Shown: positions 1 through 58,193 of the stretch, piece after piece
Position numbering within the stretch: position 1 is the stretch's first letter
Layout: every line of letters starts with the position of its first letter
Position numbers and translations under genes: made by a program
Notes under the pieces: model-generated
What the model was told of the DNA's origin: nothing
Database searches by the model: none
Seen by the model: only the letters and a program-made list of their open reading frames with translations
Origin: Candidatus Aegiribacteria sp.
Lineage (GTDB): Bacteria; Fermentibacterota; Fermentibacteria; Fermentibacterales; JCC-6
Assembly (NCBI GenBank): GCA_030594645.1
Contig: JAUVEU010000010.1
Span: 1-58,193 of the forward strand
DNA: 58,193 bases
Reading direction: 5' to 3'

Positions 1-450
1 ATATCAGATACTCTGTTCTCCGTAACAGGTTTCTCCCCTGAAGGCGAGGAATTCCTGAATATTCATGAAGTGCGTGACAGGACACCGATGACACAGGAAG
101 AGATAGATGCCGGAGGTCTGGGAATGTCAATAATGGTCATGAATGGTGAGGCATCCGCTGACATGAACAGGATGGAAACCACATACCCATGGCGAAACGT
201 GATAGGCTCTATAGGCGTAGACTCCCAGAGCAGGATATGGGTTGAACTCGAATGCGAAGACCTGCCAATATTCCAGGTTTACGATTATTCGGGTGAGTTG
301 CTGTTTATAGCAGTTACAGATGTTGAATTCACGCCGGTAACCAGACCAAGTTTCAAAGTCGATGCCGGTGGTATACTCGCATACGATCAAGACCCGATGG
401 ATTATCCCAAGATATACCTGTTTGAACTGGTTGAACAGGAATTGGAATAG
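1..450 (+). CDS. C-terminal part of a beta-propeller-like protein (partial)
   Basis: The frame is open from the first base of the window, so the gene begins upstream. The GTG at 70 is only an internal codon. The visible 149 residues contain a blade-like pattern in which a sequence such as IGVDSQSRIWVE is followed by a strand ending in VYDYSGELLF. This resembles the last blades of 6-bladed beta-propeller proteins common in the Bacteroidetes/FCB group. No catalytic motif is seen. The stop at 448-450 lies 5 bases before the next start, so the two genes are probably co-transcribed. The fold assignment is inference from the repeat rhythm; the function is unknown. Confidence 0.6.
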   Translation: MSDTLFSVTGFSPEGEEFLNIHEVRDRTPMTQEEIDAGGLGMSIMVMNGEASADMNRMETTYPWRNVIGSIGVDSQSRIWVELECEDLPIFQVYDYSGELLFIAVTDVEFTPVTRPSFKVDAGGILAYDQDPMDYPKIYLFELVEQELE

Positions 451-455
451 CAGCC

Positions 456-1556
456 ATGATGAATCTTTTCATTCTGGTTTTTGCTGCATCAGCACCAATT
501 CACAATTACGCCCTCCCTGGAGAGATAGATCCTATGGATCCGCATTCCGGGGACTTCCTCGATCTGAACCTGAACGGTTATGTACAGTATGGACTTGAAG
601 CGTATTCCGAAGAGAACTACAGACTGGCCGCAAGGTATTTCCTTGCTTTCCTCACAAGGAATATCTCAGATACGAAAGTCATCTACAATCTTGCCTGCTG
701 CTATGCCCTGATGGAAGAACCGGAGCTTGCAGCACTATACCTCAGAAGAGCAGTGAATACCGGTTATAATGATTTCGGTTACATCCTTGAAGACCATGAT
801 TTTGATTGTGTACGTGATGATCCAGCTTTCGCGGAATTGATGGACCAGATTTCTCAAATACAGATCGGACCTCCGGAATTCACGGGTGACAGCATTCTCT
901 TCGATGCAAAAGCATCTTTTAGATGCCTGCTCCGATTTCCTGAAGAGTTCGATGACTCAGAACAGGCTTATCCCCTGCTTATCGGACTGCACGGGTTCGG
1001 TGATTCACCCGAAAGTTTCATCCGGCTCTGGGGATATTTCGAAACTCCTGATTTTATATATGCCTGCCCCTGCGCGCCATATCCAGTAACTGTCCATGGC
1101 ATATTCGGATATTCATGGTTCAGAATGGGAGCGGATTCCATTGAAACTCTTGAACTTGACATGATTTCTGCGGAATATGTAGCGACTGCCGTGAAAAACT
1201 TGAAAGAAAACTACAATATTTCGGATGTTTTCCTCTTCGGCTTTTCTCAGGGTTGTGGTCTTACATGGCTGACAGGGCTGAGATATCCTGACGAATTCTC
1301 GGGACTTATAGGGTTCGGAGGCAGATTCGATACGGGTTTCATCCCTGAATCAGTTATCGGTAATGTTTCAGGAATGAATGCGTTCGTGGCGAATGGAACA
1401 ATGGATGAATCGGTTGACTTCGCAGAGGGAGCGCATACAGTAGATATTCTGGAAAGCTATGGAATGGAAGTTGAATTCAAATCCTGGAATGGTCCTCACA
1501 GAGTTATCAGAAGCATTTTACTCGAAGCTCAGGAGTGGATGGAATCACTGAGATAG
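456..1556 (+). CDS. Secreted TPR plus alpha/beta hydrolase (carboxylesterase/phospholipase-like)
   Basis: The protein has 366 residues with a short N-terminal hydrophobic signal (MMNLFILVFAASA), so it is probably exported. Residues about 45-110 form a TPR-like helical region (YGLEAYSEENYRLAARYFLAF, then YNLACCYALMEEPELAALYL). From about 150 on there is a serine hydrolase domain with LIGLHGFGDSPESF as the oxyanion region and the nucleophile elbow GFSQG. An Asp (TMDESVD) and a His (NGPHRVI) follow in the expected order. This is the predicted-esterase/phospholipase family layout. The substrate is unknown. It directly follows the propeller gene on the plus strand. Confidence 0.8.
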   Translation: MMNLFILVFAASAPIHNYALPGEIDPMDPHSGDFLDLNLNGYVQYGLEAYSEENYRLAARYFLAFLTRNISDTKVIYNLACCYALMEEPELAALYLRRAVNTGYNDFGYILEDHDFDCVRDDPAFAELMDQISQIQIGPPEFTGDSILFDAKASFRCLLRFPEEFDDSEQAYPLLIGLHGFGDSPESFIRLWGYFETPDFIYACPCAPYPVTVHGIFGYSWFRMGADSIETLELDMISAEYVATAVKNLKENYNISDVFLFGFSQGCGLTWLTGLRYPDEFSGLIGFGGRFDTGFIPESVIGNVSGMNAFVANGTMDESVDFAEGAHTVDILESYGMEVEFKSWNGPHRVIRSILLEAQEWMESLR

Positions 1557-1595
1557 CTACATCAGACAGATAATGCACTAATATTATGAGTAATA

Positions 1596-1640
1596 GTAAT
1601 TAATATGTAGTAAATGTCAAAATACAAGGTGTGACCCTAC
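1596..1640 (-). repeat. AGGGTC-family dispersed repeat, copy A
   Basis: Read on the minus strand this is TAGGGTCacaCCTTGtatt followed by TTGACATTTactacatatt. It shares its core with copies at 2411-2457, 14555-14577, 14751-14773 and 46086-46249. The leading TAG is the stop codon of the lipoprotein gene that ends at 1637. The family resembles REP-like repeats mobilised by Y1/RAYT transposases; that link is inference because no transposase is present here. Confidence 0.75.
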
Positions 1641-2305
1641 TGGGATACCGTATAAGAAATCAACTCTTCAGAAACAGTAGTTATGATGTTATTGACACTT
1701 ATTGTGCAGACATCATTCAGTCTTCCAACATTCCGTGCAAAATCAGCAACCGTAGTAACAATACCAAATCCTGCCGGCATTGTAGTCTGCATTTCCATGC
1801 AATTCGCAAAACTTCCTGCGGGTACGGTAACATCCATATTCATGGAGAATATCTCAGCAGTTATAGATGGTGCCTGGCAGAATTGCCATGTTGATCCCTC
1901 AAGAAGTGGAAATGGAACAACAAACATGGAATCAGTATCATCAAGATGCTGATAGGCGTTGAACCCTTCACCGGTAACTCTGACATAGAGTGTATCCAGA
2001 AATTCAGTATATGTTGTCTGACTATACATAACTGTTGTATCAGATGTTGAAGTGGTCTGGATAAATACTTCAAAGTTTTCGGAATGAGTAGCAGTTCCTG
2101 TTATTTCTGTTACAGAAGCTCCGGTCTTCGTTCCGATTTCAACTCCACTTAGTTCTATAGTACCATTTCTCTGGTAATTCCACTGGTTTCCAACAGAAAG
2201 AGGATAGAATTCCTCGTCGTTTTCAACAGGTGCCGAAACATTATCACCACAACCAGTGATTAGAACCAGCAAAAGGGCAGCAAAAAGTATGATTGCATTT
2301 TTCAT
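1637..2305 (-). CDS. Lipoprotein of unknown function
   Basis: The protein has 222 residues with a type II signal peptide: a Lys start region, a hydrophobic stretch and the lipobox LITGC, giving a lipid-anchored Cys near residue 19. The mature part begins EEFYPLSVGNQWNYQRNG, a phrase common in secreted lipoproteins of the FCB group. The rest is predicted beta-rich with many Thr and Ser and no enzyme motif. The stop codon TAG is formed by the first bases of repeat copy A, and copy B lies upstream in the same orientation, so the gene is bracketed by direct repeats. Function unknown. Confidence 0.8.
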   Translation of the reverse strand: MKNAIILFAALLLVLITGCGDNVSAPVENDEEFYPLSVGNQWNYQRNGTIELSGVEIGTKTGASVTEITGTATHSENFEVFIQTTSTSDTTVMYSQTTYTEFLDTLYVRVTGEGFNAYQHLDDTDSMFVVPFPLLEGSTWQFCQAPSITAEIFSMNMDVTVPAGSFANCMEMQTTMPAGFGIVTTVADFARNVGRLNDVCTISVNNIITTVSEELISYTVSQ

Positions 2306-2410
2306 TATAATTCCTTCAATTCAAGCTTTCTTTTCCTGCATAATAATAAGTTATATGTATCTTCCAGGCAGATAGTATATTTCAGAGGTATTCCACTGAT
2401 ATTATTGTTG

Positions 2411-2457
2411 CTATTTTAATATATAGCAAATGTCAAGATTCAAGATCCGACCCCTTT
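2411..2457 (-). repeat. AGGGTC-family dispersed repeat, copy B
   Basis: On the minus strand it reads AGGGGTCggATCTTGaatc followed by TTGACATTTGctatatatt. It starts 2 bases after the TAA stop of the cupin gene. It is in the same orientation as copy A about 815 bp away, with a shared stretch of roughly 45 bp. Confidence 0.75.
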
Positions 2458-2459
2458 TG

Positions 2460-2795
2460 TTAAGTTGGGATGATGCAGAGGAAATCAAGGGGTTCATCTC
2501 CGGTATTCACGAAGTTATGCTCTTCATTCGGAATAACAAGAACTACAGATCCTTCAGACAGTTCTATCACTGAATTCCCCTGACGAACTTCTCCCCTGCC
2601 ATTAAGAGTATAAACCTCATGCTCCCATGAATGTGTGTGATAGGGTGTCTTCCCACCGGGGGCAATTGTAAAGCGGCGCATTATGAAATTGGGTGCTCCG
2701 TCATCCTCGCTGATAATGACACGAATTTTAACTCCCACCGCACCCTCGATCTCAACATCAACTGCTTCTATATCCGTATCTTTACGTACGATCAT
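2460..2795 (-). CDS. Small cupin-domain protein
   Basis: The protein has 111 residues and is a single cupin barrel. The metal-binding motif 1 is visible as YHTHSWEHEVYTLNGRGEV (His, His, Glu, with a further His in WEHE) and motif 2 as VLVIPNEEHNFVN. The length matches stand-alone cupin_2 proteins, which bind a metal and act as small-molecule isomerases, dioxygenases or sensors. The substrate cannot be told. It lies 48 bases downstream of the aminotransferase gene on the same strand and may share its transcript. Confidence 0.85.
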   Translation of the reverse strand: MIVRKDTDIEAVDVEIEGAVGVKIRVIISEDDGAPNFIMRRFTIAPGGKTPYHTHSWEHEVYTLNGRGEVRQGNSVIELSEGSVVLVIPNEEHNFVNTGDEPLDFLCIIPT

Positions 2796-2843
2796 GTGTA
2801 TCTCCTTCTGTGTTCACGCTTGCTGATATTAAATATCTCCATC

Positions 2844-4076
2844 TCACAAGAGATTTACCGGTGCTTCTGCCAGGGATCTGCAAAGATACTCGAATTCTGC
2901 ATCAGAGTTGTAGAGCTGGGCAGATAATCTGAGGAATCTGCCCTGTGGAATACTTGTGAAAGTAACGGGAATCTCGATCTGCTTTTCACGAAGAAGCCAG
3001 TTCTGTAGCGGATCAAGCCCCTCGGGAGGAAGTAAATTTGAGAGTGGCTTCCAGGGCAGCGAAACAGCTGCCATAGAGCCGATCATGCTCTCAGGACAGA
3101 ATGGTTCAATCCCCATTCGCTCGCAGATGAGTCTTTCCGCCCTGACGGCTTTCTCATGATTCTCATTCATTATCCCGGCCCATCCATCCGGATGAAGACT
3201 CTCCATAAAATCGATGGCGAATGGAACAGACATTCTTGGTGTCGGATCGATTGTGCCGTTCCAGAAAAACTCAATCTGGAAATCGGACATCTCAATATCG
3301 AATTCTGAAGCGATATGACTCATTACAGCTGGTCGGAAATTCTTCTGCTTGTCCGGTCTGACATACAGTAATGCCGCTGTTTTCGGAGCGCACATCCATT
3401 TATGACAGTTACCTGTGTAGTAAGCAGCGCCAAGTTCCTCAAGATTCAGAGGAATCATTCCCGGCCCGTGGGCGCCATCCACAAGAACATCTATTCCAAG
3501 CTGATCAAGTCTGCGGACAATTTCCTTCACGGGAAAAATCATTCCCGTAGGGCTGGAGATGTGGTCAATCAGAACAAGAATCGTTCGTGATGTTACTCTT
3601 GAGAGGATGGAATCGATAACCTGATCAGGGCTTGAAACGGGATTCTCTATTGGTACCTCAACATATTTCGCACCATACTTCGATGCATTCGTTCTAAGAA
3701 TATTAGCTGACGAGAAGTATTCCTGCCCTGTGGTTATCAGTTCATCTCCGGGTTTGATTGAAATATTGGAGAGAACTGTATTAATTCCTGTAGTCGCATT
3801 GGTAACAAGTACAATGGAACCGGGGGAAGCACCTGTGAAGTTCTCGAGTTTCTCAAGAATTCCAGTGATTCGCGGCATGTATTCTCTCTGGATGAAATCA
3901 ACAGGCTGCTTTTCCAGTCTGTCCAGAAGACATGCACGATATCTTTTCACTTCTGTTGGACAGGCTCCAAAGGATCCATGATTCAGAAATACCATATCCG
4001 GATCGAAATTCCAGAAGGACGCCAATTTACTTCTCGGTTTCCGGGGTTTCAACCGTTCCTCCTGATCGGAGATCAT
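2844..4076 (-). CDS. Class V aminotransferase-fold PLP enzyme (isopenicillin-N-epimerase-like)
   Basis: The protein has 410 residues. The N-terminal VFLNHGSFGACP is the hallmark of the isopenicillin-N-epimerase/cysteine-desulfurase-like branch of fold-type I PLP enzymes. The cofactor region is complete: LVTNATTGINTVL (phosphate binding), VLVDGAHGPG (Asp to the pyridine nitrogen) and YTGNCHKWMCAPK with the Schiff-base Lys after His. No signal peptide is seen, so it is cytoplasmic. Family members epimerise, desulfurate or lyse amino acids; the actual substrate is unknown. The gene lies 30 bases downstream of the YbhB-like gene. Confidence 0.85.
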   Translation of the reverse strand: MISDQEERLKPRKPRSKLASFWNFDPDMVFLNHGSFGACPTEVKRYRACLLDRLEKQPVDFIQREYMPRITGILEKLENFTGASPGSIVLVTNATTGINTVLSNISIKPGDELITTGQEYFSSANILRTNASKYGAKYVEVPIENPVSSPDQVIDSILSRVTSRTILVLIDHISSPTGMIFPVKEIVRRLDQLGIDVLVDGAHGPGMIPLNLEELGAAYYTGNCHKWMCAPKTAALLYVRPDKQKNFRPAVMSHIASEFDIEMSDFQIEFFWNGTIDPTPRMSVPFAIDFMESLHPDGWAGIMNENHEKAVRAERLICERMGIEPFCPESMIGSMAAVSLPWKPLSNLLPPEGLDPLQNWLLREKQIEIPVTFTSIPQGRFLRLSAQLYNSDAEFEYLCRSLAEAPVNLL

Positions 4077-4106
4077 TAAAGATTGGAGATACTATTTCCG
4101 CAAGGG

Positions 4107-4562
4107 TTAACACAGTCCGCTAAGTTTGGTCTGTTCCAGAACGTGCCCGTTCATTTCAGCCTCAACATCATCCCGGGAAGCCGCCGGTGGCAGATCAAGC
4201 TTGATATCCAGCGCATAAAGCGTAAAATTCATGACCTGATCCGAATTACTTTCATCCTGCCCATCCCATCCAAGGCTTCCAAAGCTGTTTACTCCCTGCA
4301 GTGCTCCTTCGAACACAACGTCGTTGTGAGATTGCTTTCCTTGAATAGTTCCTTTCCGAGGAGGGATATTGTACATCACCCAGTGACAGTATTCCTTATT
4401 GCTGCTCGGATCCAGGCACGATACTATGAGCGTAAGGCTGAGGGTTCCTTTCGGAGGTTCTGTCCAGCCGATTGGCGGGGATGAATTGCCTCCCGGTTTT
4501 GAGTACCAGAAAGGGATATAGTCGTTATTCTTGAAAGCACTGCTGCTGATGCGGAAACTCAT
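4107..4562 (-). CDS. YbhB/YbcL (Raf kinase inhibitor-like / PEBP) protein
   Basis: The protein has 151 residues from the chosen start and is a phosphatidylethanolamine-binding-protein fold. Family motifs include the N-terminal SFRISSSAFKNNDYIPFWYS, the ligand-site stretch LIVSCLDPSS, HWVMYNIP (the HW of PEBPs) and a C-terminal FTLYALD. The ATG at 4562 is preferred over the one at 4589 because AGAGGGG lies 5 bases upstream and because the predicted promoter would start transcription at about 4591. The biochemical role of bacterial members is poorly defined. Confidence 0.85.
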   Translation of the reverse strand: MSFRISSSAFKNNDYIPFWYSKPGGNSSPPIGWTEPPKGTLSLTLIVSCLDPSSNKEYCHWVMYNIPPRKGTIQGKQSHNDVVFEGALQGVNSFGSLGWDGQDESNSDQVMNFTLYALDIKLDLPPAASRDDVEAEMNGHVLEQTKLSGLC

Positions 4563-4597
4563 TCCAACCCCTCTTTCAGAATGAACCACTACTTATA

Positions 4598-4625
4598 AGT
4601 ATATACTTCCCCAACGCAGGAGCAA
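4598..4625 (-). promoter_or_regulatory. Sigma-70-like promoter for the YbhB-like gene
   Basis: The minus strand shows TTGCTC (4620-4625), a 16-base spacer and TATACT (4598-4603). The start of transcription would be near 4591, giving a leader of about 30 bases to the ATG at 4562. Confidence 0.5.
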
Positions 4626-4641
4626 GTACTACCTGTTAGTA

Positions 4642-5565
4642 TTAATCTACTGGGTATTCGGGTTCTGAAACAGGACGTTTCGTTTCCTCAGGTTCCAGCC
4701 TTACCAAAACATCGGTAACACCGGGTCCCAGTTGATAGAGAGCCTTTTCAGCTGATTTCAGGATTGAAAATGCCTTTTTCATTGGAAGATCAGCGTCAAC
4801 AACAATATGCATATCAGCCTGAATCCCATCTCCATGAAACCGGGTTCTGAGATTATGAACATCGATTACACCGTTCACCGAGAGAGCAATTTTTCTTAAT
4901 TCATCCCTGATCTCAGGCGGCGCTGCTGAATCGCTGAGCTGCCAGAGAACCGGACGGAGGATACTAAAACCAAGTTTGAGAATGAAAATGGAGACGATGG
5001 CCCCTCCAATTCCATCAAGGAAAATCAGCGCTGGTTCAATTCTTGCTGCAAGAACAACTACCGCAACAGGTATGGAACTGAGAACATCGGAGCGTTGATG
5101 CCATGCATTCGCGGCAAGAGCCGGGGACTTGAGTATCTTGCTCATTCTAAGGGTCCACCTGGCGAGTAATTCCTTAGAAGCAATGGAGATTAAAGCGATT
5201 GCAAAAGTAATCCAGCCGGGAGGATTGGCAGCAGGGTTCATGATTGACTCGAAAGATTTCCAGGCAATCAGCAGACCTGTCAGTATCATTACAAGACCTA
5301 CAAACCCCGAAACCATCGTTTCAATTCTGGCATGCCCGTGGGGATGATTTTCGTCTGAAGGTTTTGTCCAGTAATGTGCACCAATAAGAATTGCTATATC
5401 CGTGAAGCAGTCAGCCAGGCTATGTACACCATCAGCAACCAGTGCGTGACTGTAACCAATCAGTCCCCCTGCGATTTTTCCACCGGATAGAAAAACATTC
5501 AGCAGAAGACCCACAGAAGTTGTACTTACTGTTTTCTGCAATCGATTCTTATCATTCGGAAGCAT
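4642..5565 (-). CDS. Cation diffusion facilitator (Zn/Fe/Mn efflux) transporter
   Basis: The protein has 307 residues with about six membrane segments. The TM2 metal site HSLADCFTD and the following HPHGHARIETM loop are typical of the FieF/MamM-like CDF branch, and the second metal site appears as NAWHQRSDVLSSI in TM5. The C-terminal cytoplasmic domain has VHNLRTRFHGDGIQADMHIVVD, the usual metal-sensing ferredoxin-like fold. It should export divalent cations with proton exchange at the inner membrane; which metal cannot be told. The start ATG lies 3 bases after the stop of the M20 peptidase gene, so the two are co-transcribed. Confidence 0.9.
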   Translation of the reverse strand: MLPNDKNRLQKTVSTTSVGLLLNVFLSGGKIAGGLIGYSHALVADGVHSLADCFTDIAILIGAHYWTKPSDENHPHGHARIETMVSGFVGLVMILTGLLIAWKSFESIMNPAANPPGWITFAIALISIASKELLARWTLRMSKILKSPALAANAWHQRSDVLSSIPVAVVVLAARIEPALIFLDGIGGAIVSIFILKLGFSILRPVLWQLSDSAAPPEIRDELRKIALSVNGVIDVHNLRTRFHGDGIQADMHIVVDADLPMKKAFSILKSAEKALYQLGPGVTDVLVRLEPEETKRPVSEPEYPVD

Positions 5566-5568
5566 TTC

Positions 5569-6900
5569 TTATTCTCCACACATCTTTCTGATGTATAAGG
5601 CATAAAAATCAACTGCATTCAGATAGTCTTCAACAGAAACTGATTCCCCTTCTGAGTGGAGAACGCCAAGCCCGGTCTCTCCAAGGTGAGCTGGAACAAA
5701 CCTGTAGACATTATCCGCAATCTGCCCATAATGCCTGGAATCAGTGGCAGCTGGAAAGATTCCCGGTGCAACTGCTAACCCTGGCCAGATTTCCTCAACA
5801 GCTTCGCAGATTGACCGATAATCATCAGTTTCCGTTGAAGCTTCGGAGGAAGGCTCGAAAACTTTCCTGATATCCTCGAATTCGACCTCTACGCCCAGAG
5901 GAAAAGCTATTTCCTTCACATGATTCACGATATCATTTGAATGATCTCCGGGAACCGACCTGAAATTAACAAGAGCAACAGCCTCTGCAGGCAGAATATT
6001 CTCTCTACTGCTTCCCTGAAGCATTGTTGTTGCCGTTGTTGTCCTGATAAAAGCATTACCTATAGACCACTTCTCGATGATATTCGTCATTTCCGAGAGG
6101 GAAAGCGAAACAAGTTCTTCTCGAAGCGAATCGTTAAGCAAATGCTTTGTCGCCTTGAACATTCTCTCAACCGGTTCACTCAATCTTACCGGCATCTGGT
6201 TTTTCTCAAGACTCGAAAGGCATTCGCCAAGAACTCCCGCGGCAGTCCGAATGCCCGGTACAGATGCATGCCCCTGCTCGCCCCTGGCAATCAATTTCAG
6301 AGTAAGATAGCCCTTCTCGGCAAGACCGATAACTGCCGCATCCTCCCTGAGCCATGGCAGGCTGTATATGTATCCTCCTTCATCAAGAACAGAACTGAGC
6401 TGAATATTTCTGTAGCGGAGCAGACTGACTGTTTCAGCCGCTCCGTTCACTCCGCCGGTTTCCTCATCATGACCGAAAGCCAGAAGGATAGACCGGTCAG
6501 GCTTGAATCCTGCATTCAGAATATCTTCACAGGCCTGAAGCATTCCCGCAACACCTATTTTGTAATCCACAGAACCTCTGCCCCAGACCCGTCCATCCTC
6601 AATTATCCCCTTGAAAGGGTGATGAGGCCATTTTTCTCCTTCCTCTGCTGGAACAACATCGAGATGTGCTGTGAGCATTATCGGTTTCAGTGAAGGATTG
6701 GATCCGGGCAAAGTGTAGAGCAGGCTTCCCCTGCTGATTATCTCTCTCTTGAAATACTTATGAACTGCAGGGAAAACCTCCTGCAAGTAATCCTGAAGTT
6801 CCAGGAAAGGTGCCATCTCGAAGAAAGAATCAGGTTGTGCAGATACAGTTCTGAATCCAATCATTCGTGCGAGCTTCTCTACATTTTCCCTGTCTGTCAC
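5569..6900 (-). CDS. M20-family metallopeptidase (carboxypeptidase/deacylase)
   Basis: The protein has 443 residues with all M20 motifs: TAHLDVVP (metal His and adjacent Asp), GRGSVDYKIG (bridging Asp), GHDEETGG (general-base Glu and metal Glu) and a distal HSEGESV (metal His near the C-terminus). A dimerisation domain lies between. The best relatives are the CPS1-like M20 peptidases rather than ArgE or DapE. There is no signal peptide. It probably cleaves peptides or N-acyl amino acids. The start is GTG with AAAGG 8 bases upstream. It is divergent from the GH18 gene and is followed by the cation transporter. Confidence 0.88.
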   Translation of the reverse strand: MTDRENVEKLARMIGFRTVSAQPDSFFEMAPFLELQDYLQEVFPAVHKYFKREIISRGSLLYTLPGSNPSLKPIMLTAHLDVVPAEEGEKWPHHPFKGIIEDGRVWGRGSVDYKIGVAGMLQACEDILNAGFKPDRSILLAFGHDEETGGVNGAAETVSLLRYRNIQLSSVLDEGGYIYSLPWLREDAAVIGLAEKGYLTLKLIARGEQGHASVPGIRTAAGVLGECLSSLEKNQMPVRLSEPVERMFKATKHLLNDSLREELVSLSLSEMTNIIEKWSIGNAFIRTTTATTMLQGSSRENILPAEAVALVNFRSVPGDHSNDIVNHVKEIAFPLGVEVEFEDIRKVFEPSSEASTETDDYRSICEAVEEIWPGLAVAPGIFPAATDSRHYGQIADNVYRFVPAHLGETGLGVLHSEGESVSVEDYLNAVDFYALYIRKMCGE

Positions 6901-6971
6901 TTATCATGCCTTTCTATATGGCGAACATAAAGACTGCACTATTTTGCTCAGACAGTCAAGCAGAGCGACGA

Positions 6972-7000
6972 TTGACTCAAACGGCATCATGAGATATTTG
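6972..7000 (+). promoter_or_regulatory. Sigma-70-like promoter for the GH18 gene
   Basis: TTGACT (6972-6977), a 17-base spacer and TATTTG (6995-7000). The predicted start near 7007 leaves a leader of about 25 bases that carries GGAGG just before the ATG at 7032. Confidence 0.5.
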
Positions 7001-7031
7001 TAAGACTGGTCAAACAATCCTGGAGGACATT

Positions 7032-8867
7032 ATGTGGCAGATTGCAGCATTATCACTTCTGATATCGGGACCGGGTTCAGGGGAACTGCCCGGAATTGAA
7101 CTTCCACATCAACATCAGATGGATCATAATGGACACCGGGGATCAATTTCACTCAATGTTTCAGGCGAAGACAGAGGGAGAACACTTAACAGAACCGTGT
7201 ATGGTTTTCTTCCATACTGGGCGGGTGATACATGGCTTAGATACGACCTTATAAGTATTCTTGCCTGTTTCTGTGTGGATATGGGAAGCTCCGGTATGAT
7301 TACAAACTGGAACGGGTTTCCCTCAATATTCACCGAAGCAATCGAAGGCACAAACGCTGCCGGGGGCACAGCAATCGTTACGGTAGTCAGTTTTTCCTCC
7401 TACGGAATCCATTCAATTCTTACAACAAACAGAGATGCTGCCATCAATACAATTGTTGACCTTGTCAATAACTATCCTGTTGAGGGTGTATCAATCGATT
7501 TTGAGAATGTCAGCTCCAGTGACAGAGATAATCTCACTTCGTTCATGTGCGATCTCAGAGCTGAACTTGATATGAGCGCCCCGGGGAGCCACCTCTCTAT
7601 CTGTACACCTCCTGTAGACTGGGGGGGCGCTTTTGATTATTCGGAACTTGCAGAGATCTGTGATGCCCTTTTCATGATGTGTTACCCGTTTCATGGCTCA
7701 TGGTCATCCGTTGCCGGTCCATGCTGCCCTTTAACCGGATGGGGAGCCACATCCGAATCATCCAGCAACATGATCTGGTGTATGGGGGATTATGCGAAGT
7801 ACGCTCCTTCCCATCATGATAGAATCGTAGTCGGCCTCCCCTACTACGGACACCAGTGGGAAACAGAAGGGAGCGCACCTCATTCATCGGTCATCGGTGA
7901 TTGCGCCACGCTCTTCTATACTACACTTGTGAACAGGGCTGAAGCGTACGGAAGGCTCTGGGACAACGAGTCACTCACTCCCTGGTACGCTTTCTACAGC
8001 GGAGGATGGAATCAGGGATGGTATGATGATGAAGAAAGCCTTTCGCTGAAGTACGATATGATCAGGGAAGCCGATCTTCAGGGAGCTGGAATATGGGCTC
8101 TCGGATATGACGGTTCCCGAACCGAACTATGGGACTGCCTTGAAGAATCATTCTGCGGCGATATCTGGACGGACAACATCACTGATAATCTGGAGAGCCG
8201 ATTCACCCTTCATGGTCCGGCACAGTACTGGTGTAATGTTACCCAGGGCGGACAGTTCTACGGGTACTTCTATACGTATTCCATCTCATCAGGCCCGGAT
8301 ATCAACTGGGCTGAATGGACTTTTGAACTTCCAGACAGCAGCCTCTCATATATACTTGAGACCTGGTTGCCGGAAGGCGGAACAGCTGAAGCAAGCTACA
8401 GGATTCTTCACGATGGAGTAGAAGATACACTGATAATCCAGCAGTCTTCGTACGCGAACGAATGGATTCCTCTTGGAGGTCCATGGAACGCATCAGAGGG
8501 TTTATCAGTGATAACAGGTGATTACACAGGCACCGCAGGACAGATAATCGTAATAGACGCGATACGTTTCTCATCGGATTTCGGAATTGCAGACGATACT
8601 GGAAATCCCGAATCAAGCCTGCTTTCCCTCCTGACCGGAAATCCCTCATCTATTTTCACTTTGAATTTATCATCATCTGATATAGAAGGTACTGTTCTAA
8701 TCTATGACACATCCGGAAGACTGATCTTCAGCGATATTGTCTCATCAGGGAGTTCAGACAGGACATTTAACTGGCCGACTGATGAAAATATCCCATCCGG
8801 CGTATACTCTGCGGTATACCGGTCGGAACAATCGGTCTCTTCCGTCAGGCTTGTGCTGATAAGGTGA
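7032..8867 (+). CDS. Secreted glycoside hydrolase family 18 protein with golvesin-like and type-IX/FlgD-like C-terminal domains
   Basis: The protein has 611 residues. A short hydrophobic N-terminus suggests export. Residues about 55-370 form a GH18 TIM barrel like spore-cortex or chitinase-type lyases; the catalytic strand reads EGVSIDFENV, with Asp156 and the acid Glu158, and DALFMMCYPFHGSW and GLPYYGHQW follow. Residues about 380-515 resemble a golvesin/Xly carbohydrate-binding-like module (GPAQYWCNV, WTFELPDSS, IVIDAIRF). The last 80 residues form a beta domain with TVLIYDTSGRLIF and IPSGVYSAVY, typical of FlgD-like or type-IX secretion C-terminal signals. The probable substrates are peptidoglycan or chitin-type glycans. 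GGAGG 5 bases upstream supports the start. Confidence 0.85.
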   Translation: MWQIAALSLLISGPGSGELPGIELPHQHQMDHNGHRGSISLNVSGEDRGRTLNRTVYGFLPYWAGDTWLRYDLISILACFCVDMGSSGMITNWNGFPSIFTEAIEGTNAAGGTAIVTVVSFSSYGIHSILTTNRDAAINTIVDLVNNYPVEGVSIDFENVSSSDRDNLTSFMCDLRAELDMSAPGSHLSICTPPVDWGGAFDYSELAEICDALFMMCYPFHGSWSSVAGPCCPLTGWGATSESSSNMIWCMGDYAKYAPSHHDRIVVGLPYYGHQWETEGSAPHSSVIGDCATLFYTTLVNRAEAYGRLWDNESLTPWYAFYSGGWNQGWYDDEESLSLKYDMIREADLQGAGIWALGYDGSRTELWDCLEESFCGDIWTDNITDNLESRFTLHGPAQYWCNVTQGGQFYGYFYTYSISSGPDINWAEWTFELPDSSLSYILETWLPEGGTAEASYRILHDGVEDTLIIQQSSYANEWIPLGGPWNASEGLSVITGDYTGTAGQIIVIDAIRFSSDFGIADDTGNPESSLLSLLTGNPSSIFTLNLSSSDIEGTVLIYDTSGRLIFSDIVSSGSSDRTFNWPTDENIPSGVYSAVYRSEQSVSSVRLVLIR

Positions 8868-8946
8868 AAGAAAACCCCAAAAATAACTTTTGCAGGGAAT
8901 ACTGATCTTATCACCATACAATCTGCATCAGTTTCATACTGTTATT

Positions 8947-10332
8947 TTAAGGATTGACTAATTCACTATTTATAGCGAATTCAAGAACTCTATCCGATGT
9001 GGAAGTATGATTGGAATCATCAATTAAATAATCAGGATGAAGAGGTTCCAGAACTCTATTTTCATTTGGTCTAATAAAAAATTTGTGAGAAACACCACAT
9101 TGCAAATGAGTGTTTGGAAGGCTGAAAACAAAACTATCACCGTATGTACTTGCCAATCCACCTGTAGGAGACCCTACAACAATTCCTATATCGTTATCCT
9201 TAATTGCCACGGCTAAACCAGTTGCAGATGAGAAGGTATACGGTCCTGTTAGTACAATAACTCTTCCCTTGAAACGGAGTGGATTAGATTCAGATATTGA
9301 AGGTTCTGCTTCAACTGAAATAGTTTCACCTATTTTTTTCTTCCATGGAAACGGAAATACAAATCGTGCTGGAATAAGACACCTTGGAAATGATGTATGA
9401 AGCTTAACCATTACAGAATAATGCTTTCTAATGAGTTTAGACACTTTCATATCCATTCCGGAAAATTGCCTGAAGGGTTTATCAGTAAGGTATGATGCAA
9501 GTACATCTGTTAATCCAGAATTCCCTCCACCATTTTTTCTCAGATCTATAACCAGTTTGTTAACTTTTGCTGATTTAATATCCTTAAACATATTCTGAGC
9601 GAATTTATCGAATCTATTCTGGTCAATGAAACTGCGAAAGTCTAGAATCGCACATTTCTTCTCTTCAAGAATCTCAAATGAGTAAGGAATCTCTTGGATT
9701 GTTTGTTCATGTTCTATATTTTGCTTTATTATCTTGAATGGAACACCAGAACATTCCAATTCTTCAACATTCCCTTTGTTAGTCAGCGATAAAGAAAAAG
9801 TACTGGTTGGTCCATATAGAAGAAAAAGCAGTTTCCGGAAGACATCTGTAAGAAACTTCAGGCTCATTTCACGACGCTCAAAGCCTAAATGAGCAATCAT
9901 TGAGTCAAGTATTTTCTCAGCAGAATGCCCGTTTATTCTGGTTATAATAGCATCTTGGCAAGAGTGGTATTCTTCAGACTGTGATTGGAGAATTTTTATC
10001 TTCCCCGAAGAGCAGTCAACATCAAAGGGAAAGAATAGACCGATACCATCCCTATACTTGAAATACTCCTCATTAGGGATATAAACGCGTGTATGCCCAT
10101 CATGAAATTGAGCTACAAGTTGAGCTGCTTGAGAAAAGAAGCTAATTCTATTATAGCCGTCATGCAGTGTCTTTTTAACCTCCTTTGCACACACCTTTGC
10201 ACTATCTTCCGGCAAATAGAAATACAGATTCGGATGAATATCCTCCATTGTTTTAAGCATGAAATCAAGATCTTCAACTAGCTCAGATTTACTGAATGTT
10301 TTGCCAGTATTCTCTGGAAGTAGTGGTGTCAC
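8947..10332 (-). CDS. S41-family (tail-specific/C-terminal processing-like) peptidase
   Basis: The protein has 461 residues. The N-terminal helical domain (DLDFMLKTMEDIHPNLYFYL, then QFHDGHTRVY) and the protease core are typical of the S41 subfamily seen in Bacteroidetes and Firmicutes: KLVIDLRKNGGGNSG and the nucleophile stretch GPYTFSSATGLAVAIKD. A PDZ-like segment is weak. No signal peptide is visible, although S41 enzymes are usually exported. The frame stays open upstream to a stop at 10426-10428 without another ATG, and the GTG at 10332 has no good ribosome site. The gene is visibly richer in A and T than its neighbours, so it may be a recent arrival or N-terminally eroded. Confidence 0.8.
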   Translation of the reverse strand: MTPLLPENTGKTFSKSELVEDLDFMLKTMEDIHPNLYFYLPEDSAKVCAKEVKKTLHDGYNRISFFSQAAQLVAQFHDGHTRVYIPNEEYFKYRDGIGLFFPFDVDCSSGKIKILQSQSEEYHSCQDAIITRINGHSAEKILDSMIAHLGFERREMSLKFLTDVFRKLLFLLYGPTSTFSLSLTNKGNVEELECSGVPFKIIKQNIEHEQTIQEIPYSFEILEEKKCAILDFRSFIDQNRFDKFAQNMFKDIKSAKVNKLVIDLRKNGGGNSGLTDVLASYLTDKPFRQFSGMDMKVSKLIRKHYSVMVKLHTSFPRCLIPARFVFPFPWKKKIGETISVEAEPSISESNPLRFKGRVIVLTGPYTFSSATGLAVAIKDNDIGIVVGSPTGGLASTYGDSFVFSLPNTHLQCGVSHKFFIRPNENRVLEPLHPDYLIDDSNHTSTSDRVLEFAINSELVNP

Positions 10333-10421
10333 AAACTGCTTTGTGGCTTTCGCTATTTTATCCTGTTTGTGTTTTTTTCGCCTAATGATTCCTCTTTTGT
10401 ATTTTGAAAGAGAAAAAGCGA

Positions 10422-11372
10422 CTAATCAGTAAGCGAAAACACGCTCACCGAAAAACCACTGTATCCAAGACTGTCAATTACAAATGGTACGATACGGTTC
10501 ATTAGCTGTACCGCTTCACCAAGATTGTAGGCATCGTAGTCAAACATGGTGGCAACCTGAATCTGTCTTTCACCGAAGTCTTTCCCCTGTAACCTCCTGG
10601 AAACAGTGAAAATAACGTCGCTTAGCTGACTGTCAGTATATTCATCCGTGGTGATAGCCTTGTCATAGCGGATACTGAATTCATCAACGCTCCCTCTGAT
10701 CATCTCCGGTGTAAAGTATAATTTGATAATAACAGCTCCTGGAATGGTATCAACAATGGTTTGATCCAATCTGATGAGGGGTGCTGAAAAGAAATCAGTC
10801 TCGGTGCTGTCAGTCCATACGCAGAGTCTGTCAATCCTGAGGGGTTTAATTTCCCTCAGGCTGATTTTCTGAAGAACGTAACTTGCCGCCGGACGTAAAG
10901 GTACAATTCTGCTTCCAAGAAATGACACAGTTGATCCTTCTGGAATCATTGTCATATCAACGTTTGCTCTTGGTAATGCTCTGGATGCACTATCATTAAA
11001 AACGTAGACTATATCAGAGCCTATGAGTGAAGCAATGGAATCAACCGGATTCTCTTCAACTATTTCCTCGTATTGAATTCTTTGAGCAAGTACGGGTGTA
11101 TATTCTGATCGGTCAAAAACATGAGTAACCACATATGCCGTGGCCAACCCTATAAACGCAATCAGAATACCAATTGTTGGAATATGCCCTCTGGGCGGGG
11201 GGACTGTAAATTTAGTCCGTTCTTTGAAGCTGACAGGTTTATCAAGTTTTTCCTGAAGTGCAATTCTTCTATCCTTGATGGAATCATTCTGTGATGAAAG
11301 TTCAAAACCACAGTTTTCGCACTTGCCGGTATCTCGTCCGTTGTTGTCGTATCCACAGCATCGGCAGTTCAT
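10422..11372 (-). CDS. Zinc-ribbon single-pass membrane protein of unknown function
   Basis: The protein has 316 residues. An N-terminal zinc ribbon is formed by CRCCGYDNNGRDTGKCENCG (Cys pairs about residues 3-6 and 18-21). It is followed by a basic linker, one membrane segment (IGILIAFIGLATAYVVTHV, about residues 70-88) and a periplasmic part of about 220 residues with no recognised domain. The topology puts the zinc ribbon in the cytoplasm. The gene lies between the SurA-like and S41 genes on the same strand. Function unknown. Confidence 0.75.
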   Translation of the reverse strand: MNCRCCGYDNNGRDTGKCENCGFELSSQNDSIKDRRIALQEKLDKPVSFKERTKFTVPPPRGHIPTIGILIAFIGLATAYVVTHVFDRSEYTPVLAQRIQYEEIVEENPVDSIASLIGSDIVYVFNDSASRALPRANVDMTMIPEGSTVSFLGSRIVPLRPAASYVLQKISLREIKPLRIDRLCVWTDSTETDFFSAPLIRLDQTIVDTIPGAVIIKLYFTPEMIRGSVDEFSIRYDKAITTDEYTDSQLSDVIFTVSRRLQGKDFGERQIQVATMFDYDAYNLGEAVQLMNRIVPFVIDSLGYSGFSVSVFSLTD

Positions 11373-11422
11373 TTATACACCTCCCGAAAACAATATGTTC
11401 CGATTATTTGAATGCATACTGA

Positions 11423-13108
11423 TCAGATTATCTCCTGACTGTCAGAAGATACCGGTTCAGATGGAATTATTTCAGTTAAAGAATCGGAATAGATAAATCC
11501 GTCAATAAAATCTCTATCCAATTGAATATGATATACTGACCGCAGACTGTCTACAAGTTCAGAGACAACTTTTTCTTCGTTCAAAGCCCTGACAGGTTCA
11601 AGAAGACTCTCCCTTGCTTCATCAAATGATGCCTGATGCTCCGGTACTATCTTTTCAATTTTAAATACAAGAACTCGCTCGGCTGAAAGGGAACATAAAA
11701 CGGTTTCGAATAATTCAGCTTCGAAAAGCATTTCATTCCATGGGGCTGGGATGTCACTAATTGTCATGGGATTGGTGAGAACGGTCTCGTCCGGGGCAAG
11801 AAGATCAGTAAGCGGTGTCAAATCATCCAGACGGTCAAATGGTTCTTCACCTTCTGACAGGATCTGATGAAGTATTTTCAGCTGATCCTCTCCTAATGCT
11901 CCGATTGTCTTAAATGTTCTCTGTTCATAGACAATCAGATTTGAAAGACTATCCTCATACATTTTGAGTAACTGCGCGGGAGTCGGTTCAATTCCAGGCT
12001 CAATTACCAGGCTGTAATACACATCAAGCAGCTCATCTGAAGCCTGTCGTTCGACTATGGACAGTATTTCAGGCAGAGTATCCATTTGAAGCTTTCTGGC
12101 TTCAATTGACATAATATCGTATAACCCCTGTGTTCTACAGTAACTCTCGACCCATTCATTATCGGAAGGTGCGCGGAACGCAAAAGCGGGCATAGTCCTG
12201 ATATCTTCGACTAGATTCAGAAGTGATTGTTCTCCCCCTGTAAAAGTATATGCAGCCATTTTTTCCTGCTCGATGGAGTATGGCTCATAGTTCCCTCTAT
12301 TATCAATTGCATGCTCAGCTATGAGTTCAGGTATTCCAGATGTTATCCGGAGATCATATACAGTTACCAGGCTGTCTTCCAGTTTCAGTCTGTACTCATC
12401 TCTCAGATTGCCAAGAATCTGCCTGGATATGGATTCGCTGATATCTTCAAAAGGTGGAACGGAATCGGGTTCGATACTGTCCATCTGCAGAAACTTCCAG
12501 TTTGAATCAAATGGAATCATTGGTGATACTTCACCTGCTTCAAGCTCCTGTAAAAGCCTGAAATCTTCCGAAGAAGTCCTTATCAGATCCATAGGTCCAA
12601 AAGAACCCCTGACGGCAGTCTCATATGAATCTATCGAGAACAGTTCAACCAGATCTCCCATATCATGTCCATTCAGAACAAGCTGTCTGAGGCTGTCACA
12701 AAGAATACTATCGCTAATAGTTATCGATGTGTAACTCACCATGGTACCAAGCTGGGAATAGTATTCCTCCACCGTATCTGCGGAAAGCTCCACTTTCTCA
12801 TTTAATATCCAGTTAAGCCATCTTTGACGCAATTGGTTATTCTCTATCCCATATATGCTGCGTTGAAATTCCGGCAGGGTGTCAAATTCTCTTTCTTCAG
12901 CATCCTTTATTATGAGCATTCTGCTAATTGTGCTTTCAACCCTGAGGTTTACCAGCTGAGAATCACCATGAAACGGTTCCAGTGCTAATGCAAGTCTGTC
13001 CTTATTCACAGTTTCAGATCCCACCATAATGGCAGCATCTTCAGGAAAGTGATGACCGCAGCCAGTGAAGAGACACACAATTCCAAAAAACACGAACAGA
13101 CGTTTCAT
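11423..13108 (-). CDS. SurA/PpiC-like periplasmic folding lipoprotein
   Basis: The protein has 561 residues from the chosen ATG. The signal peptide MKRLFVFFGIVCLFTGC ends in a lipobox. The N-terminal region (VGSETVNKDRLALAL, then LVNLRVESTISRMLIIKDAEERE) matches SurA/PrsA N-terminal chaperone helices. Two parvulin-like segments follow (about 150-235 and 385-480), with GSFGPMDLIRTSSEDFRLLQELEAGEVSPMI keeping the parvulin rhythm. A peptidyl-prolyl isomerase or chaperone role for outer-membrane proteins is likely but catalytic residues are poorly kept. The ATG at 13108 has GGAGGAAAG upstream and lies downstream of the predicted promoter; the longer frame to 13216 would begin upstream of that promoter. 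Confidence 0.75.
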   Translation of the reverse strand: MKRLFVFFGIVCLFTGCGHHFPEDAAIMVGSETVNKDRLALALEPFHGDSQLVNLRVESTISRMLIIKDAEEREFDTLPEFQRSIYGIENNQLRQRWLNWILNEKVELSADTVEEYYSQLGTMVSYTSITISDSILCDSLRQLVLNGHDMGDLVELFSIDSYETAVRGSFGPMDLIRTSSEDFRLLQELEAGEVSPMIPFDSNWKFLQMDSIEPDSVPPFEDISESISRQILGNLRDEYRLKLEDSLVTVYDLRITSGIPELIAEHAIDNRGNYEPYSIEQEKMAAYTFTGGEQSLLNLVEDIRTMPAFAFRAPSDNEWVESYCRTQGLYDIMSIEARKLQMDTLPEILSIVERQASDELLDVYYSLVIEPGIEPTPAQLLKMYEDSLSNLIVYEQRTFKTIGALGEDQLKILHQILSEGEEPFDRLDDLTPLTDLLAPDETVLTNPMTISDIPAPWNEMLFEAELFETVLCSLSAERVLVFKIEKIVPEHQASFDEARESLLEPVRALNEEKVVSELVDSLRSVYHIQLDRDFIDGFIYSDSLTEIIPSEPVSSDSQEII

Positions 13109-13158
13109 TCTTTCCTCCGTATACGCTTCCTTTAGTGGTCGATTATATTCAGGATTCA

Positions 13159-13186
13159 AATGTAGCTTCATATTATTCCATGTCAA
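13159..13186 (-). promoter_or_regulatory. Promoter for the SurA-like gene
   Basis: The minus strand shows TTGACA (13181-13186), 16 bases, then TACATT (13159-13164). The predicted start near 13152 gives a 44-base leader to 13108 and lies in the divergent gap with the D,D-carboxypeptidase gene. Confidence 0.45.
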
Positions 13187-13198
13187 CAGGAGGTTTCC

Positions 13199-14536
13199 TT
13201 GAATCCAGTTTTTCATTTAATTCTGCTTCTCTCAATATCATTACAAATGCCGGAAATTCCCACATCCTGGCGCGCGGGGATTTACGCCCAGGACACTGAA
13301 TCAGGAGAAATTCTCCTTAGCATTAATGAGGACCAGTGTTTCAGACCTGCATCAACTGTAAAATTGGTAACTTCTTACATTGCTCTGATGAAGCTTGGAC
13401 CTTCATATGTTTACGAAACAGAAGTACTCGCTGACCTGCCGGGCGGTAATCTGTACATCATCGGTTCCGGGGCTCCATTATTAAGTGCGGAACATATTGA
13501 GATAATGGCCCTTGAGACAGCTGCGTCTCTACCACCCGGCTCATCCTGGAAACTGTTCTGGGATACCTCGAAATTCAATGAGGAATCCCACTGTCCGGGA
13601 TGGGATGCAAATGACTGGAGTAAAGTGTACTGTCCTCCAATCGAAGGCCTCTCCATTGGAGACAATATCCTTCAGATTATTATTTCAACAGTCGGTGATT
13701 CCATGAGAACTTTCGTCTACCCTCCCCTGCCTGATCTTTTGATTACTAACAATCTTACCATCGGAAGCAGAATTCAGATAAGAACCGCTGTTAACGGATG
13801 GGAAGATAACGCGCCCAGGCTTACTCTTCAGGGTACTATACCTCCGGATACTCACGCAGTGCTGTACAAACCCTTTGCCGGTCCATCAATGGAATTCTCG
13901 GAAATGTTCTCCCTCGCGCTTGAGAATACCGGACTGGATATCGCTACTGTCCTGCAAGGTGAAGCACCGGATGATACTACACTAATCAGAACATCGGTAA
14001 TCTATTCAGATCCTCTATTTGTTCTTCTGACATCAATGAACAAATGGAGCAGAAACATGATTGCTGAAATGGTTTTAAGAACCGTAAGCCTGGAAGCAGG
14101 GTCAATTCCTGCTTCGACCGGTGCTGGTTGTGATGTTGCAGGACAGATTCTCAGAGATCTCGTCCCTGGTGTTCCTGGAATACAGCTTGCTGATGGATCA
14201 GGACTTTCCAGATTGAATCTTCTGGCTCCAAGACACCTCGCTGCAATTCTTTCAAATGGAATCAGTTCACCTGAATGGGGTGTTGAATTTCTGGCAACAC
14301 TGCCCGTAAACGGTGTGGACGGAACGCTGAAATCAAGAATGAGCAATCTCCCTCGAGGGGCTTTCAGGGGTAAGACCGGATCATTGAACGATACTTCAAC
14401 AATTGCCGGAGTACTTACAGCTTCATCCGGCAGGAGAATTATCCTTGTGATCATGCTTGAAACTCCAGGTGGATATACCTTCACCGCGAGAGCATGGCAG
14501 GACACATTCATAACCTGGTGCTGGGAAAACTACTGA
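13199..14536 (+). CDS. dacB: D-alanyl-D-alanine carboxypeptidase/endopeptidase (PBP4 type)
   Basis: The protein has 445 residues with a hydrophobic N-terminal signal, so it is periplasmic. All three active-site motifs of class C penicillin-binding proteins are present: SxxK in RPASTVKLVT (Ser52, Lys55), SxN in NKWSRNMIAEM and KTG in RGKTGSLNDTST. A long insert between the first two motifs is typical of PBP4/DacB. It trims or opens D-Ala cross-links in peptidoglycan. The start is TTG with a perfect AGGAGG 5 bases upstream. The gene ends 18 bases before an inverted-repeat element. Confidence 0.92.
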   Translation: MNPVFHLILLLSISLQMPEIPTSWRAGIYAQDTESGEILLSINEDQCFRPASTVKLVTSYIALMKLGPSYVYETEVLADLPGGNLYIIGSGAPLLSAEHIEIMALETAASLPPGSSWKLFWDTSKFNEESHCPGWDANDWSKVYCPPIEGLSIGDNILQIIISTVGDSMRTFVYPPLPDLLITNNLTIGSRIQIRTAVNGWEDNAPRLTLQGTIPPDTHAVLYKPFAGPSMEFSEMFSLALENTGLDIATVLQGEAPDDTTLIRTSVIYSDPLFVLLTSMNKWSRNMIAEMVLRTVSLEAGSIPASTGAGCDVAGQILRDLVPGVPGIQLADGSGLSRLNLLAPRHLAAILSNGISSPEWGVEFLATLPVNGVDGTLKSRMSNLPRGAFRGKTGSLNDTSTIAGVLTASSGRRIILVIMLETPGGYTFTARAWQDTFITWCWENY

Positions 14537-14554
14537 ATGTAGGTAGGGGGTAGG

Positions 14555-14773
14555 TAGGGTCAAATCTTTCCTCTTGATAAATAGCATCAATTTGACGCTG
14601 TTTAACAGTGAAAGAAAAATTATTAAGTAAAGTTCCGAAATGGAGCAACCTGCTCTGAGGAAATTAATAAAAGAACTCAAACCTCAAAAGGTAAATGATC
14701 CACAACTGAAGGAAAGATTTGCTAAACAAAGTGATAAGTTGATTCAAATATCAAGAGGAAAGATTTGACCCTA
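14555..14773. mobile_element. 219-bp MITE-like element with perfect 23-bp terminal inverted repeats
   Basis: The left arm 14555-14577 (TAGGGTCAAATCTTTCCTCT and 3 more bases) is the exact reverse complement of the right arm 14751-14773. Both arms belong to the AGGGTC repeat family seen at 1596, 2411 and 46086. The interior is AT-rich and contains one small frame (ATG at 14640 to TGA at 14768, 42 codons, mostly charged) with no recognised product. The right arm supplies the stop codon of the glycosyltransferase gene. It fits a non-autonomous element mobilised by a REP-type (Y1) transposase, which is inference. Confidence 0.65.
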
Positions 14774-15476
14774 TTCCTCGGAAGAGCAGACGAATTGGTG
14801 TGAATAGTGATTCAATGAAAATGCCTGATGAGACTTTAGAGGCGCCCATTTTTCTTTCAACAAATACAATCGGTACTTCACCTATCTCGATACCCTCTTT
14901 CCAGACACCGTAAAGGGTCTCCACAAGAAAGGCGTAACCTGACGCTTTGATGCCTGATGATAAAAGAGCTGGTATCACATCTGCATGGAAACCTCTAAAT
15001 CCGCTCGTGCAATCCGTATACGGCAGCCTTGTAATGAACCTGATATACTTGTTAGCGGCATAACTCATATTCAACCGCATTATTGACCAGTTGAGAACAC
15101 TGACACCTTTCAGATATCTTGAACCTATCACAAAATGATATTGATCCAGAGCTTCATCAATTCTTTTGATATGTGACGGCTGGTGAGAAAGGTCGGCATC
15201 CATCATGAATACCCGTTTCCACTTCCCAATTTCCTGCACATGCCGGAAGGCAGCTCTATATGCCTGACCAAGTCCCTTTTTCTCATCCCTGCTAAGAAGA
15301 TTAACGCCTCGATCGGATTTAACCAGCTGCCCGATCAAATCAGCCGTACCGTCCGGAGAGCTGTCATCAATGAACAACAGATCAAAGTCGCATTCTTTTC
15401 GAATCTGTTCATATAACGGAATAATATTCTGTGCTTCGTTGTATGTCGGAATCAGAATTATGCGGTCAGAGTTCAG
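14751..15476 (-). CDS. Family 2 glycosyltransferase, dolichol/polyprenol-phosphate mannose synthase-like
   Basis: The protein has 241 residues if translation begins at the CTG at 15476. The first strand IILIPTYNEAQNI is clearly in frame upstream of the first normal start-type codon (TTG at 15377) and is essential to the fold. The motifs FIDDSSPDGT, the DxD-like MDADLSHQP and TSGFRGFHADVIPAL are those of DPM1-like enzymes that move mannose or glucose from a nucleotide sugar to a polyprenyl phosphate. There is no C-terminal membrane segment. The end reads LFRGIGSNLSS with the last residues and TGA stop formed by the inverted repeat. It begins 3 bases after efp ends; GGAAAGG precedes the CTG. 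Confidence 0.85.
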   Translation of the reverse strand: MNSDRIILIPTYNEAQNIIPLYEQIRKECDFDLLFIDDSSPDGTADLIGQLVKSDRGVNLLSRDEKKGLGQAYRAAFRHVQEIGKWKRVFMMDADLSHQPSHIKRIDEALDQYHFVIGSRYLKGVSVLNWSIMRLNMSYAANKYIRFITRLPYTDCTSGFRGFHADVIPALLSSGIKASGYAFLVETLYGVWKEGIEIGEVPIVFVERKMGASKVSSGIFIESLFTPIRLLFRGIGSNLSS

Positions 15477-15478
15477 GA

Positions 15479-16036
15479 TTATATCCTTTCCAGATAGCTG
15501 TCATTTCGAGTATCAATTTTTATTACATCACCCTCCTGGATAAACAATGGAACCTGAACCTGCAAATCGGTCTGAAGAGTAGCCGGCTTGGACCCTCCGC
15601 TGGCAGTATCTCCCCTGAGACCGGGATCCGTCTTCTTCACCCTGAGTTCAACAGTATCAGGAGGTTCAACAATAATCGGGATATCATCCACAAACGCGAT
15701 TTTCACCTTACTGTTTTCAATCAGATACTTCGCAGCGTCACCTACCAGATCATGATCAAGATTTTCCTGCTCATAAGTATCAGGATTCATTACAACAAAA
15801 GCCAGATCAGTGATGTAGAGCAGTTCCCATATCCGATGTTCCACGCGAACCTCTGTTACTTTTTCACCGGCTCTCCATGTTCTGTCAAGGACTTTTCCGG
15901 AGAGAACTCCTTTAAGCTTCGATCTGACAAAAGCCGGACCCTTTCCCGGTTTCACATGCTGAAAGTATACAATCTGATACAGGATACCATCGACATCTAT
16001 TACCATACCCCGCCTGAAATCGTTACTTGTTGCCAT
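15479..16036 (-). CDS. efp: Translation elongation factor P
   Basis: The protein has 185 residues, the usual EF-P length, with the three beta-barrel domains. The modified loop reads KPGKGPAFVR, with the Lys that receives beta-lysine or another modification. The C-terminal domain ends TLQTDLQVQVPLFIQEGDVIKIDTRNDSYLERI, close to the family consensus. EF-P relieves ribosome stalling at polyproline. The genes for a modifying enzyme (EpmA, EarP or YmfI) are not in the window. The neighbour aroQ directly upstream is a common efp partner in many bacteria. Confidence 0.96.
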   Translation of the reverse strand: MATSNDFRRGMVIDVDGILYQIVYFQHVKPGKGPAFVRSKLKGVLSGKVLDRTWRAGEKVTEVRVEHRIWELLYITDLAFVVMNPDTYEQENLDHDLVGDAAKYLIENSKVKIAFVDDIPIIVEPPDTVELRVKKTDPGLRGDTASGGSKPATLQTDLQVQVPLFIQEGDVIKIDTRNDSYLERI

Positions 16037-16091
16037 CGTGCGTAAACTCCATCTTCATTTTTCGAATTGTGTTGATTGTTTTAAACGAATA

Positions 16092-16547
16092 TCAGGAACT
16101 GTTTTCGCCTGCCATATCACAGACGATATCAATGGCATCAAGATAGCCAGTGATACCAGCTCCAGCGATAAATGCATCAGCAGCTCTGGCTGTAATCAGA
16201 TTGCTTCTGAAAGATTCACGAGACAGAACCTGACTGATGTGAACCTCGACCACAGGACCGTCAAACGCACTCATAGCATCCAGAATTGCGATCGAATAAT
16301 GTGAATATGCTGCGGGGTTGATAACGATTCCAATTGAACTTCCGGAAGCCCTGCCTATTGCCTGTACCAATTCACCCTCAATGTCAGATTGGAAGAAATC
16401 AATGGAAATGCCTTTCAAGGAAGCCTTATGTTCTATCTGTTTAATGAGTTCACTTTGTGTCGTGTTTCCATAGTGAGCAGGTTCCCGCTTACCAAGCCCT
16501 GAGAGATTGGGTCCATTGATAACAGTTATCAATCCGGGAGAATTCAT
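16092..16547 (-). CDS. aroQ: Type II 3-dehydroquinate dehydratase
   Basis: The protein has 151 residues, matching the small dodecameric type II enzymes. Motifs are VINGPNLSGLGKREPAHYG (with the active-site Arg and Tyr), NPAAYSHYSIAILDA (catalytic His) and PVVEVHISQVLSRESFR. In the last motif the usual Asn after HIS is Gln, a mild change. It dehydrates 3-dehydroquinate to 3-dehydroshikimate in the shikimate pathway. The ATG overlaps the TGA of the preceding TPR gene by 4 bases, so the two are translationally coupled. Confidence 0.93.
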   Translation of the reverse strand: MNSPGLITVINGPNLSGLGKREPAHYGNTTQSELIKQIEHKASLKGISIDFFQSDIEGELVQAIGRASGSSIGIVINPAAYSHYSIAILDAMSAFDGPVVEVHISQVLSRESFRSNLITARAADAFIAGAGITGYLDAIDIVCDMAGENSS

Positions 16548-17236
16548 TCAACCTCTTTGTCATACAATTTCAACTGGAACTCATCCTTTTCCTCTTCAGA
16601 GAAAAAACCCAGGAGACTGCCGGATGATGAAATCTGAGCATCAGGTTCCTCCTCGGGAGAAGACTCGGGGGCTTCCTCTTTGGACACATTTTCGAAATCT
16701 GACTCGATTCCCTGCGACTTCAGAACCTTTGTCATTCTTTCAGTTTCCGGAAATACACCTGAATCAGTGTCGGATTCATCTGCACTCTCGTCATCATCGT
16801 CATAATAGTTTTTTGCAGAATTCTTCTTTATTCTAGCATCTTCCAGCAAATCTCGAGCTTCTTCATCACCTGGATGCTCGAACAAGTACTCCTCGAGATA
16901 TTCCACGGCCTTGCTCCATTGCTTCTTCTGGAAATGAATCTGCGCCAGATTTAGAAGAGCAACAAGATTCTGTGGCTGAGCATCGTGCGCGCCACGAAAA
17001 ATATCAAGTGCCTTTTCAAGAAGACCTGAATCACGAAAACACTTACCCTGGACGATACTGATGGATGTGTTTCCATTCCATCTTCTCAATCCAATTTCAG
17101 CCATTTCCAGAGATTCGTCCAGCCTTCCTCTCTGCCTTAAAAGATCAGCAAGACGTGCACAGACTGTAGCTGTCGGGTGTTTAACCCATTCATTTTCAAG
17201 TTTTTCTATCTCTCTGGATTTATCACTGCCTGCCAT
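16544..17236 (-). CDS. TPR-repeat protein with acidic C-terminus
   Basis: The protein has 230 residues. At least three TPR motifs are visible between residues about 10 and 130 (ATVCARLADLLRQRGRLDESLEMAE, ISIVQGKCFRDSGLLEKALDIF, LVALLNLAQIHFQKKQWSKAVEYL). They are followed by an acidic, probably disordered tail (YYDDDDESADESDTDSG). No signal peptide is seen. It is probably a cytoplasmic scaffold, with unknown partner. The ATG at 17236 is chosen because AGGAGG, located at the end of the upstream gene, is 5 bases away; the gap to that gene is 1 base. Confidence 0.8.
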   Translation of the reverse strand: MAGSDKSREIEKLENEWVKHPTATVCARLADLLRQRGRLDESLEMAEIGLRRWNGNTSISIVQGKCFRDSGLLEKALDIFRGAHDAQPQNLVALLNLAQIHFQKKQWSKAVEYLEEYLFEHPGDEEARDLLEDARIKKNSAKNYYDDDDESADESDTDSGVFPETERMTKVLKSQGIESDFENVSKEEAPESSPEEEPDAQISSSGSLLGFFSEEEKDEFQLKLYDKEVE

Positions 17237-17237
17237 T

Positions 17238-18182
17238 TCATCCTCCTGCAAAGAAAGTATTCATTACTATCCAGCCTTCCCGGACATATGGTTCCTTTTC
17301 TCTGTGTTCATGGAATATTTCCATATCCAGCAGATACCTTCGTCCATCGGCAAATAGAATATAACTGGTAAATGCTCCAGCGTTCAGATGATCAGGATTC
17401 CGCCACATTCCAAGAAGCTTCCACCCTCTGAGATCATGCAGCTCAAACGGGGCCGCCACAACCCTTGATCTGTCAACAGAATCTGCAGCCGCATTGTAAA
17501 AGTGGTGTCTGGCAACAGTTTCGCGCCAAATAATGGCTTCATCCGAATTCAGTATGGTTTCATCATTAATCCATCTTATGCTCAGAAGAAGGAGGCATTC
17601 ATCGGATACGGTGCGTTGATACTGTAGAAATCCAGCATCAGGGTTCCAGTCGGAAAGATGGTAAGATTTGGGGATATCCATACTGAAACCAAGTGTTCGA
17701 AGACTGTCTATTCTCTCAGGGCTGCTCATCTGTGTGGAAACGAAGCTTCCGTAGATATAGGCCGACAAGTGCTCGTTATATGATCGCTCGAGCAGTTCGG
17801 ATAATTCAGTCAAATGCGTGAATTCAGGCAGAATGATACCAAATACATCCTGTCCGGTTGCCCATACATCGTCCGCCTGATAAACACCATCTATCTGCTT
17901 AAGCTCATCTGGAAGCTGATCCTCCTGCTCAGAAACAAAGAGAATGGTCCTCCTGTTCTTGAGATCTCCTCTGAACATCTCTTCAGTGCATGAGGAAAAA
18001 CTGAAAACGTTTTCAGTGTCTACTGTTGTAACATGAATCTGAATGTCATCCAGCAATTCATCAACCAGGCCATAATCGACACTTGATCCGTAAACAACAA
18101 GGACTCCCTTGACAGGACCGGTTGCAGGACTCCTGCATGAAACCAGAAGGATTAGAATAGAAAGTGCTGACAGGTATTTCAT
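17238..18182 (-). CDS. DUF4837-like lipoprotein
   Basis: The protein has 314 residues with a type II signal (MKYLSALSILILLVSC) and lipid-anchored Cys16. The mature part resembles DUF4837 lipoproteins of Bacteroidetes: a segment of the form GFSMDIPKSYHL, then the paired region LRGWKLLGMWRNPDHLNAGAF followed by a strand-rich C-terminus. These proteins have no known function. The ATG overlaps the stop of the DUF948-like gene (ATGA). Confidence 0.75.
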   Translation of the reverse strand: MKYLSALSILILLVSCRSPATGPVKGVLVVYGSSVDYGLVDELLDDIQIHVTTVDTENVFSFSSCTEEMFRGDLKNRRTILFVSEQEDQLPDELKQIDGVYQADDVWATGQDVFGIILPEFTHLTELSELLERSYNEHLSAYIYGSFVSTQMSSPERIDSLRTLGFSMDIPKSYHLSDWNPDAGFLQYQRTVSDECLLLLSIRWINDETILNSDEAIIWRETVARHHFYNAAADSVDRSRVVAAPFELHDLRGWKLLGMWRNPDHLNAGAFTSYILFADGRRYLLDMEIFHEHREKEPYVREGWIVMNTFFAGG

Positions 18183-18538
18183 TTGTTTTTCTTTCTTGAA
18201 AGCAGCGGAGTGGCGAAGCGAACCAGAGATATAATTGCAGGAAGGAATCGCGCTGCGGAATCAATCACCGGAGAAGTTCCCGTCATACCGTTTATCCTGT
18301 TCAGGAGTTCTGTAGACGCGTTCGCTGTTCTACCGATATCCTCCCCTGTCTTTTCGATCTCCAGCATCGCTGATGAAACACGAGGCATCAGTTCCTTTAT
18401 CTCCTGACCAAGCGATTTCAGGGTGACATCCATTTCACTTAAAGTCTTGTGCATCTTCAAAACAATTGAAATGAAGAAACCAAGACCAATGAACAGACCG
18501 GCGACACCAACCAGCTGTATTATGAAAAGCCCATTCAT
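18179..18538 (-). CDS. DUF948-like membrane protein
   Basis: The protein has 119 residues: one N-terminal membrane segment (FIIQLVGVAGLFIGLGFFISIVL) followed by an amphipathic helix rich in heptads (KMHKTLSEMDVTLKSLGQEIKEL) and a second hydrophobic patch (FLPAIISLVRFATPLL) before a basic tail. This is the layout of DUF948 envelope proteins. Function unknown. It starts 34 bases after the PorV-OmpA gene on the same strand. Confidence 0.7.
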   Translation of the reverse strand: MNGLFIIQLVGVAGLFIGLGFFISIVLKMHKTLSEMDVTLKSLGQEIKELMPRVSSAMLEIEKTGEDIGRTANASTELLNRINGMTGTSPVIDSAARFLPAIISLVRFATPLLSRKKNK

Positions 18539-18572
18539 TCTATACCCCTATCTCTTTCTCTACATTTAAACC

Positions 18573-20552
18573 TCAGTCGTGGCTTCGTAGAATAACTATT
18601 TCAACTCTTCTGTTCAGTTCCCTCCCCACCTCGGTATCATTCGCGGCAGCAGGTCGCCTTTCACCGAACCATACAGGCTCGATTTCTATATCAACACCTT
18701 CGAGCTTCGAAGAAAGATACTCGGCAACATTGATTGCCCTGTCTTTCGACAGCCCGTCGTTGTGTGAGAAGGTGCCATCGCTGTCAGCGTGCCCTTCTAC
18801 TGACACAAAAACGCCAGGATTGGCTCTAAGTGTCTGAATGATCTGATCAAGTGAAGGAATCTGATCATTTCTTATATTTTCAATATTATAATCGAAATAG
18901 ATAGTAGATACAGGTAACCCCTGTCGTTCGGTCGCGACAATCACGAACTGGAACAGGTCAATAGGATCAGTTTCATAATAACAGAACTCGAGATCTTCAT
19001 TGATTTGCCTGACCTCAACATCAAGCGGGACTCCCCCCTGCACCCTCGAAAGGCCAATGCTCAGAGGATCAATGCGATTCTCATCCAGCCAGAGCTTATT
19101 CACCCGAAAGCTCAGAGATGCTTCGAGAATGTCTACACTGTCAACCTCTCCGTATACTGTTCTCGGTTCGAGCATTACCAGTTCTGCCGGGCGGCAGGTA
19201 ATAATGCAATCTCTGAACCGCTCCAGACTCGTCTCGTAGTAATGGTAGGCTTCATCTTCATCGATTAACGCCGCCGGAACTCTTTCAAGTGATCCATCTT
19301 CAAGAACCTGATATAAGCGGAGAAGCCTCAGCTCCAGTCCATACTGTTCGACCCAGAATCTTGGTACTCTGAAAAGGGCAGTCAGATTACGGATATCTGA
19401 TTGCTCAAGTGAGCTGTTGATGGGGAAATATCCGTATAGATATTGATCCGAATCAAGATGGATATTGCTGTTAAGAGGAATATCATCGTATTGCGCCACC
19501 AATAATGAATCCTCTTGAATATCTCTATTAGCCCACAGATCAAACTCGTACATGTCAGTGTCAGGGAGCCATGTTCTCTTATCAACCATAGGCGGTAGAG
19601 GCACTCTCGATCGATTCTCGTCCCATGTATCACCACCAATTCTGAAGGTCAGACCGATTCTGTGTCTGCCCCAGGTGCTGTATAGCTGGTTCAGCGGCAA
19701 ACTGAAAGCGTAATCGAGTTCCATTGGAATCGATCCTTCCATTCTTGCTGAAAAACCAGCTGAGATTTCATGGGAAAGACCTGAAGCTTTGAAAGAATAC
19801 CCGGTTCTGACTCCCCATGCGGAAGTCGAACCTATCCATTTTTCAAAACCGGCTGAGACGTTGAGATCGAGTTTTCCTCCGATTCTTTCAATACCGTAAT
19901 CAACCTGCAGAACAGGAGTGACAAAACGGGGGTAGAATGCAGCACCAAAAGAAAACTGCATGCATTGTTCATCAGTGGTTTCAAGACCAAGGTCAGGCTT
20001 AATAATGTTCCTGACAACTCCTGCTAGAGTTGCGGCCCTCCCCAGTTCAGCCTGAAAACCGGCATTAAGACCTATTCCCTGCCCTTTTTGTCCGTACATA
20101 GCAAACAGAGGGTCATAAGATGTGAATTCATTATCTGCAAACTGCCTGAAAAGATATCTTCCTGTTAATCCGATTGACACAGGAAATATCCCTGGTCGGA
20201 AGGCAAAAGAAAGATTTGCCTCCCCTTCAGAATAGAGATCGGCAGATGTGAGATAGTCAGCTCCCGCTGAAAAAGCAACAAATTTTGACAGAGGTTGCAG
20301 GTAGCTCAGAGCTGCGTAATGAAGTGAACCGTTATCCATATTCGGATACAGGCTCGAATACTCGGTTCCGATGAGTATTCTTCCCGCTCGCAGGATTGAA
20401 GCGGGATTCCACCACGCACCCCAGGCATCATCGCCAAGTGAGATGAAAGCTCCTGAAAGTCCCATAGCTCTGGTTCCCGGTATCAGATCCGAGTGAACTG
20501 TAGACACGAATAGAAGGGGCAGAAGAAGCAAAAATGTTATCTTGCAACGCAT
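18573..20552 (-). CDS. PorV/PorQ-like outer-membrane barrel fused to an OmpA C-terminal domain
   Basis: The protein has 659 residues from the ATG at 20552, with a signal peptide (CKITFLLLLPLLFVSTVHS). The start of the mature protein, PGTRAMGLSGAFISLGDDAWGAWWNPASI, is the hallmark of the UPF0164/PorV/PorQ barrel family. The barrel ends near residue 310. A middle region of about 230 residues is unassigned. The C-terminus is an OmpA/MotB peptidoglycan-binding domain: YFDYNIENI, VEGHADSDGTFSHNDGLSKDRA and ELNRRVEIVI. PorV proteins shuttle cargo in type IX secretion. The start overlaps the end of the subtilisin gene by 16 bases, suggesting joint expression. Confidence 0.8.
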   Translation of the reverse strand: MRCKITFLLLLPLLFVSTVHSDLIPGTRAMGLSGAFISLGDDAWGAWWNPASILRAGRILIGTEYSSLYPNMDNGSLHYAALSYLQPLSKFVAFSAGADYLTSADLYSEGEANLSFAFRPGIFPVSIGLTGRYLFRQFADNEFTSYDPLFAMYGQKGQGIGLNAGFQAELGRAATLAGVVRNIIKPDLGLETTDEQCMQFSFGAAFYPRFVTPVLQVDYGIERIGGKLDLNVSAGFEKWIGSTSAWGVRTGYSFKASGLSHEISAGFSARMEGSIPMELDYAFSLPLNQLYSTWGRHRIGLTFRIGGDTWDENRSRVPLPPMVDKRTWLPDTDMYEFDLWANRDIQEDSLLVAQYDDIPLNSNIHLDSDQYLYGYFPINSSLEQSDIRNLTALFRVPRFWVEQYGLELRLLRLYQVLEDGSLERVPAALIDEDEAYHYYETSLERFRDCIITCRPAELVMLEPRTVYGEVDSVDILEASLSFRVNKLWLDENRIDPLSIGLSRVQGGVPLDVEVRQINEDLEFCYYETDPIDLFQFVIVATERQGLPVSTIYFDYNIENIRNDQIPSLDQIIQTLRANPGVFVSVEGHADSDGTFSHNDGLSKDRAINVAEYLSSKLEGVDIEIEPVWFGERRPAAANDTEVGRELNRRVEIVILRSHD

Positions 20553-23500
20553 ACTACACCACTCATCCTTGTGTTTCCAGCCCACGCCATATAAACGTAG
20601 ATCCCCCCGGAAACAATTCCCCCTCCATCATCACGTCCGTCCCAAGATGGTTCTTCACCTTCAATTGTTACGATTGGTACACCTTCAATACTGTAGATTG
20701 TCACAGACAACCAATCTCCGTTGGCCGCCGGCCAGATGAAAGTAGCAACGTCGTTGATTCCATCTCCATTGGGAGTGAAGGGATTTGGAATTACATTCAT
20801 TCCCTGCCCGTAATCCCGCTGCATGGGAAAGTCGTGCACGGTCATCTCATCTTCGTATATGAAAACTGTATCCGTTACCGTGATGTATCCGTACTTCTCC
20901 GCACGAATGGGAACAGGTCCAACTGGAACACTCTCGAAACTATACATGCCGTCTGAATCAGTGAGCTGCTCAAGTCCTATCTCTACTACGCTTACAGAAA
21001 CATCCCGAAGTCTCTGGCCAGTATGAATATCCCAGATTTCACCGGAAAGTGAACCGCTGGGACCCTGTGGCGTCGCGCTGGCCATGTTGCTGTAATCACT
21101 TTCTCCGTATGGATTCTCATAGATTGTGGTTGCCCAGTAGTAATAGGTAACTCCATTGCTGACAAGGGAATCAACATATGAAGTATCAATGGAGGACAGG
21201 CTTACAATCGGATCAGGATCCGGTCCGAGTGGACTCAGACTCCGGTATATCTGATAACCGAATAAGCCTTTAGAACCAGTTCCGGAGCTTTCCGCGGACG
21301 GAGCGCTCCAGCTCAGAGGGATGAATCCGTTGTTGCCGCTTTCAGCAGAAAGATACTCAGGTGGCGCAAGGATACCTTCAACGGAAAAAGAACCGAAAAC
21401 CGATTTGTTATTCGACTCGGAAGATTCCTCAATCTGGTCTCCCTCGTCAACAGCAGCAATCATATATCGTATACCCATATCAAAATACGAGAATGTAACA
21501 GGCATACTGAACATGTGAGTCTCACCCCCCTGAAGGGGTGGAACAATAAATGAAGTCAATGGATTTGAAGTGCTGTCAGGATCCTCTTCAAGATAGAGTA
21601 CGAGATCACATTCTCCTGCAGGACCCTGTCCCTGATTGGTAACGACAACCGAGAACAGAACTGTCTGTCCAACGAAGAATGGAGGTGAAAAGTCCGGGCT
21701 GGGAGAAGACACGGTAAGATCAGGATACGCTAGAACAACCTGAAATATCGATGAATCAGGCTGCAATCCGAGATTCGCCGCAGCAACCCGTGCAAGCAGA
21801 TCATATGTTCCAGGCTGATCCGGAGTCTCTATCGTAAACGTATCTACACTCACAGCATTTCTGTAAACAAGATTACCCATATATCGCGGGACTGATACTT
21901 CTCCACCAAAGCCAGAGGGTGCTTCAATACTGCCCCATGTTCCGACCGTAATGTATCCTCCGTCGTTTTTCACACCTAGAGGAAGTCTCAGTTCAGCTCC
22001 GGGGGCTGCATATATGGTTGTGTCCACAGGTGACAGAACTCTCACATCAGGATTTCTGGAATAGGTATACACCACAAGTGAATAATCTTCCTCTTCAAAC
22101 GGGTTTCCGGGGTCAGACCAGCTTTCAGCCACTATTCTTGCTCTCCAGGCACCGGATTGTGGATTCTCAATGCATATTTTCTCCAGTGGGCTCTCGCCTG
22201 TTACACCAACCGGCAGCGTGTAGCTATAAGTGACTTCGTCAGGTGATATCAGCGAGAAATCAAGGTCGTTGCCTATGGAGGCCCCTGGGACATCACTGTA
22301 TGCCATTGCCCCGGATAACGAAAGGGTTGTTGATGGAATGTAGAATGTCCATTCTCTGTATAATTGACCTTCAATATATGTTTCGTAAACCCAGAGAACT
22401 CGATCAACTTCCTCCGAGAAGTAAACACCGGGGAGATGGAAAGCGTCAAGAAGTCCATATCCGTATCCTGTAGTCGCGTATCCGCTGAGAGGAGAGCCTG
22501 TATTACCGGCAAGAGGAATGGAACTTGCTGCGAGAAGAGCTGCAATATCTTCAGGATGTACAAGATCCCCGTATTTCTCATAACAAAGCGCAATCGCTCC
22601 GGATACGTGCGCGGCGGCCATACTTGTACCGGCTCTTCGTGTATAGGATGATACACCAGGCCATCTGTTCTCCGGATCATCCAGCCACTGGTCATCATAC
22701 ATCGCGTTTGTCGATACGACTCCGTTTAGCATTGTGGTGCCTGAGAACTCACCACCCGGAGCAAGTATATCAGGCTTGAGCCGCTGATCGCCCTGCGTGG
22801 GTCCCTGGCTGCTGTAAGTGGCGAGGTAACAGTTACCATCCTCATCCGGTACGTAGGTAACTGCTCCGACCGTAATGCAGTTCTTCGCATTGCCGGGTGA
22901 TGTAATTGTTCCAGCTCCGCCCTGATTCCCTGCTGAGAATACGAGCACCATATCTTCTTCATCGACCCATCTATCAACTATTTCACAGAATTCATCATAT
23001 CCTGAAGAAGTGAATCCCCAGGAATTATTGACTATTTCACATCCCGCCAGCTGGAATTGACTGAGAAACCCGTCCAACTGTGAGGGAGTCATTCCTGAGG
23101 GACGCTCCAGTACGAAAAGAGATCCGTTGTAAGCGACACCGCTTCCATTGAATTCGCACCCCAGCGAAACCTGTCCCCGAGATGCAATAACGCCGCATAC
23201 AGCGGTTCCGTGTCCGTCCTGATCAGGAGGTCCGGAAATAACCGCAGGAGAAAGGTCAGGGTGTTCGCTCCAGACTCCGGTATCAAGCACACCTACTATA
23301 ATTCCCTCACCCTGATAATATTCCCAAACGCTGGGACAACCGATAAGACGTCTGCTGTCATCAGCTCTGAATTGAGCGCTTTCAGGGTTAGAAATGATTT
23401 CCCATGAAACCTCAATTACTCCTGGAAACCCGCAGAGTTTTTCGAAATCGGATGAAGCCCCTGGAACACGAGCCAGATCCTGACGGATCCATTCGCCTCC

Positions 23501-24022
23501 TGCGGGCAATCTTTCTCCAAGGGTTCTCAGGAGGAAATACCCCGACCAGTTGGACGGTTCATGATTGCTGCTGTAATGAGCAGCATTCCAGGGTTTTACT
23601 GATCGAATAAATTCAGATGAACGCAACAGATCAACATCCGGTTCACCGGTTACAACAGCAGCAAAAATATCATTTTCCGGAGACCAGCCCGCAGGCCAGA
23701 AACCGCTTCTATCAAGAATCGACAGATTCGCCGGTGTAAGCGGTTGCCATACCCTGATCTCGACAATTGAAAAATGATTAAGCTGCGACAATCCCGGCGC
23801 ACCCTCAAACGCTCCGGAACCTGATAGAAGCTGTTCATATCCGGAATCATACAGAAGCAATTCCTGCTGTCTTTTAACAGTATCCAGTTCTGAAAGATAC
23901 TGGAGTATTCCTGCCGGGGAAGCACCCTGTTGGGGTGCACTGCCAAAAAACGCCAGAAGTGTCATTAAAACAATAGTCGGATGAATGACTTCGTCTCCTT
24001 TCACACCCCTCACCGTAGGCAT
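20537..24022 (-). CDS. Secreted subtilisin-like (S8) serine protease with CARDB, fibronectin-III-like, carboxypeptidase-regulatory-like and FlgD-like domains
   Basis: The longest frame has 1161 residues. The S8 triad is complete: Asp247 in GVLDTGVWSEHPDL, His271 in DGHGTAVCGVI and Ser467 in AGTSMAAAHVSGA, with the oxyanion Asn region SAGNQGG. An N-terminal propeptide-like region precedes it. A CARDB-like domain (PDLTVSSPSPDFSPPFFVGQTV), a fibronectin-III-like stretch (PPEYLSAESGNNGFIPLSWSAP), a carboxypeptidase-regulatory-like domain and a C-terminal FlgD/CHU_C-like module (VIPNPFTPNGDGINDVATF) follow. The ATG at 24022 overlaps the predicted -10 box, so the real start is more likely the ATT at 23986 (AAAGGAG 8 bases upstream) or the ATG at 23965; each leaves a good signal peptide. 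Confidence 0.88.
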   Translation of the reverse strand: MPTVRGVKGDEVIHPTIVLMTLLAFFGSAPQQGASPAGILQYLSELDTVKRQQELLLYDSGYEQLLSGSGAFEGAPGLSQLNHFSIVEIRVWQPLTPANLSILDRSGFWPAGWSPENDIFAAVVTGEPDVDLLRSSEFIRSVKPWNAAHYSSNHEPSNWSGYFLLRTLGERLPAGGEWIRQDLARVPGASSDFEKLCGFPGVIEVSWEIISNPESAQFRADDSRRLIGCPSVWEYYQGEGIIVGVLDTGVWSEHPDLSPAVISGPPDQDGHGTAVCGVIASRGQVSLGCEFNGSGVAYNGSLFVLERPSGMTPSQLDGFLSQFQLAGCEIVNNSWGFTSSGYDEFCEIVDRWVDEEDMVLVFSAGNQGGAGTITSPGNAKNCITVGAVTYVPDEDGNCYLATYSSQGPTQGDQRLKPDILAPGGEFSGTTMLNGVVSTNAMYDDQWLDDPENRWPGVSSYTRRAGTSMAAAHVSGAIALCYEKYGDLVHPEDIAALLAASSIPLAGNTGSPLSGYATTGYGYGLLDAFHLPGVYFSEEVDRVLWVYETYIEGQLYREWTFYIPSTTLSLSGAMAYSDVPGASIGNDLDFSLISPDEVTYSYTLPVGVTGESPLEKICIENPQSGAWRARIVAESWSDPGNPFEEEDYSLVVYTYSRNPDVRVLSPVDTTIYAAPGAELRLPLGVKNDGGYITVGTWGSIEAPSGFGGEVSVPRYMGNLVYRNAVSVDTFTIETPDQPGTYDLLARVAAANLGLQPDSSIFQVVLAYPDLTVSSPSPDFSPPFFVGQTVLFSVVVTNQGQGPAGECDLVLYLEEDPDSTSNPLTSFIVPPLQGGETHMFSMPVTFSYFDMGIRYMIAAVDEGDQIEESSESNNKSVFGSFSVEGILAPPEYLSAESGNNGFIPLSWSAPSAESSGTGSKGLFGYQIYRSLSPLGPDPDPIVSLSSIDTSYVDSLVSNGVTYYYWATTIYENPYGESDYSNMASATPQGPSGSLSGEIWDIHTGQRLRDVSVSVVEIGLEQLTDSDGMYSFESVPVGPVPIRAEKYGYITVTDTVFIYEDEMTVHDFPMQRDYGQGMNVIPNPFTPNGDGINDVATFIWPAANGDWLSVTIYSIEGVPIVTIEGEEPSWDGRDDGGGIVSGGIYVYMAWAGNTRMSGVVCVAR

Positions 24023-24047
24023 ACGACATTAACGTAGCCAATGTCAA
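24018..24047 (-). promoter_or_regulatory. Promoter for the subtilisin gene
   Basis: The minus strand shows TTGACA (24042-24047), 18 bases, then TATGCC (24018-24023). The -10 box overlaps the ATG at 24022, so transcripts from it could only use a downstream start codon. Confidence 0.4.
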
Positions 24048-24127
24048 CCTTATCATTTTATTTTGAAATTGTAACTGTTTTCTATCCAATATGATGCGAT
24101 ATCAGAAACATCACGCATATGTGTATA

Positions 24128-24958
24128 CTATCGGTTGCGGTTCCAGGCCTTTACTGTGTTTGAAAGCAGAAACGCTATCGTCAGAGGGCCGACACCTCCT
24201 GGAACAGGCGTTATGGCGCCGCAGATATCCTTCACCTGTTCAAAATCTGCATCTCCCCGGAGTCCTTCAGACGTACGGGTGATACCCACATCGATCAGTG
24301 TGGATCCGGGTTTGACAAATTCCTGGTTTATGAAATGCGGTTTTCCAACAGCTGCTATTAGAATATCGGCCTGTCTGCACAGACCTGGCAGGTCCGGGGT
24401 ATGGGAGTGAGCAATGGTGACGGTTGCGTGCTCGCGGAGCAGAAGGGCTGCCATGGGCTTTCCTACGATGTTGCTCCTGCCCACGATAACGGCATTGACT
24501 CCGTCAATCTGTATTTCGCTGTGTTTAAGAAGAGCGATTATCCCTGTAGGTGTACACGGAAATAGCCCTTCTTCTCCGCGCCAGAGTTTTCCAACGTTAA
24601 CCGGATGAAATCCATCCACATCTTTAGATGGGAGAATTGACGAAGCAACTGTTTCATCCGGGATGTGTTCCGGAAGCGGAAGCTGACAGAGAATTCCGTC
24701 GATGGATGAATCCTGATTAAGGTTTTCTATTTCACGTAAAAGCCCGTTCCGGGTAACTGCTTCGTCCAGATGGATAATCCTGCTGATTAGTCCGGCTTTC
24801 TCGCATGCTTTTTTCTTCATGGAGACATAAATCTGGCTTGCTGGATTATCACCAACGATAATGACGGCCAGCCCGGGAGGCCGACCGTCAATCTTCGATA
24901 TCTCTTCAGCCAGATTTTTCCGTACTGTTTTCGCGAATGCCTTTCCGGAAAGAATCAT
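24128..24958 (-). CDS. folD: Bifunctional methylenetetrahydrofolate dehydrogenase/cyclohydrolase
   Basis: The protein has 276 residues from the ATG at 24958, close to the usual 280-290. The motifs are YVSMKKKACEKAG (catalytic Lys region), DGILCQLPLPEHI (substrate site), HPVNVGKLWRGEEGLFPCTPTGIIALL, VGRSNIVGKPMAALLL (NADP site) and the C-terminal PVPGGVGPLTIAFLL. It interconverts 5,10-methylene- and 10-formyl-tetrahydrofolate and so supplies formyl groups to purine synthesis, which fits the purL/purQ/purB genes upstream. AGAGGGAT precedes the chosen ATG; the longer frame to 25036 would overlap rplU. Confidence 0.95.
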   Translation of the reverse strand: MILSGKAFAKTVRKNLAEEISKIDGRPPGLAVIIVGDNPASQIYVSMKKKACEKAGLISRIIHLDEAVTRNGLLREIENLNQDSSIDGILCQLPLPEHIPDETVASSILPSKDVDGFHPVNVGKLWRGEEGLFPCTPTGIIALLKHSEIQIDGVNAVIVGRSNIVGKPMAALLLREHATVTIAHSHTPDLPGLCRQADILIAAVGKPHFINQEFVKPGSTLIDVGITRTSEGLRGDADFEQVKDICGAITPVPGGVGPLTIAFLLSNTVKAWNRNR

Positions 24959-24968
24959 GGATATCCCT

Positions 24969-25283
24969 CTATCCTTTACTAATCGTCTTGATCTCGATTC
25001 TTGTGTAATCCTGGCGATGTCCCTGGGTTCTCTCATAACCTTTTCGTCTTTTTCTCTTGTAGACGATTATCTTCCCATCTCTGCCATGTTCAAGGACATT
25101 CGCTTCAACAGACGCATCTTTCACTACCGGAGTTCCGATTTCAATATTGGAATCCTCAGCAAACAGGAGAACTTTATCCAGTTTGACAGTGCTTCCTTCT
25201 TCAGAATTAATCTTTGGGACATTCAGCTTCATTCCGGGTTCAACCCTGAACTGCAGCCCTCCTGTCTCTATAATAGCGTACAA
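24969..25283 (-). CDS. rplU: 50S ribosomal protein L21
   Basis: The protein has 104 residues. The start MYAIIETGGLQFRVEPGMKLNVPKI and the tail VYKRKRRKGYERTQGHRQDYTRIEI match L21 closely, including the conserved basic KRRKGYxRxxGHRQ rRNA-binding stretch. The gene follows rng at the expected place. Unusually, rpmA (L27), which nearly always follows rplU, is absent; folD starts 11 bases downstream instead. Confidence 0.97.
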   Translation of the reverse strand: MYAIIETGGLQFRVEPGMKLNVPKINSEEGSTVKLDKVLLFAEDSNIEIGTPVVKDASVEANVLEHGRDGKIIVYKRKRRKGYERTQGHRQDYTRIEIKTISKG

Positions 25284-25326
25284 CTATCCACCTCCATTAT
25301 TAATTACCGTCGTTATCTGCGGGAAA

Positions 25327-26871
25327 TCAGGATTTCACTGAATGCCCGTAGAGTTCAGTGATTTCTTCATGCATATCAATTGAATAGACCCTGAATTCAT
25401 CCACCCGTAGTTGATTATCTTCTCTAAACTCAATACCAAGCTGAGAAATGGACGCTATATGATCCATCCTCTTCCCATCATTTTCGTGAAGATAGGCTGC
25501 AATGTCAGGGTGTACTGAGATTACCAGGTTCTTGTGCTTCTTCTTCATCGATGCCCGTTCAATAAAACGTTCAAGCTCTGTCGCAGTTGACTCAATCGAC
25601 AACACTCTTCCGGTACCACCGCAATTCGAACAGGGTTCGGACAGTGACTGGAAGACACTGGGTCTGACTCTTTTTCTCGTCATTTCAACGAGTCCGAGAG
25701 AACTGACCTGGCATGTTTTCGTAGGGGAACGATCCCTCCCTAATTCACTTCGGAGGCTGTTCAGTACTCTATCCCTGTGTTCTGCTATATCCATATCAAT
25801 GAAATCAATAACGATAATTCCACCTAAATCTCGCAGACGAAGCTGCCGCGCGACTTCCCGAGAAGCTTCCATGTTGGTTTTGAGAATAGTGTTTTCCTGC
25901 TTTTTCCTGCCGACATACCTTTTTGTATTTACATCAATTGCCACGAGTGCTTCAGTGTGTTCAATAACCAGTGATCCTCCGCTTTTCAATGGAACTTCGC
26001 GGGCCATGATTCCAGATATTTCCTGCTCAACATTGAAATGATCAAAGATGGGGTTTTTTCCCCTGTAATATTTGACTTTACCCATCATACTGCTGTCAAA
26101 CGTCTTCAAGTATTTCCTGGCATCTCTGGCCACCTGTTTTGAATCAATTACGATAGAATTCGTATCCGAAGTGACAAGATCCCGCATGGTCATCGTGATC
26201 ACATCGTGCTCCTGATGTAGAAGTATCGGAGACTTGTTCTTAAGAGCTAGCTGGCCGACTTCACGCCATCGTTCAATTATCCTGCTCATATCCGACCGGA
26301 ACGCTTTTTCATCATGTGAAATTCCGGCTGTTCTTGCGATAATTCCATATCCGGGCATTATAACACTGGATACAATCTTTCTCAGACGCCCTCTTTCACG
26401 CCTGTCAGTGATTTTTCTGGATACTCCGGTGACAGTTTCACCTGGCATGCTTACTATGTATCTTCCCGCTATGGAAATCCTGGTGCTGACTCTGGCTCCC
26501 TTTGTTCCAATAGGTTCTTTGGTTACCTGAACAAGGATATCCTGCCCTTTTCTGAGAACTTTCTCAATAGAATCATTCACTTCTTTCGTAACCATTGGGG
26601 TACCGCTTGCCAGGGATCTGGCAAATTTCTCTGTGTCATTTGCGCTTGTTCTGATATCACTGACATGAAGGAAAGCGCTCCGTTCCATTCCTATATCGAC
26701 GAAAGCCGCCTGCATGCCGGGAAGGACAGCGTTAATCTTCCCAAGGTAAACATTGCCTACCTGCCTCCGTTCGCTGCCGCCTTCAACTATAAGCTCCATG
26801 AGTCTCTCATCCTCAAGAATTGCAATTCTTGTAACTTCGGGATGAGAGTTTATTATGAAATCAATTTTCAA
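25327..26871 (-). CDS. rng: Ribonuclease E/G family endoribonuclease
   Basis: The protein has 514 residues, close to RNase G length and without the long RNase E tail. The S1 domain is at the start (GNVYLGKINAVLPGMQAAFVDIGMERSAFLH). The catalytic DNase-I-like part includes ALVAIDVNTKRYVG and GIIVIDFIDM with the two metal Asp residues. The zinc link is PCSNCGGTGRV. It processes rRNA and mRNA 5-prime-monophosphate ends. The TTG start overlaps the stop of the radical SAM fusion gene by 11 bases. Confidence 0.95.
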   Translation of the reverse strand: MKIDFIINSHPEVTRIAILEDERLMELIVEGGSERRQVGNVYLGKINAVLPGMQAAFVDIGMERSAFLHVSDIRTSANDTEKFARSLASGTPMVTKEVNDSIEKVLRKGQDILVQVTKEPIGTKGARVSTRISIAGRYIVSMPGETVTGVSRKITDRRERGRLRKIVSSVIMPGYGIIARTAGISHDEKAFRSDMSRIIERWREVGQLALKNKSPILLHQEHDVITMTMRDLVTSDTNSIVIDSKQVARDARKYLKTFDSSMMGKVKYYRGKNPIFDHFNVEQEISGIMAREVPLKSGGSLVIEHTEALVAIDVNTKRYVGRKKQENTILKTNMEASREVARQLRLRDLGGIIVIDFIDMDIAEHRDRVLNSLRSELGRDRSPTKTCQVSSLGLVEMTRKRVRPSVFQSLSEPCSNCGGTGRVLSIESTATELERFIERASMKKKHKNLVISVHPDIAAYLHENDGKRMDHIASISQLGIEFREDNQLRVDEFRVYSIDMHEEITELYGHSVKS

Positions 26872-29281
26872 AAAAAATCTTCTCCAGATCTTTACTGTGA
26901 CTTCTCAATAATCTTCTGTCATCGAGAGTCACGTATACATTTGTTCGTCGAATTCGAGCAGGAGAATCAAGAATCCGGTTCAATAATAAGTCCGGACGTG
27001 ATTCCTTACTGCCTGTTACTGTTACCAGTTCAACGAAACATTTATCCTTTACTTCTGCGCTCAGAACAGGATCCATTTCCTGCAGAGAGGCAGCTATTCT
27101 ACCAGCGGCGTCGAAAGTCCATTCCGTATCTCCCGACTGTACAACATAAACCGCCGCAACCGTATTCGCATCCGGATCAGAATCACTGATTCGGATAAAC
27201 CATGTTTCTTCTATCCTGAATCCATCAGGGAGTACTCGTTCAAGAAGCTTGCGAGGTTCCTCAAGGGGTTCCTCTTCAAGCTGTATATCAACATACTCGG
27301 CAACACTCTCCATACCAAGAGGAAGAGCGGGTCCAAAATGCATTCTCGGTCTGCTAACATAACCATCTGAATAGGAAACAGGCAAATCAGCCCGTCTTAC
27401 AACTCTGCCCCACATCCTGACCAGATCAAGATGGGACGAGAACCGGGCAAGACCGGTTTTGGAGTAACGTATTCTCAATACAGCGTAAGGTCCCTTCGAT
27501 TGTTCAGCGATTCCAGGCTCAGCAGCACCAGGCTCGTCCAGCTCTGGTAAATCTCCATCGCATGCTCCGCATCCTGTGCAGCCCTCCTCCCTGCAATCAG
27601 GTGTGGTTGTCTCCTGAAAGTATTTCTCAAATTCAGAAACAAGATATTCACGTGAAACCCCTGTTGAAATGAAATCCCAGGGCAGTCGATCTCCAGGCTT
27701 TGAACCCTTGTGTACTCTTTCGAGAAGTTCGCTGTACTCATCAAGCAGTTCTTTCCAGATATCCCATCTGAAATTGTCTGTCCAGGCATCAAATCTGGCT
27801 CCTCTGAGTACGGCTTTCTCGAGCATATCTGCTGATTCTCCATCATCCCCGAGTGAAAGGAGCGCTTCCACAGAGGCGACTTTCGGGCTGTTCCAGCTTA
27901 TAGATACCTTCCTCCCGCATATTCTTCGAACAAGTCCGATTCTTCTCGATAGTTCTTCATCTGACATTTGAGAGGCCCACTGCAGCGGAGTATGCGCCTT
28001 GGGCACAAATGGAGACAGCGCTACTGTTACACTCTTACGCGGATTGCGCCCGTATTTCCTTGCTATCCTGCCGATTTCTATTGCGATCCTGCCAATGGCA
28101 CTGACATCTTCCAGGGTTTCCTCTGGAAGACCAATCATGAAGTAGAGCTTTATCCCTTTAGCTCCTATTCTGAAAACCGTATCGGCAGCTTTCAGAATAA
28201 CTTCATCAGCAAGTGGTTTGTTCATTCTTCTTCTGAGTAATTCACTGCCGGCCTCAGGAGCCATTGTTATTCTTCCGGTGATATCAGAACAATCCTCAAG
28301 TCGGCTGAGGGTATCCGGCCTTAGAGACGGTCTGCCAGCTGAAGAATGGTGTTTCGTGCAAATCGTATCCATTCCCGCAAGCAGTTCAGGAAGTCTTGAA
28401 TAATCAGAGAATGACAATGTAAGCAGCCCTGCCTTTTCCCATCCGGTACACTTTAAAATCGAATCCATTAATTCAAGAATCTCCGTAACAGGCCTTTCCC
28501 TCACCGGCCTGTTCAGCTGAGAGGCCTGGCAGAATCTGCATCCCCTGGTACAGCCTCTGGCTATTTCTACAACCGCGCGGTCCTGAGATACTCGAGAAAG
28601 CGGAACAAGCTGCTTTACAGGAGCCCATTCCCTGCGAAGATTGCTGACTCTCTGCAGTTCAACAGGCTTTTTCCCGATACTCGGAATGAACATACCCGGA
28701 ATGGAACCGGCCTGTTCAAGACGGAAGGTACGTGATCCGCTGCCTGAAAGGATCTCGAAGAGCTCGACTGCTTTCTCTTCGATCTCTCCCAGAAAAACAG
28801 CATCGGCAAAAGGCGCCAGTGGCAGAGGGTTGGCTATGCCTCCCCCGCCAAGGAGAATGATCGGTGAATTCTCACTCCTTTCACTGCTTCTTAGAGAAAG
28901 ACCCATTTTCCTGATCAGATGAAGAACGTTTGTGTAAAGCGCTTCAGAAGGAATGCCAAAACCTACTACTCTGCTATTCCGAACCGGATCCCCGTTTTCA
29001 AGATCGGTCCAGTCAAGCCCTTCTCTGTCCAGAAGCTCATCCATATCAGGAGCGGGACTGAATGCGCGCCTTACATCGAACTTCCCGCTTCCGACAAGCA
29101 TATGGCGAAGTATGACAAGACCGAAATTCGACATCCCAAGTTCGTAAATATCAGGATAGACGAGCGTCACCCTTGGCTTATCCTTCAGGGAACAGTCAAG
29201 GTTCCATTCCCCACCTGTATATTGTTGAGGTCTTCTGATTTCAGGAAGGAATTTTTCGTAGGGATGAGAGTATGAACTCAA
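26861..29281 (-). CDS. Radical SAM protein (TIGR03960-like) fused to a DUF2344 (TIGR03936-like) domain
   Basis: The protein has 806 residues. The N-terminal part (about 1-590) has the start YEKFLPEIRRPQQYTGGEWN and a radical SAM motif CTRGCRFC (Cys244, Cys248, Cys251) after a B12-binding-like Rossmann region. A cysteine-rich linker, CREEGCTGCGACDGD, follows at about 590. The C-terminal 200 residues match DUF2344 (RIRYSKTGLARFSSHLDLVRMWGRVVRRADLPVSYSDG). In many bacteria the two parts are one gene or adjacent genes just upstream of rng and rplU, exactly as here. The reaction is not established; the context suggests RNA or ribosome modification. Confidence 0.92.
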   Translation of the reverse strand: MSSYSHPYEKFLPEIRRPQQYTGGEWNLDCSLKDKPRVTLVYPDIYELGMSNFGLVILRHMLVGSGKFDVRRAFSPAPDMDELLDREGLDWTDLENGDPVRNSRVVGFGIPSEALYTNVLHLIRKMGLSLRSSERSENSPIILLGGGGIANPLPLAPFADAVFLGEIEEKAVELFEILSGSGSRTFRLEQAGSIPGMFIPSIGKKPVELQRVSNLRREWAPVKQLVPLSRVSQDRAVVEIARGCTRGCRFCQASQLNRPVRERPVTEILELMDSILKCTGWEKAGLLTLSFSDYSRLPELLAGMDTICTKHHSSAGRPSLRPDTLSRLEDCSDITGRITMAPEAGSELLRRRMNKPLADEVILKAADTVFRIGAKGIKLYFMIGLPEETLEDVSAIGRIAIEIGRIARKYGRNPRKSVTVALSPFVPKAHTPLQWASQMSDEELSRRIGLVRRICGRKVSISWNSPKVASVEALLSLGDDGESADMLEKAVLRGARFDAWTDNFRWDIWKELLDEYSELLERVHKGSKPGDRLPWDFISTGVSREYLVSEFEKYFQETTTPDCREEGCTGCGACDGDLPELDEPGAAEPGIAEQSKGPYAVLRIRYSKTGLARFSSHLDLVRMWGRVVRRADLPVSYSDGYVSRPRMHFGPALPLGMESVAEYVDIQLEEEPLEEPRKLLERVLPDGFRIEETWFIRISDSDPDANTVAAVYVVQSGDTEWTFDAAGRIAASLQEMDPVLSAEVKDKCFVELVTVTGSKESRPDLLLNRILDSPARIRRTNVYVTLDDRRLLRSHSKDLEKIFFEN

Positions 29282-29793
29282 GCCTGGTCCAGCAGATTAA
29301 TGTTCTGAGAAACAGGGTTCGCAAGCAAACCGTGATCCCGATACGAAGTAATGGTCAATGCAAGTGTTCTTTCCCTGGCTTCGGCCATGGAGGTACCTGA
29401 TGAATATCCGAGCCGCCAGAGAACTGAGTACATAACTTTCTCAATTTCATATTTATTGCGCCTGAGGATATCAGTCCAGTTCTCGGAGATGCTGTCTACC
29501 TTGTCGGTAACAAGCACTTCAGCCCAGACAAGTTCTTCATCCCCGGAAAGGAGAATACCGCTTCCGCCCGAAAAGCTCCAGGACTGTTTATTGGGGTTCA
29601 CGATATCGTGGAAATGTAACACGATTTCTTCAACAGTTCTCTTTCCATCAAGGGGTCTGATGAACCGCCAGTAATCGTATCTTTCCAGCCTGCCCGGACA
29701 TGTGTCAGGATTGATCCGCTTTAATGTCGACAGAGCAGTCATAGCAGCGGGATCAGGCGCCTTCAGCCTGACTTCTATCGAAACCTCTGTCAT
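29278..29793 (-). CDS. purS: PurS-like protein made of two fused PurS-type halves (FGAM synthase accessory subunit)
   Basis: The protein has 171 residues; ordinary PurS has about 80. Residues 1-77 follow the PurS plan: a first strand SIEVRLKAPDP, a helix MTALSTLKRI, a second strand RLERYDYWRFI and a helix ending HDIVNPNKQSWSF. Residues about 87-171 repeat it: AEVLVTDKVDS, EKVMYSVLWRLGY, RTLALTITS and HGLLANPVSQNINLL. Both halves end with an NP-x-x-Q element where PurS has LLaNPviE. PurS dimers bridge PurL and PurQ in the three-subunit FGAM synthase, and the PurL here is the short type. The gene overlaps purQ and the radical SAM gene by 4 bases each. Assignment is by pattern and position, so it is moderately sure. 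Confidence 0.6.
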   Translation of the reverse strand: MTEVSIEVRLKAPDPAAMTALSTLKRINPDTCPGRLERYDYWRFIRPLDGKRTVEEIVLHFHDIVNPNKQSWSFSGGSGILLSGDEELVWAEVLVTDKVDSISENWTDILRRNKYEIEKVMYSVLWRLGYSSGTSMAEARERTLALTITSYRDHGLLANPVSQNINLLDQA

Positions 29794-30629
29794 TGATCCT
29801 CCCTGGATATGAGCTCGAAATAGTCCGCAAGGCTTCTGAAGAACAGCGCTCCGGGCCCTTTCGAGCCAGCTAACGCTGGATCATGTTGCAGAGAGTTCCG
29901 GCGGTCACCCCAGGTTCCGGGTATCCAGGGTGGAATCTGCCACATCCAGAATGCTCTCTCAGGGTGGGGCATCATGGCAAGGACATTGCCTTCCCTATTC
30001 ATAATTCCCGCAAGATTCATGAATGAACCGTTGGGATTCACAGGGTAATCAGCAGTTTCAATTCCGTTTTCATCACAATATGTAAGCGCCATGCATTCAC
30101 TTATTCGATTATTATCCTTTTCCGCGAAAACAAACCTTCCTTCAGCGTGCGCGATCGGAACAGGAATGGGGTCGTTTCCGATCATTCGAAGCCATGGCGA
30201 GATTTTTAATGCTCTTTCATTCGCACGGAGAAATACCCATCGGCTCAGATAACCGCTGCGGCCGTGAATATGATTTGCCGCAAGAGCTGACTCTATTCTT
30301 CCGTTTTCCCATCCGGGTACAAGACCGCTCTCAACAAGAATCTGCGCGCCATTGCAGATGCCGAGAACCGGTTTACCGGACAGTGCTTCATTGAAAACCA
30401 GATCCATGATCTCTTCTTTAGCGCCGACAGCTCCGGCTCTTACTCTGTCCTGGAAAGAGAATCCGCCTGGCAGAATGAACGCGTCAGGTCTGGAGTCCGA
30501 AAGTTCCTTCAACTGATTCCAACGGAATATCATGGCATCCATTCCCGATTCCCGCACAACCGAAGCGGTTTCATACTCGCAATTCGATCCGGGAAACTGC
30601 AGAACAGCTACAAGAGGTTTGTTTGTCAT
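29790..30629 (-). CDS. purQ: Phosphoribosylformylglycinamidine synthase, glutaminase subunit
   Basis: The protein has 279 residues, a class I glutamine amidotransferase. It starts VAVLQFPGSNCEYET, has ILPGGFSFQDRVRAGAVGA, the nucleophile Cys92 in LGICNGAQIL and the His-Glu pair in MMPHPERAFW. It releases ammonia from glutamine for PurL. It is somewhat longer than the 220-230 residue PurQ of Bacillus. It overlaps purL upstream and the PurS-like gene downstream by 4 bases (ATGA). Confidence 0.95.
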   Translation of the reverse strand: MTNKPLVAVLQFPGSNCEYETASVVRESGMDAMIFRWNQLKELSDSRPDAFILPGGFSFQDRVRAGAVGAKEEIMDLVFNEALSGKPVLGICNGAQILVESGLVPGWENGRIESALAANHIHGRSGYLSRWVFLRANERALKISPWLRMIGNDPIPVPIAHAEGRFVFAEKDNNRISECMALTYCDENGIETADYPVNPNGSFMNLAGIMNREGNVLAMMPHPERAFWMWQIPPWIPGTWGDRRNSLQHDPALAGSKGPGALFFRSLADYFELISREDQ

Positions 30630-32917
30630 TCAGACAGCTCCTCTCTCCAGATAATCCTGTCCAGCAGTGTACTGTACTCTTCCAGCACTTCTGAAAGGTT
30701 CAGCTTCCAGATATCGGAGGAAATCGAGAAATCAGCTGTCACCCTTCCAATTACTGAGGCGAAGTCCGGCTTCACTGAAATACCTTCCCAATCCTCAGGC
30801 AGCATTTCTATGAGATATCCTGGAGTTTCTGAATAGAGGAAAACGGGATCTGTAAAACCTTTACTGAGAATTACACCCCTCCTGGCATCCTTTCTTGTGG
30901 CCAGTGCCATCTCGACCGCAGCCATTGCAAGACCGCCTTCAGATATATCGTGAACCGACTGTGAGATTCCAGCTTCTGCACAATCGAGCACAAATCGCGC
31001 CATCTCATACTCGAGTTCTCCACGGAAAAGGGGAACCTTTCCGCCTGAATGCCCGAGACATGAACGATAGTAAAGGCTTCCGCCAAACTCGTCCTCTCTC
31101 GGGCCAATCAGAACAATGACATTTCCCTGAGTTTTCAGTGACATGTCGGTTGCTCTGGTGAAATCGTCTATTCTACCGAAAACCGCTACGATCGGGGATG
31201 GTGGAATCGATCCGCCCGACAATGACTGATTGTAAAAACTTACATTACCGGATACAATGGGAAGCGGATGTTCACGCCCGCTTTCAAGCCCCAGATTTCT
31301 GCAGGCATGAGCGATTCCTTCAACGCCCCGGCAGAACTGCCAGAACACGTCAGGTTTCTCCGGGTTGCCGTAATTCAGACAGTCCGTGGCAGCAATCGGA
31401 ACAGCTCCTGTCGCTACAACATTTCTGACTGCTTCACCGACAGCATGCGCTCCCGCGAGAAACGGTTCGAGCTGACCGAACCAGGGATTACCATCACCTG
31501 AAACCGCAAGTCCCGCTTTGCATCCTTTAATCGGAACAGTTACACAGGCATCAGCTTCTCCGGGTCTGAAATGAGTTGTTCCCTGAACCTCGCTGTCGTA
31601 ATAACTCCATATTGGCGATCTGCTTGCTCCATCATGTGAAAGCAGCATCTTCCTCAGATCGGAAGGAGGATCAACAGGACGAATGTCAGGTTCTATCACC
31701 TCGACCGGAGACGATTTCGATTCCCTGTCGTAAACAATACCCTCGGTGATACAATTTATAGGAGTGAAAGCCACTTCAATGCCCCTGTGAACAACTTTGT
31801 AAACGGGGTCTTCTGTGAACCTGCCTATTATGGAAGCGGAAGCGCCCGGAAACAGGCGGGGCAGTTCAAAGCTGGTGTTATAAATGTCAAGAATTTCCTC
31901 AGCGACACTCTCCGGCACGGCGAGTCCGTATCTTTCCTGTGTTTCAGCGCAGGCAATGACTTCAGGCGGAAGCCCTGGAATTGAGATGGGTACTTCATCC
32001 AGATCCACATGAATGCCAAGCCCACCGTGAGCTGCAAGCTCACTTGTAACACACGCAATTCCTCCAGCGCCGAGATCCTTGAATCCAAACGGAATTTCTT
32101 TTTCGAAAAGCATCTCCAGAACCACCCTGTTTGCCTCGGAAAGCACTCTCTTGAGGAAAGGATCAGCGACCTGCACCGCGCCTTTCTCCGCTGTATCCGA
32201 CAGATCAGCGGAAGCGAAAGTGGCTCCTCCGAATCCTGTATCATCAGTTGGTTTTCCCGTCAGGATCAATACATACTGTTCCGTATGAGCTTCCTCCGGA
32301 ACAAAGCTGTGCGCAATCCTGTCGTGTCTGACAAACCCGAGAGCAACAACATTGACAAGACAGTTATCATCGTAACCTTCATGGAATCTGGTATCACCGC
32401 CAAGGTTTGGTACACCAAGCGCATTCCCGTATTTCCATATGCCCTCAACCACACCGCGGCAGATTGCCCTTGTTCGCTCACCTGAGACACCTGTGGGATC
32501 TCCAAAACGGAGAAGGTCAAGAGATCCGGTTACCTTTGCCCCCATACAGTAAACATCTCGGACAATCCCGCCTATTCCGGTAGCGGCACCCTCTACAGGA
32601 AGAACCTGGGAGGGATGATTATGGCTTTCATGAGCAACAACCAGATCCCATTCAACTCCGCTGAAGGTGCAGAATCGCACGATACCAGCGTCTTCCCCTG
32701 GCCCCACAACAACATTGGAAGCCTGCGTCGGCAGCTGTCTGAGAACAGGTTTTGAACTTTTATAGGAGCAGTGTTCACTCCACATAGTGTCAAACAGGTG
32801 GAATTCGAGGGGAGTCGGCATTCGACCGACATAACCGGCCAGTTTCTCTGCTTCCGGAATTGTCATCGCAAGACTACGTTCTTTGATTACTTCCTTAAGC
32901 TTATCCCTTAGATCCAT
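30626..32917 (-). CDS. purL: Phosphoribosylformylglycinamidine synthase, short (small) PurL subunit
   Basis: The protein has 763 residues, the short PurL found with separate PurQ and PurS, not the 1300-residue fused type. Motifs include PTPLEFHLFDTMWSEHCSYKSSK, VAHESHNHPSQVLPVEGAATGIGGIVRDV, FGGATFASADLS and a second ATP-grasp-like repeat beginning PIAATDCLNYGNPE. It converts FGAR, ATP and ammonia to FGAM in step four of purine synthesis. It needs PurS to dock PurQ, which makes the extended PurS-like gene two genes downstream the obvious partner. Confidence 0.97.
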   Translation of the reverse strand: MDLRDKLKEVIKERSLAMTIPEAEKLAGYVGRMPTPLEFHLFDTMWSEHCSYKSSKPVLRQLPTQASNVVVGPGEDAGIVRFCTFSGVEWDLVVAHESHNHPSQVLPVEGAATGIGGIVRDVYCMGAKVTGSLDLLRFGDPTGVSGERTRAICRGVVEGIWKYGNALGVPNLGGDTRFHEGYDDNCLVNVVALGFVRHDRIAHSFVPEEAHTEQYVLILTGKPTDDTGFGGATFASADLSDTAEKGAVQVADPFLKRVLSEANRVVLEMLFEKEIPFGFKDLGAGGIACVTSELAAHGGLGIHVDLDEVPISIPGLPPEVIACAETQERYGLAVPESVAEEILDIYNTSFELPRLFPGASASIIGRFTEDPVYKVVHRGIEVAFTPINCITEGIVYDRESKSSPVEVIEPDIRPVDPPSDLRKMLLSHDGASRSPIWSYYDSEVQGTTHFRPGEADACVTVPIKGCKAGLAVSGDGNPWFGQLEPFLAGAHAVGEAVRNVVATGAVPIAATDCLNYGNPEKPDVFWQFCRGVEGIAHACRNLGLESGREHPLPIVSGNVSFYNQSLSGGSIPPSPIVAVFGRIDDFTRATDMSLKTQGNVIVLIGPREDEFGGSLYYRSCLGHSGGKVPLFRGELEYEMARFVLDCAEAGISQSVHDISEGGLAMAAVEMALATRKDARRGVILSKGFTDPVFLYSETPGYLIEMLPEDWEGISVKPDFASVIGRVTADFSISSDIWKLNLSEVLEEYSTLLDRIIWREELSE

Positions 32918-32996
32918 CGATACCTTCCAGTTTACTGTTCGGGGATATTGAAATTTGCATGTTTCGTAAATAGGTCAGTTGTAAAACAATTCCCGG

Positions 32997-34151
32997 TCAT
33001 TTGCCAATTGATGAGATGAACGTTTTCTGCTCAAGTCTGCTTAATACACCCTCAAACGTATCACTGTTCCCTGATTCCACAATAAGATAACGAATTCTGA
33101 CGTTACCCAGGCTGTCTCCGGTATCATTCTCCAGTTTTGGAAGGTCATCAAGCAGACGCTGCATAACATTTTCCATGCCCTCAACACCTGTACCCGGCAG
33201 TAGAATGATAATTTTATCAACACCGGTTCTCAATCCGGCATCAATGTTCCGCATAGTCGCTTTGAGATGATTGGCGGCAATGGACATGAACTCTCTTGCA
33301 CGAAACCTGTCATCAATAGCGCCACGTTCAATTATAAGTTCAACTATAGCAAGAGGGCTGTCAAATCTTCTGACTCTCTCAAGCTCCTGAGTAAGGATTG
33401 GTTCGAATCGTCCCTTACCCGGAAGACCTGTGTCAGGATCCATATCGGCGGCGGATTCAAATCTCCCAAGAAGTCGAATACCCTCAAATGCAGCCGCTCC
33501 AACAGCGGCAATCGCAACCAGTCTTTCCCTTGGAAGTGTTGATTCTATCGGTATATCAACCAGGCAAATCACTCCGTACAGCACACCCTGGCACACCATA
33601 GGCGCAGCGAGATCGGGCAGGAAGTTCGGAATCGCGGTTCTCTCAAGCCGCTTCTTAGTAAGTTCACTTTCTTTCTCAAGATTCTTCTTTTCAAAAACCA
33701 ACCCGGTTTCCGCTGTAAATCCCACATGTCCATCACCGACATTTACTACTAGAGGTTGTTTGAGAATTTCTCCGAGTCCTTCGGTATGCACAAGTCCAAG
33801 TTTACCTCCCCGGACATCAGCCAGGAATACCGCAATACGATCACATCCGGTAAGTCTGTGCATGGCCCTGGCAAGGAGTTTAGCAAGTTCATCCGGAGTT
33901 CTCGCCGCGAGCACCTGTTTTACCAGTTCAGGAAACAGCACTGCAATAGCACGGTGTTTCTTAATCTCAAGATCATATCTGGTCTGCCTTGCGTCAGCTT
34001 CCTGCTTGTCATAACGAAGAGCTGTAATATCATTCTTGAGCGAACTGACTCGTTCCTCATTATTGAATGCTATTTTCCTGGTTTTTGTAATCATAATCAA
34101 CCACACCAGCAATGCTCCCGCGATAATCCCCCCAAGTATTTCGATCAGCAT
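32997..34151 (-). CDS. Membrane-anchored GAF protein with a degenerate GGDEF domain
   Basis: The protein has 384 residues: one N-terminal membrane segment (IIAGALLVWLIMIT), a coiled-coil stretch, a GAF-like domain (about 75-225, LVKQVLAARTPDELAKLLARAMHRLTGCDRIAVFLAD) and a GGDEF-like domain (DPDTGLPGKGRFEPILTQELERVRRF). The signature loop that should read R-x-GG-D/E-E-F reads RTGVDKIIILLP, so the Gly and Glu needed for c-di-GMP synthesis are lost. It is likely a sensor or scaffold rather than an active cyclase. It sits between purB and purL, which is odd for a signalling protein. Confidence 0.78.
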   Translation of the reverse strand: MLIEILGGIIAGALLVWLIMITKTRKIAFNNEERVSSLKNDITALRYDKQEADARQTRYDLEIKKHRAIAVLFPELVKQVLAARTPDELAKLLARAMHRLTGCDRIAVFLADVRGGKLGLVHTEGLGEILKQPLVVNVGDGHVGFTAETGLVFEKKNLEKESELTKKRLERTAIPNFLPDLAAPMVCQGVLYGVICLVDIPIESTLPRERLVAIAAVGAAAFEGIRLLGRFESAADMDPDTGLPGKGRFEPILTQELERVRRFDSPLAIVELIIERGAIDDRFRAREFMSIAANHLKATMRNIDAGLRTGVDKIIILLPGTGVEGMENVMQRLLDDLPKLENDTGDSLGNVRIRYLIVESGNSDTFEGVLSRLEQKTFISSIGK

Positions 34152-34173
34152 CTATATCACCCTCCCCCGTAAA

Positions 34174-35481
34174 TCATTCATCTGCTGGTAAAAGACCAAG
34201 CCTTCCCAGAGTATTATCCTCATTTCGAAGATGATACTCAAGGGCACATCGCTCCTCGATCTCATTACCGGACAAAATACTCTTGAACTCCTTATCCTGT
34301 CTTACCATATCGATAAACCCTATCCCCTGTTCCATAGCCTCCATGGCAACACGCTGAACCATCTTATAGCCACTTTCTCTTGAAAAACCTTTATCAATCA
34401 GAGCGAGCAGAATTGTCTGAGAGTGGAATCTGTCCCCGGCCTTTTCAATATTGCTCCTGACGGCATCTGGAAACACCCTCAGATTTGATGTAAGCTTCAC
34501 TGCCCTGGAAAGCGCATATAGAGCTATCCCACAGGAATCCGGAAAGATGAAGCGTTCAGCGGATGAATGGCTTATATCTCTTTCATGCCATAGAACAGTA
34601 TTCTCAAGGGATGGAATCAGATAGCCCCTGAGCAGGCGTGCAAGCCCGCAGAGTCTCTCACTGATAATTGGATTCCGTTTATGGGGCATGGCACTGGAAC
34701 CTTTCTGTCCTTTCCCGAAGGACTCCTCAACTTCACCGACTTCGGTTCGCTGCAGATGCCGTATTTCCGTTCCGAATCTCTCAAGGAGACTTCCTATGGA
34801 GGCAAGCGCATATACAAAATCCGCGTGCCTGTCTCTTGCAACAACCTGGGTCGAAACAGTTTCGATCCCGATTCCCAGTCTTCTGCAAACGAATTCCTCC
34901 ACGGATGGGTCCAGATGTGCGTAAGTTCCTACTGCTCCGGACAATTTCCCCACACATGCTGATTCAAGACCATTTATTAATCGGTCTTTACACCTCAGAT
35001 ATTCGCTGTAGTATCCGGCAAACTTCAAACCCATCGTTGTTGGTTCCGCATGCATTCCGTGACTTCTGCCTATACAGAGAATCCCTCTGGTTCTGCTTAC
35101 CAGACCGGCAAGAGCACTGCCGAAACTGTCAAGCTCATCCATAATCATCTTCCCTGCATCCTTCAGCTGGGTTGCAAGGCATGTGTCGAGAATGTCGCTG
35201 GAAGTCATACCGTAATGAATATGTCTTGCTTCTGAACCAAGACTCTCGGATACACTTGTAAGGAAAGCAATTACATCATGTTTTACAACTTCCTCTATTT
35301 CTTCGACTCTTTTTACATCGAAAGAGGCATTATCTCTGATATTCTTCAAATCCGAAGCTGGAACAAACCCGGCTTCCGCCCTTGCCTCCACAGCAAGTAT
35401 CTCTATTCTCAACCATCTTGCATATCTGGATTCAGCAGTCCATATCTCCTCCATCTCGGGGATTACATATCTGTCAATCAT
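34174..35481 (-). CDS. purB: Adenylosuccinate lyase
   Basis: The protein has 435 residues, the usual length. It shows IHYGMTSSDILDTCLATQL, RSHGMHAEPTTMGLKFAGYYSE, and the fumarase-superfamily signature GSSAMPHKRNPI. It cleaves SAICAR and adenylosuccinate to release fumarate in purine and AMP synthesis. The start ATG has GGAGG upstream. It is preceded by the SH3 lipoprotein gene and followed 22 bases later by the GAF/GGDEF gene. Confidence 0.97.
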   Translation of the reverse strand: MIDRYVIPEMEEIWTAESRYARWLRIEILAVEARAEAGFVPASDLKNIRDNASFDVKRVEEIEEVVKHDVIAFLTSVSESLGSEARHIHYGMTSSDILDTCLATQLKDAGKMIMDELDSFGSALAGLVSRTRGILCIGRSHGMHAEPTTMGLKFAGYYSEYLRCKDRLINGLESACVGKLSGAVGTYAHLDPSVEEFVCRRLGIGIETVSTQVVARDRHADFVYALASIGSLLERFGTEIRHLQRTEVGEVEESFGKGQKGSSAMPHKRNPIISERLCGLARLLRGYLIPSLENTVLWHERDISHSSAERFIFPDSCGIALYALSRAVKLTSNLRVFPDAVRSNIEKAGDRFHSQTILLALIDKGFSRESGYKMVQRVAMEAMEQGIGFIDMVRQDKEFKSILSGNEIEERCALEYHLRNEDNTLGRLGLLPADE

Positions 35482-35531
35482 TATTATCCTCCAGTAATCA
35501 TGAAAACGTTCGCATAATCAAATCTTATGTA

Positions 35532-35873
35532 TCAATGCGGAAGCTCCGCCCCGAAAGTCAATGGACCATATATCCACGCAAAAAGAGACAGGTTCGGAAC
35601 ATACACCCTGAACCAGTCATCAAGTCCCCCTGTAATCTGAAGAGTATCACCACTTTCAACCTGTCCAAGAGTGGCATATTCAGTTCCGGGCCCTGCTCTG
35701 AGATTCACAATACTGCCGGATACAATAAGCTGCTGCCATTCCGGAATACTACAACCGCCTGTTCCCTGATCGTGTAGAGATACATCAGTTTTTGAACATG
35801 ACAAAATCATCAGAATCATCAACATTAATGAAATGAAGAAACAGATTTTACCTGAATCACACATTCTCCTCAT
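35532..35873 (-). CDS. SH3-domain lipoprotein
   Basis: The protein has 113 residues from the ATG at 35873, with the signal ICFFISLMLMILMILSC and lipobox Cys. The mature part is a single bacterial SH3 (SH3b) domain: SGSIVNLRAGPGTEYATLGQVESGDTLQITGGLDDWFRVYVP. Such domains bind peptidoglycan or other envelope partners. GGAGG lies 4 bases upstream of the ATG, which itself overlaps the stop of the IspH-UbiA fusion gene. The open frame continues upstream to 36101 inside that gene, but this is not used. Confidence 0.8.
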   Translation of the reverse strand: MRRMCDSGKICFFISLMLMILMILSCSKTDVSLHDQGTGGCSIPEWQQLIVSGSIVNLRAGPGTEYATLGQVESGDTLQITGGLDDWFRVYVPNLSLFAWIYGPLTFGAELPH

Positions 35874-37597
35874 AATACCTCCAGTGCCCAGTATGCGAGT
35901 ATTGGAGCGAATCCCGCGATAAACAGACTCCCGTCTGCAATAATCCTTTTGGAAAACTCTGATGGAAAAGGGCTTCTTTTCAGATAGAAATATCCGACCG
36001 CCAGAGTAATAAGCCCACCCGCGAAGGCTGAAGCATGAACAGGAAGATACCTGATGACAATACCGGCTGCGGGCAGAACAGTAGCCAGAGCGAAACAGCA
36101 CCAGAATAGAATGACACTCTTTTCTCTTCCTGCATGAATGGGAATGGTATCCATTCCCATAAGAGCATCTCCCTGCATATCCACTAAATCAGCCAGCAGG
36201 CACCTGCCCAGAAACAGAAAGAACAGTGTGCCTGCCCATAGAACAGAACCGGGATTAATTGTGGAACCGGCTGAAATGAATCCGGGGAGTAATGCAAGCA
36301 GAAATGACCAGGCTCCGGCGAACATGAGATCCCTGGAACCGGGAACAGCCCTCAATCCTCGGAACGGATAGGTTTTTCTTATTAGCGGAATAGAATAGAA
36401 AAAGAATGCAACAAGCATTAATCCCAGAACACATGGCCAGACAGGATTCAAAAACAGAGAAATCCCCATGGATCCGGTAAATGCGGTTAAAGCACAGACA
36501 GTAAGGAATATTCGATGCTTTCTGATAAATTCCTGTCTCCGCAGACCCGATGGGCGGGAATATCCGGATTCCAGAACTGAAGTCACCGTATGGACTGCGA
36601 AAAGGAAAAGAGAAGCGGCAATCACCGGTTTAAACCACTCGATACCACCAAGAATGATCGAACTCGCAATTCCCGTTGCAAATGTAATTGGGAGAATGTG
36701 AAAATTCCCGAAAATCAGATTCTGAAGCAGCTCCCTGAATTTTCCGGATCTCAGTCTGTTCCCCTGAATTTCAAGAAGTTTTTCCCGGACTTTTCGAATA
36801 CTCCAGCTGGGTGTTGATGCACCAGCTGTTAGAAGGATGTTATCGTATATAGCCAATACTTTTGCATCGAGTTCTTCATGCGTTTCAACAATGTATGATG
36901 GAAGTCCTTCCTCGCGGGCGATTTCGGCAAGTCTGGCAGTATTCGCGCTGTTTCTTCCGCCAACAACAACCACACAGTCTACTTCACCGCACAGATCTCT
37001 GAGTTCATCCTGTCTCATGCTTGTTGATTCGCAAATCGTAAAAGCATGTTCAAGATTGGAAAATCTGTTCAGAAGAGCTTTTTTTGTTTCTTCGTACGTT
37101 TGGGTATTCTGTGTTGTCTGGGAAAGCAGGAAGGGCTTTGATAGTTCAGGCAGGGTATTCACATCAAGCGGACCGGATATTACCCTGGCTGAAGATCCCC
37201 CATAAGAGAGTATCGATATTACTTCCTGATGTGCAGGATCCCCGAGGATAAGAACGTCGTATCCCTCCTCGCTTTTCTTCCTTGCAATCATCAGAGCTCT
37301 GCTGACTCGTGGACATGTCAGATCTTTCAAATGCAGGGGGAGGCTGGAAACCTTTTTTTGTTCATCAACTGTGATTCCGTGAGTTCTCAGGAAAAGTGTA
37401 CCTTTCCGCATTTCCATCGGGTCTCTGCAAATGCCTACACCCTTATCCTCCAAAGCTTCAAGTACCTGCGGGTTGTGCACTAGCTCACCGTATACTGCGT
37501 ATGGTTTATTGCCCTTCTTGAGTTCAGCAAGAACCAGATCGACTGCTCTGCGGACCCCCCAGCAGAAACCGGCAGTACGCGCTGTAATTACGCTCAA
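35870..37597 (-). CDS. ispH: Fusion of IspH (HMBPP reductase) with a UbiA-family-like prenyltransferase domain
   Basis: The protein has 575 residues; normal IspH has about 300. Residues 1-280 form a complete IspH: the cluster Cys residues 12, 95 and 189, His41, His73 and His123 with Glu125, QTTQ, GGRNSANTARLAEIA and TAGAST. Residues about 290-575 add roughly seven to nine membrane segments. They include KTYPFRGLRAVPGSRDLMFAGAW and LLADLVDMQGDALMGMDTIPI, the second Asp motif of UbiA enzymes (Asp470, 473, 477). The first Asp motif is not seen (HTVTSVLESGY). IspH makes IPP and DMAPP; UbiA enzymes use prenyl diphosphates. The start is TTG with GGGAG upstream. It heads a purine-containing gene run. 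Confidence 0.85.
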   Translation of the reverse strand: MSVITARTAGFCWGVRRAVDLVLAELKKGNKPYAVYGELVHNPQVLEALEDKGVGICRDPMEMRKGTLFLRTHGITVDEQKKVSSLPLHLKDLTCPRVSRALMIARKKSEEGYDVLILGDPAHQEVISILSYGGSSARVISGPLDVNTLPELSKPFLLSQTTQNTQTYEETKKALLNRFSNLEHAFTICESTSMRQDELRDLCGEVDCVVVVGGRNSANTARLAEIAREEGLPSYIVETHEELDAKVLAIYDNILLTAGASTPSWSIRKVREKLLEIQGNRLRSGKFRELLQNLIFGNFHILPITFATGIASSIILGGIEWFKPVIAASLFLFAVHTVTSVLESGYSRPSGLRRQEFIRKHRIFLTVCALTAFTGSMGISLFLNPVWPCVLGLMLVAFFFYSIPLIRKTYPFRGLRAVPGSRDLMFAGAWSFLLALLPGFISAGSTINPGSVLWAGTLFFLFLGRCLLADLVDMQGDALMGMDTIPIHAGREKSVILFWCCFALATVLPAAGIVIRYLPVHASAFAGGLITLAVGYFYLKRSPFPSEFSKRIIADGSLFIAGFAPILAYWALEVL

Positions 37598-37708
37598 GAA
37601 GATTCTCCCTACTAAATGAAAAGGTATCGATTAACATAACAGAGAAAGAAAACACAGGTAAATCAATTCGGCCTCTACGGTCAAGCGCAGTAAACTGTTC
37701 GTTGATCT

Positions 37709-38113
37709 CTATTCAATCCAATTTTCAACTTTCAAATTCTCAACTTTTTTGAATTCCTTTTCATTGCTGGTAATTAGGACTAAATTTCTGCTCAGTGCAT
37801 GAGCCGCAATCATCATGTCGAGTGGACCGATCGGCACGCCGCATCTCTCTAACTGAAGACAAATATCTCCATATATGCCGGCAGCGATTTCGTCATATGG
37901 AAGGATTTCAAGCGGAGAAAGAAACTCTTCAACGCGCTGTTCATTCAACCTGCGATCCTTGCTTTTACTAACTCCATACCGCAACTCTGATACTGTTATT
38001 GTTGACAGGCCGATATCGCCCACATCGAACTGCATGAACTTATGAATAATCCCTATCGGGCGCTTATTCATTATATAGATACAGATATTAGTATCAATTA
38101 AATACTTAATCAA
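37709..38113 (-). CDS. vapC: VapC-family PIN-domain toxin
   Basis: The protein has 134 residues with the PIN acidic residues: YLIDTNICIYIM (first Asp), VSELRYGVSKS (Glu) and GPLDMMIAAHALS (Asp). The C-terminus LITSNEKEFKKVENLKVENW is typical of VapC. PIN toxins cut specific RNAs such as initiator tRNA. The gene overlaps the antitoxin by 8 bases. The whole region is AT-rich compared with the neighbours, suggesting acquisition. Confidence 0.93.
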   Translation of the reverse strand: MIKYLIDTNICIYIMNKRPIGIIHKFMQFDVGDIGLSTITVSELRYGVSKSKDRRLNEQRVEEFLSPLEILPYDEIAAGIYGDICLQLERCGVPIGPLDMMIAAHALSRNLVLITSNEKEFKKVENLKVENWIE

Positions 38114-38342
38114 GGCTTTCTCTCTTTTGCTGCAGCTTCGGCTGATTTTTTTCAGTCATAAACGGTTCGTCATATTTCATTAAGTTCTTTTCCCAAAGAT
38201 CCCAGATGGACTTATTCTTGGAAATCAATAAAACCCCGCCAGCTACTCTTTTTATATAGACTTCGTTTCCCTCAAATCTAAAGGCTTTGGGTAAGCGAAC
38301 TGCCTGACTTCGCCCATTTCTAAATAGCTTGGCAGTTTTCAT
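38106..38342 (-). CDS. vapB: VapB-type (AbrB/SpoVT fold) antitoxin
   Basis: The protein has 78 residues. The N-terminal AbrB-type swapped-hairpin DNA-binding domain reads AKLFRNGRSQAVRLPKAFRFEGNEVYI, the standard VapB sequence. The tail (WDLWEKNLMKYDEPF) should bind VapC. It probably represses its own promoter at the inverted repeat at 38364-38387. Start: GGAGG is 5 bases before ATG. Confidence 0.93.
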   Translation of the reverse strand: MKTAKLFRNGRSQAVRLPKAFRFEGNEVYIKRVAGGVLLISKNKSIWDLWEKNLMKYDEPFMTEKNQPKLQQKRESLD

Positions 38343-38363
38343 AATCGCCTCCTTTGATTATTT

Positions 38364-38387
38364 GGTTTATACCTGAAAGTATATACC
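38364..38387. promoter_or_regulatory. Inverted-repeat operator for vapBC
   Basis: The arms GGTTTATAC and GTATATACC match at 8 of 9 positions across a 6-base spacer. The repeat covers the -10 box of the vapBC promoter, the normal position for VapBC autorepression. Confidence 0.6.
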
Positions 38388-38405
38388 ATTTACAGAAAAA
38401 GTCAA
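38378..38405 (-). promoter_or_regulatory. vapBC promoter
   Basis: The minus strand shows TTGACT (38400-38405), 16 bases, then TATACT (38378-38383), near consensus, about 36 bases upstream of vapB. Confidence 0.65.
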
Positions 38406-38484
38406 GGTATATATCATTAAATATATATTAGCATTTATCGGGAAGTGCGAGAAGTTCTTTTCAGCAGCGGAACAGCAGCAGGGG

Positions 38485-40461
38485 TCACAGGGAATTCAGC
38501 AGCTTTTTCATGGCGTCACGATATTTCGCGGCTGTCTCAAAATCGAGCTTTTCCGCAGCTTCGAGCATTTTCTTCTCCAGGTACTGCACGGCTTCTTCCG
38601 GGGATTCCGGGATGTCCGCAGTGATATCATCCCTGCTGACAGATGATTTGAAGATATCAGCAATGCTGGTCGCTCTCAGTATATCTTCTCTTGATTTCCT
38701 GATGCTTTCAGGCGTAATATTATTATCAATGTTATACTGAAGCTGTATTTTTCTCCTGCGCGCGGTTTCAGTGATCGCATACTCCATGGAATCAGTCATC
38801 CTGTCTGCGTAGAGTATTACTCTCCCTGTCAGGTTTCTTGCTGCTCTTCCAGCAGTCTGTATAAGGCTTGTTCTGGATCGCAGAAATCCTTCTTTGTCGG
38901 CGTCAAGAATGGCTACCATGGCTACTTCGGGGAGATCGAGCCCCTCTCTAAGGAGGTTTACTCCGACCAGTACATCAAAATCCGCGAGCCTGAGTTCTCT
39001 GAGAATTGAAACCCTTTCAAGAGCGTCAACCTCACTGTGAATATATCTGGCATTGATCGATAGATCCTGAAAATATGAGGTCAGTTCCTCTGCCATCTTT
39101 TTGGTTAATGTAGTTACAAGCACTCTCTCTCCGGACTCAATAGCCCTCCGGGTTTCCTCTACAAGATCATCAACCTGACTCACGGCTGGTCTGACTTCCA
39201 GTTCAGGATCCACCAGTCCGGTTGGTCTGACGATCTGCTGCACAATCTGGGAGGAATGATCCAGTTCGTAATTGGCGGGTGTTGCGGACATGCAGATCTT
39301 CTTACCTGTTATCTCAATGAATTCGTCAAGATACAATGGCCGGTTATCCAGAGCTGAAGGGAGCCTGAATCCGTAATTGACGAGTGTTTCCTTTCTGGCT
39401 CTGTCGCCCCTGTACATCGCCGATAACTGCGGGATAGTCCTGTGAGACTCATCTATGAAAACCAGCATATCTCCCTCAGGGAAGTAATCAAGCAGGCACG
39501 CAGGGCGCTCCCCTTTCTTCCTTCCGGACATGTGTCTGCTGTAGTTCTCTACTCCGGAGCAGTATCCCGTTTCGGCCATGAGTTCGATATCGTAACGTGT
39601 TCTTGATTCCAGCCTTTGCGCTTCAAGCAGTTTGCCATTGACTTTGAAATCCGTCAGGGAATCTTCAAGTTCTCGCTCAATCCGTCCAAGCGCAAGGTTC
39701 AGCTCGCTTTCACTTGTAACAAAATGCCTTGCAGGGTAGATGAAAACCCTTTCCAGACTCTCCTGAACACTGCCTGTAAAATGATCGACCCTGTAAATAC
39801 TTTCTATCCTGTTGCCGAAGAACTCAACCCTGATTGCCATTCGGCCGTAGGCGGGAACAACATCCACAACATCGCCACGGACTCTGAATCTGCCTCTTGT
39901 CAGCGCAATATCATTCCTTGAGTACCGCATTCCCACAAGTTCTGAAAGAAGGCTTTCCTGATCGAGCATCATTCCGGTTGCGATATCCAGACAGCTGGAT
40001 TTGAATGTGTCCGGATTACCAAGACCATAAATACAACTCACGGAAGCGATAACGATTACATCCCTCCGCGTGAGTAGAGATGTAGCTGCACGGAGTCTGA
40101 GTCTGTCCAGCTCTTCGTTAAGATCAGCGTCCTTTTCAATAAAAGTATCCGTTGTCGGAAGGTAGGCTTCGGGCTGGTAGTAATCGTAGTAACTTACGAA
40201 ATACTCAACGGCAGCATCCGGGAAAAAACCCTTAAGTTCACTGTAAAGCTGGGCAGCAAGTGTCTTGTTGTGACTCACAACCAGTACGGGGCTTTCCATC
40301 TTCTCGATGATTCCCGCCATTGTAAAAGTTTTACCGGAACCGGTAACACCCAGAAGGGTCTGCCACTCCATACCGTCATTCAGACCTCGTACCAGTTTTC
40401 TGATAGCCTCCGGCTGATCACCGGAGGGGCTGAACTCACTTACAAGACTATATAGTGACAA
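38485..40461 (-). CDS. uvrB: UvrABC excinuclease subunit B
   Basis: The protein has 658 residues, full length. It has Walker A LLGVTGSGKTFTMA, the beta-hairpin region YYDYYQPEAYLPTTDTFIEKDADLN, helicase motif DESH, QTAGRAARN and a C-terminal UVR motif (LEKKMLEAAEKLDFETAAKYRD) that binds UvrC. It verifies damage in nucleotide excision repair. The start is TTG, 1 base after pheT ends, so it is the last gene of the pheS-pheT-uvrB unit. Confidence 0.97.
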   Translation of the reverse strand: MSLYSLVSEFSPSGDQPEAIRKLVRGLNDGMEWQTLLGVTGSGKTFTMAGIIEKMESPVLVVSHNKTLAAQLYSELKGFFPDAAVEYFVSYYDYYQPEAYLPTTDTFIEKDADLNEELDRLRLRAATSLLTRRDVIVIASVSCIYGLGNPDTFKSSCLDIATGMMLDQESLLSELVGMRYSRNDIALTRGRFRVRGDVVDVVPAYGRMAIRVEFFGNRIESIYRVDHFTGSVQESLERVFIYPARHFVTSESELNLALGRIERELEDSLTDFKVNGKLLEAQRLESRTRYDIELMAETGYCSGVENYSRHMSGRKKGERPACLLDYFPEGDMLVFIDESHRTIPQLSAMYRGDRARKETLVNYGFRLPSALDNRPLYLDEFIEITGKKICMSATPANYELDHSSQIVQQIVRPTGLVDPELEVRPAVSQVDDLVEETRRAIESGERVLVTTLTKKMAEELTSYFQDLSINARYIHSEVDALERVSILRELRLADFDVLVGVNLLREGLDLPEVAMVAILDADKEGFLRSRTSLIQTAGRAARNLTGRVILYADRMTDSMEYAITETARRRKIQLQYNIDNNITPESIRKSREDILRATSIADIFKSSVSRDDITADIPESPEEAVQYLEKKMLEAAEKLDFETAAKYRDAMKKLLNSL

Positions 40462-40462
40462 T

Positions 40463-42130
40463 CTATTCTTTCAGAGAGTTAATGTTTATCTCGAACCCGG
40501 AGGCCGGGCGAGCAATACCCCATTCCGTTAGAACTGCAGGATGAAATTCCCCAATTACACCGGACGCTCTGCCATTGATGATAACGGTTGCGCACCTGCC
40601 GCTGATAAACCTTTCGTCTTCTACAGATCTCAGGGACAAATCAAAATCTCTTGAGTAGCAGATTGAACCAAGGATGGAATGAATATCGCCAAAATCAGCT
40701 TTATTACCGCAGACAAGACAGGCCAGAGAAATTTCGGTTCTGCAGACGCCATCATCTTCTGAAATCAGAATCTCTCCCGATTCAAATATGCGATGAGGAT
40801 AAGAAGCATGAGCACTGGTACTTTCAACATCAAGAAGCCCTGGAAGCAGTGTGTTTCGGACAACTCCATATTCCTCGGTCATGGGGTTGGCTATCATCAC
40901 CGGATCAATTGGAGTTCTGGTAATTTCCCTGATTTTCCTCCAGCTGGTCAATGCGGGGCGTAGAATTTCTTCGCATCCTGCTCCAACCAGTACAGTCCGT
41001 ACCGCATCAGCAAGTTCCTCTACAGGAGCGCTGTGACCGATAGTAAACTGTGCAGGAAGAAGTGGTTCAAAGGATTCCAGTCCGCGGGAAATCGCTATAT
41101 CCTCAATCATGTCGACAGCATGTATTCCATCCCTTCTGTAGACTGGGAGAATACCTGTCAAGGTATCTCCTTCGATCTCAACTGAAGCATAATCCATCCG
41201 CAGCAGAGCTTCCCTTACTGAATCAAGAGATATATCAATCCCAAGCACTTTTTTAACTTCATCTTTAGTCACACTCATGCAGTCTGCGAACAACACTGGT
41301 GTAGTCACTTTCCGATCAGGAGAAGGGACATCGTAGGAGTAGAGAACATCAACGGGAGTAATTATCGCTCCATGGTCCTCCAGATTGCAGGCAAGCATAG
41401 TAGCTGTCAGCTGGACTGTTTCCCAATCTGTTCCGGTTACATCACAGAACAAATCATCATCGCCCTCGCATACCTTTCCGGTTGTATTACTGTTCAGGAT
41501 TGGAGGAAATGAGAATATCACGCCATTAGTATCTGTAAGAACGGGATACTTCTTAAAGCCTTCCAACAGGTGTGCGTATTCCCTCCCTTTCTCCGTATCG
41601 GTGAGAATATGAGAAAGAGATATCTGCTCCTCATAACCCAGAGGTTCCATCAGCTCTCCAGTTTCAACTGAAACATAGCATACCGGGAATGCTATCTCCC
41701 CTGCCCTGTGGAAACCGATTGCGGCTCTGCTCCGTTTCTTGCCGTATGATTCACTGAGCTTCTCCTGAACTGCGATAAGCGAATTCAGCCCTTCCTGGTC
41801 CAGTTTCCAGCCTGTAGCCCTGAATCCAGCGATATAAGGTCTGATAGCCTGCATATCAGGATTAACCGCTATGCTCAGATGATTCGATGACATGCTGGAA
41901 AGGTGATTTTCAGGACCGTTCTCACTGCACCTCAGAGCTCTTGCCACTCCCTCAATGCACCACAGATCAGGTCTGTTTGTATCGTTGAGTTCTATTTTCA
42001 GCTCGTTTTCAAGTGAACAATCAATTTCACCTTTTACAAGAGTCAGAAGATTCGCAAGTTCAGCATCGCCGGGATCCTTCATTCGAGACAGTTTGAAAAG
42101 GTCCTGTCGGCTAACCTCAATTTTTGGCAT
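40463..42130 (-). CDS. pheT: Phenylalanyl-tRNA synthetase beta subunit, archaeal/spirochaete type
   Basis: The protein has 555 residues, not the roughly 800 of ordinary bacterial PheT. It lacks the N-terminal EMAP-type tRNA-binding domain. The N-terminus (VKGEIDCSLENELKIELNDTNRPDLWCIEGVARAL) and MIEDIAISRGLESFEPLLPAQFTIGH match the archaeal/eukaryotic form. It has the B5 domain and the core fold that pairs with PheS. It overlaps pheS by 14 bases. Confidence 0.93.
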   Translation of the reverse strand: MPKIEVSRQDLFKLSRMKDPGDAELANLLTLVKGEIDCSLENELKIELNDTNRPDLWCIEGVARALRCSENGPENHLSSMSSNHLSIAVNPDMQAIRPYIAGFRATGWKLDQEGLNSLIAVQEKLSESYGKKRSRAAIGFHRAGEIAFPVCYVSVETGELMEPLGYEEQISLSHILTDTEKGREYAHLLEGFKKYPVLTDTNGVIFSFPPILNSNTTGKVCEGDDDLFCDVTGTDWETVQLTATMLACNLEDHGAIITPVDVLYSYDVPSPDRKVTTPVLFADCMSVTKDEVKKVLGIDISLDSVREALLRMDYASVEIEGDTLTGILPVYRRDGIHAVDMIEDIAISRGLESFEPLLPAQFTIGHSAPVEELADAVRTVLVGAGCEEILRPALTSWRKIREITRTPIDPVMIANPMTEEYGVVRNTLLPGLLDVESTSAHASYPHRIFESGEILISEDDGVCRTEISLACLVCGNKADFGDIHSILGSICYSRDFDLSLRSVEDERFISGRCATVIINGRASGVIGEFHPAVLTEWGIARPASGFEININSLKE

Positions 42131-43718
42131 TGGTGTCCCCCTCTCTTCCGGTAAGGAGGCGGTCGGGTTTGATTTTCATGTTGCGCAACCGGGTAAGATC
42201 AGGTGTGATCAGGTCTCGGATATCATTAAGTCCAAGAGCAAGCATAGCCATTCTATCCAAACCAAGACCCCATGCGATTACAGGGACATCGATACCGAGC
42301 GGAAGGCAGACCTCAGGCCGGAAAAGACCCGCTCCACCTATCTCAATCCATCCAAGCTCAGGATGTTTTATATGCATCTCCACAGATGGTTCCGTAAAAG
42401 GAAAGTATGCAGGAAGGAACTTGTAATCGGACGCTCCGGCAATCTCTTCAGCCAATAATTTCAGAAGCCCCAATAAGTACCTCAGATTAATATGCTCACC
42501 AAGCACTATTCCTTCCACTTGAAAGAAATCGGGAAGATGAGTGGCGTCAACCTGATCGAATCTGAAACATCTTGCTATCGCGAAGTATTTACCCGGTATA
42601 TCCGGACTCGAGCCAAGTGTTCTTGCTGACAGAGCTGTTCCCTGTGAGCGGAGTATCGCCTTAAGGGATTGCGCGCGACTGAATCTATAACCCCAGCCTC
42701 TGCTGCCTGTATCTCCGCCATTTTCATGAGCGGCTGCAACCCGTTTCTCGAGTTCGTCCGATGGAGGCGGGACGCTCCTGCCCTCTTCAAGATAGTAGAC
42801 ATCATGAATATCCCTTGCCGGATGGAACTGAGGCATGAACAGAGCATCATTGTTCCAGAACTCGTTCTCAGCAAGCGAACCTGTCATCTCACTGAAGCCG
42901 AGGCTAATGAAACGTTTCCTTACAGTATCCAGAAACTGCCTGTAAGGGTGAAGCCTTCCGGTGTGTATTCTAGATGGGGGAATATCCACCTGGTACCTTC
43001 TGAATCTGGCGTCCTTCCAGGATCCTTCAGCAAGAATTTCCGATGTCATCACTCCGATAGTGACTGTTTCCAAAGCCTTCTTCAGAGCTTCTCTGCCTTC
43101 TGCTGTAATGTCAAGAATACTCGTTACGACCTCGTTCAATATGAATTCAGCCCGGCTCTTTCCCCTCCTGGGGCTCCTGGAATCTACTATTTCAGCAACA
43201 TTAGCCGGAAGATCAGCAAATCTGATTTCAGTTTCATCGGATAATGGTATGTACACCAGATCCCAGATTTCCTGATAAACAGTCTCCTCCGGTTCTCCAG
43301 GAAAGAGAACATCATCACCCGACTTTTTCAGGAGACCGCTCTTGAGCAATGCACCGAATGCACTTCCCCAGCGCCCTTTGTCAAATGAAGTATCCTGCTG
43401 TATCTCCTGAAGAGAAATACTATCACTTTTCGTCGCACGAAGCATTGCAAGTTCCGGTGAACTGCCAACCTGCAGGTTCTGTTTACCAAGTGGTCCGAGT
43501 TCAACGAACACTTCTTTTTCCCTTGATTCTTCGATAATAAGCTCTCTTGAAAGAAGCCACTGGGCAGCCCTTCTGAAAGAACCCTCATCAGGGAGATCGC
43601 TCTCACTGATTATGTCCACATCGGATGATTTTCCATTGTTTCCCAGATATGTCAGAAGTTTCTTCTCAAGTGGATGCAGATCTCTTTCTTCAGTCACTGT
43701 TATCCCTTCTATCTCCAC
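42117..43718 (-). CDS. pheS: Phenylalanyl-tRNA synthetase alpha subunit, archaeal/spirochaete type
   Basis: The protein has 533 residues; typical bacterial PheS has about 340. The long N-terminal region begins LHPLEKKLLTYLGNNG and carries winged-helix-like segments as in archaeal and eukaryotic alpha subunits. The class II core follows: HPARDIHDVYYL (motif 2 area), FFQVEGIVLG, WIEIGGAGLFRPEV and IAWGLGLDRMAML (motif 3). It charges tRNA-Phe. The start is GTG inside the end of the caspase-like gene (10-base overlap). Confidence 0.94.
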   Translation of the reverse strand: MEIEGITVTEERDLHPLEKKLLTYLGNNGKSSDVDIISESDLPDEGSFRRAAQWLLSRELIIEESREKEVFVELGPLGKQNLQVGSSPELAMLRATKSDSISLQEIQQDTSFDKGRWGSAFGALLKSGLLKKSGDDVLFPGEPEETVYQEIWDLVYIPLSDETEIRFADLPANVAEIVDSRSPRRGKSRAEFILNEVVTSILDITAEGREALKKALETVTIGVMTSEILAEGSWKDARFRRYQVDIPPSRIHTGRLHPYRQFLDTVRKRFISLGFSEMTGSLAENEFWNNDALFMPQFHPARDIHDVYYLEEGRSVPPPSDELEKRVAAAHENGGDTGSRGWGYRFSRAQSLKAILRSQGTALSARTLGSSPDIPGKYFAIARCFRFDQVDATHLPDFFQVEGIVLGEHINLRYLLGLLKLLAEEIAGASDYKFLPAYFPFTEPSVEMHIKHPELGWIEIGGAGLFRPEVCLPLGIDVPVIAWGLGLDRMAMLALGLNDIRDLITPDLTRLRNMKIKPDRLLTGREGDTNAKN

Positions 43719-46054
43719 AAATCGACATCTTCATCAAGGAACATTCCCTGCTGAGGCCGTGGGACGGCGTTCTCTCCTTTGAGAACCGCACCGCACTCAG
43801 GACAGACATATGTATTCGGAGCAAGCTCAGCATCACACTCAGGACAGATGAGCTGAAGTCTGCCGTCAATGTATGTCATGAGTTCCAGGGCGGAAACATA
43901 ACCGTTTCCATCATTATCCGCATCTCCGCGAGATCCCTGAAGCAGTATCGGAGTAAGTATCCTTTCGCTAACGCTGAGGTCCTCACGTGCGGCGGTTAAT
44001 ACCAGAACATTGCTTCCCTGAGCAAAATCATTTACAAAGCCGCCGGAGTGACATGCATCAAAGAACAAAAACACCGGCGCGTCGGCAAGTGAATCAACGA
44101 GGGCTGCGAGCTGATCATCTGAAATTTCGTCATCAAAGAAACAGATGGATTCATTCGCAGAATCTGATTCCTCCTGCCCGCCGGAACCCGGAGCAAACTG
44201 GTTTCCGTGACCGCTGAAGAAGATTATTACTCTATCCTCCGGACCGGCGTTTTCAAGAAGACTGGAAACACCATCAATGAAATTGTCAACTGTCGCTATT
44301 GCGTCCACCAGCAGGATAACATGATCATCAGGTATTCCCTGCTCCGTAATCAGGAAATCGTATACCTCCACAGCATCCATGCTGGCTCTGTTGAGGACAT
44401 CAGCAGCTTCAGGGTAACCGCTTATTCCAGCGGTAATCGCCCATATCTCGGATTCGGGAGATGGGGGAGCAATCTCAACCTGTTCTATTCTGTTTACATC
44501 CAGTCTGAAAGAGGTCCGGCCTCTCCGTTCATAAAGATAGACAGTAATTCCGTATACGGCGTCCTCATCGGAATAAACCGCGACAGCCTCATCCCCGGCT
44601 GCATCGACATTGCTCAGCCAGCCCTCGGCCACAAGATCAATTCCCGGTCCGCTCACGAAAAGGTCAAGATCAACTTCCCTGTCTTCTCCGGAAAGGCCTA
44701 TATCAAGAATTGTTCCAGCCTGAGCGGTAACGGTGAAGAATTCCGTGGATGAATCCTCTCCTATTTCTCCTTGATACGATGCATCGATTTCCCTGCAATC
44801 TGCAGCTTCTATTCTGATAATAGCGTCTCCTGATGTGTCAACTCCAGGGAAGAACGGGTACACCCAGATAGTATCGCCCTGAGAAATCCAGAGAAGGAAT
44901 TTCTCATCCCCTCTTTCTGTACTGAACGTAAGTGCCGGTTCGCCTGATCCTCTGAATACGCTTACATCTCCGTCACGTGTTTTGTCAAAGGTAAGAGAAA
45001 CCTCGAATATTCCTCCTTCGTGTGGAGAAAACCCTATCGGGCGAGTCTCCTCTGTCGAGCCAACGGAAATTATTCTTTTCACCGGAAGAAGTGAGAAGAT
45101 AGAACCAAGTTCCCTGTAATTCATAACGTACGGAACTGATTCGTCATCCGGGGAATCGTAAAGAATCACATCTGCCACCACTTCAGCGTCATTTGCAGGA
45201 AGCAAAAGTGCTTCAATTGATGAATAGGATTGAGATCCCATCAGATACTCGCCAGCTGTGTCACGAATTATCAGATCAATATCAGCTCCGGGTGATAATA
45301 TTACAAGATCAAGAAAAATCGGTTTACTATGTCCGGGAATCAGATATCTGTGAATCTCGTCAGGATCAATTATGACTTCCATCATATCCGAATCAAATTC
45401 AGGGAACCTTCCTGATGCTTCTACAGAGAAATAGTATTCTCCTGAGCCGCTCTTACCATATCTGCTTACAACCGCCGTCATTTCTTCACCGGGAAGGGCT
45501 GCTACTGTAACTGTCTCAAATCCCTCCAGGGAAGTACTGCTGCCCCAGAGGCTCATGTTTCTGCCATATACCTCAAGGTCGAGGTCTGTTCCACCTGTAC
45601 CCTCGAGCCTGAAGGTCCAGCTTCCTCTTTCCTCAGGTGAGAAAGTATATATCTCCGCCATTTCATTTCGAGCTACCCTTCCGCTGACATCATTGCGGAC
45701 GATCAGTTCAACGGGCTCTAAAATATCAACAGACAGGGTGACATCAGAACCATTTTGGTCAGTATCTCTCTCAAGGAAAATATAAAACCAATAATCAGTG
45801 AAAGCGGAAAGAACCATCTTCCCGTCCGGATCGGATTGACAGAGAATATCCCCGGAATTGTCATATGCCGTAAGGTTGACCCCTCCGGAAACCGAGAGAT
45901 TCAGACAGACATAATCATCTTCAAGAAGGCGAATCCACCCCTCACCAGATGAAAGATCGATAACAGCGGATTCACCCGCAGTAATAGTTTGAATATCTGA
46001 TGGATCGGGTAGAAGTACTGCGAGTATTCCCGCGAAAAGCAGTGCTGATAGCAT
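43709..46054 (-). CDS. Secreted caspase-like (C14) cysteine peptidase with EF-hand and zinc ribbon
   Basis: The protein has 781 residues from the ATG at 46054 (GGAGG 5 bases upstream), with a signal peptide. About 500 residues of beta-sandwich repeats resembling pre-peptidase (PPC) domains come first. The C14 domain starts EIWAITAGISGY near residue 540 of the longest frame. The dyad is His620 in FFSGHGN and Cys672 in FFDACHSGG. An EF-hand-like loop DADNDGNGYVSALEL follows at about 715, then a zinc ribbon CPEC/CPEC (about 741-758). Whether it is a protease for export or for cell death is unknown. It is immediately upstream of pheS, which it overlaps. Confidence 0.85.
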   Translation of the reverse strand: MLSALLFAGILAVLLPDPSDIQTITAGESAVIDLSSGEGWIRLLEDDYVCLNLSVSGGVNLTAYDNSGDILCQSDPDGKMVLSAFTDYWFYIFLERDTDQNGSDVTLSVDILEPVELIVRNDVSGRVARNEMAEIYTFSPEERGSWTFRLEGTGGTDLDLEVYGRNMSLWGSSTSLEGFETVTVAALPGEEMTAVVSRYGKSGSGEYYFSVEASGRFPEFDSDMMEVIIDPDEIHRYLIPGHSKPIFLDLVILSPGADIDLIIRDTAGEYLMGSQSYSSIEALLLPANDAEVVADVILYDSPDDESVPYVMNYRELGSIFSLLPVKRIISVGSTEETRPIGFSPHEGGIFEVSLTFDKTRDGDVSVFRGSGEPALTFSTERGDEKFLLWISQGDTIWVYPFFPGVDTSGDAIIRIEAADCREIDASYQGEIGEDSSTEFFTVTAQAGTILDIGLSGEDREVDLDLFVSGPGIDLVAEGWLSNVDAAGDEAVAVYSDEDAVYGITVYLYERRGRTSFRLDVNRIEQVEIAPPSPESEIWAITAGISGYPEAADVLNRASMDAVEVYDFLITEQGIPDDHVILLVDAIATVDNFIDGVSSLLENAGPEDRVIIFFSGHGNQFAPGSGGQEESDSANESICFFDDEISDDQLAALVDSLADAPVFLFFDACHSGGFVNDFAQGSNVLVLTAAREDLSVSERILTPILLQGSRGDADNDGNGYVSALELMTYIDGRLQLICPECDAELAPNTYVCPECGAVLKGENAVPRPQQGMFLDEDVDLWR

Positions 46055-46085
46055 TAAAGCCTCCATTTGTTACTGGCATAATATA

Positions 46086-46120
46086 TAGGGTCAGGTCTTG
46101 CATTTGAGCATTTCAAGTAT
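46086..46120 (+). repeat. AGGGTC-family dispersed repeat, copy E
   Basis: It reads TAGGGTCAGGTCTTGCATTT followed by GAGCATTTCAAG. It is a direct repeat of the left arm at 46164, with the first 19 bases identical, and lies just upstream of the caspase-like gene. Confidence 0.75.
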
Positions 46121-46163
46121 TCTCGTATTGTGTATTGGAATATATGCAAATGCTAATAGTACA

Positions 46164-46249
46164 TAGGGTCAGGTCTTGCATTCAAGCGTTTATAGTCTTC
46201 ATATAATAAAAGATAGCAATAAATGCTTAAATGCAAGACCTGACCCTAC
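46164..46249. repeat. Long inverted repeat (copies F and G of the AGGGTC family)
   Basis: Arms 46164-46182 (TAGGGTCAGGTCTTGCATT) and 46230-46248 are exact reverse complements over 19 bases. The match continues inward with a few mismatches to about 31 bases, around a loop of about 24 bases. The right arm begins a few bases after the stop codon of the unknown gene at 46256. The hairpin could act as a terminator-like structure or be a REP-type mobile unit. Confidence 0.8.
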
Positions 46250-46255
46250 TATCTA

Positions 46256-46942
46256 CTATATCGCATCCATGGAGAATGATCTGAAATCAGGTACAGCTGT
46301 CTGAATATCCTCTCTGTCTCTCAATCGCATCGCGAGATCCCAGCAGGAAAGAAGAATATATCCCGCAAGTCTTTCATCAAGAATAATGACAGCCGGCACT
46401 GTCTGGCCGGGATATCCAAGTCGCAGTATGAACTTGCCTTCCTGTATCCGCTGGGGAGGCCATACAGAAAACATGATATCAAGACAGGGATCCGTGGATC
46501 CGCTTGAGCGGAGAAGAATTTTAAAGAGTTCCATATCTCCTCCAAGATGATGAATCGCAGATCTGATCTGGTTTCGTGTCCGGATTGAATTCATGGCAGG
46601 GCTGGGAAATGTCGTTGTGAATGTAGCGGGTGCATCTCTGGGGTACCCGAGTTCAAGAAGTGCGGGAGCTTCAGAAAGGCATGCGCTGAATAGGCTTGAT
46701 GCCATATCGGGTGGAAGAGACACTGAAGTTTCTCTATTGCTTGAAACAGAATTCAATATCTTAGAAAGATTCTCAACTCTTCCGCCTGAGGGACTTCTTG
46801 AGATCTCAGTCACATGCGTCTGCAGGGTACTGTAACCCTGCACCCAGACTTCTGTGGTACTTTTTCCGCTCCATACTGCTGCGTAGTAAAGCAATTTTGA
46901 AACGTCTGACGGCTTCTCAAATATGGATGGAAACAGAGTCAT
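46256..46942 (-). CDS. Conserved-looking protein of unknown function
   Basis: The protein has 228 residues from the ATG at 46942, which overlaps the xer stop codon (ATGA). There is no signal peptide or clear membrane segment. It has a Ser/Thr-rich middle (PATFTTTFPSPAMNSIRTRNQIRSAIHHLGG) and a C-terminal KFILRLGYPGQTVPAVIILDERLAGYILLSCWDLAMRLRD with an alternating strand-helix look. I do not recognise a family. Coupling to the Xer gene suggests a joint transcript. Confidence 0.65.
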   Translation of the reverse strand: MTLFPSIFEKPSDVSKLLYYAAVWSGKSTTEVWVQGYSTLQTHVTEISRSPSGGRVENLSKILNSVSSNRETSVSLPPDMASSLFSACLSEAPALLELGYPRDAPATFTTTFPSPAMNSIRTRNQIRSAIHHLGGDMELFKILLRSSGSTDPCLDIMFSVWPPQRIQEGKFILRLGYPGQTVPAVIILDERLAGYILLSCWDLAMRLRDREDIQTAVPDFRSFSMDAI

Positions 46943-47832
46943 TTTTTTCCTGCCCTGGGGTGACATCGATCAATCACACCGCGGAGATATGTTCTGTCCA
47001 CTCCTGTGTAAATTTCGGTTGTTTTGATATCCGAATGTCCGAGCAATTCCTGTACAACCCTCAGATCAGCGCCTCCCTGAAGCAGATGAGTTGCAAATGA
47101 GTGTCTCAGTGAATGGGGGTGTACTCTCTGCTTAATACCAGCGCAAAAAGCAGATTTCTTTACAATATTCCATACTGTCATTCTGGAAAGGGGGTTGCCC
47201 CGGTAAGTCAGAAATAACACCGGAGTTGGTCTACCATGTGCCAGCACAGGCCTTGCATCATCAATATACCTGGAAAGCCATCTGACAGCTTGTCCCCCTA
47301 TTGGTACTATTCGCTCCTTGGAACCTTTACCCATCGGCCTTACAAGTGCTTCTTCAAGCATAATTCTGCTGACTGTTATTCCGGTGAGTTCACTCTCACG
47401 GAGACCTGCTCCATACGAAAGTTCCATCAGTGCTCTATTGCGAACTGAAATAGGAGAATCACCCGACCAGACTTCAATAAGAGAAGTAACCGTTTCAAGG
47501 CTCAGGGGATGAGGAAGAAGAACTGGCTGTTTCGGTGAATGAAGTAATTCTACTGGGTTATCCTCTCTTAACCCTGATATCTGCATATATTGGAAAAAGC
47601 CCCTGAGTGATGACAGCTTCCGTCTAATGCTCCGAACGGAAGATCCTGTTGAAGAAAGAAAAGCCATATACTCGGCTATATCAGCAGTTATGGCTTCGGA
47701 AATATCTGTCCCGTTGATCAGTAGCCAGGCGCCAGCCTGTTTCAGGTCATAACTGTAAGCGTATACTGTGTTGAACGCAAGTTTCTTCTCCAGAGCAGCG
47801 TATTCAACGTATGACTCAATAGATTCATCCAT
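46939..47832 (-). CDS. Xer-type tyrosine recombinase
   Basis: The protein has 297 residues, typical of XerC/XerD. The N-terminal core-binding domain (ESYVEYAALEKKLAFNTVYAYSYDLKQAGAWL) is complete. The catalytic set is present: Arg in YGAGLRESEL, Lys in KGSKERIVP, the HSLRHSFATHLLQGG box, His in LGHSDIKTTEIY and the nucleophile Tyr in the same stretch. It resolves chromosome dimers at dif if it is the sole Xer; which of XerC, XerD or XerA cannot be decided. The start overlaps the end of the L7/L12-like gene by 8 bases. Confidence 0.93.
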   Translation of the reverse strand: MDESIESYVEYAALEKKLAFNTVYAYSYDLKQAGAWLLINGTDISEAITADIAEYMAFLSSTGSSVRSIRRKLSSLRGFFQYMQISGLREDNPVELLHSPKQPVLLPHPLSLETVTSLIEVWSGDSPISVRNRALMELSYGAGLRESELTGITVSRIMLEEALVRPMGKGSKERIVPIGGQAVRWLSRYIDDARPVLAHGRPTPVLFLTYRGNPLSRMTVWNIVKKSAFCAGIKQRVHPHSLRHSFATHLLQGGADLRVVQELLGHSDIKTTEIYTGVDRTYLRGVIDRCHPRAGKK

Positions 47833-49204
47833 TTGCGCTCAGCCACGCCCGAAAACCACTACGGGATTTCCCGGAAGATGTGCTTCTATCTGAAATGTTA
47901 TTGCGCAAAATGGAGATGGTAACTCCCCGCTTTTCCAGTTTATGGGCTACCTCCACAGCTTTCTTATTATTCCAGAATCTTGCCAGGCATGATGGAGACT
48001 GCTCTAGCATTTTCCGGGACTTGTCAATAGAAAGCCCAAGTACTTCACTCAACGCATTAGTGACATCGTTCTCACTGCTCTCCGAAGGTGGATACAGAAA
48101 GAGTTTCAAAGAAGAAGTCGAATCTGCTTTACGCCTGATAAACGGTTTCTTAAGCACCTGAATGCTGTATGGATCATTTTTCATGTTGACAATAACCGGT
48201 GGAGGTTCGTGTGCGCTATGAACTACATCGAAAATTGAAGAATCACCTACAAACGGCGGGAGCAACATATACTCGGAGATGCTGCATACTGGCGGAAATG
48301 GAATTACCACAGGTGGAGTATTACCCTTTGAAGGATCTGAGTTATCCTTGCGACCGACTATATCGGGTTTCTCTTCAAACAGGCATGCTGGTGAATCAAA
48401 GATTATTGTTGAGGGCACACCTTCTTCTCTGTCTTTCAGAACAGGTGGTACATATTTGAAAAAACCGTTTTTCAAAGATGGTGAAGGCTGACCGGGCAGG
48501 AATTGCAACGGAGGATTTCTCATCACTCTGCCAAAAGCAGTATCGATTTCATCGAGAGGTGGAGGATCAGCGGTAAATCCTTCTGGAAGTGCGGTAAACG
48601 GAGGGACCGGAGACTCCTTCTCAGGCGCAGGCTGTTCTACACGTTCAAGTGTCTCCGTGGAAGATGAAATTTGCATATCGTGATGTGTAACAGGTGGTTG
48701 GAACACAGCAGTTGATCGAGTCCGGGTCGATATTCGATCACGGGTGGCAGAGTCCGGTTCGATCCGAACAATGCCGCCGGCTTCAACAATTCTTTTTCGT
48801 ATCTGTCTCGCAGTATCGCCATCAACACCGGAACGGAGCGCAAAAGGCATTCTGGAGAGCCATAAGACAACCTGTTCGTTTGAAAGGCCTGTAAGTTTCT
48901 GCAGTCTTCGGCGAAGCCTTGTTCTGTAACCCGGTCTGAAATCCACAAGAAGCACACGGAAAGAAGGTGATGAAATCGATGCTGGCTCTCTGTTCGGTAA
49001 TACCCTGCATTTAACGGCGGGGTCTCTGCATAGTTGATCGGCCAGCTTCTGAGCTTCGCTCTCTGTAAGATCGTTACCTGCGGTCAGGTTTCCGTCACCA
49101 AGTGAAAGGAGAATCTCATCATGAAGAAGAGAGGTCAACTCGGCAATGACACGAATCGTCTCCCGCGAGGGTTTATCGCCCTCGACAACCACTTTCCATC
49201 TCAT
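47825..49204 (-). CDS. Protein with two (perhaps three) ribosomal-L7/L12-C-terminal-like domains
   Basis: The protein has 459 residues and no signal peptide. Residues about 82-150 follow the L7/L12 CTD plan: FRVLLVDF, RLRRRLQKLTGLSNEQVVLWLSRMP (where L12 has VIKxVRxxTGLGLKEAKDLVExxP), GVDGDTARQIRKRIVEAGG and IVRIE. A second copy at about 370-440 reads VTNALSEVLGLSIDKSRKMLEQSP followed by KAVEVAHKLEKRGVTISI. The first 70 residues (ESEAQKLADQLCRDPAVKCRVLP) may be a third. A proline-rich, probably disordered linker of 200 residues joins them. Function unknown. The gene lies between the LysM and xer genes. Confidence 0.6.
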   Translation of the reverse strand: MRWKVVVEGDKPSRETIRVIAELTSLLHDEILLSLGDGNLTAGNDLTESEAQKLADQLCRDPAVKCRVLPNREPASISSPSFRVLLVDFRPGYRTRLRRRLQKLTGLSNEQVVLWLSRMPFALRSGVDGDTARQIRKRIVEAGGIVRIEPDSATRDRISTRTRSTAVFQPPVTHHDMQISSSTETLERVEQPAPEKESPVPPFTALPEGFTADPPPLDEIDTAFGRVMRNPPLQFLPGQPSPSLKNGFFKYVPPVLKDREEGVPSTIIFDSPACLFEEKPDIVGRKDNSDPSKGNTPPVVIPFPPVCSISEYMLLPPFVGDSSIFDVVHSAHEPPPVIVNMKNDPYSIQVLKKPFIRRKADSTSSLKLFLYPPSESSENDVTNALSEVLGLSIDKSRKMLEQSPSCLARFWNNKKAVEVAHKLEKRGVTISILRNNISDRSTSSGKSRSGFRAWLSANG

Positions 49205-49216
49205 AAAAATTCCGTA

Positions 49217-50239
49217 CTACAGTTGCTCTCGCGCAAGCTCGATTCTGTCTCCTATTTCAATGATATCAATAGAGGATGATGAGAATATCATGGCGGCTGA
49301 ATTCTCATTAGTAGCAGACAGAATAATAAGGCTGGAAATAGGAATATTCGGGGTTATCACAGTGGTTTCTGTCGGACTGTCAAAGAGTTGTCCATACTTG
49401 TACATATTGAAAACATCACCTGGTTGAAGACCATCCTCAGAGCCCCGATCAAGGAAAACTATATTGAAGGCATACGCTCTTTCAATATCAGGATTCTGGA
49501 AGGCGATTACCCATGCGTCCATACCATTGACAACACCATTGGATGACACTTCAACAGGTGCTATTGAAGTATATGGAACAAGGAAGTCTCCCACAATTAC
49601 AGGAAGGTAAGCGTGTTCAAGAAGCGCAACGCTTGCTGTAGGAGAGGTCCTGACTACTCTGCAGACTCCGGCAACCCTGATAACTTTACCAAGTATTTCA
49701 CCTGTTTCCGGATGCTGAACCTCTTCCCCGATATTGTAGATCTTGTATACCCTTCCGATCTCAACTCCCTGGTTCTGCCCGATATCCATAGCAATCATGT
49801 CTCCAGGCAAAGAGAATTCGCTTGCGTATTCATCTACATGATCGACGTTGGTCCCTACGACATAACAGACCGGAGGAGGCGGATCATTTGTAACCATCCC
49901 CGTAGTCTCCAGAAGAAGTCTGCTGAGAAGTGCCCTGCTGCTTGTCAGGGAAGCTGTGTAAACCTCAACTGATGTGCCGACTCCTGAAACGCTTACAGTA
50001 GTACCGTAGATGTCCGGAATAATCAGTTCAGAACCTGGACAAAGGTATTCAACTCCTTCAAGTGATTCGTTAGCTCCAAGGATATCTTCCCAGTGAAAAG
50101 GTGTATTGTAATAGCGTATAGAAAGATCCCAGAGTGTATCCCCGTAGGTAACCTGATGTATCCTGTCTGCCATCGCAGTCGAAAACACTGATGCCAGGAA
50201 TACAATAAATATAGATAGAGTAACAGTTAAGCTTCTCAT
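49217..50239 (-). CDS. LysM-domain envelope protein
   Basis: The protein has 340 residues with a cleavable signal peptide (LSIFIVFLASVFSTAMA). A LysM domain at about 27-75 reads IHQVTYGDTLWDLSIRYYNTPFHWEDILGANES followed by PGSELIIP, which binds peptidoglycan. The rest has strand-rich repeats (VGRVYKIYNIGEEVQHPETGEILG, then PVIVGDFLVPY) resembling the C-terminal domain of FlgT-like or LysM-linked envelope proteins. Function beyond wall binding is unknown. A strong promoter lies upstream at 50303-50331. Confidence 0.82.
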   Translation of the reverse strand: MRSLTVTLSIFIVFLASVFSTAMADRIHQVTYGDTLWDLSIRYYNTPFHWEDILGANESLEGVEYLCPGSELIIPDIYGTTVSVSGVGTSVEVYTASLTSSRALLSRLLLETTGMVTNDPPPPVCYVVGTNVDHVDEYASEFSLPGDMIAMDIGQNQGVEIGRVYKIYNIGEEVQHPETGEILGKVIRVAGVCRVVRTSPTASVALLEHAYLPVIVGDFLVPYTSIAPVEVSSNGVVNGMDAWVIAFQNPDIERAYAFNIVFLDRGSEDGLQPGDVFNMYKYGQLFDSPTETTVITPNIPISSLIILSATNENSAAMIFSSSSIDIIEIGDRIELAREQL

Positions 50240-50302
50240 TTCAACCTAACCTCCCGCAAAAATCCTTAAGAACAGGCAACACGAATTTCATAACTTCATA
50301 AT

Positions 50303-50331
50303 ATTCTAAGTTCGTAGTTTGCTTAAGTCAA
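50303..50331 (-). promoter_or_regulatory. Promoter for the LysM gene cluster
   Basis: The minus strand shows TTGACT (50326-50331), 17 bases, then TAGAAT (50303-50308), with about 57 bases to the LysM ATG. Confidence 0.55.
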
Positions 50332-50350
50332 ATCAGCTTTTTTGAGAATA

Positions 50351-51079
50351 TTACCTTTTCGCGAGATAAATAACTGAATTCCCGGAGTTAAAACCGGGGG
50401 TCTTCAATACTGTCACGTAATAAATCCCACCACATCCTGATGTTGATTCTTTATCGGGAATGTTAACAGCCAGCATCAGCTCCCCGGCACCCGGAGAAGT
50501 TCCTGTCCAGGTACTCCCTGCAGCAACAGGCTCAAATTCGGGTATCATCATTATCAATTGGCCATTCACAGCTCCCGGCATAAGAGCATTAGCCGTTGAA
50601 AACAATTCAATTCCGGCCGGTCCGCAGTTACCCGTTTCCAAAGTAACATTCCCTGTCGCGGTAAGAGAGAGAATATCACCATTACCCACCTGCATTCCGG
50701 TTCTTACCCATCCTTCTGCTGCCGGAACATCAATTCTGATTGAAGCTTCGCTGTTACTTTCGCTCCATATAATGGTTTGCACATCACCCACGGGAAAACT
50801 TCTTTCTCCCGAGTCTGTGATGATCGAAAGAACACCGCCAGCGTAAGAAACAGAACCTCTATATGTTCCCGCGTTATCTCTGAGAAAGATTCTGGCATCA
50901 TCCCGGTCAACGGTAACACTGGAGGATTCGAAAATAACGCTGCGTCCACTGATGCTTTCCAGTTCACCGCAGACCGCCTGACCTTCGGATGTAACCATAC
51001 GATCTGAGGGTCCTTTGCAACCAGGCACCAGAAACAGTATGGCAATAAGCAGGAATGTGACAGCAATACTCCTTATCAT
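50351..51079 (-). CDS. Lipoprotein with a PA-IL/LecA-like lectin-type domain
   Basis: The protein has 242 residues with a type II signal (LLIAILFLVPGC). The C-terminal half reads IRIDVPAAEGWVRTGMQVGNGDILSLTATGNVTL, the first-strand pattern of PA-IL (LecA) galactose-binding folds common in secreted FCB proteins. The N-terminal half is a short beta domain (CGELESISGRSVIFESSSVTV) that resembles a DUF-type sensor. Sugar binding is inference. The ATG overlaps the lon stop by 4 bases, so it is probably coupled to lon. Confidence 0.7.
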   Translation of the reverse strand: MIRSIAVTFLLIAILFLVPGCKGPSDRMVTSEGQAVCGELESISGRSVIFESSSVTVDRDDARIFLRDNAGTYRGSVSYAGGVLSIITDSGERSFPVGDVQTIIWSESNSEASIRIDVPAAEGWVRTGMQVGNGDILSLTATGNVTLETGNCGPAGIELFSTANALMPGAVNGQLIMMIPEFEPVAAGSTWTGTSPGAGELMLAVNIPDKESTSGCGGIYYVTVLKTPGFNSGNSVIYLAKR

Positions 51080-53418
51080 CTATCAACCTCTTTCAGTCCG
51101 GGAATTAGGCTGGGTATAACATCCTGAACGTTTTTCACCAGCTCAAATTTTATTTTAGTGCGGATATTCTGGGGAATTTCATCCAGGTTTCTACCGTTCT
51201 CCTCCGGAATAAATACTTTGCTTATCCCGGCGGCAAGCGCGCCAAGGATTTTTTCCTTGATACCCCCGACTGGCATTACTTTCCCCTGTAGACTGATTTC
51301 ACCGGTAACGGCCATATCGGCAACAACAGGTTTTCGTGTCAGGGCTGACAGCATTGATATTGTAATGGCTACTCCTGCTGAAGGCCCATCCTTTGGAGTC
51401 GCCCCAGCAGGGACATGCAAATGAATATCAACCTTCTTGAAATCAATATCAATACCATATTTGATTGAATGTGTCCGTATCCAGGACAGGGCAGCATGAG
51501 CTGATTCCTTCATCACCTGTCCTAACTGACCTGTCAGCTTAAGATCTCCCTTACCTTCCATTACTATGGTTTCGATGAGGAGAATCTCCCCTCCTGCGGG
51601 AGTCCAGGCAAGTCCGACTGCTACCCCGATACAGGATTTGTCCGCAATTCTTTCACGGGTGAATTTCTTAGGACCAAGAAATTCGTGCAATCTTGATGGA
51701 TTGACAATAACGAGATCATCATTTCCCTCAGCTAGTCTCATTGCAGTTTTTCTGCAAATCTTGCCAATGGTTCGTTCGAGTTCTCTTACGCCTGCTTCAC
51801 GAGTATGCGCCGATATCATCAATTTTATTCCGCTCTTCCGGAATCTTAGGGTCTTGCTTGTAAGACCGGCATTTATCATTTGTCTGCGTACAAGATATCT
51901 TCGTGCTATCTCAAGTTTTTCATCCGCGGTATATCCGGGAATCCGGATGATCTCCATCCTGTCCTTCAGTGGTGAAGGTATTGTATCGAGTCGATTCGCG
52001 GTAGTAATGAACTGCACGGAGCTTAGATCGAATGGAACATTCATATAGTTATCTCTGAAAGAATAGTTCTGTTCGGGATCAAGTACTTCCAGCAGAGCAG
52101 AAGTTGGATCACCTCTGAAGTCGCTGCCTATCTTGTCAACTTCATCAAGCATAAATACGGGATTATTGCTTCCTGCCTCCTTCAAGCCCTGGATTATCTT
52201 GCCTGGCATTGCTCCAATATAGGTTCTTCTGTGTCCCCTTATCTCCGCTTCGTCGTGAACTCCACCCAATGAAAGTCGAACGAATTTGCGACTGAGAGAC
52301 CTTGCTATGCTTCTTCCCATAGAGGTCTTACCGACACCGGGAGGTCCAACAAAACAGAGAATGGGAGCCTTGCCTTCAGGATTAAGCTTACGAACTGCCA
52401 GGAATTCAAGCACTCGCTCCTTTACATCCTTAAGATCGTAATGGTCTTTCTCCAGAACTGATCTTGCTCTGGTAATATTCAGGTTATCCTTTGTGCTTTC
52501 CATCCAGGGCAGACTAAGAATCCACTCGACATAATTCCGGATAACAGCAACTTCAGGAATGCCGGGATGCATTCTTGTCAGTCTGTCGAGTTCTTCATCG
52601 GCAGCCTTTCTGACCTGATCGGGAAGCTTCTTCTTTGAAACCCTCTCCTTGAGCTCCTCGGCTTCAGGATTATCGAATTCTCCCCCCAGTTCTTTCTGAA
52701 TAGCTTTAAGCTGCTCCTTTAGAATGTACTCCTTCTGATCCTTCTCAATCTCGTTTCTGACCTGTCCCTGAATTTTATTGCGAAGTTTGAGGATCCTGAT
52801 TTCTTTCTCCATTATTCCAGATAGTTGCCTGAGGCGCTCAAGGATACTGTCAGCCTCAAGAATCTTCTGCTTGTCTTCAATGTTAGCCTCTATCCTGCTG
52901 GCTGCCAGAAAACTGAGTTTTTCAGGATCGTCAGACAGTTCCATGAACTGAGAGTCGTCAGGGATGCTTCTTGTTAGTTCAAAAATTTGCTTCAATTGCA
53001 TCACAATAGTATTCTGCCAGGCATCGAGTTCTATATCGCTCTGGGGATATACCGTTTCCAGTCTTTTCACTCTGGCTAACAGATATGGAGCGTTTGAATC
53101 AATAAATTCAAGTATTCTAAATCTCGCAAGCCCTCTAAGATGTAACCTGATAATATCCCCCGGAAACCTATACAGTCTATCAATACCGGTTATCGTACCC
53201 GTCCTGTAAAGATCGGCTGGTGCAATCTGTCGATCACCAATTTTCTTTACACAAACCAGGCCTATCATCTTATCTCCCCTGACAGCGTCATCAACAAGTT
53301 CGACTGTTTCGGAACTGGTTATTGTGCGGGGAATTATAGTGTATGGATACACAACTCCATTTGGATTTGGCAGAATCGGCATTATTTCTGGAAGTTCCAG
53401 AGTGCTTTCCCGAACCAT
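51076..53418 (-). CDS. lon: ATP-dependent protease Lon
   Basis: The protein has 780 residues, full length. The N-terminal substrate domain begins LPNPNGVVYPYTIIPRTI. The AAA module has Walker A GPPGVGKTSMGRSIA, Walker B FMLDEVDKIG and the sensor Arg region. The protease domain has catalytic Ser680 in PKDGPSAGVAI and Lys721 in PVGGIKEKILGAL. It degrades misfolded and regulatory proteins in the cytoplasm. AAAGGAG precedes the ATG, which starts 1 base after the hsp20 gene ends. Confidence 0.97.
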   Translation of the reverse strand: MVRESTLELPEIMPILPNPNGVVYPYTIIPRTITSSETVELVDDAVRGDKMIGLVCVKKIGDRQIAPADLYRTGTITGIDRLYRFPGDIIRLHLRGLARFRILEFIDSNAPYLLARVKRLETVYPQSDIELDAWQNTIVMQLKQIFELTRSIPDDSQFMELSDDPEKLSFLAASRIEANIEDKQKILEADSILERLRQLSGIMEKEIRILKLRNKIQGQVRNEIEKDQKEYILKEQLKAIQKELGGEFDNPEAEELKERVSKKKLPDQVRKAADEELDRLTRMHPGIPEVAVIRNYVEWILSLPWMESTKDNLNITRARSVLEKDHYDLKDVKERVLEFLAVRKLNPEGKAPILCFVGPPGVGKTSMGRSIARSLSRKFVRLSLGGVHDEAEIRGHRRTYIGAMPGKIIQGLKEAGSNNPVFMLDEVDKIGSDFRGDPTSALLEVLDPEQNYSFRDNYMNVPFDLSSVQFITTANRLDTIPSPLKDRMEIIRIPGYTADEKLEIARRYLVRRQMINAGLTSKTLRFRKSGIKLMISAHTREAGVRELERTIGKICRKTAMRLAEGNDDLVIVNPSRLHEFLGPKKFTRERIADKSCIGVAVGLAWTPAGGEILLIETIVMEGKGDLKLTGQLGQVMKESAHAALSWIRTHSIKYGIDIDFKKVDIHLHVPAGATPKDGPSAGVAITISMLSALTRKPVVADMAVTGEISLQGKVMPVGGIKEKILGALAAGISKVFIPEENGRNLDEIPQNIRTKIKFELVKNVQDVIPSLIPGLKEVDR

Positions 53419-53802
53419 TTACTCTCCTTTATTCTTTATTTCTATTGTAAACTCCACGCTGCTAGTCACGGAAGTTCTGATACTTGTCTGATTCAATTCA
53501 GGGAATTTAATGCAGAGAATTCCTTTTTTCATCGATGCAGTAACTTCAGGTATATCAACTTTTCCCGGAAGATGAATCTCGCGGTGGAAAGTTCCTGTGA
53601 AAATTTCAAGCTTTTCTGCGGTGAGTCCCTTTTCCGGTGATATCCTGGTTCCTCTGATAGCAAAACCGTCAGCAAAAACAATCAATTCAATATCGCCCGA
53701 TGATAACCCGGGGAGTTCTACATATACCAGCCATGCATTCTGCGCTTTATAAATATCAATAGCAGGTGTCCAGTTACCATACATCCCGTGCAATTGAAAC
53801 AT
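53419..53802 (-). CDS. Small heat-shock protein (Hsp20/alpha-crystallin)
   Basis: The protein has 127 residues, slightly short for Hsp20. It begins MYGNWTPAIDIYKAQNAWLVYVELPGLSSGDIEL and keeps the alpha-crystallin core with GTFHREIHLPGKVDIPEVTASMKKGILCIKFP; the conserved GxLxI/V element is present as GILCI. It holds unfolding proteins, here probably for Lon, which directly follows. There is an 11-base gap to the TonB-like gene upstream. Confidence 0.92.
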   Translation of the reverse strand: MFQLHGMYGNWTPAIDIYKAQNAWLVYVELPGLSSGDIELIVFADGFAIRGTRISPEKGLTAEKLEIFTGTFHREIHLPGKVDIPEVTASMKKGILCIKFPELNQTSIRTSVTSSVEFTIEIKNKGE

Positions 53803-53813
53803 GGCAGATGGTA

Positions 53814-56015
53814 CTATTCGATATCGAATCGGACCTGGACGTTAGTAGTGACTTCGACCGGCTGAGAACCTTGCATCGCCGGACTGAAGACCCAGTTACT
53901 AACAGCATCAACCGCTGCCTGACCACAGCCAAGTCCCAGTGGATCATTGACAATACTAACATTCTGCACAGACCCGTCAGCTCCGACAAGAACCGCAAGA
54001 GTAACGTAACCATGCAGATCACCTCTGGTACTCGCCAGTGATGGAACCACAGGAGCAGTCTGCTGTATCGCGAAAGGAGATGATATGGGTAAATCCTCAA
54101 TAGGTTCTACTTCAACAGTATCATCCACCACTTCCACAATTGAAATGGCATTGAATTGTATCGCCGACGTTTCACCTGCAGCTATTTCAACTGTATGAAC
54201 ATCGTTCTCAAAAGCAGGATTTGAGAGCCTGACAGTGTATGTGCCAGGTTCAAGCTCCACACCTCCGAATGGTGTAGTTCCCACATGCACGCCATCTATA
54301 TAAACATCAGACCAGGGTTCCGGTCCAACCATCAATTGACCGGAAAGGATCAGCTCTGCAAGCGCAATCGTTCTATTGTAACCGTCCTGCCCCAGATTGA
54401 TCGAAGCACCCCATTCTTCCCTTTCAGCCATCTGAACCTGAAGGTAATAATCTCCGAAAGGAAGAACCTCGGTCATTCTGCGTCCGGTTGCCACACGATT
54501 TCCATCAATAAAGAAACTGGCATTCCCTGGCGTATCAGATGAAAGCTGAAGAGTAATCTGTGATTGCTCGGCAGCAAGGATGTTAAAATTATGTTCGAAA
54601 TCAGTTGTCTGATCCACAAGAATTGATTCCGGCATGACTCTGTATCCATCGAGTACTGCTTCGAATACGTGCATACCAGTTTGAATGGAATCAATACTGC
54701 CTTCCATTTCTTCTCCATCAATAAGGAAAAGCACAGCATCAGGACCAGGATCATCTTCTCCCTCAGGCATTGTATAACCCATGGAGATCTGAACAAGTGA
54801 GGTTCCGATTGAATCAAGCATCAGTGTGTCCACGTTTACCTGTGCTTCTTCGAATCTTGGGTTCAGCAATATGGTTTCAAAACCCTCAGCGGAAATCTTT
54901 ATGATTCTCTCATTGAATACAGTATCACTCAATACAAAGGTGCCGGGGCTGGTCTCCTGAACAGGCACTCCATCAAGCGTAATATTAATATCTGTTGCAC
55001 CCAGTACAACAATTGTTTCAGTGAAAGGCTGAGGTGGAATGTATTCAACTACCTCAGGTTCAGTTGCAGATCCTCCTATAAGCTTTATCACTGCGAACAC
55101 GATTATCGCTAATAGAACAACCGCTCCAACGATAAAATAAATCCTGTTCTTTCCGCTCTTTTCCGATTCACTAGGTGCAGCAGGTTTCTTCTTCTTGTGC
55201 GGGGCTGGCTTTACCGCTTTCCTCTTCTGAAAAGGAACAGGTTCTGCCACTTTCTTCTTCTCACCAGGAACAGGCTTCGCTGCTTTCTTCTTCTCATCAG
55301 GAGCAGGTTTTGCTGCTTTCTTCTTCTTATCCTTATCCGCTGCCGGTTTTTCGGATTTCTTTTCTGGCGGACCAGCTGGCATCGGGATGGGAGTAACAAC
55401 AGGCTTTTCCTCTGCCTTTTCTTCAGTGCGCTTTTTAACAGGAATCCCGGATTTTGGCTTTTCCTTTGTAATTGCAGGTAGCTGGTAGTTTTCTAGAAGA
55501 TCGAGTAATTCACGAAGAACAGGTGCTGAAGGCCAAATATCAAAAGCATGCTTGATATTCTCCAGAGCAGTTACCGGATCTTCAGATTTTATGTTGGTTC
55601 GAACAAGATCTGCTAATCCGTTTACTTTTATAGATCGTTTGATAAACCGTATCTTTTTCTTTACAAGTTTATTATCCGGGTCGTGACGTTTTGCTCGCTC
55701 CAGTTCCTGCAGAGCTCTTACTTCATCGCCCGCTTTGCTTGCTTCATCTGATCTTTTGACACAGTCATCCACAAATCCGGATGACGAAATGTTCCTTCCG
55801 GCGGGGTGTACCCTGGTGGATCTGCTCTTATTGAACTTATCCATCGCTGAGATTTCACGCTCAAGGGCATTGATCCTATCCAATATCTGCTGGTTATCCG
55901 GATCGAGTTCAAGAGCTTTTCGATATGTCCTAAGAGCTTCCCTGCGTTCACCTTGCTGAACCTGCATTCTTGCAGTTTGCAGCAATTTTTTTACCTTATC
56001 ATCTCCTAAGCCCAT
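53814..56015 (-). CDS. TPR / PEGA / TonB-type C-terminus membrane protein with a Lys-Pro repeat linker
   Basis: The longest frame has 735 residues; the ATG at 56015 is preferred (AGCAGG upstream). Residues 8-60 and 85-180 are TPR-like helices. A linker of five KKKxAxPxPxx units (about 233-282) precedes a membrane segment (YFIVGAVVLLAIIVFAVIKLI, about 295-315). Periplasmic PEGA-like modules (TDINITLDGVPVQ, GNASFFIDGNRVATG, WSDVYIDGVHVGTTPFGGVELEPGTYTV) follow. The C-terminus has the TonB pattern GLGCGQAAVDAVSNWVFSPAM then VEVTTNVQVRF. Ordinary TonB has only a few cytoplasmic residues, so the long TPR head is unusual. The role in energy coupling is inference. Confidence 0.78.
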   Translation of the reverse strand: MGLGDDKVKKLLQTARMQVQQGERREALRTYRKALELDPDNQQILDRINALEREISAMDKFNKSRSTRVHPAGRNISSSGFVDDCVKRSDEASKAGDEVRALQELERAKRHDPDNKLVKKKIRFIKRSIKVNGLADLVRTNIKSEDPVTALENIKHAFDIWPSAPVLRELLDLLENYQLPAITKEKPKSGIPVKKRTEEKAEEKPVVTPIPMPAGPPEKKSEKPAADKDKKKKAAKPAPDEKKKAAKPVPGEKKKVAEPVPFQKRKAVKPAPHKKKKPAAPSESEKSGKNRIYFIVGAVVLLAIIVFAVIKLIGGSATEPEVVEYIPPQPFTETIVVLGATDINITLDGVPVQETSPGTFVLSDTVFNERIIKISAEGFETILLNPRFEEAQVNVDTLMLDSIGTSLVQISMGYTMPEGEDDPGPDAVLFLIDGEEMEGSIDSIQTGMHVFEAVLDGYRVMPESILVDQTTDFEHNFNILAAEQSQITLQLSSDTPGNASFFIDGNRVATGRRMTEVLPFGDYYLQVQMAEREEWGASINLGQDGYNRTIALAELILSGQLMVGPEPWSDVYIDGVHVGTTPFGGVELEPGTYTVRLSNPAFENDVHTVEIAAGETSAIQFNAISIVEVVDDTVEVEPIEDLPISSPFAIQQTAPVVPSLASTRGDLHGYVTLAVLVGADGSVQNVSIVNDPLGLGCGQAAVDAVSNWVFSPAMQGSQPVEVTTNVQVRFDIE
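55176..55325 (-). repeat. 33-bp tandem repeats encoding a Lys/Ala/Pro linker
   Basis: About four and a half 33-base units encode the 11-residue KKKxAKPxPxE pattern inside the TPR-PEGA-TonB gene. The central two units are almost identical and the outer ones diverged (for example KRKAVKPAPHK). Such repeats can change copy number. Confidence 0.8.
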
Positions 56016-56070
56016 CTCCAACCTGCTCCCTCTGATTGCAATGCTGTGAGTCAGCTTTAATTTACATCAA

Positions 56071-56098
56071 ATTGTATTTCTTATAATCCCTGTGTCAA
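56071..56098 (-). promoter_or_regulatory. Promoter for the TPR-PEGA-TonB / hsp20 / lon cluster
   Basis: The minus strand shows TTGACA (56093-56098), 16 bases, then TACAAT (56071-56076), about 50 bases upstream of the ATG at 56015. Confidence 0.6.
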
Positions 56099-56182
56099 GT
56101 ACCCTGTAATTTGAAACACCATCCCTCCGAGTATACAAAGATAGGAACTGAAGTATACCTGTGACAACCTCTGGAAAATCCA

Positions 56183-58033
56183 TCAGATTCCCGGAAGATC
56201 CAGATTGCCAAAACGCCATCGGTATTCCACCTGCCAGGATTTCTTCAAATCGTTACCATATGCCAGTTCAGAAGCCTTCTCAATTAGTTCTGCATCGGTG
56301 AGCAGCGAAGCAATCCTGAATACTGGAATGCCATGCTGCTTTGTACCAATTATGTCTCCGGGACCTCTCAATTCCAGATCTTTCTCCGCAATTCTGAAGC
56401 CATTATCAGTTGAAGCCAGGACGGACAGTCGTTGCGCAGATTCGATTCCGCACTGGGAACCCTTCATGAGCAAACACCATGAATCCTTTTCTCCCCTGCC
56501 TATTCTTCCACGCAGCTGATGAAGCTGGCTCAGTCCAAATCGCTCAGCATTCACAACAATCATCACTGTAGCCTCAGGAACATCAAGCCCGACCTCTATT
56601 ACAGTTGTGCTGACCAGTACCGAGATATCACCGGATGAGAATCTCCGTGTAACATCGAGCTTATCGGATGCTTTCATAGCACCTGTCAGCAGACCAACAT
56701 TGTATTTCCCCAGCGATCCGTCTTTGAGCGTATTGAAGGATGTTGTCGCATCCCTCAGATCAAGTTCAACAGAAGCCTCCCGCAATGGATAGACAATGTA
56801 CGCCCTTTCTCCAAGCTCAAGTCTTTTCAAAAGGAAGCTGTACACTTCATTTCTTCTATCTCTGCTCATTACGCGGGTATGCGTTCTCCCCCTGCCCGGA
56901 GGCATCTCATCAATAAGAGTGATATCAAGATCGCCATATACTGTCATAGCAAGTGTTCTGGGTATTGGTGTCGCGGACATAATCAAAAGATGCGGACATG
57001 GATGGCGACCAGCCAGAAGTTTTTCCCTCTGCTCCACTCCGAATTTGTGCTGTTCGTCAATAATACACAGTCCAAGCCCTGGTATTACTACCGTATCCTC
57101 CAATACTGCGTGAGTACCGATAAGAACATCCAGGGAACCATCTTCCAGCGATTCTGATATAAACTTTCTCTGCGAACCAATTGTTCCACCTGTTAAAAGA
57201 TCACATCTGATACCCATTGGCTCAAGCATCCCTCTGAGTGTTTTGTAGTGCTGAGCGGCCAGAACTTCGGTCGGAGCCACAACAGCAACCTGATAACCGG
57301 CTCTACAGGTCAAAGCACACGCAGCAGCAGCGATAACTGTCTTGCCTGAACCCACGTCTCCCTGGAGCAGCCTTCTCATAGGTACATCTCTGGAAAGTTC
57401 TTCAGTTATTCTTTTTACAGCTTTCTTCTGTGCATTTGTAAGTTCGTAAGGCAGCTTTTTCAGAAATGAACTTAAAGTATCCGGTGGAGGTGCAATCAAT
57501 ATTCCAGGCCTGAGAGAGGCGTTCATCCTGATACGATTCAGAATGGACTGAAATAGAAATAGCTCTTCAAGCGCGAGTGCTTTCCTGGCTTGCTCACCCT
57601 GAAGAGGATCCTCCGGGAAATGCACCGCACTAACAACCTCAGCACGGCTCTGGAAACCATATGAATTCAGTACTTCAGCGGGCAATATCTCACCTAAATG
57701 AGTCACGTATTTCTCAATGACTGATGTCATCAGTTTTCTAATTATTCCCTGGGTTAATCCAGCGGTAAGGGGGTATACAGGAAGCACCAGGGGTGATTCC
57801 GCCGATTCACCGTTCAGAAAGATCAAATCGGGATGTACAATAGAAAGACCGCCGAAGAAATCAACCTTCCCGCTGGCGATAACCTCTGATCCGGGCTGCA
57901 GTCTGCCAACAATGTAATTCCAGTTGAAGAAGGATAGTTTAATTCTTCCGGAACTGTCTTCAAGCTCAACCTGGAACACATTTTTCCCTTTTCGGGATTT
58001 CCGCAAGCCGCTCGACACCACGATCCCGGACAC
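56183..58033 (-). CDS. recG: ATP-dependent DNA helicase RecG, N-terminal part missing or broken at the window edge
   Basis: The protein shown has 616 residues from the GTG at 58033; normal RecG has about 680-820. It contains the OB-fold wedge (SGIVVSSGLRKSRKGKNVFQVELEDSSGRIKLSFFN), Walker A LLQGDVGSGKTVIAA, the DEQH box IIDEQHKFGVEQRE, SATPIPRTLA, and QLRGRIGRGEKDSWCLL. It remodels stalled replication forks. The frame stays open upstream to a TGA at 58094-58096, with RRIVTLIRNLIPGEESNVSG just before the GTG, as in other RecG proteins. The first 50 or so residues beyond it are not readable in one frame. The true start is therefore unresolved. Confidence 0.85.
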   Translation of the reverse strand: MSGIVVSSGLRKSRKGKNVFQVELEDSSGRIKLSFFNWNYIVGRLQPGSEVIASGKVDFFGGLSIVHPDLIFLNGESAESPLVLPVYPLTAGLTQGIIRKLMTSVIEKYVTHLGEILPAEVLNSYGFQSRAEVVSAVHFPEDPLQGEQARKALALEELFLFQSILNRIRMNASLRPGILIAPPPDTLSSFLKKLPYELTNAQKKAVKRITEELSRDVPMRRLLQGDVGSGKTVIAAAACALTCRAGYQVAVVAPTEVLAAQHYKTLRGMLEPMGIRCDLLTGGTIGSQRKFISESLEDGSLDVLIGTHAVLEDTVVIPGLGLCIIDEQHKFGVEQREKLLAGRHPCPHLLIMSATPIPRTLAMTVYGDLDITLIDEMPPGRGRTHTRVMSRDRRNEVYSFLLKRLELGERAYIVYPLREASVELDLRDATTSFNTLKDGSLGKYNVGLLTGAMKASDKLDVTRRFSSGDISVLVSTTVIEVGLDVPEATVMIVVNAERFGLSQLHQLRGRIGRGEKDSWCLLMKGSQCGIESAQRLSVLASTDNGFRIAEKDLELRGPGDIIGTKQHGIPVFRIASLLTDAELIEKASELAYGNDLKKSWQVEYRWRFGNLDLPGI

Positions 58034-58193
58034 ATTCGATTCTTCTCCAGGGATAAGATTCCTTATTAAAGTTACTATTCTTCGGCTGCAATATCACTTT
58101 TGGAAGTTAAAGTAGAAAGCAAACGTAGCGTCCCAAACCAGCTTGAAGTGAAGCTTTTAGGGATTTTCAAAAATGTTGGGCGAGAAAAATTAC

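Follow-up and report, generated by a model that had tools for sequence, protein, structure and literature searches.

The window, by which we denote the complete 58,193-nucleotide stretch of Candidatus Aegiribacteria DNA analyzed here, contains a run of purine biosynthesis genes on the reverse strand, in which purB, purL, and purQ are followed by an open reading frame for a protein with two PurS-like halves, hereafter called tandem PurS (Table 1). In the three-protein enzyme of this pathway, PurQ frees ammonia from glutamine, and PurL uses this ammonia together with ATP to convert FGAR into FGAM. The purQ gene and the tandem PurS gene overlap in the sequence ATGA, and GGGAGGA is located directly 5' of the ATG of the latter. 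PurL reaches a score of 630.5 against the short-PurL model TIGR01736 (cut-off 525.75), in line with the short form named in the first-pass annotation, and consists of FGAR-AT linker, AIRS, and AIRS_C domains, while PurQ scores 202.6 against TIGR01737 (cut-off 177.8). The window PurL is the single FGAR-AT linker match at E ≤ 1 in its own genome, in which purC is also present.

Two further reverse-strand genes adjoin this run. The gene at 32997-34151, between purB and purL, matches GGDEF models weakly, without reaching their curated cut-offs, and stays beside purL in several loci of the phylum; at the presumed place of the GGDEF motif, as set by eye, it reads GVDKI, and for this reason it may be a degenerate sensor. 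The gene at 26861-29281 appears radical-SAM-like by eye; it lies downstream of the tandem PurS gene and overlaps its end.

Table 1. Positions of the purine genes in the window and of the elements within tandem PurS.
Feature	Position	Strand	Extent and context	Basis or remark
Fused (tandem) PurS	29278..29793	(-)	171 aa, ATG start, stop codon included	ORF
First PurS-like half	29566..29793	(-)	residues 1-76	beta-alpha-beta-alpha-beta in the predicted model; profile match to PurS
Loop between halves	29536..29565	(-)	residues 77-86	variable length among relatives
Second PurS-like half	29281..29535	(-)	residues 87-171	
VNPNKQ	29584..29601	(-)	residues 65-70	aligned to LLANPVIE-like end of PurS
ANPVSQ	29305..29322	(-)	residues 158-163	aligned to LLANPVIE-like end of PurS
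purQ, glutaminase subunit	29790..30629	(-)	279 aa	TIGR01737 above cut-off
purL, short form	30626..32917	(-)	763 aa, overlaps purQ	TIGR01736 above cut-off
purB, adenylosuccinate lyase	34174..35481	(-)	upstream, same gene run	TIGR00928 above cut-off

Conservation in the phylum and the search for a separate PurS

Of the 42 phylum genomes, its own included, 41 contain the tandem PurS gene, and it is present in all 24 with a completeness of 90% or more and a contamination of 5% or less. In comparison with four close relatives, the differences at codon positions 1, 2, and 3 amount to [8,3,26], [13,10,23], [15,12,34], and [15,16,48], so that third positions carry at least half of the differences. Because of this bias and the recurrence of the gene in the phylum, the reading frame is not a product of chance. 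Leaving the window aside, purQ precedes the tandem PurS gene in the same orientation at every one of 40 phylum loci; the ends of the two matches are 3-46 bases apart in 39 of them and 646 in one (a spacing of 646 bases was recorded at L001 and L010). Of these 40 loci, 37 show a purL gene and 38 the radical-SAM-like gene, the misses being located at the ends of the stretches covered. The named close relatives belong to Candidatus Aegiribacteria or Fermentibacteria metagenome-assembled genomes, and all of them are annotated as hypothetical protein. At locus L051 (genome G035, 3069-4538), purQ and tandem PurS occupy one open frame without a stop: This might be a real fusion, and a sequence error is equally likely, since purL and the radical-SAM-like gene are split into several frames there.

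The first-pass annotation had made its reading dependent on the lack of an ordinary purS gene elsewhere in the genome. With PF02700, nothing was found at E ≤ 10 in the window's own draft genome; the same model matches 12 of 14 control genomes. It exceeds its cut-off in none of the 42 phylum genomes, of which eight have weak matches (E 0.147-0.86).

Relationship of the two halves to PurS

The window protein matches no family at E ≤ 10, which includes the absence of any Pfam or NCBIfam match to PurS; it stays below the curated cut-off of PurS (PF02700), and none of 37 close relatives, the window protein included, matches the PurS model at E ≤ 1. Its sequence matches in the PDB were to spectrin (E 0.11 and 1) and were taken as chance. 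A narrow profile of close relatives only gave probabilities of 10.2 for half 1 and 47.8 for half 2 against PurS, and of 0.6 for the halves against each other. The match turned clear once more distant relatives entered the profile: In hhalign comparisons with a PurS profile built from 13 proteins, half 1 reached 82.6 and half 2 95.2 with profile A2 (33 members, namely 23 proteins from genomes outside the phylum and ten close relatives), and the corresponding values were 94.8 and 85.3 with profile A3 (65 proteins from a protein search, window included). The wide profiles, at values between 82.6 and 95.2, thus support the kinship of each half with PurS, as originally proposed, and the suspected internal repeat is recovered as well, as the halves match each other at 95.8 (A2) and 94.3 (A3). 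PF02700 matches 11 of the 33 tandem-family members at E ≤ 0.1 (best 1.7e-7). Among ten members scanned singly with this model, five of which had been chosen since PF02700 was already listed for them, six are over the cut-off, two are below it, and two have no match; two PF02700 stretches at E ≤ 10 occur in seven of the eight matching ones.

The AlphaFold2 model of tandem PurS (pLDDT 86.6, pTM 0.83, with loop residues 77-84 under 50) predicts the beta-alpha-beta-alpha-beta fold of PurS in both halves, with strands (E) and helices (H) at E3-10 H15-27 E35-45 H51-60 E70-75 in half 1 and at E88-97 H101-112 E119-131 H136-147 E163-168 in half 2. The PurS-like order of strands and helices noted earlier from the sequence therefore appears twice in the model. 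PurS chains superpose on half 2 of the window model; for the P0101 model, six of seven such chains match half 1. The whole window model superposes on the PurS-dimer-like N-terminal domain of large PurL. The two halves of the one chain are predicted to pair in the manner of a PurS dimer. As one chain holds two halves instead of a single homodimeric domain of ~80 residues, the protein is a variant rather than a standard PurS.

Each half carries the NP element that the first-pass annotation had pointed out (VNPNKQ and ANPVSQ), and the asparagines N66 and N159 are invariant in both the 33-member and the 65-member alignment, window included. The prolines of both elements are almost, though not strictly, conserved: P67 and P160 are each kept in at least 90% of the 33 aligned members, and among the 65 P160 is invariant and P67 is not listed as kept. 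The retention of the asparagine in both halves and the alignment of the elements to the end of PurS would fit a role as a PurS pair.

Tandem PurS beyond the phylum

Outside the phylum, 343 genomes were searched with the close-relative profile, which finds the family in 24 of them at E ≤ 0.011; G087 and G240 (E 0.035 and 0.057) were not counted as members, and G240 turned out to carry a purL-linked tandem PurS of the kind described below. In 20 of the 25 loci from these 24 genomes purQ is located upstream. The contig end truncates L104 and L105, and the family members at L083, L084, and L100 have none of the genes sought nearby; the neighbors at L083 are, by eye, a GNAT protein-like gene, a potassium-channel-like protein, and riboflavin genes. 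Beyond the tandem gene, PF02700 exceeds its cut-off in none of the 24 outside genomes, which show four weak matches (E 0.14-0.89). Among 120 relatives listed for the family, one outside the phylum is named Candidatus Latescibacterota; the 29 named rows of this list comprise 11 JGI entries called "FGAM synthase PurS component" and 18 called hypothetical protein, names that give no sign of two PurS copies. For the G167 protein, Candidatus Eremiobacteraeota and Elarobacter are among the names that occur in the best 120 of its 531 relatives.

In a PurS census, 227 of 385 genomes match at E ≤ 0.01. Some weak matches escape this census: G107 does not appear in it at E ≤ 0.01, yet gives E 2.0e-4 when searched again. 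Absences in the census are consequently of lower sensitivity, and the 24 tandem-family genomes were for this reason searched again alone. A second search covered 42 genomes, mostly hand-picked because their matches were double or weak; these are 41 of the 227 matching genomes (34 of the 36 with a double match, six with a single weak match, and one control) plus G107. In 19 of the 42, two PurS matches fall into one open frame of 152-332 residues, and in 20 a frame of 962-1251 residues contains two PurS matches (18 genomes) or one (two genomes); the remainder consists of one purB-PurS frame, G107, and the control. The purB-PurS frame (L118 in G111, 1495-3084) has a purB match followed by a single PurS match at its C-terminus. 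All 13 long frames that were read, out of 20, run on into a PurL match, and nine of the 15 short frames that were read, out of 19, have a purL match within a stretch of roughly 3 kb. This purL-linked group accordingly occurs as free tandems (L108, L111-L117, L119, L121, L122, L128, L130, L131, L133) and as PurL-fused tandems (L109, L110, L120, L123-L127, L129, L132, L134-L136). Profiles of the free and the PurL-fused forms match at 2e-31 for the first halves and 5.9e-31 for the second halves; the comparison shows both, as judged at the profile level, to be the same module. In the same comparison the window family lies nearest to itself, with 2.4e-9 between its halves, and to PurS, with 1.7e-7 and 4.2e-8; against the purL-linked group it gives 5e-3 to 2e-5, the profiles being far closer within the window family and within the purL-linked group than across.

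A tree of the half-domains, which has 79 columns, 101 rows, and long branches, groups the first halves of the window family with its second halves (support 99/94) and unites the first halves (99/85) and the second halves (99/90) of the purL-linked group. Its sample comprises 21 window-family tandems, hand-picked from up to 89 (33 in A2, 65 in A3, 9 common), 13 of the 15 free and 10 of the 13 PurL-fused purL-linked tandems, and 13 PurS proteins. To force all first halves into one clade costs 13.9 log-likelihood units and is not rejected (p-AU 0.269); the best tree favors a separate duplication for the window family, and one shared duplication would fit these alignments too.

Proposed role and comparison with known systems

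We consider it very probable that the 171-residue protein is a fusion of two PurS units, as predicted, which replaces the PurS homodimer alongside PurL and PurQ. The profile matches, the predicted fold, and the fact that no other PurS was found support the tandem fusion suggested in the first-pass annotation. A single tandem chain would then form a 1:1:1 complex with PurL and PurQ, in which the two halves would be placed where the PurS pair sits in the three-protein enzyme.

The best structural matches of tandem PurS are to the N-terminal domain of the large single-chain FGAR-AT, as would be expected if the protein were this very domain, split off and acting at the same working place. We regard such an origin as improbable, because any two-half PurS protein is expected to score higher to the whole domain, the halves match PurS, and it is the short three-protein models that give PurL and PurQ their highest scores. 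Moreover, a search of the window's own genome with PF18076 is empty at E ≤ 1, and none of the 42 phylum genomes exceeds the cut-off (11 have weak matches, E 0.0175-0.66); the model is narrow, since only 1 genome of 99 and 2 controls of 14 are over its cut-off. In the one large PurL locus compared, L062, the family profiles likewise match none of the frames. Still less credible to us is that the protein is another ferredoxin-like regulator or companion, for example of the ACT type, which resembles PurS in fold only. In favor of it, such folds are common, Foldseek lists SerB2, a protein with ACT domains, at E 0.1, and the window protein and its close relatives have no single-sequence PurS match.

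If the reading as a PurS fusion is true, tandem PurS would fill the purine-synthesis gap in genomes annotated without PurS. It would be a natural single-chain PurS dimer with diverged halves, so that the two PurS copies, which are identical in the homodimer, could be distinguished and altered singly. It would also represent the arrangement expected halfway from PurS as a subunit of its own to the pair that is built into larger PurL enzymes, and the purL-linked group presents one module both free and fused. For a broader proposal the balance tips modestly in favor: Free-standing fused PurS dimers would give FGAR amidotransferase a third architecture, and a stable one; they would replace PurS in many seemingly PurS-less bacterial lineages and would have been invented at least twice, once purQ-linked as in the window and once purL-linked, in a family that also became the N-terminus of mid-size PurL.

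Passages of PMC10912719, citing Hoskins 2004, give two PurS chains per PurL and PurQ (1:1:2) and state that large PurL has a corresponding N-terminal domain, which probably takes part in coupling the two active sites. This domain is likened to PurS or to a PurS dimer in parts of PMC3815217 and PMC10927867, and a section of the former describes a synthetic double PurS sequence made for an alignment, of which tandem PurS would be the natural counterpart. Some archaeal PurL proteins have about 200 extra N-terminal residues for which a PurS role is suspected, according to the PurS passages of PMC3261824; these passages contain no mention of a free-standing fused PurS. Our searches of a collection of open-access papers, with few from subscription journals, showed none on such a protein.

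With PurS (PF02700, TIGR00302), tandem PurS has in common the predicted fold of each half, an NP near the C-terminal end, and the adjacency to purQ and purL. It differs in that one chain of about 170 residues holds two copies, that these have diverged from each other (VNPNK versus GLLANPxxQ), and that the window's close relatives lie beyond the reach of the Pfam and NCBIfam models. With the N-terminal domain of large FGAR-AT (PF18076; 1t3t and relatives) it shares the superposition of the whole chain and the predicted pseudo-dimer, but it is free-standing, no sequence match was found, and PurL and PurQ are separate proteins. The N-terminal extension of mid-size PurL (mdPurL, as treated in part of PMC3261824) and the free tandems L108-L133 likewise have two PurS halves per chain, and some members of this group are free-standing, as the window protein is. 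However, their halves group together, apart from the window family, with a shared duplication not rejected (p-AU 0.269), and the purL beside purL-linked tandems, where seen, gives a far lower score against the window PurL.
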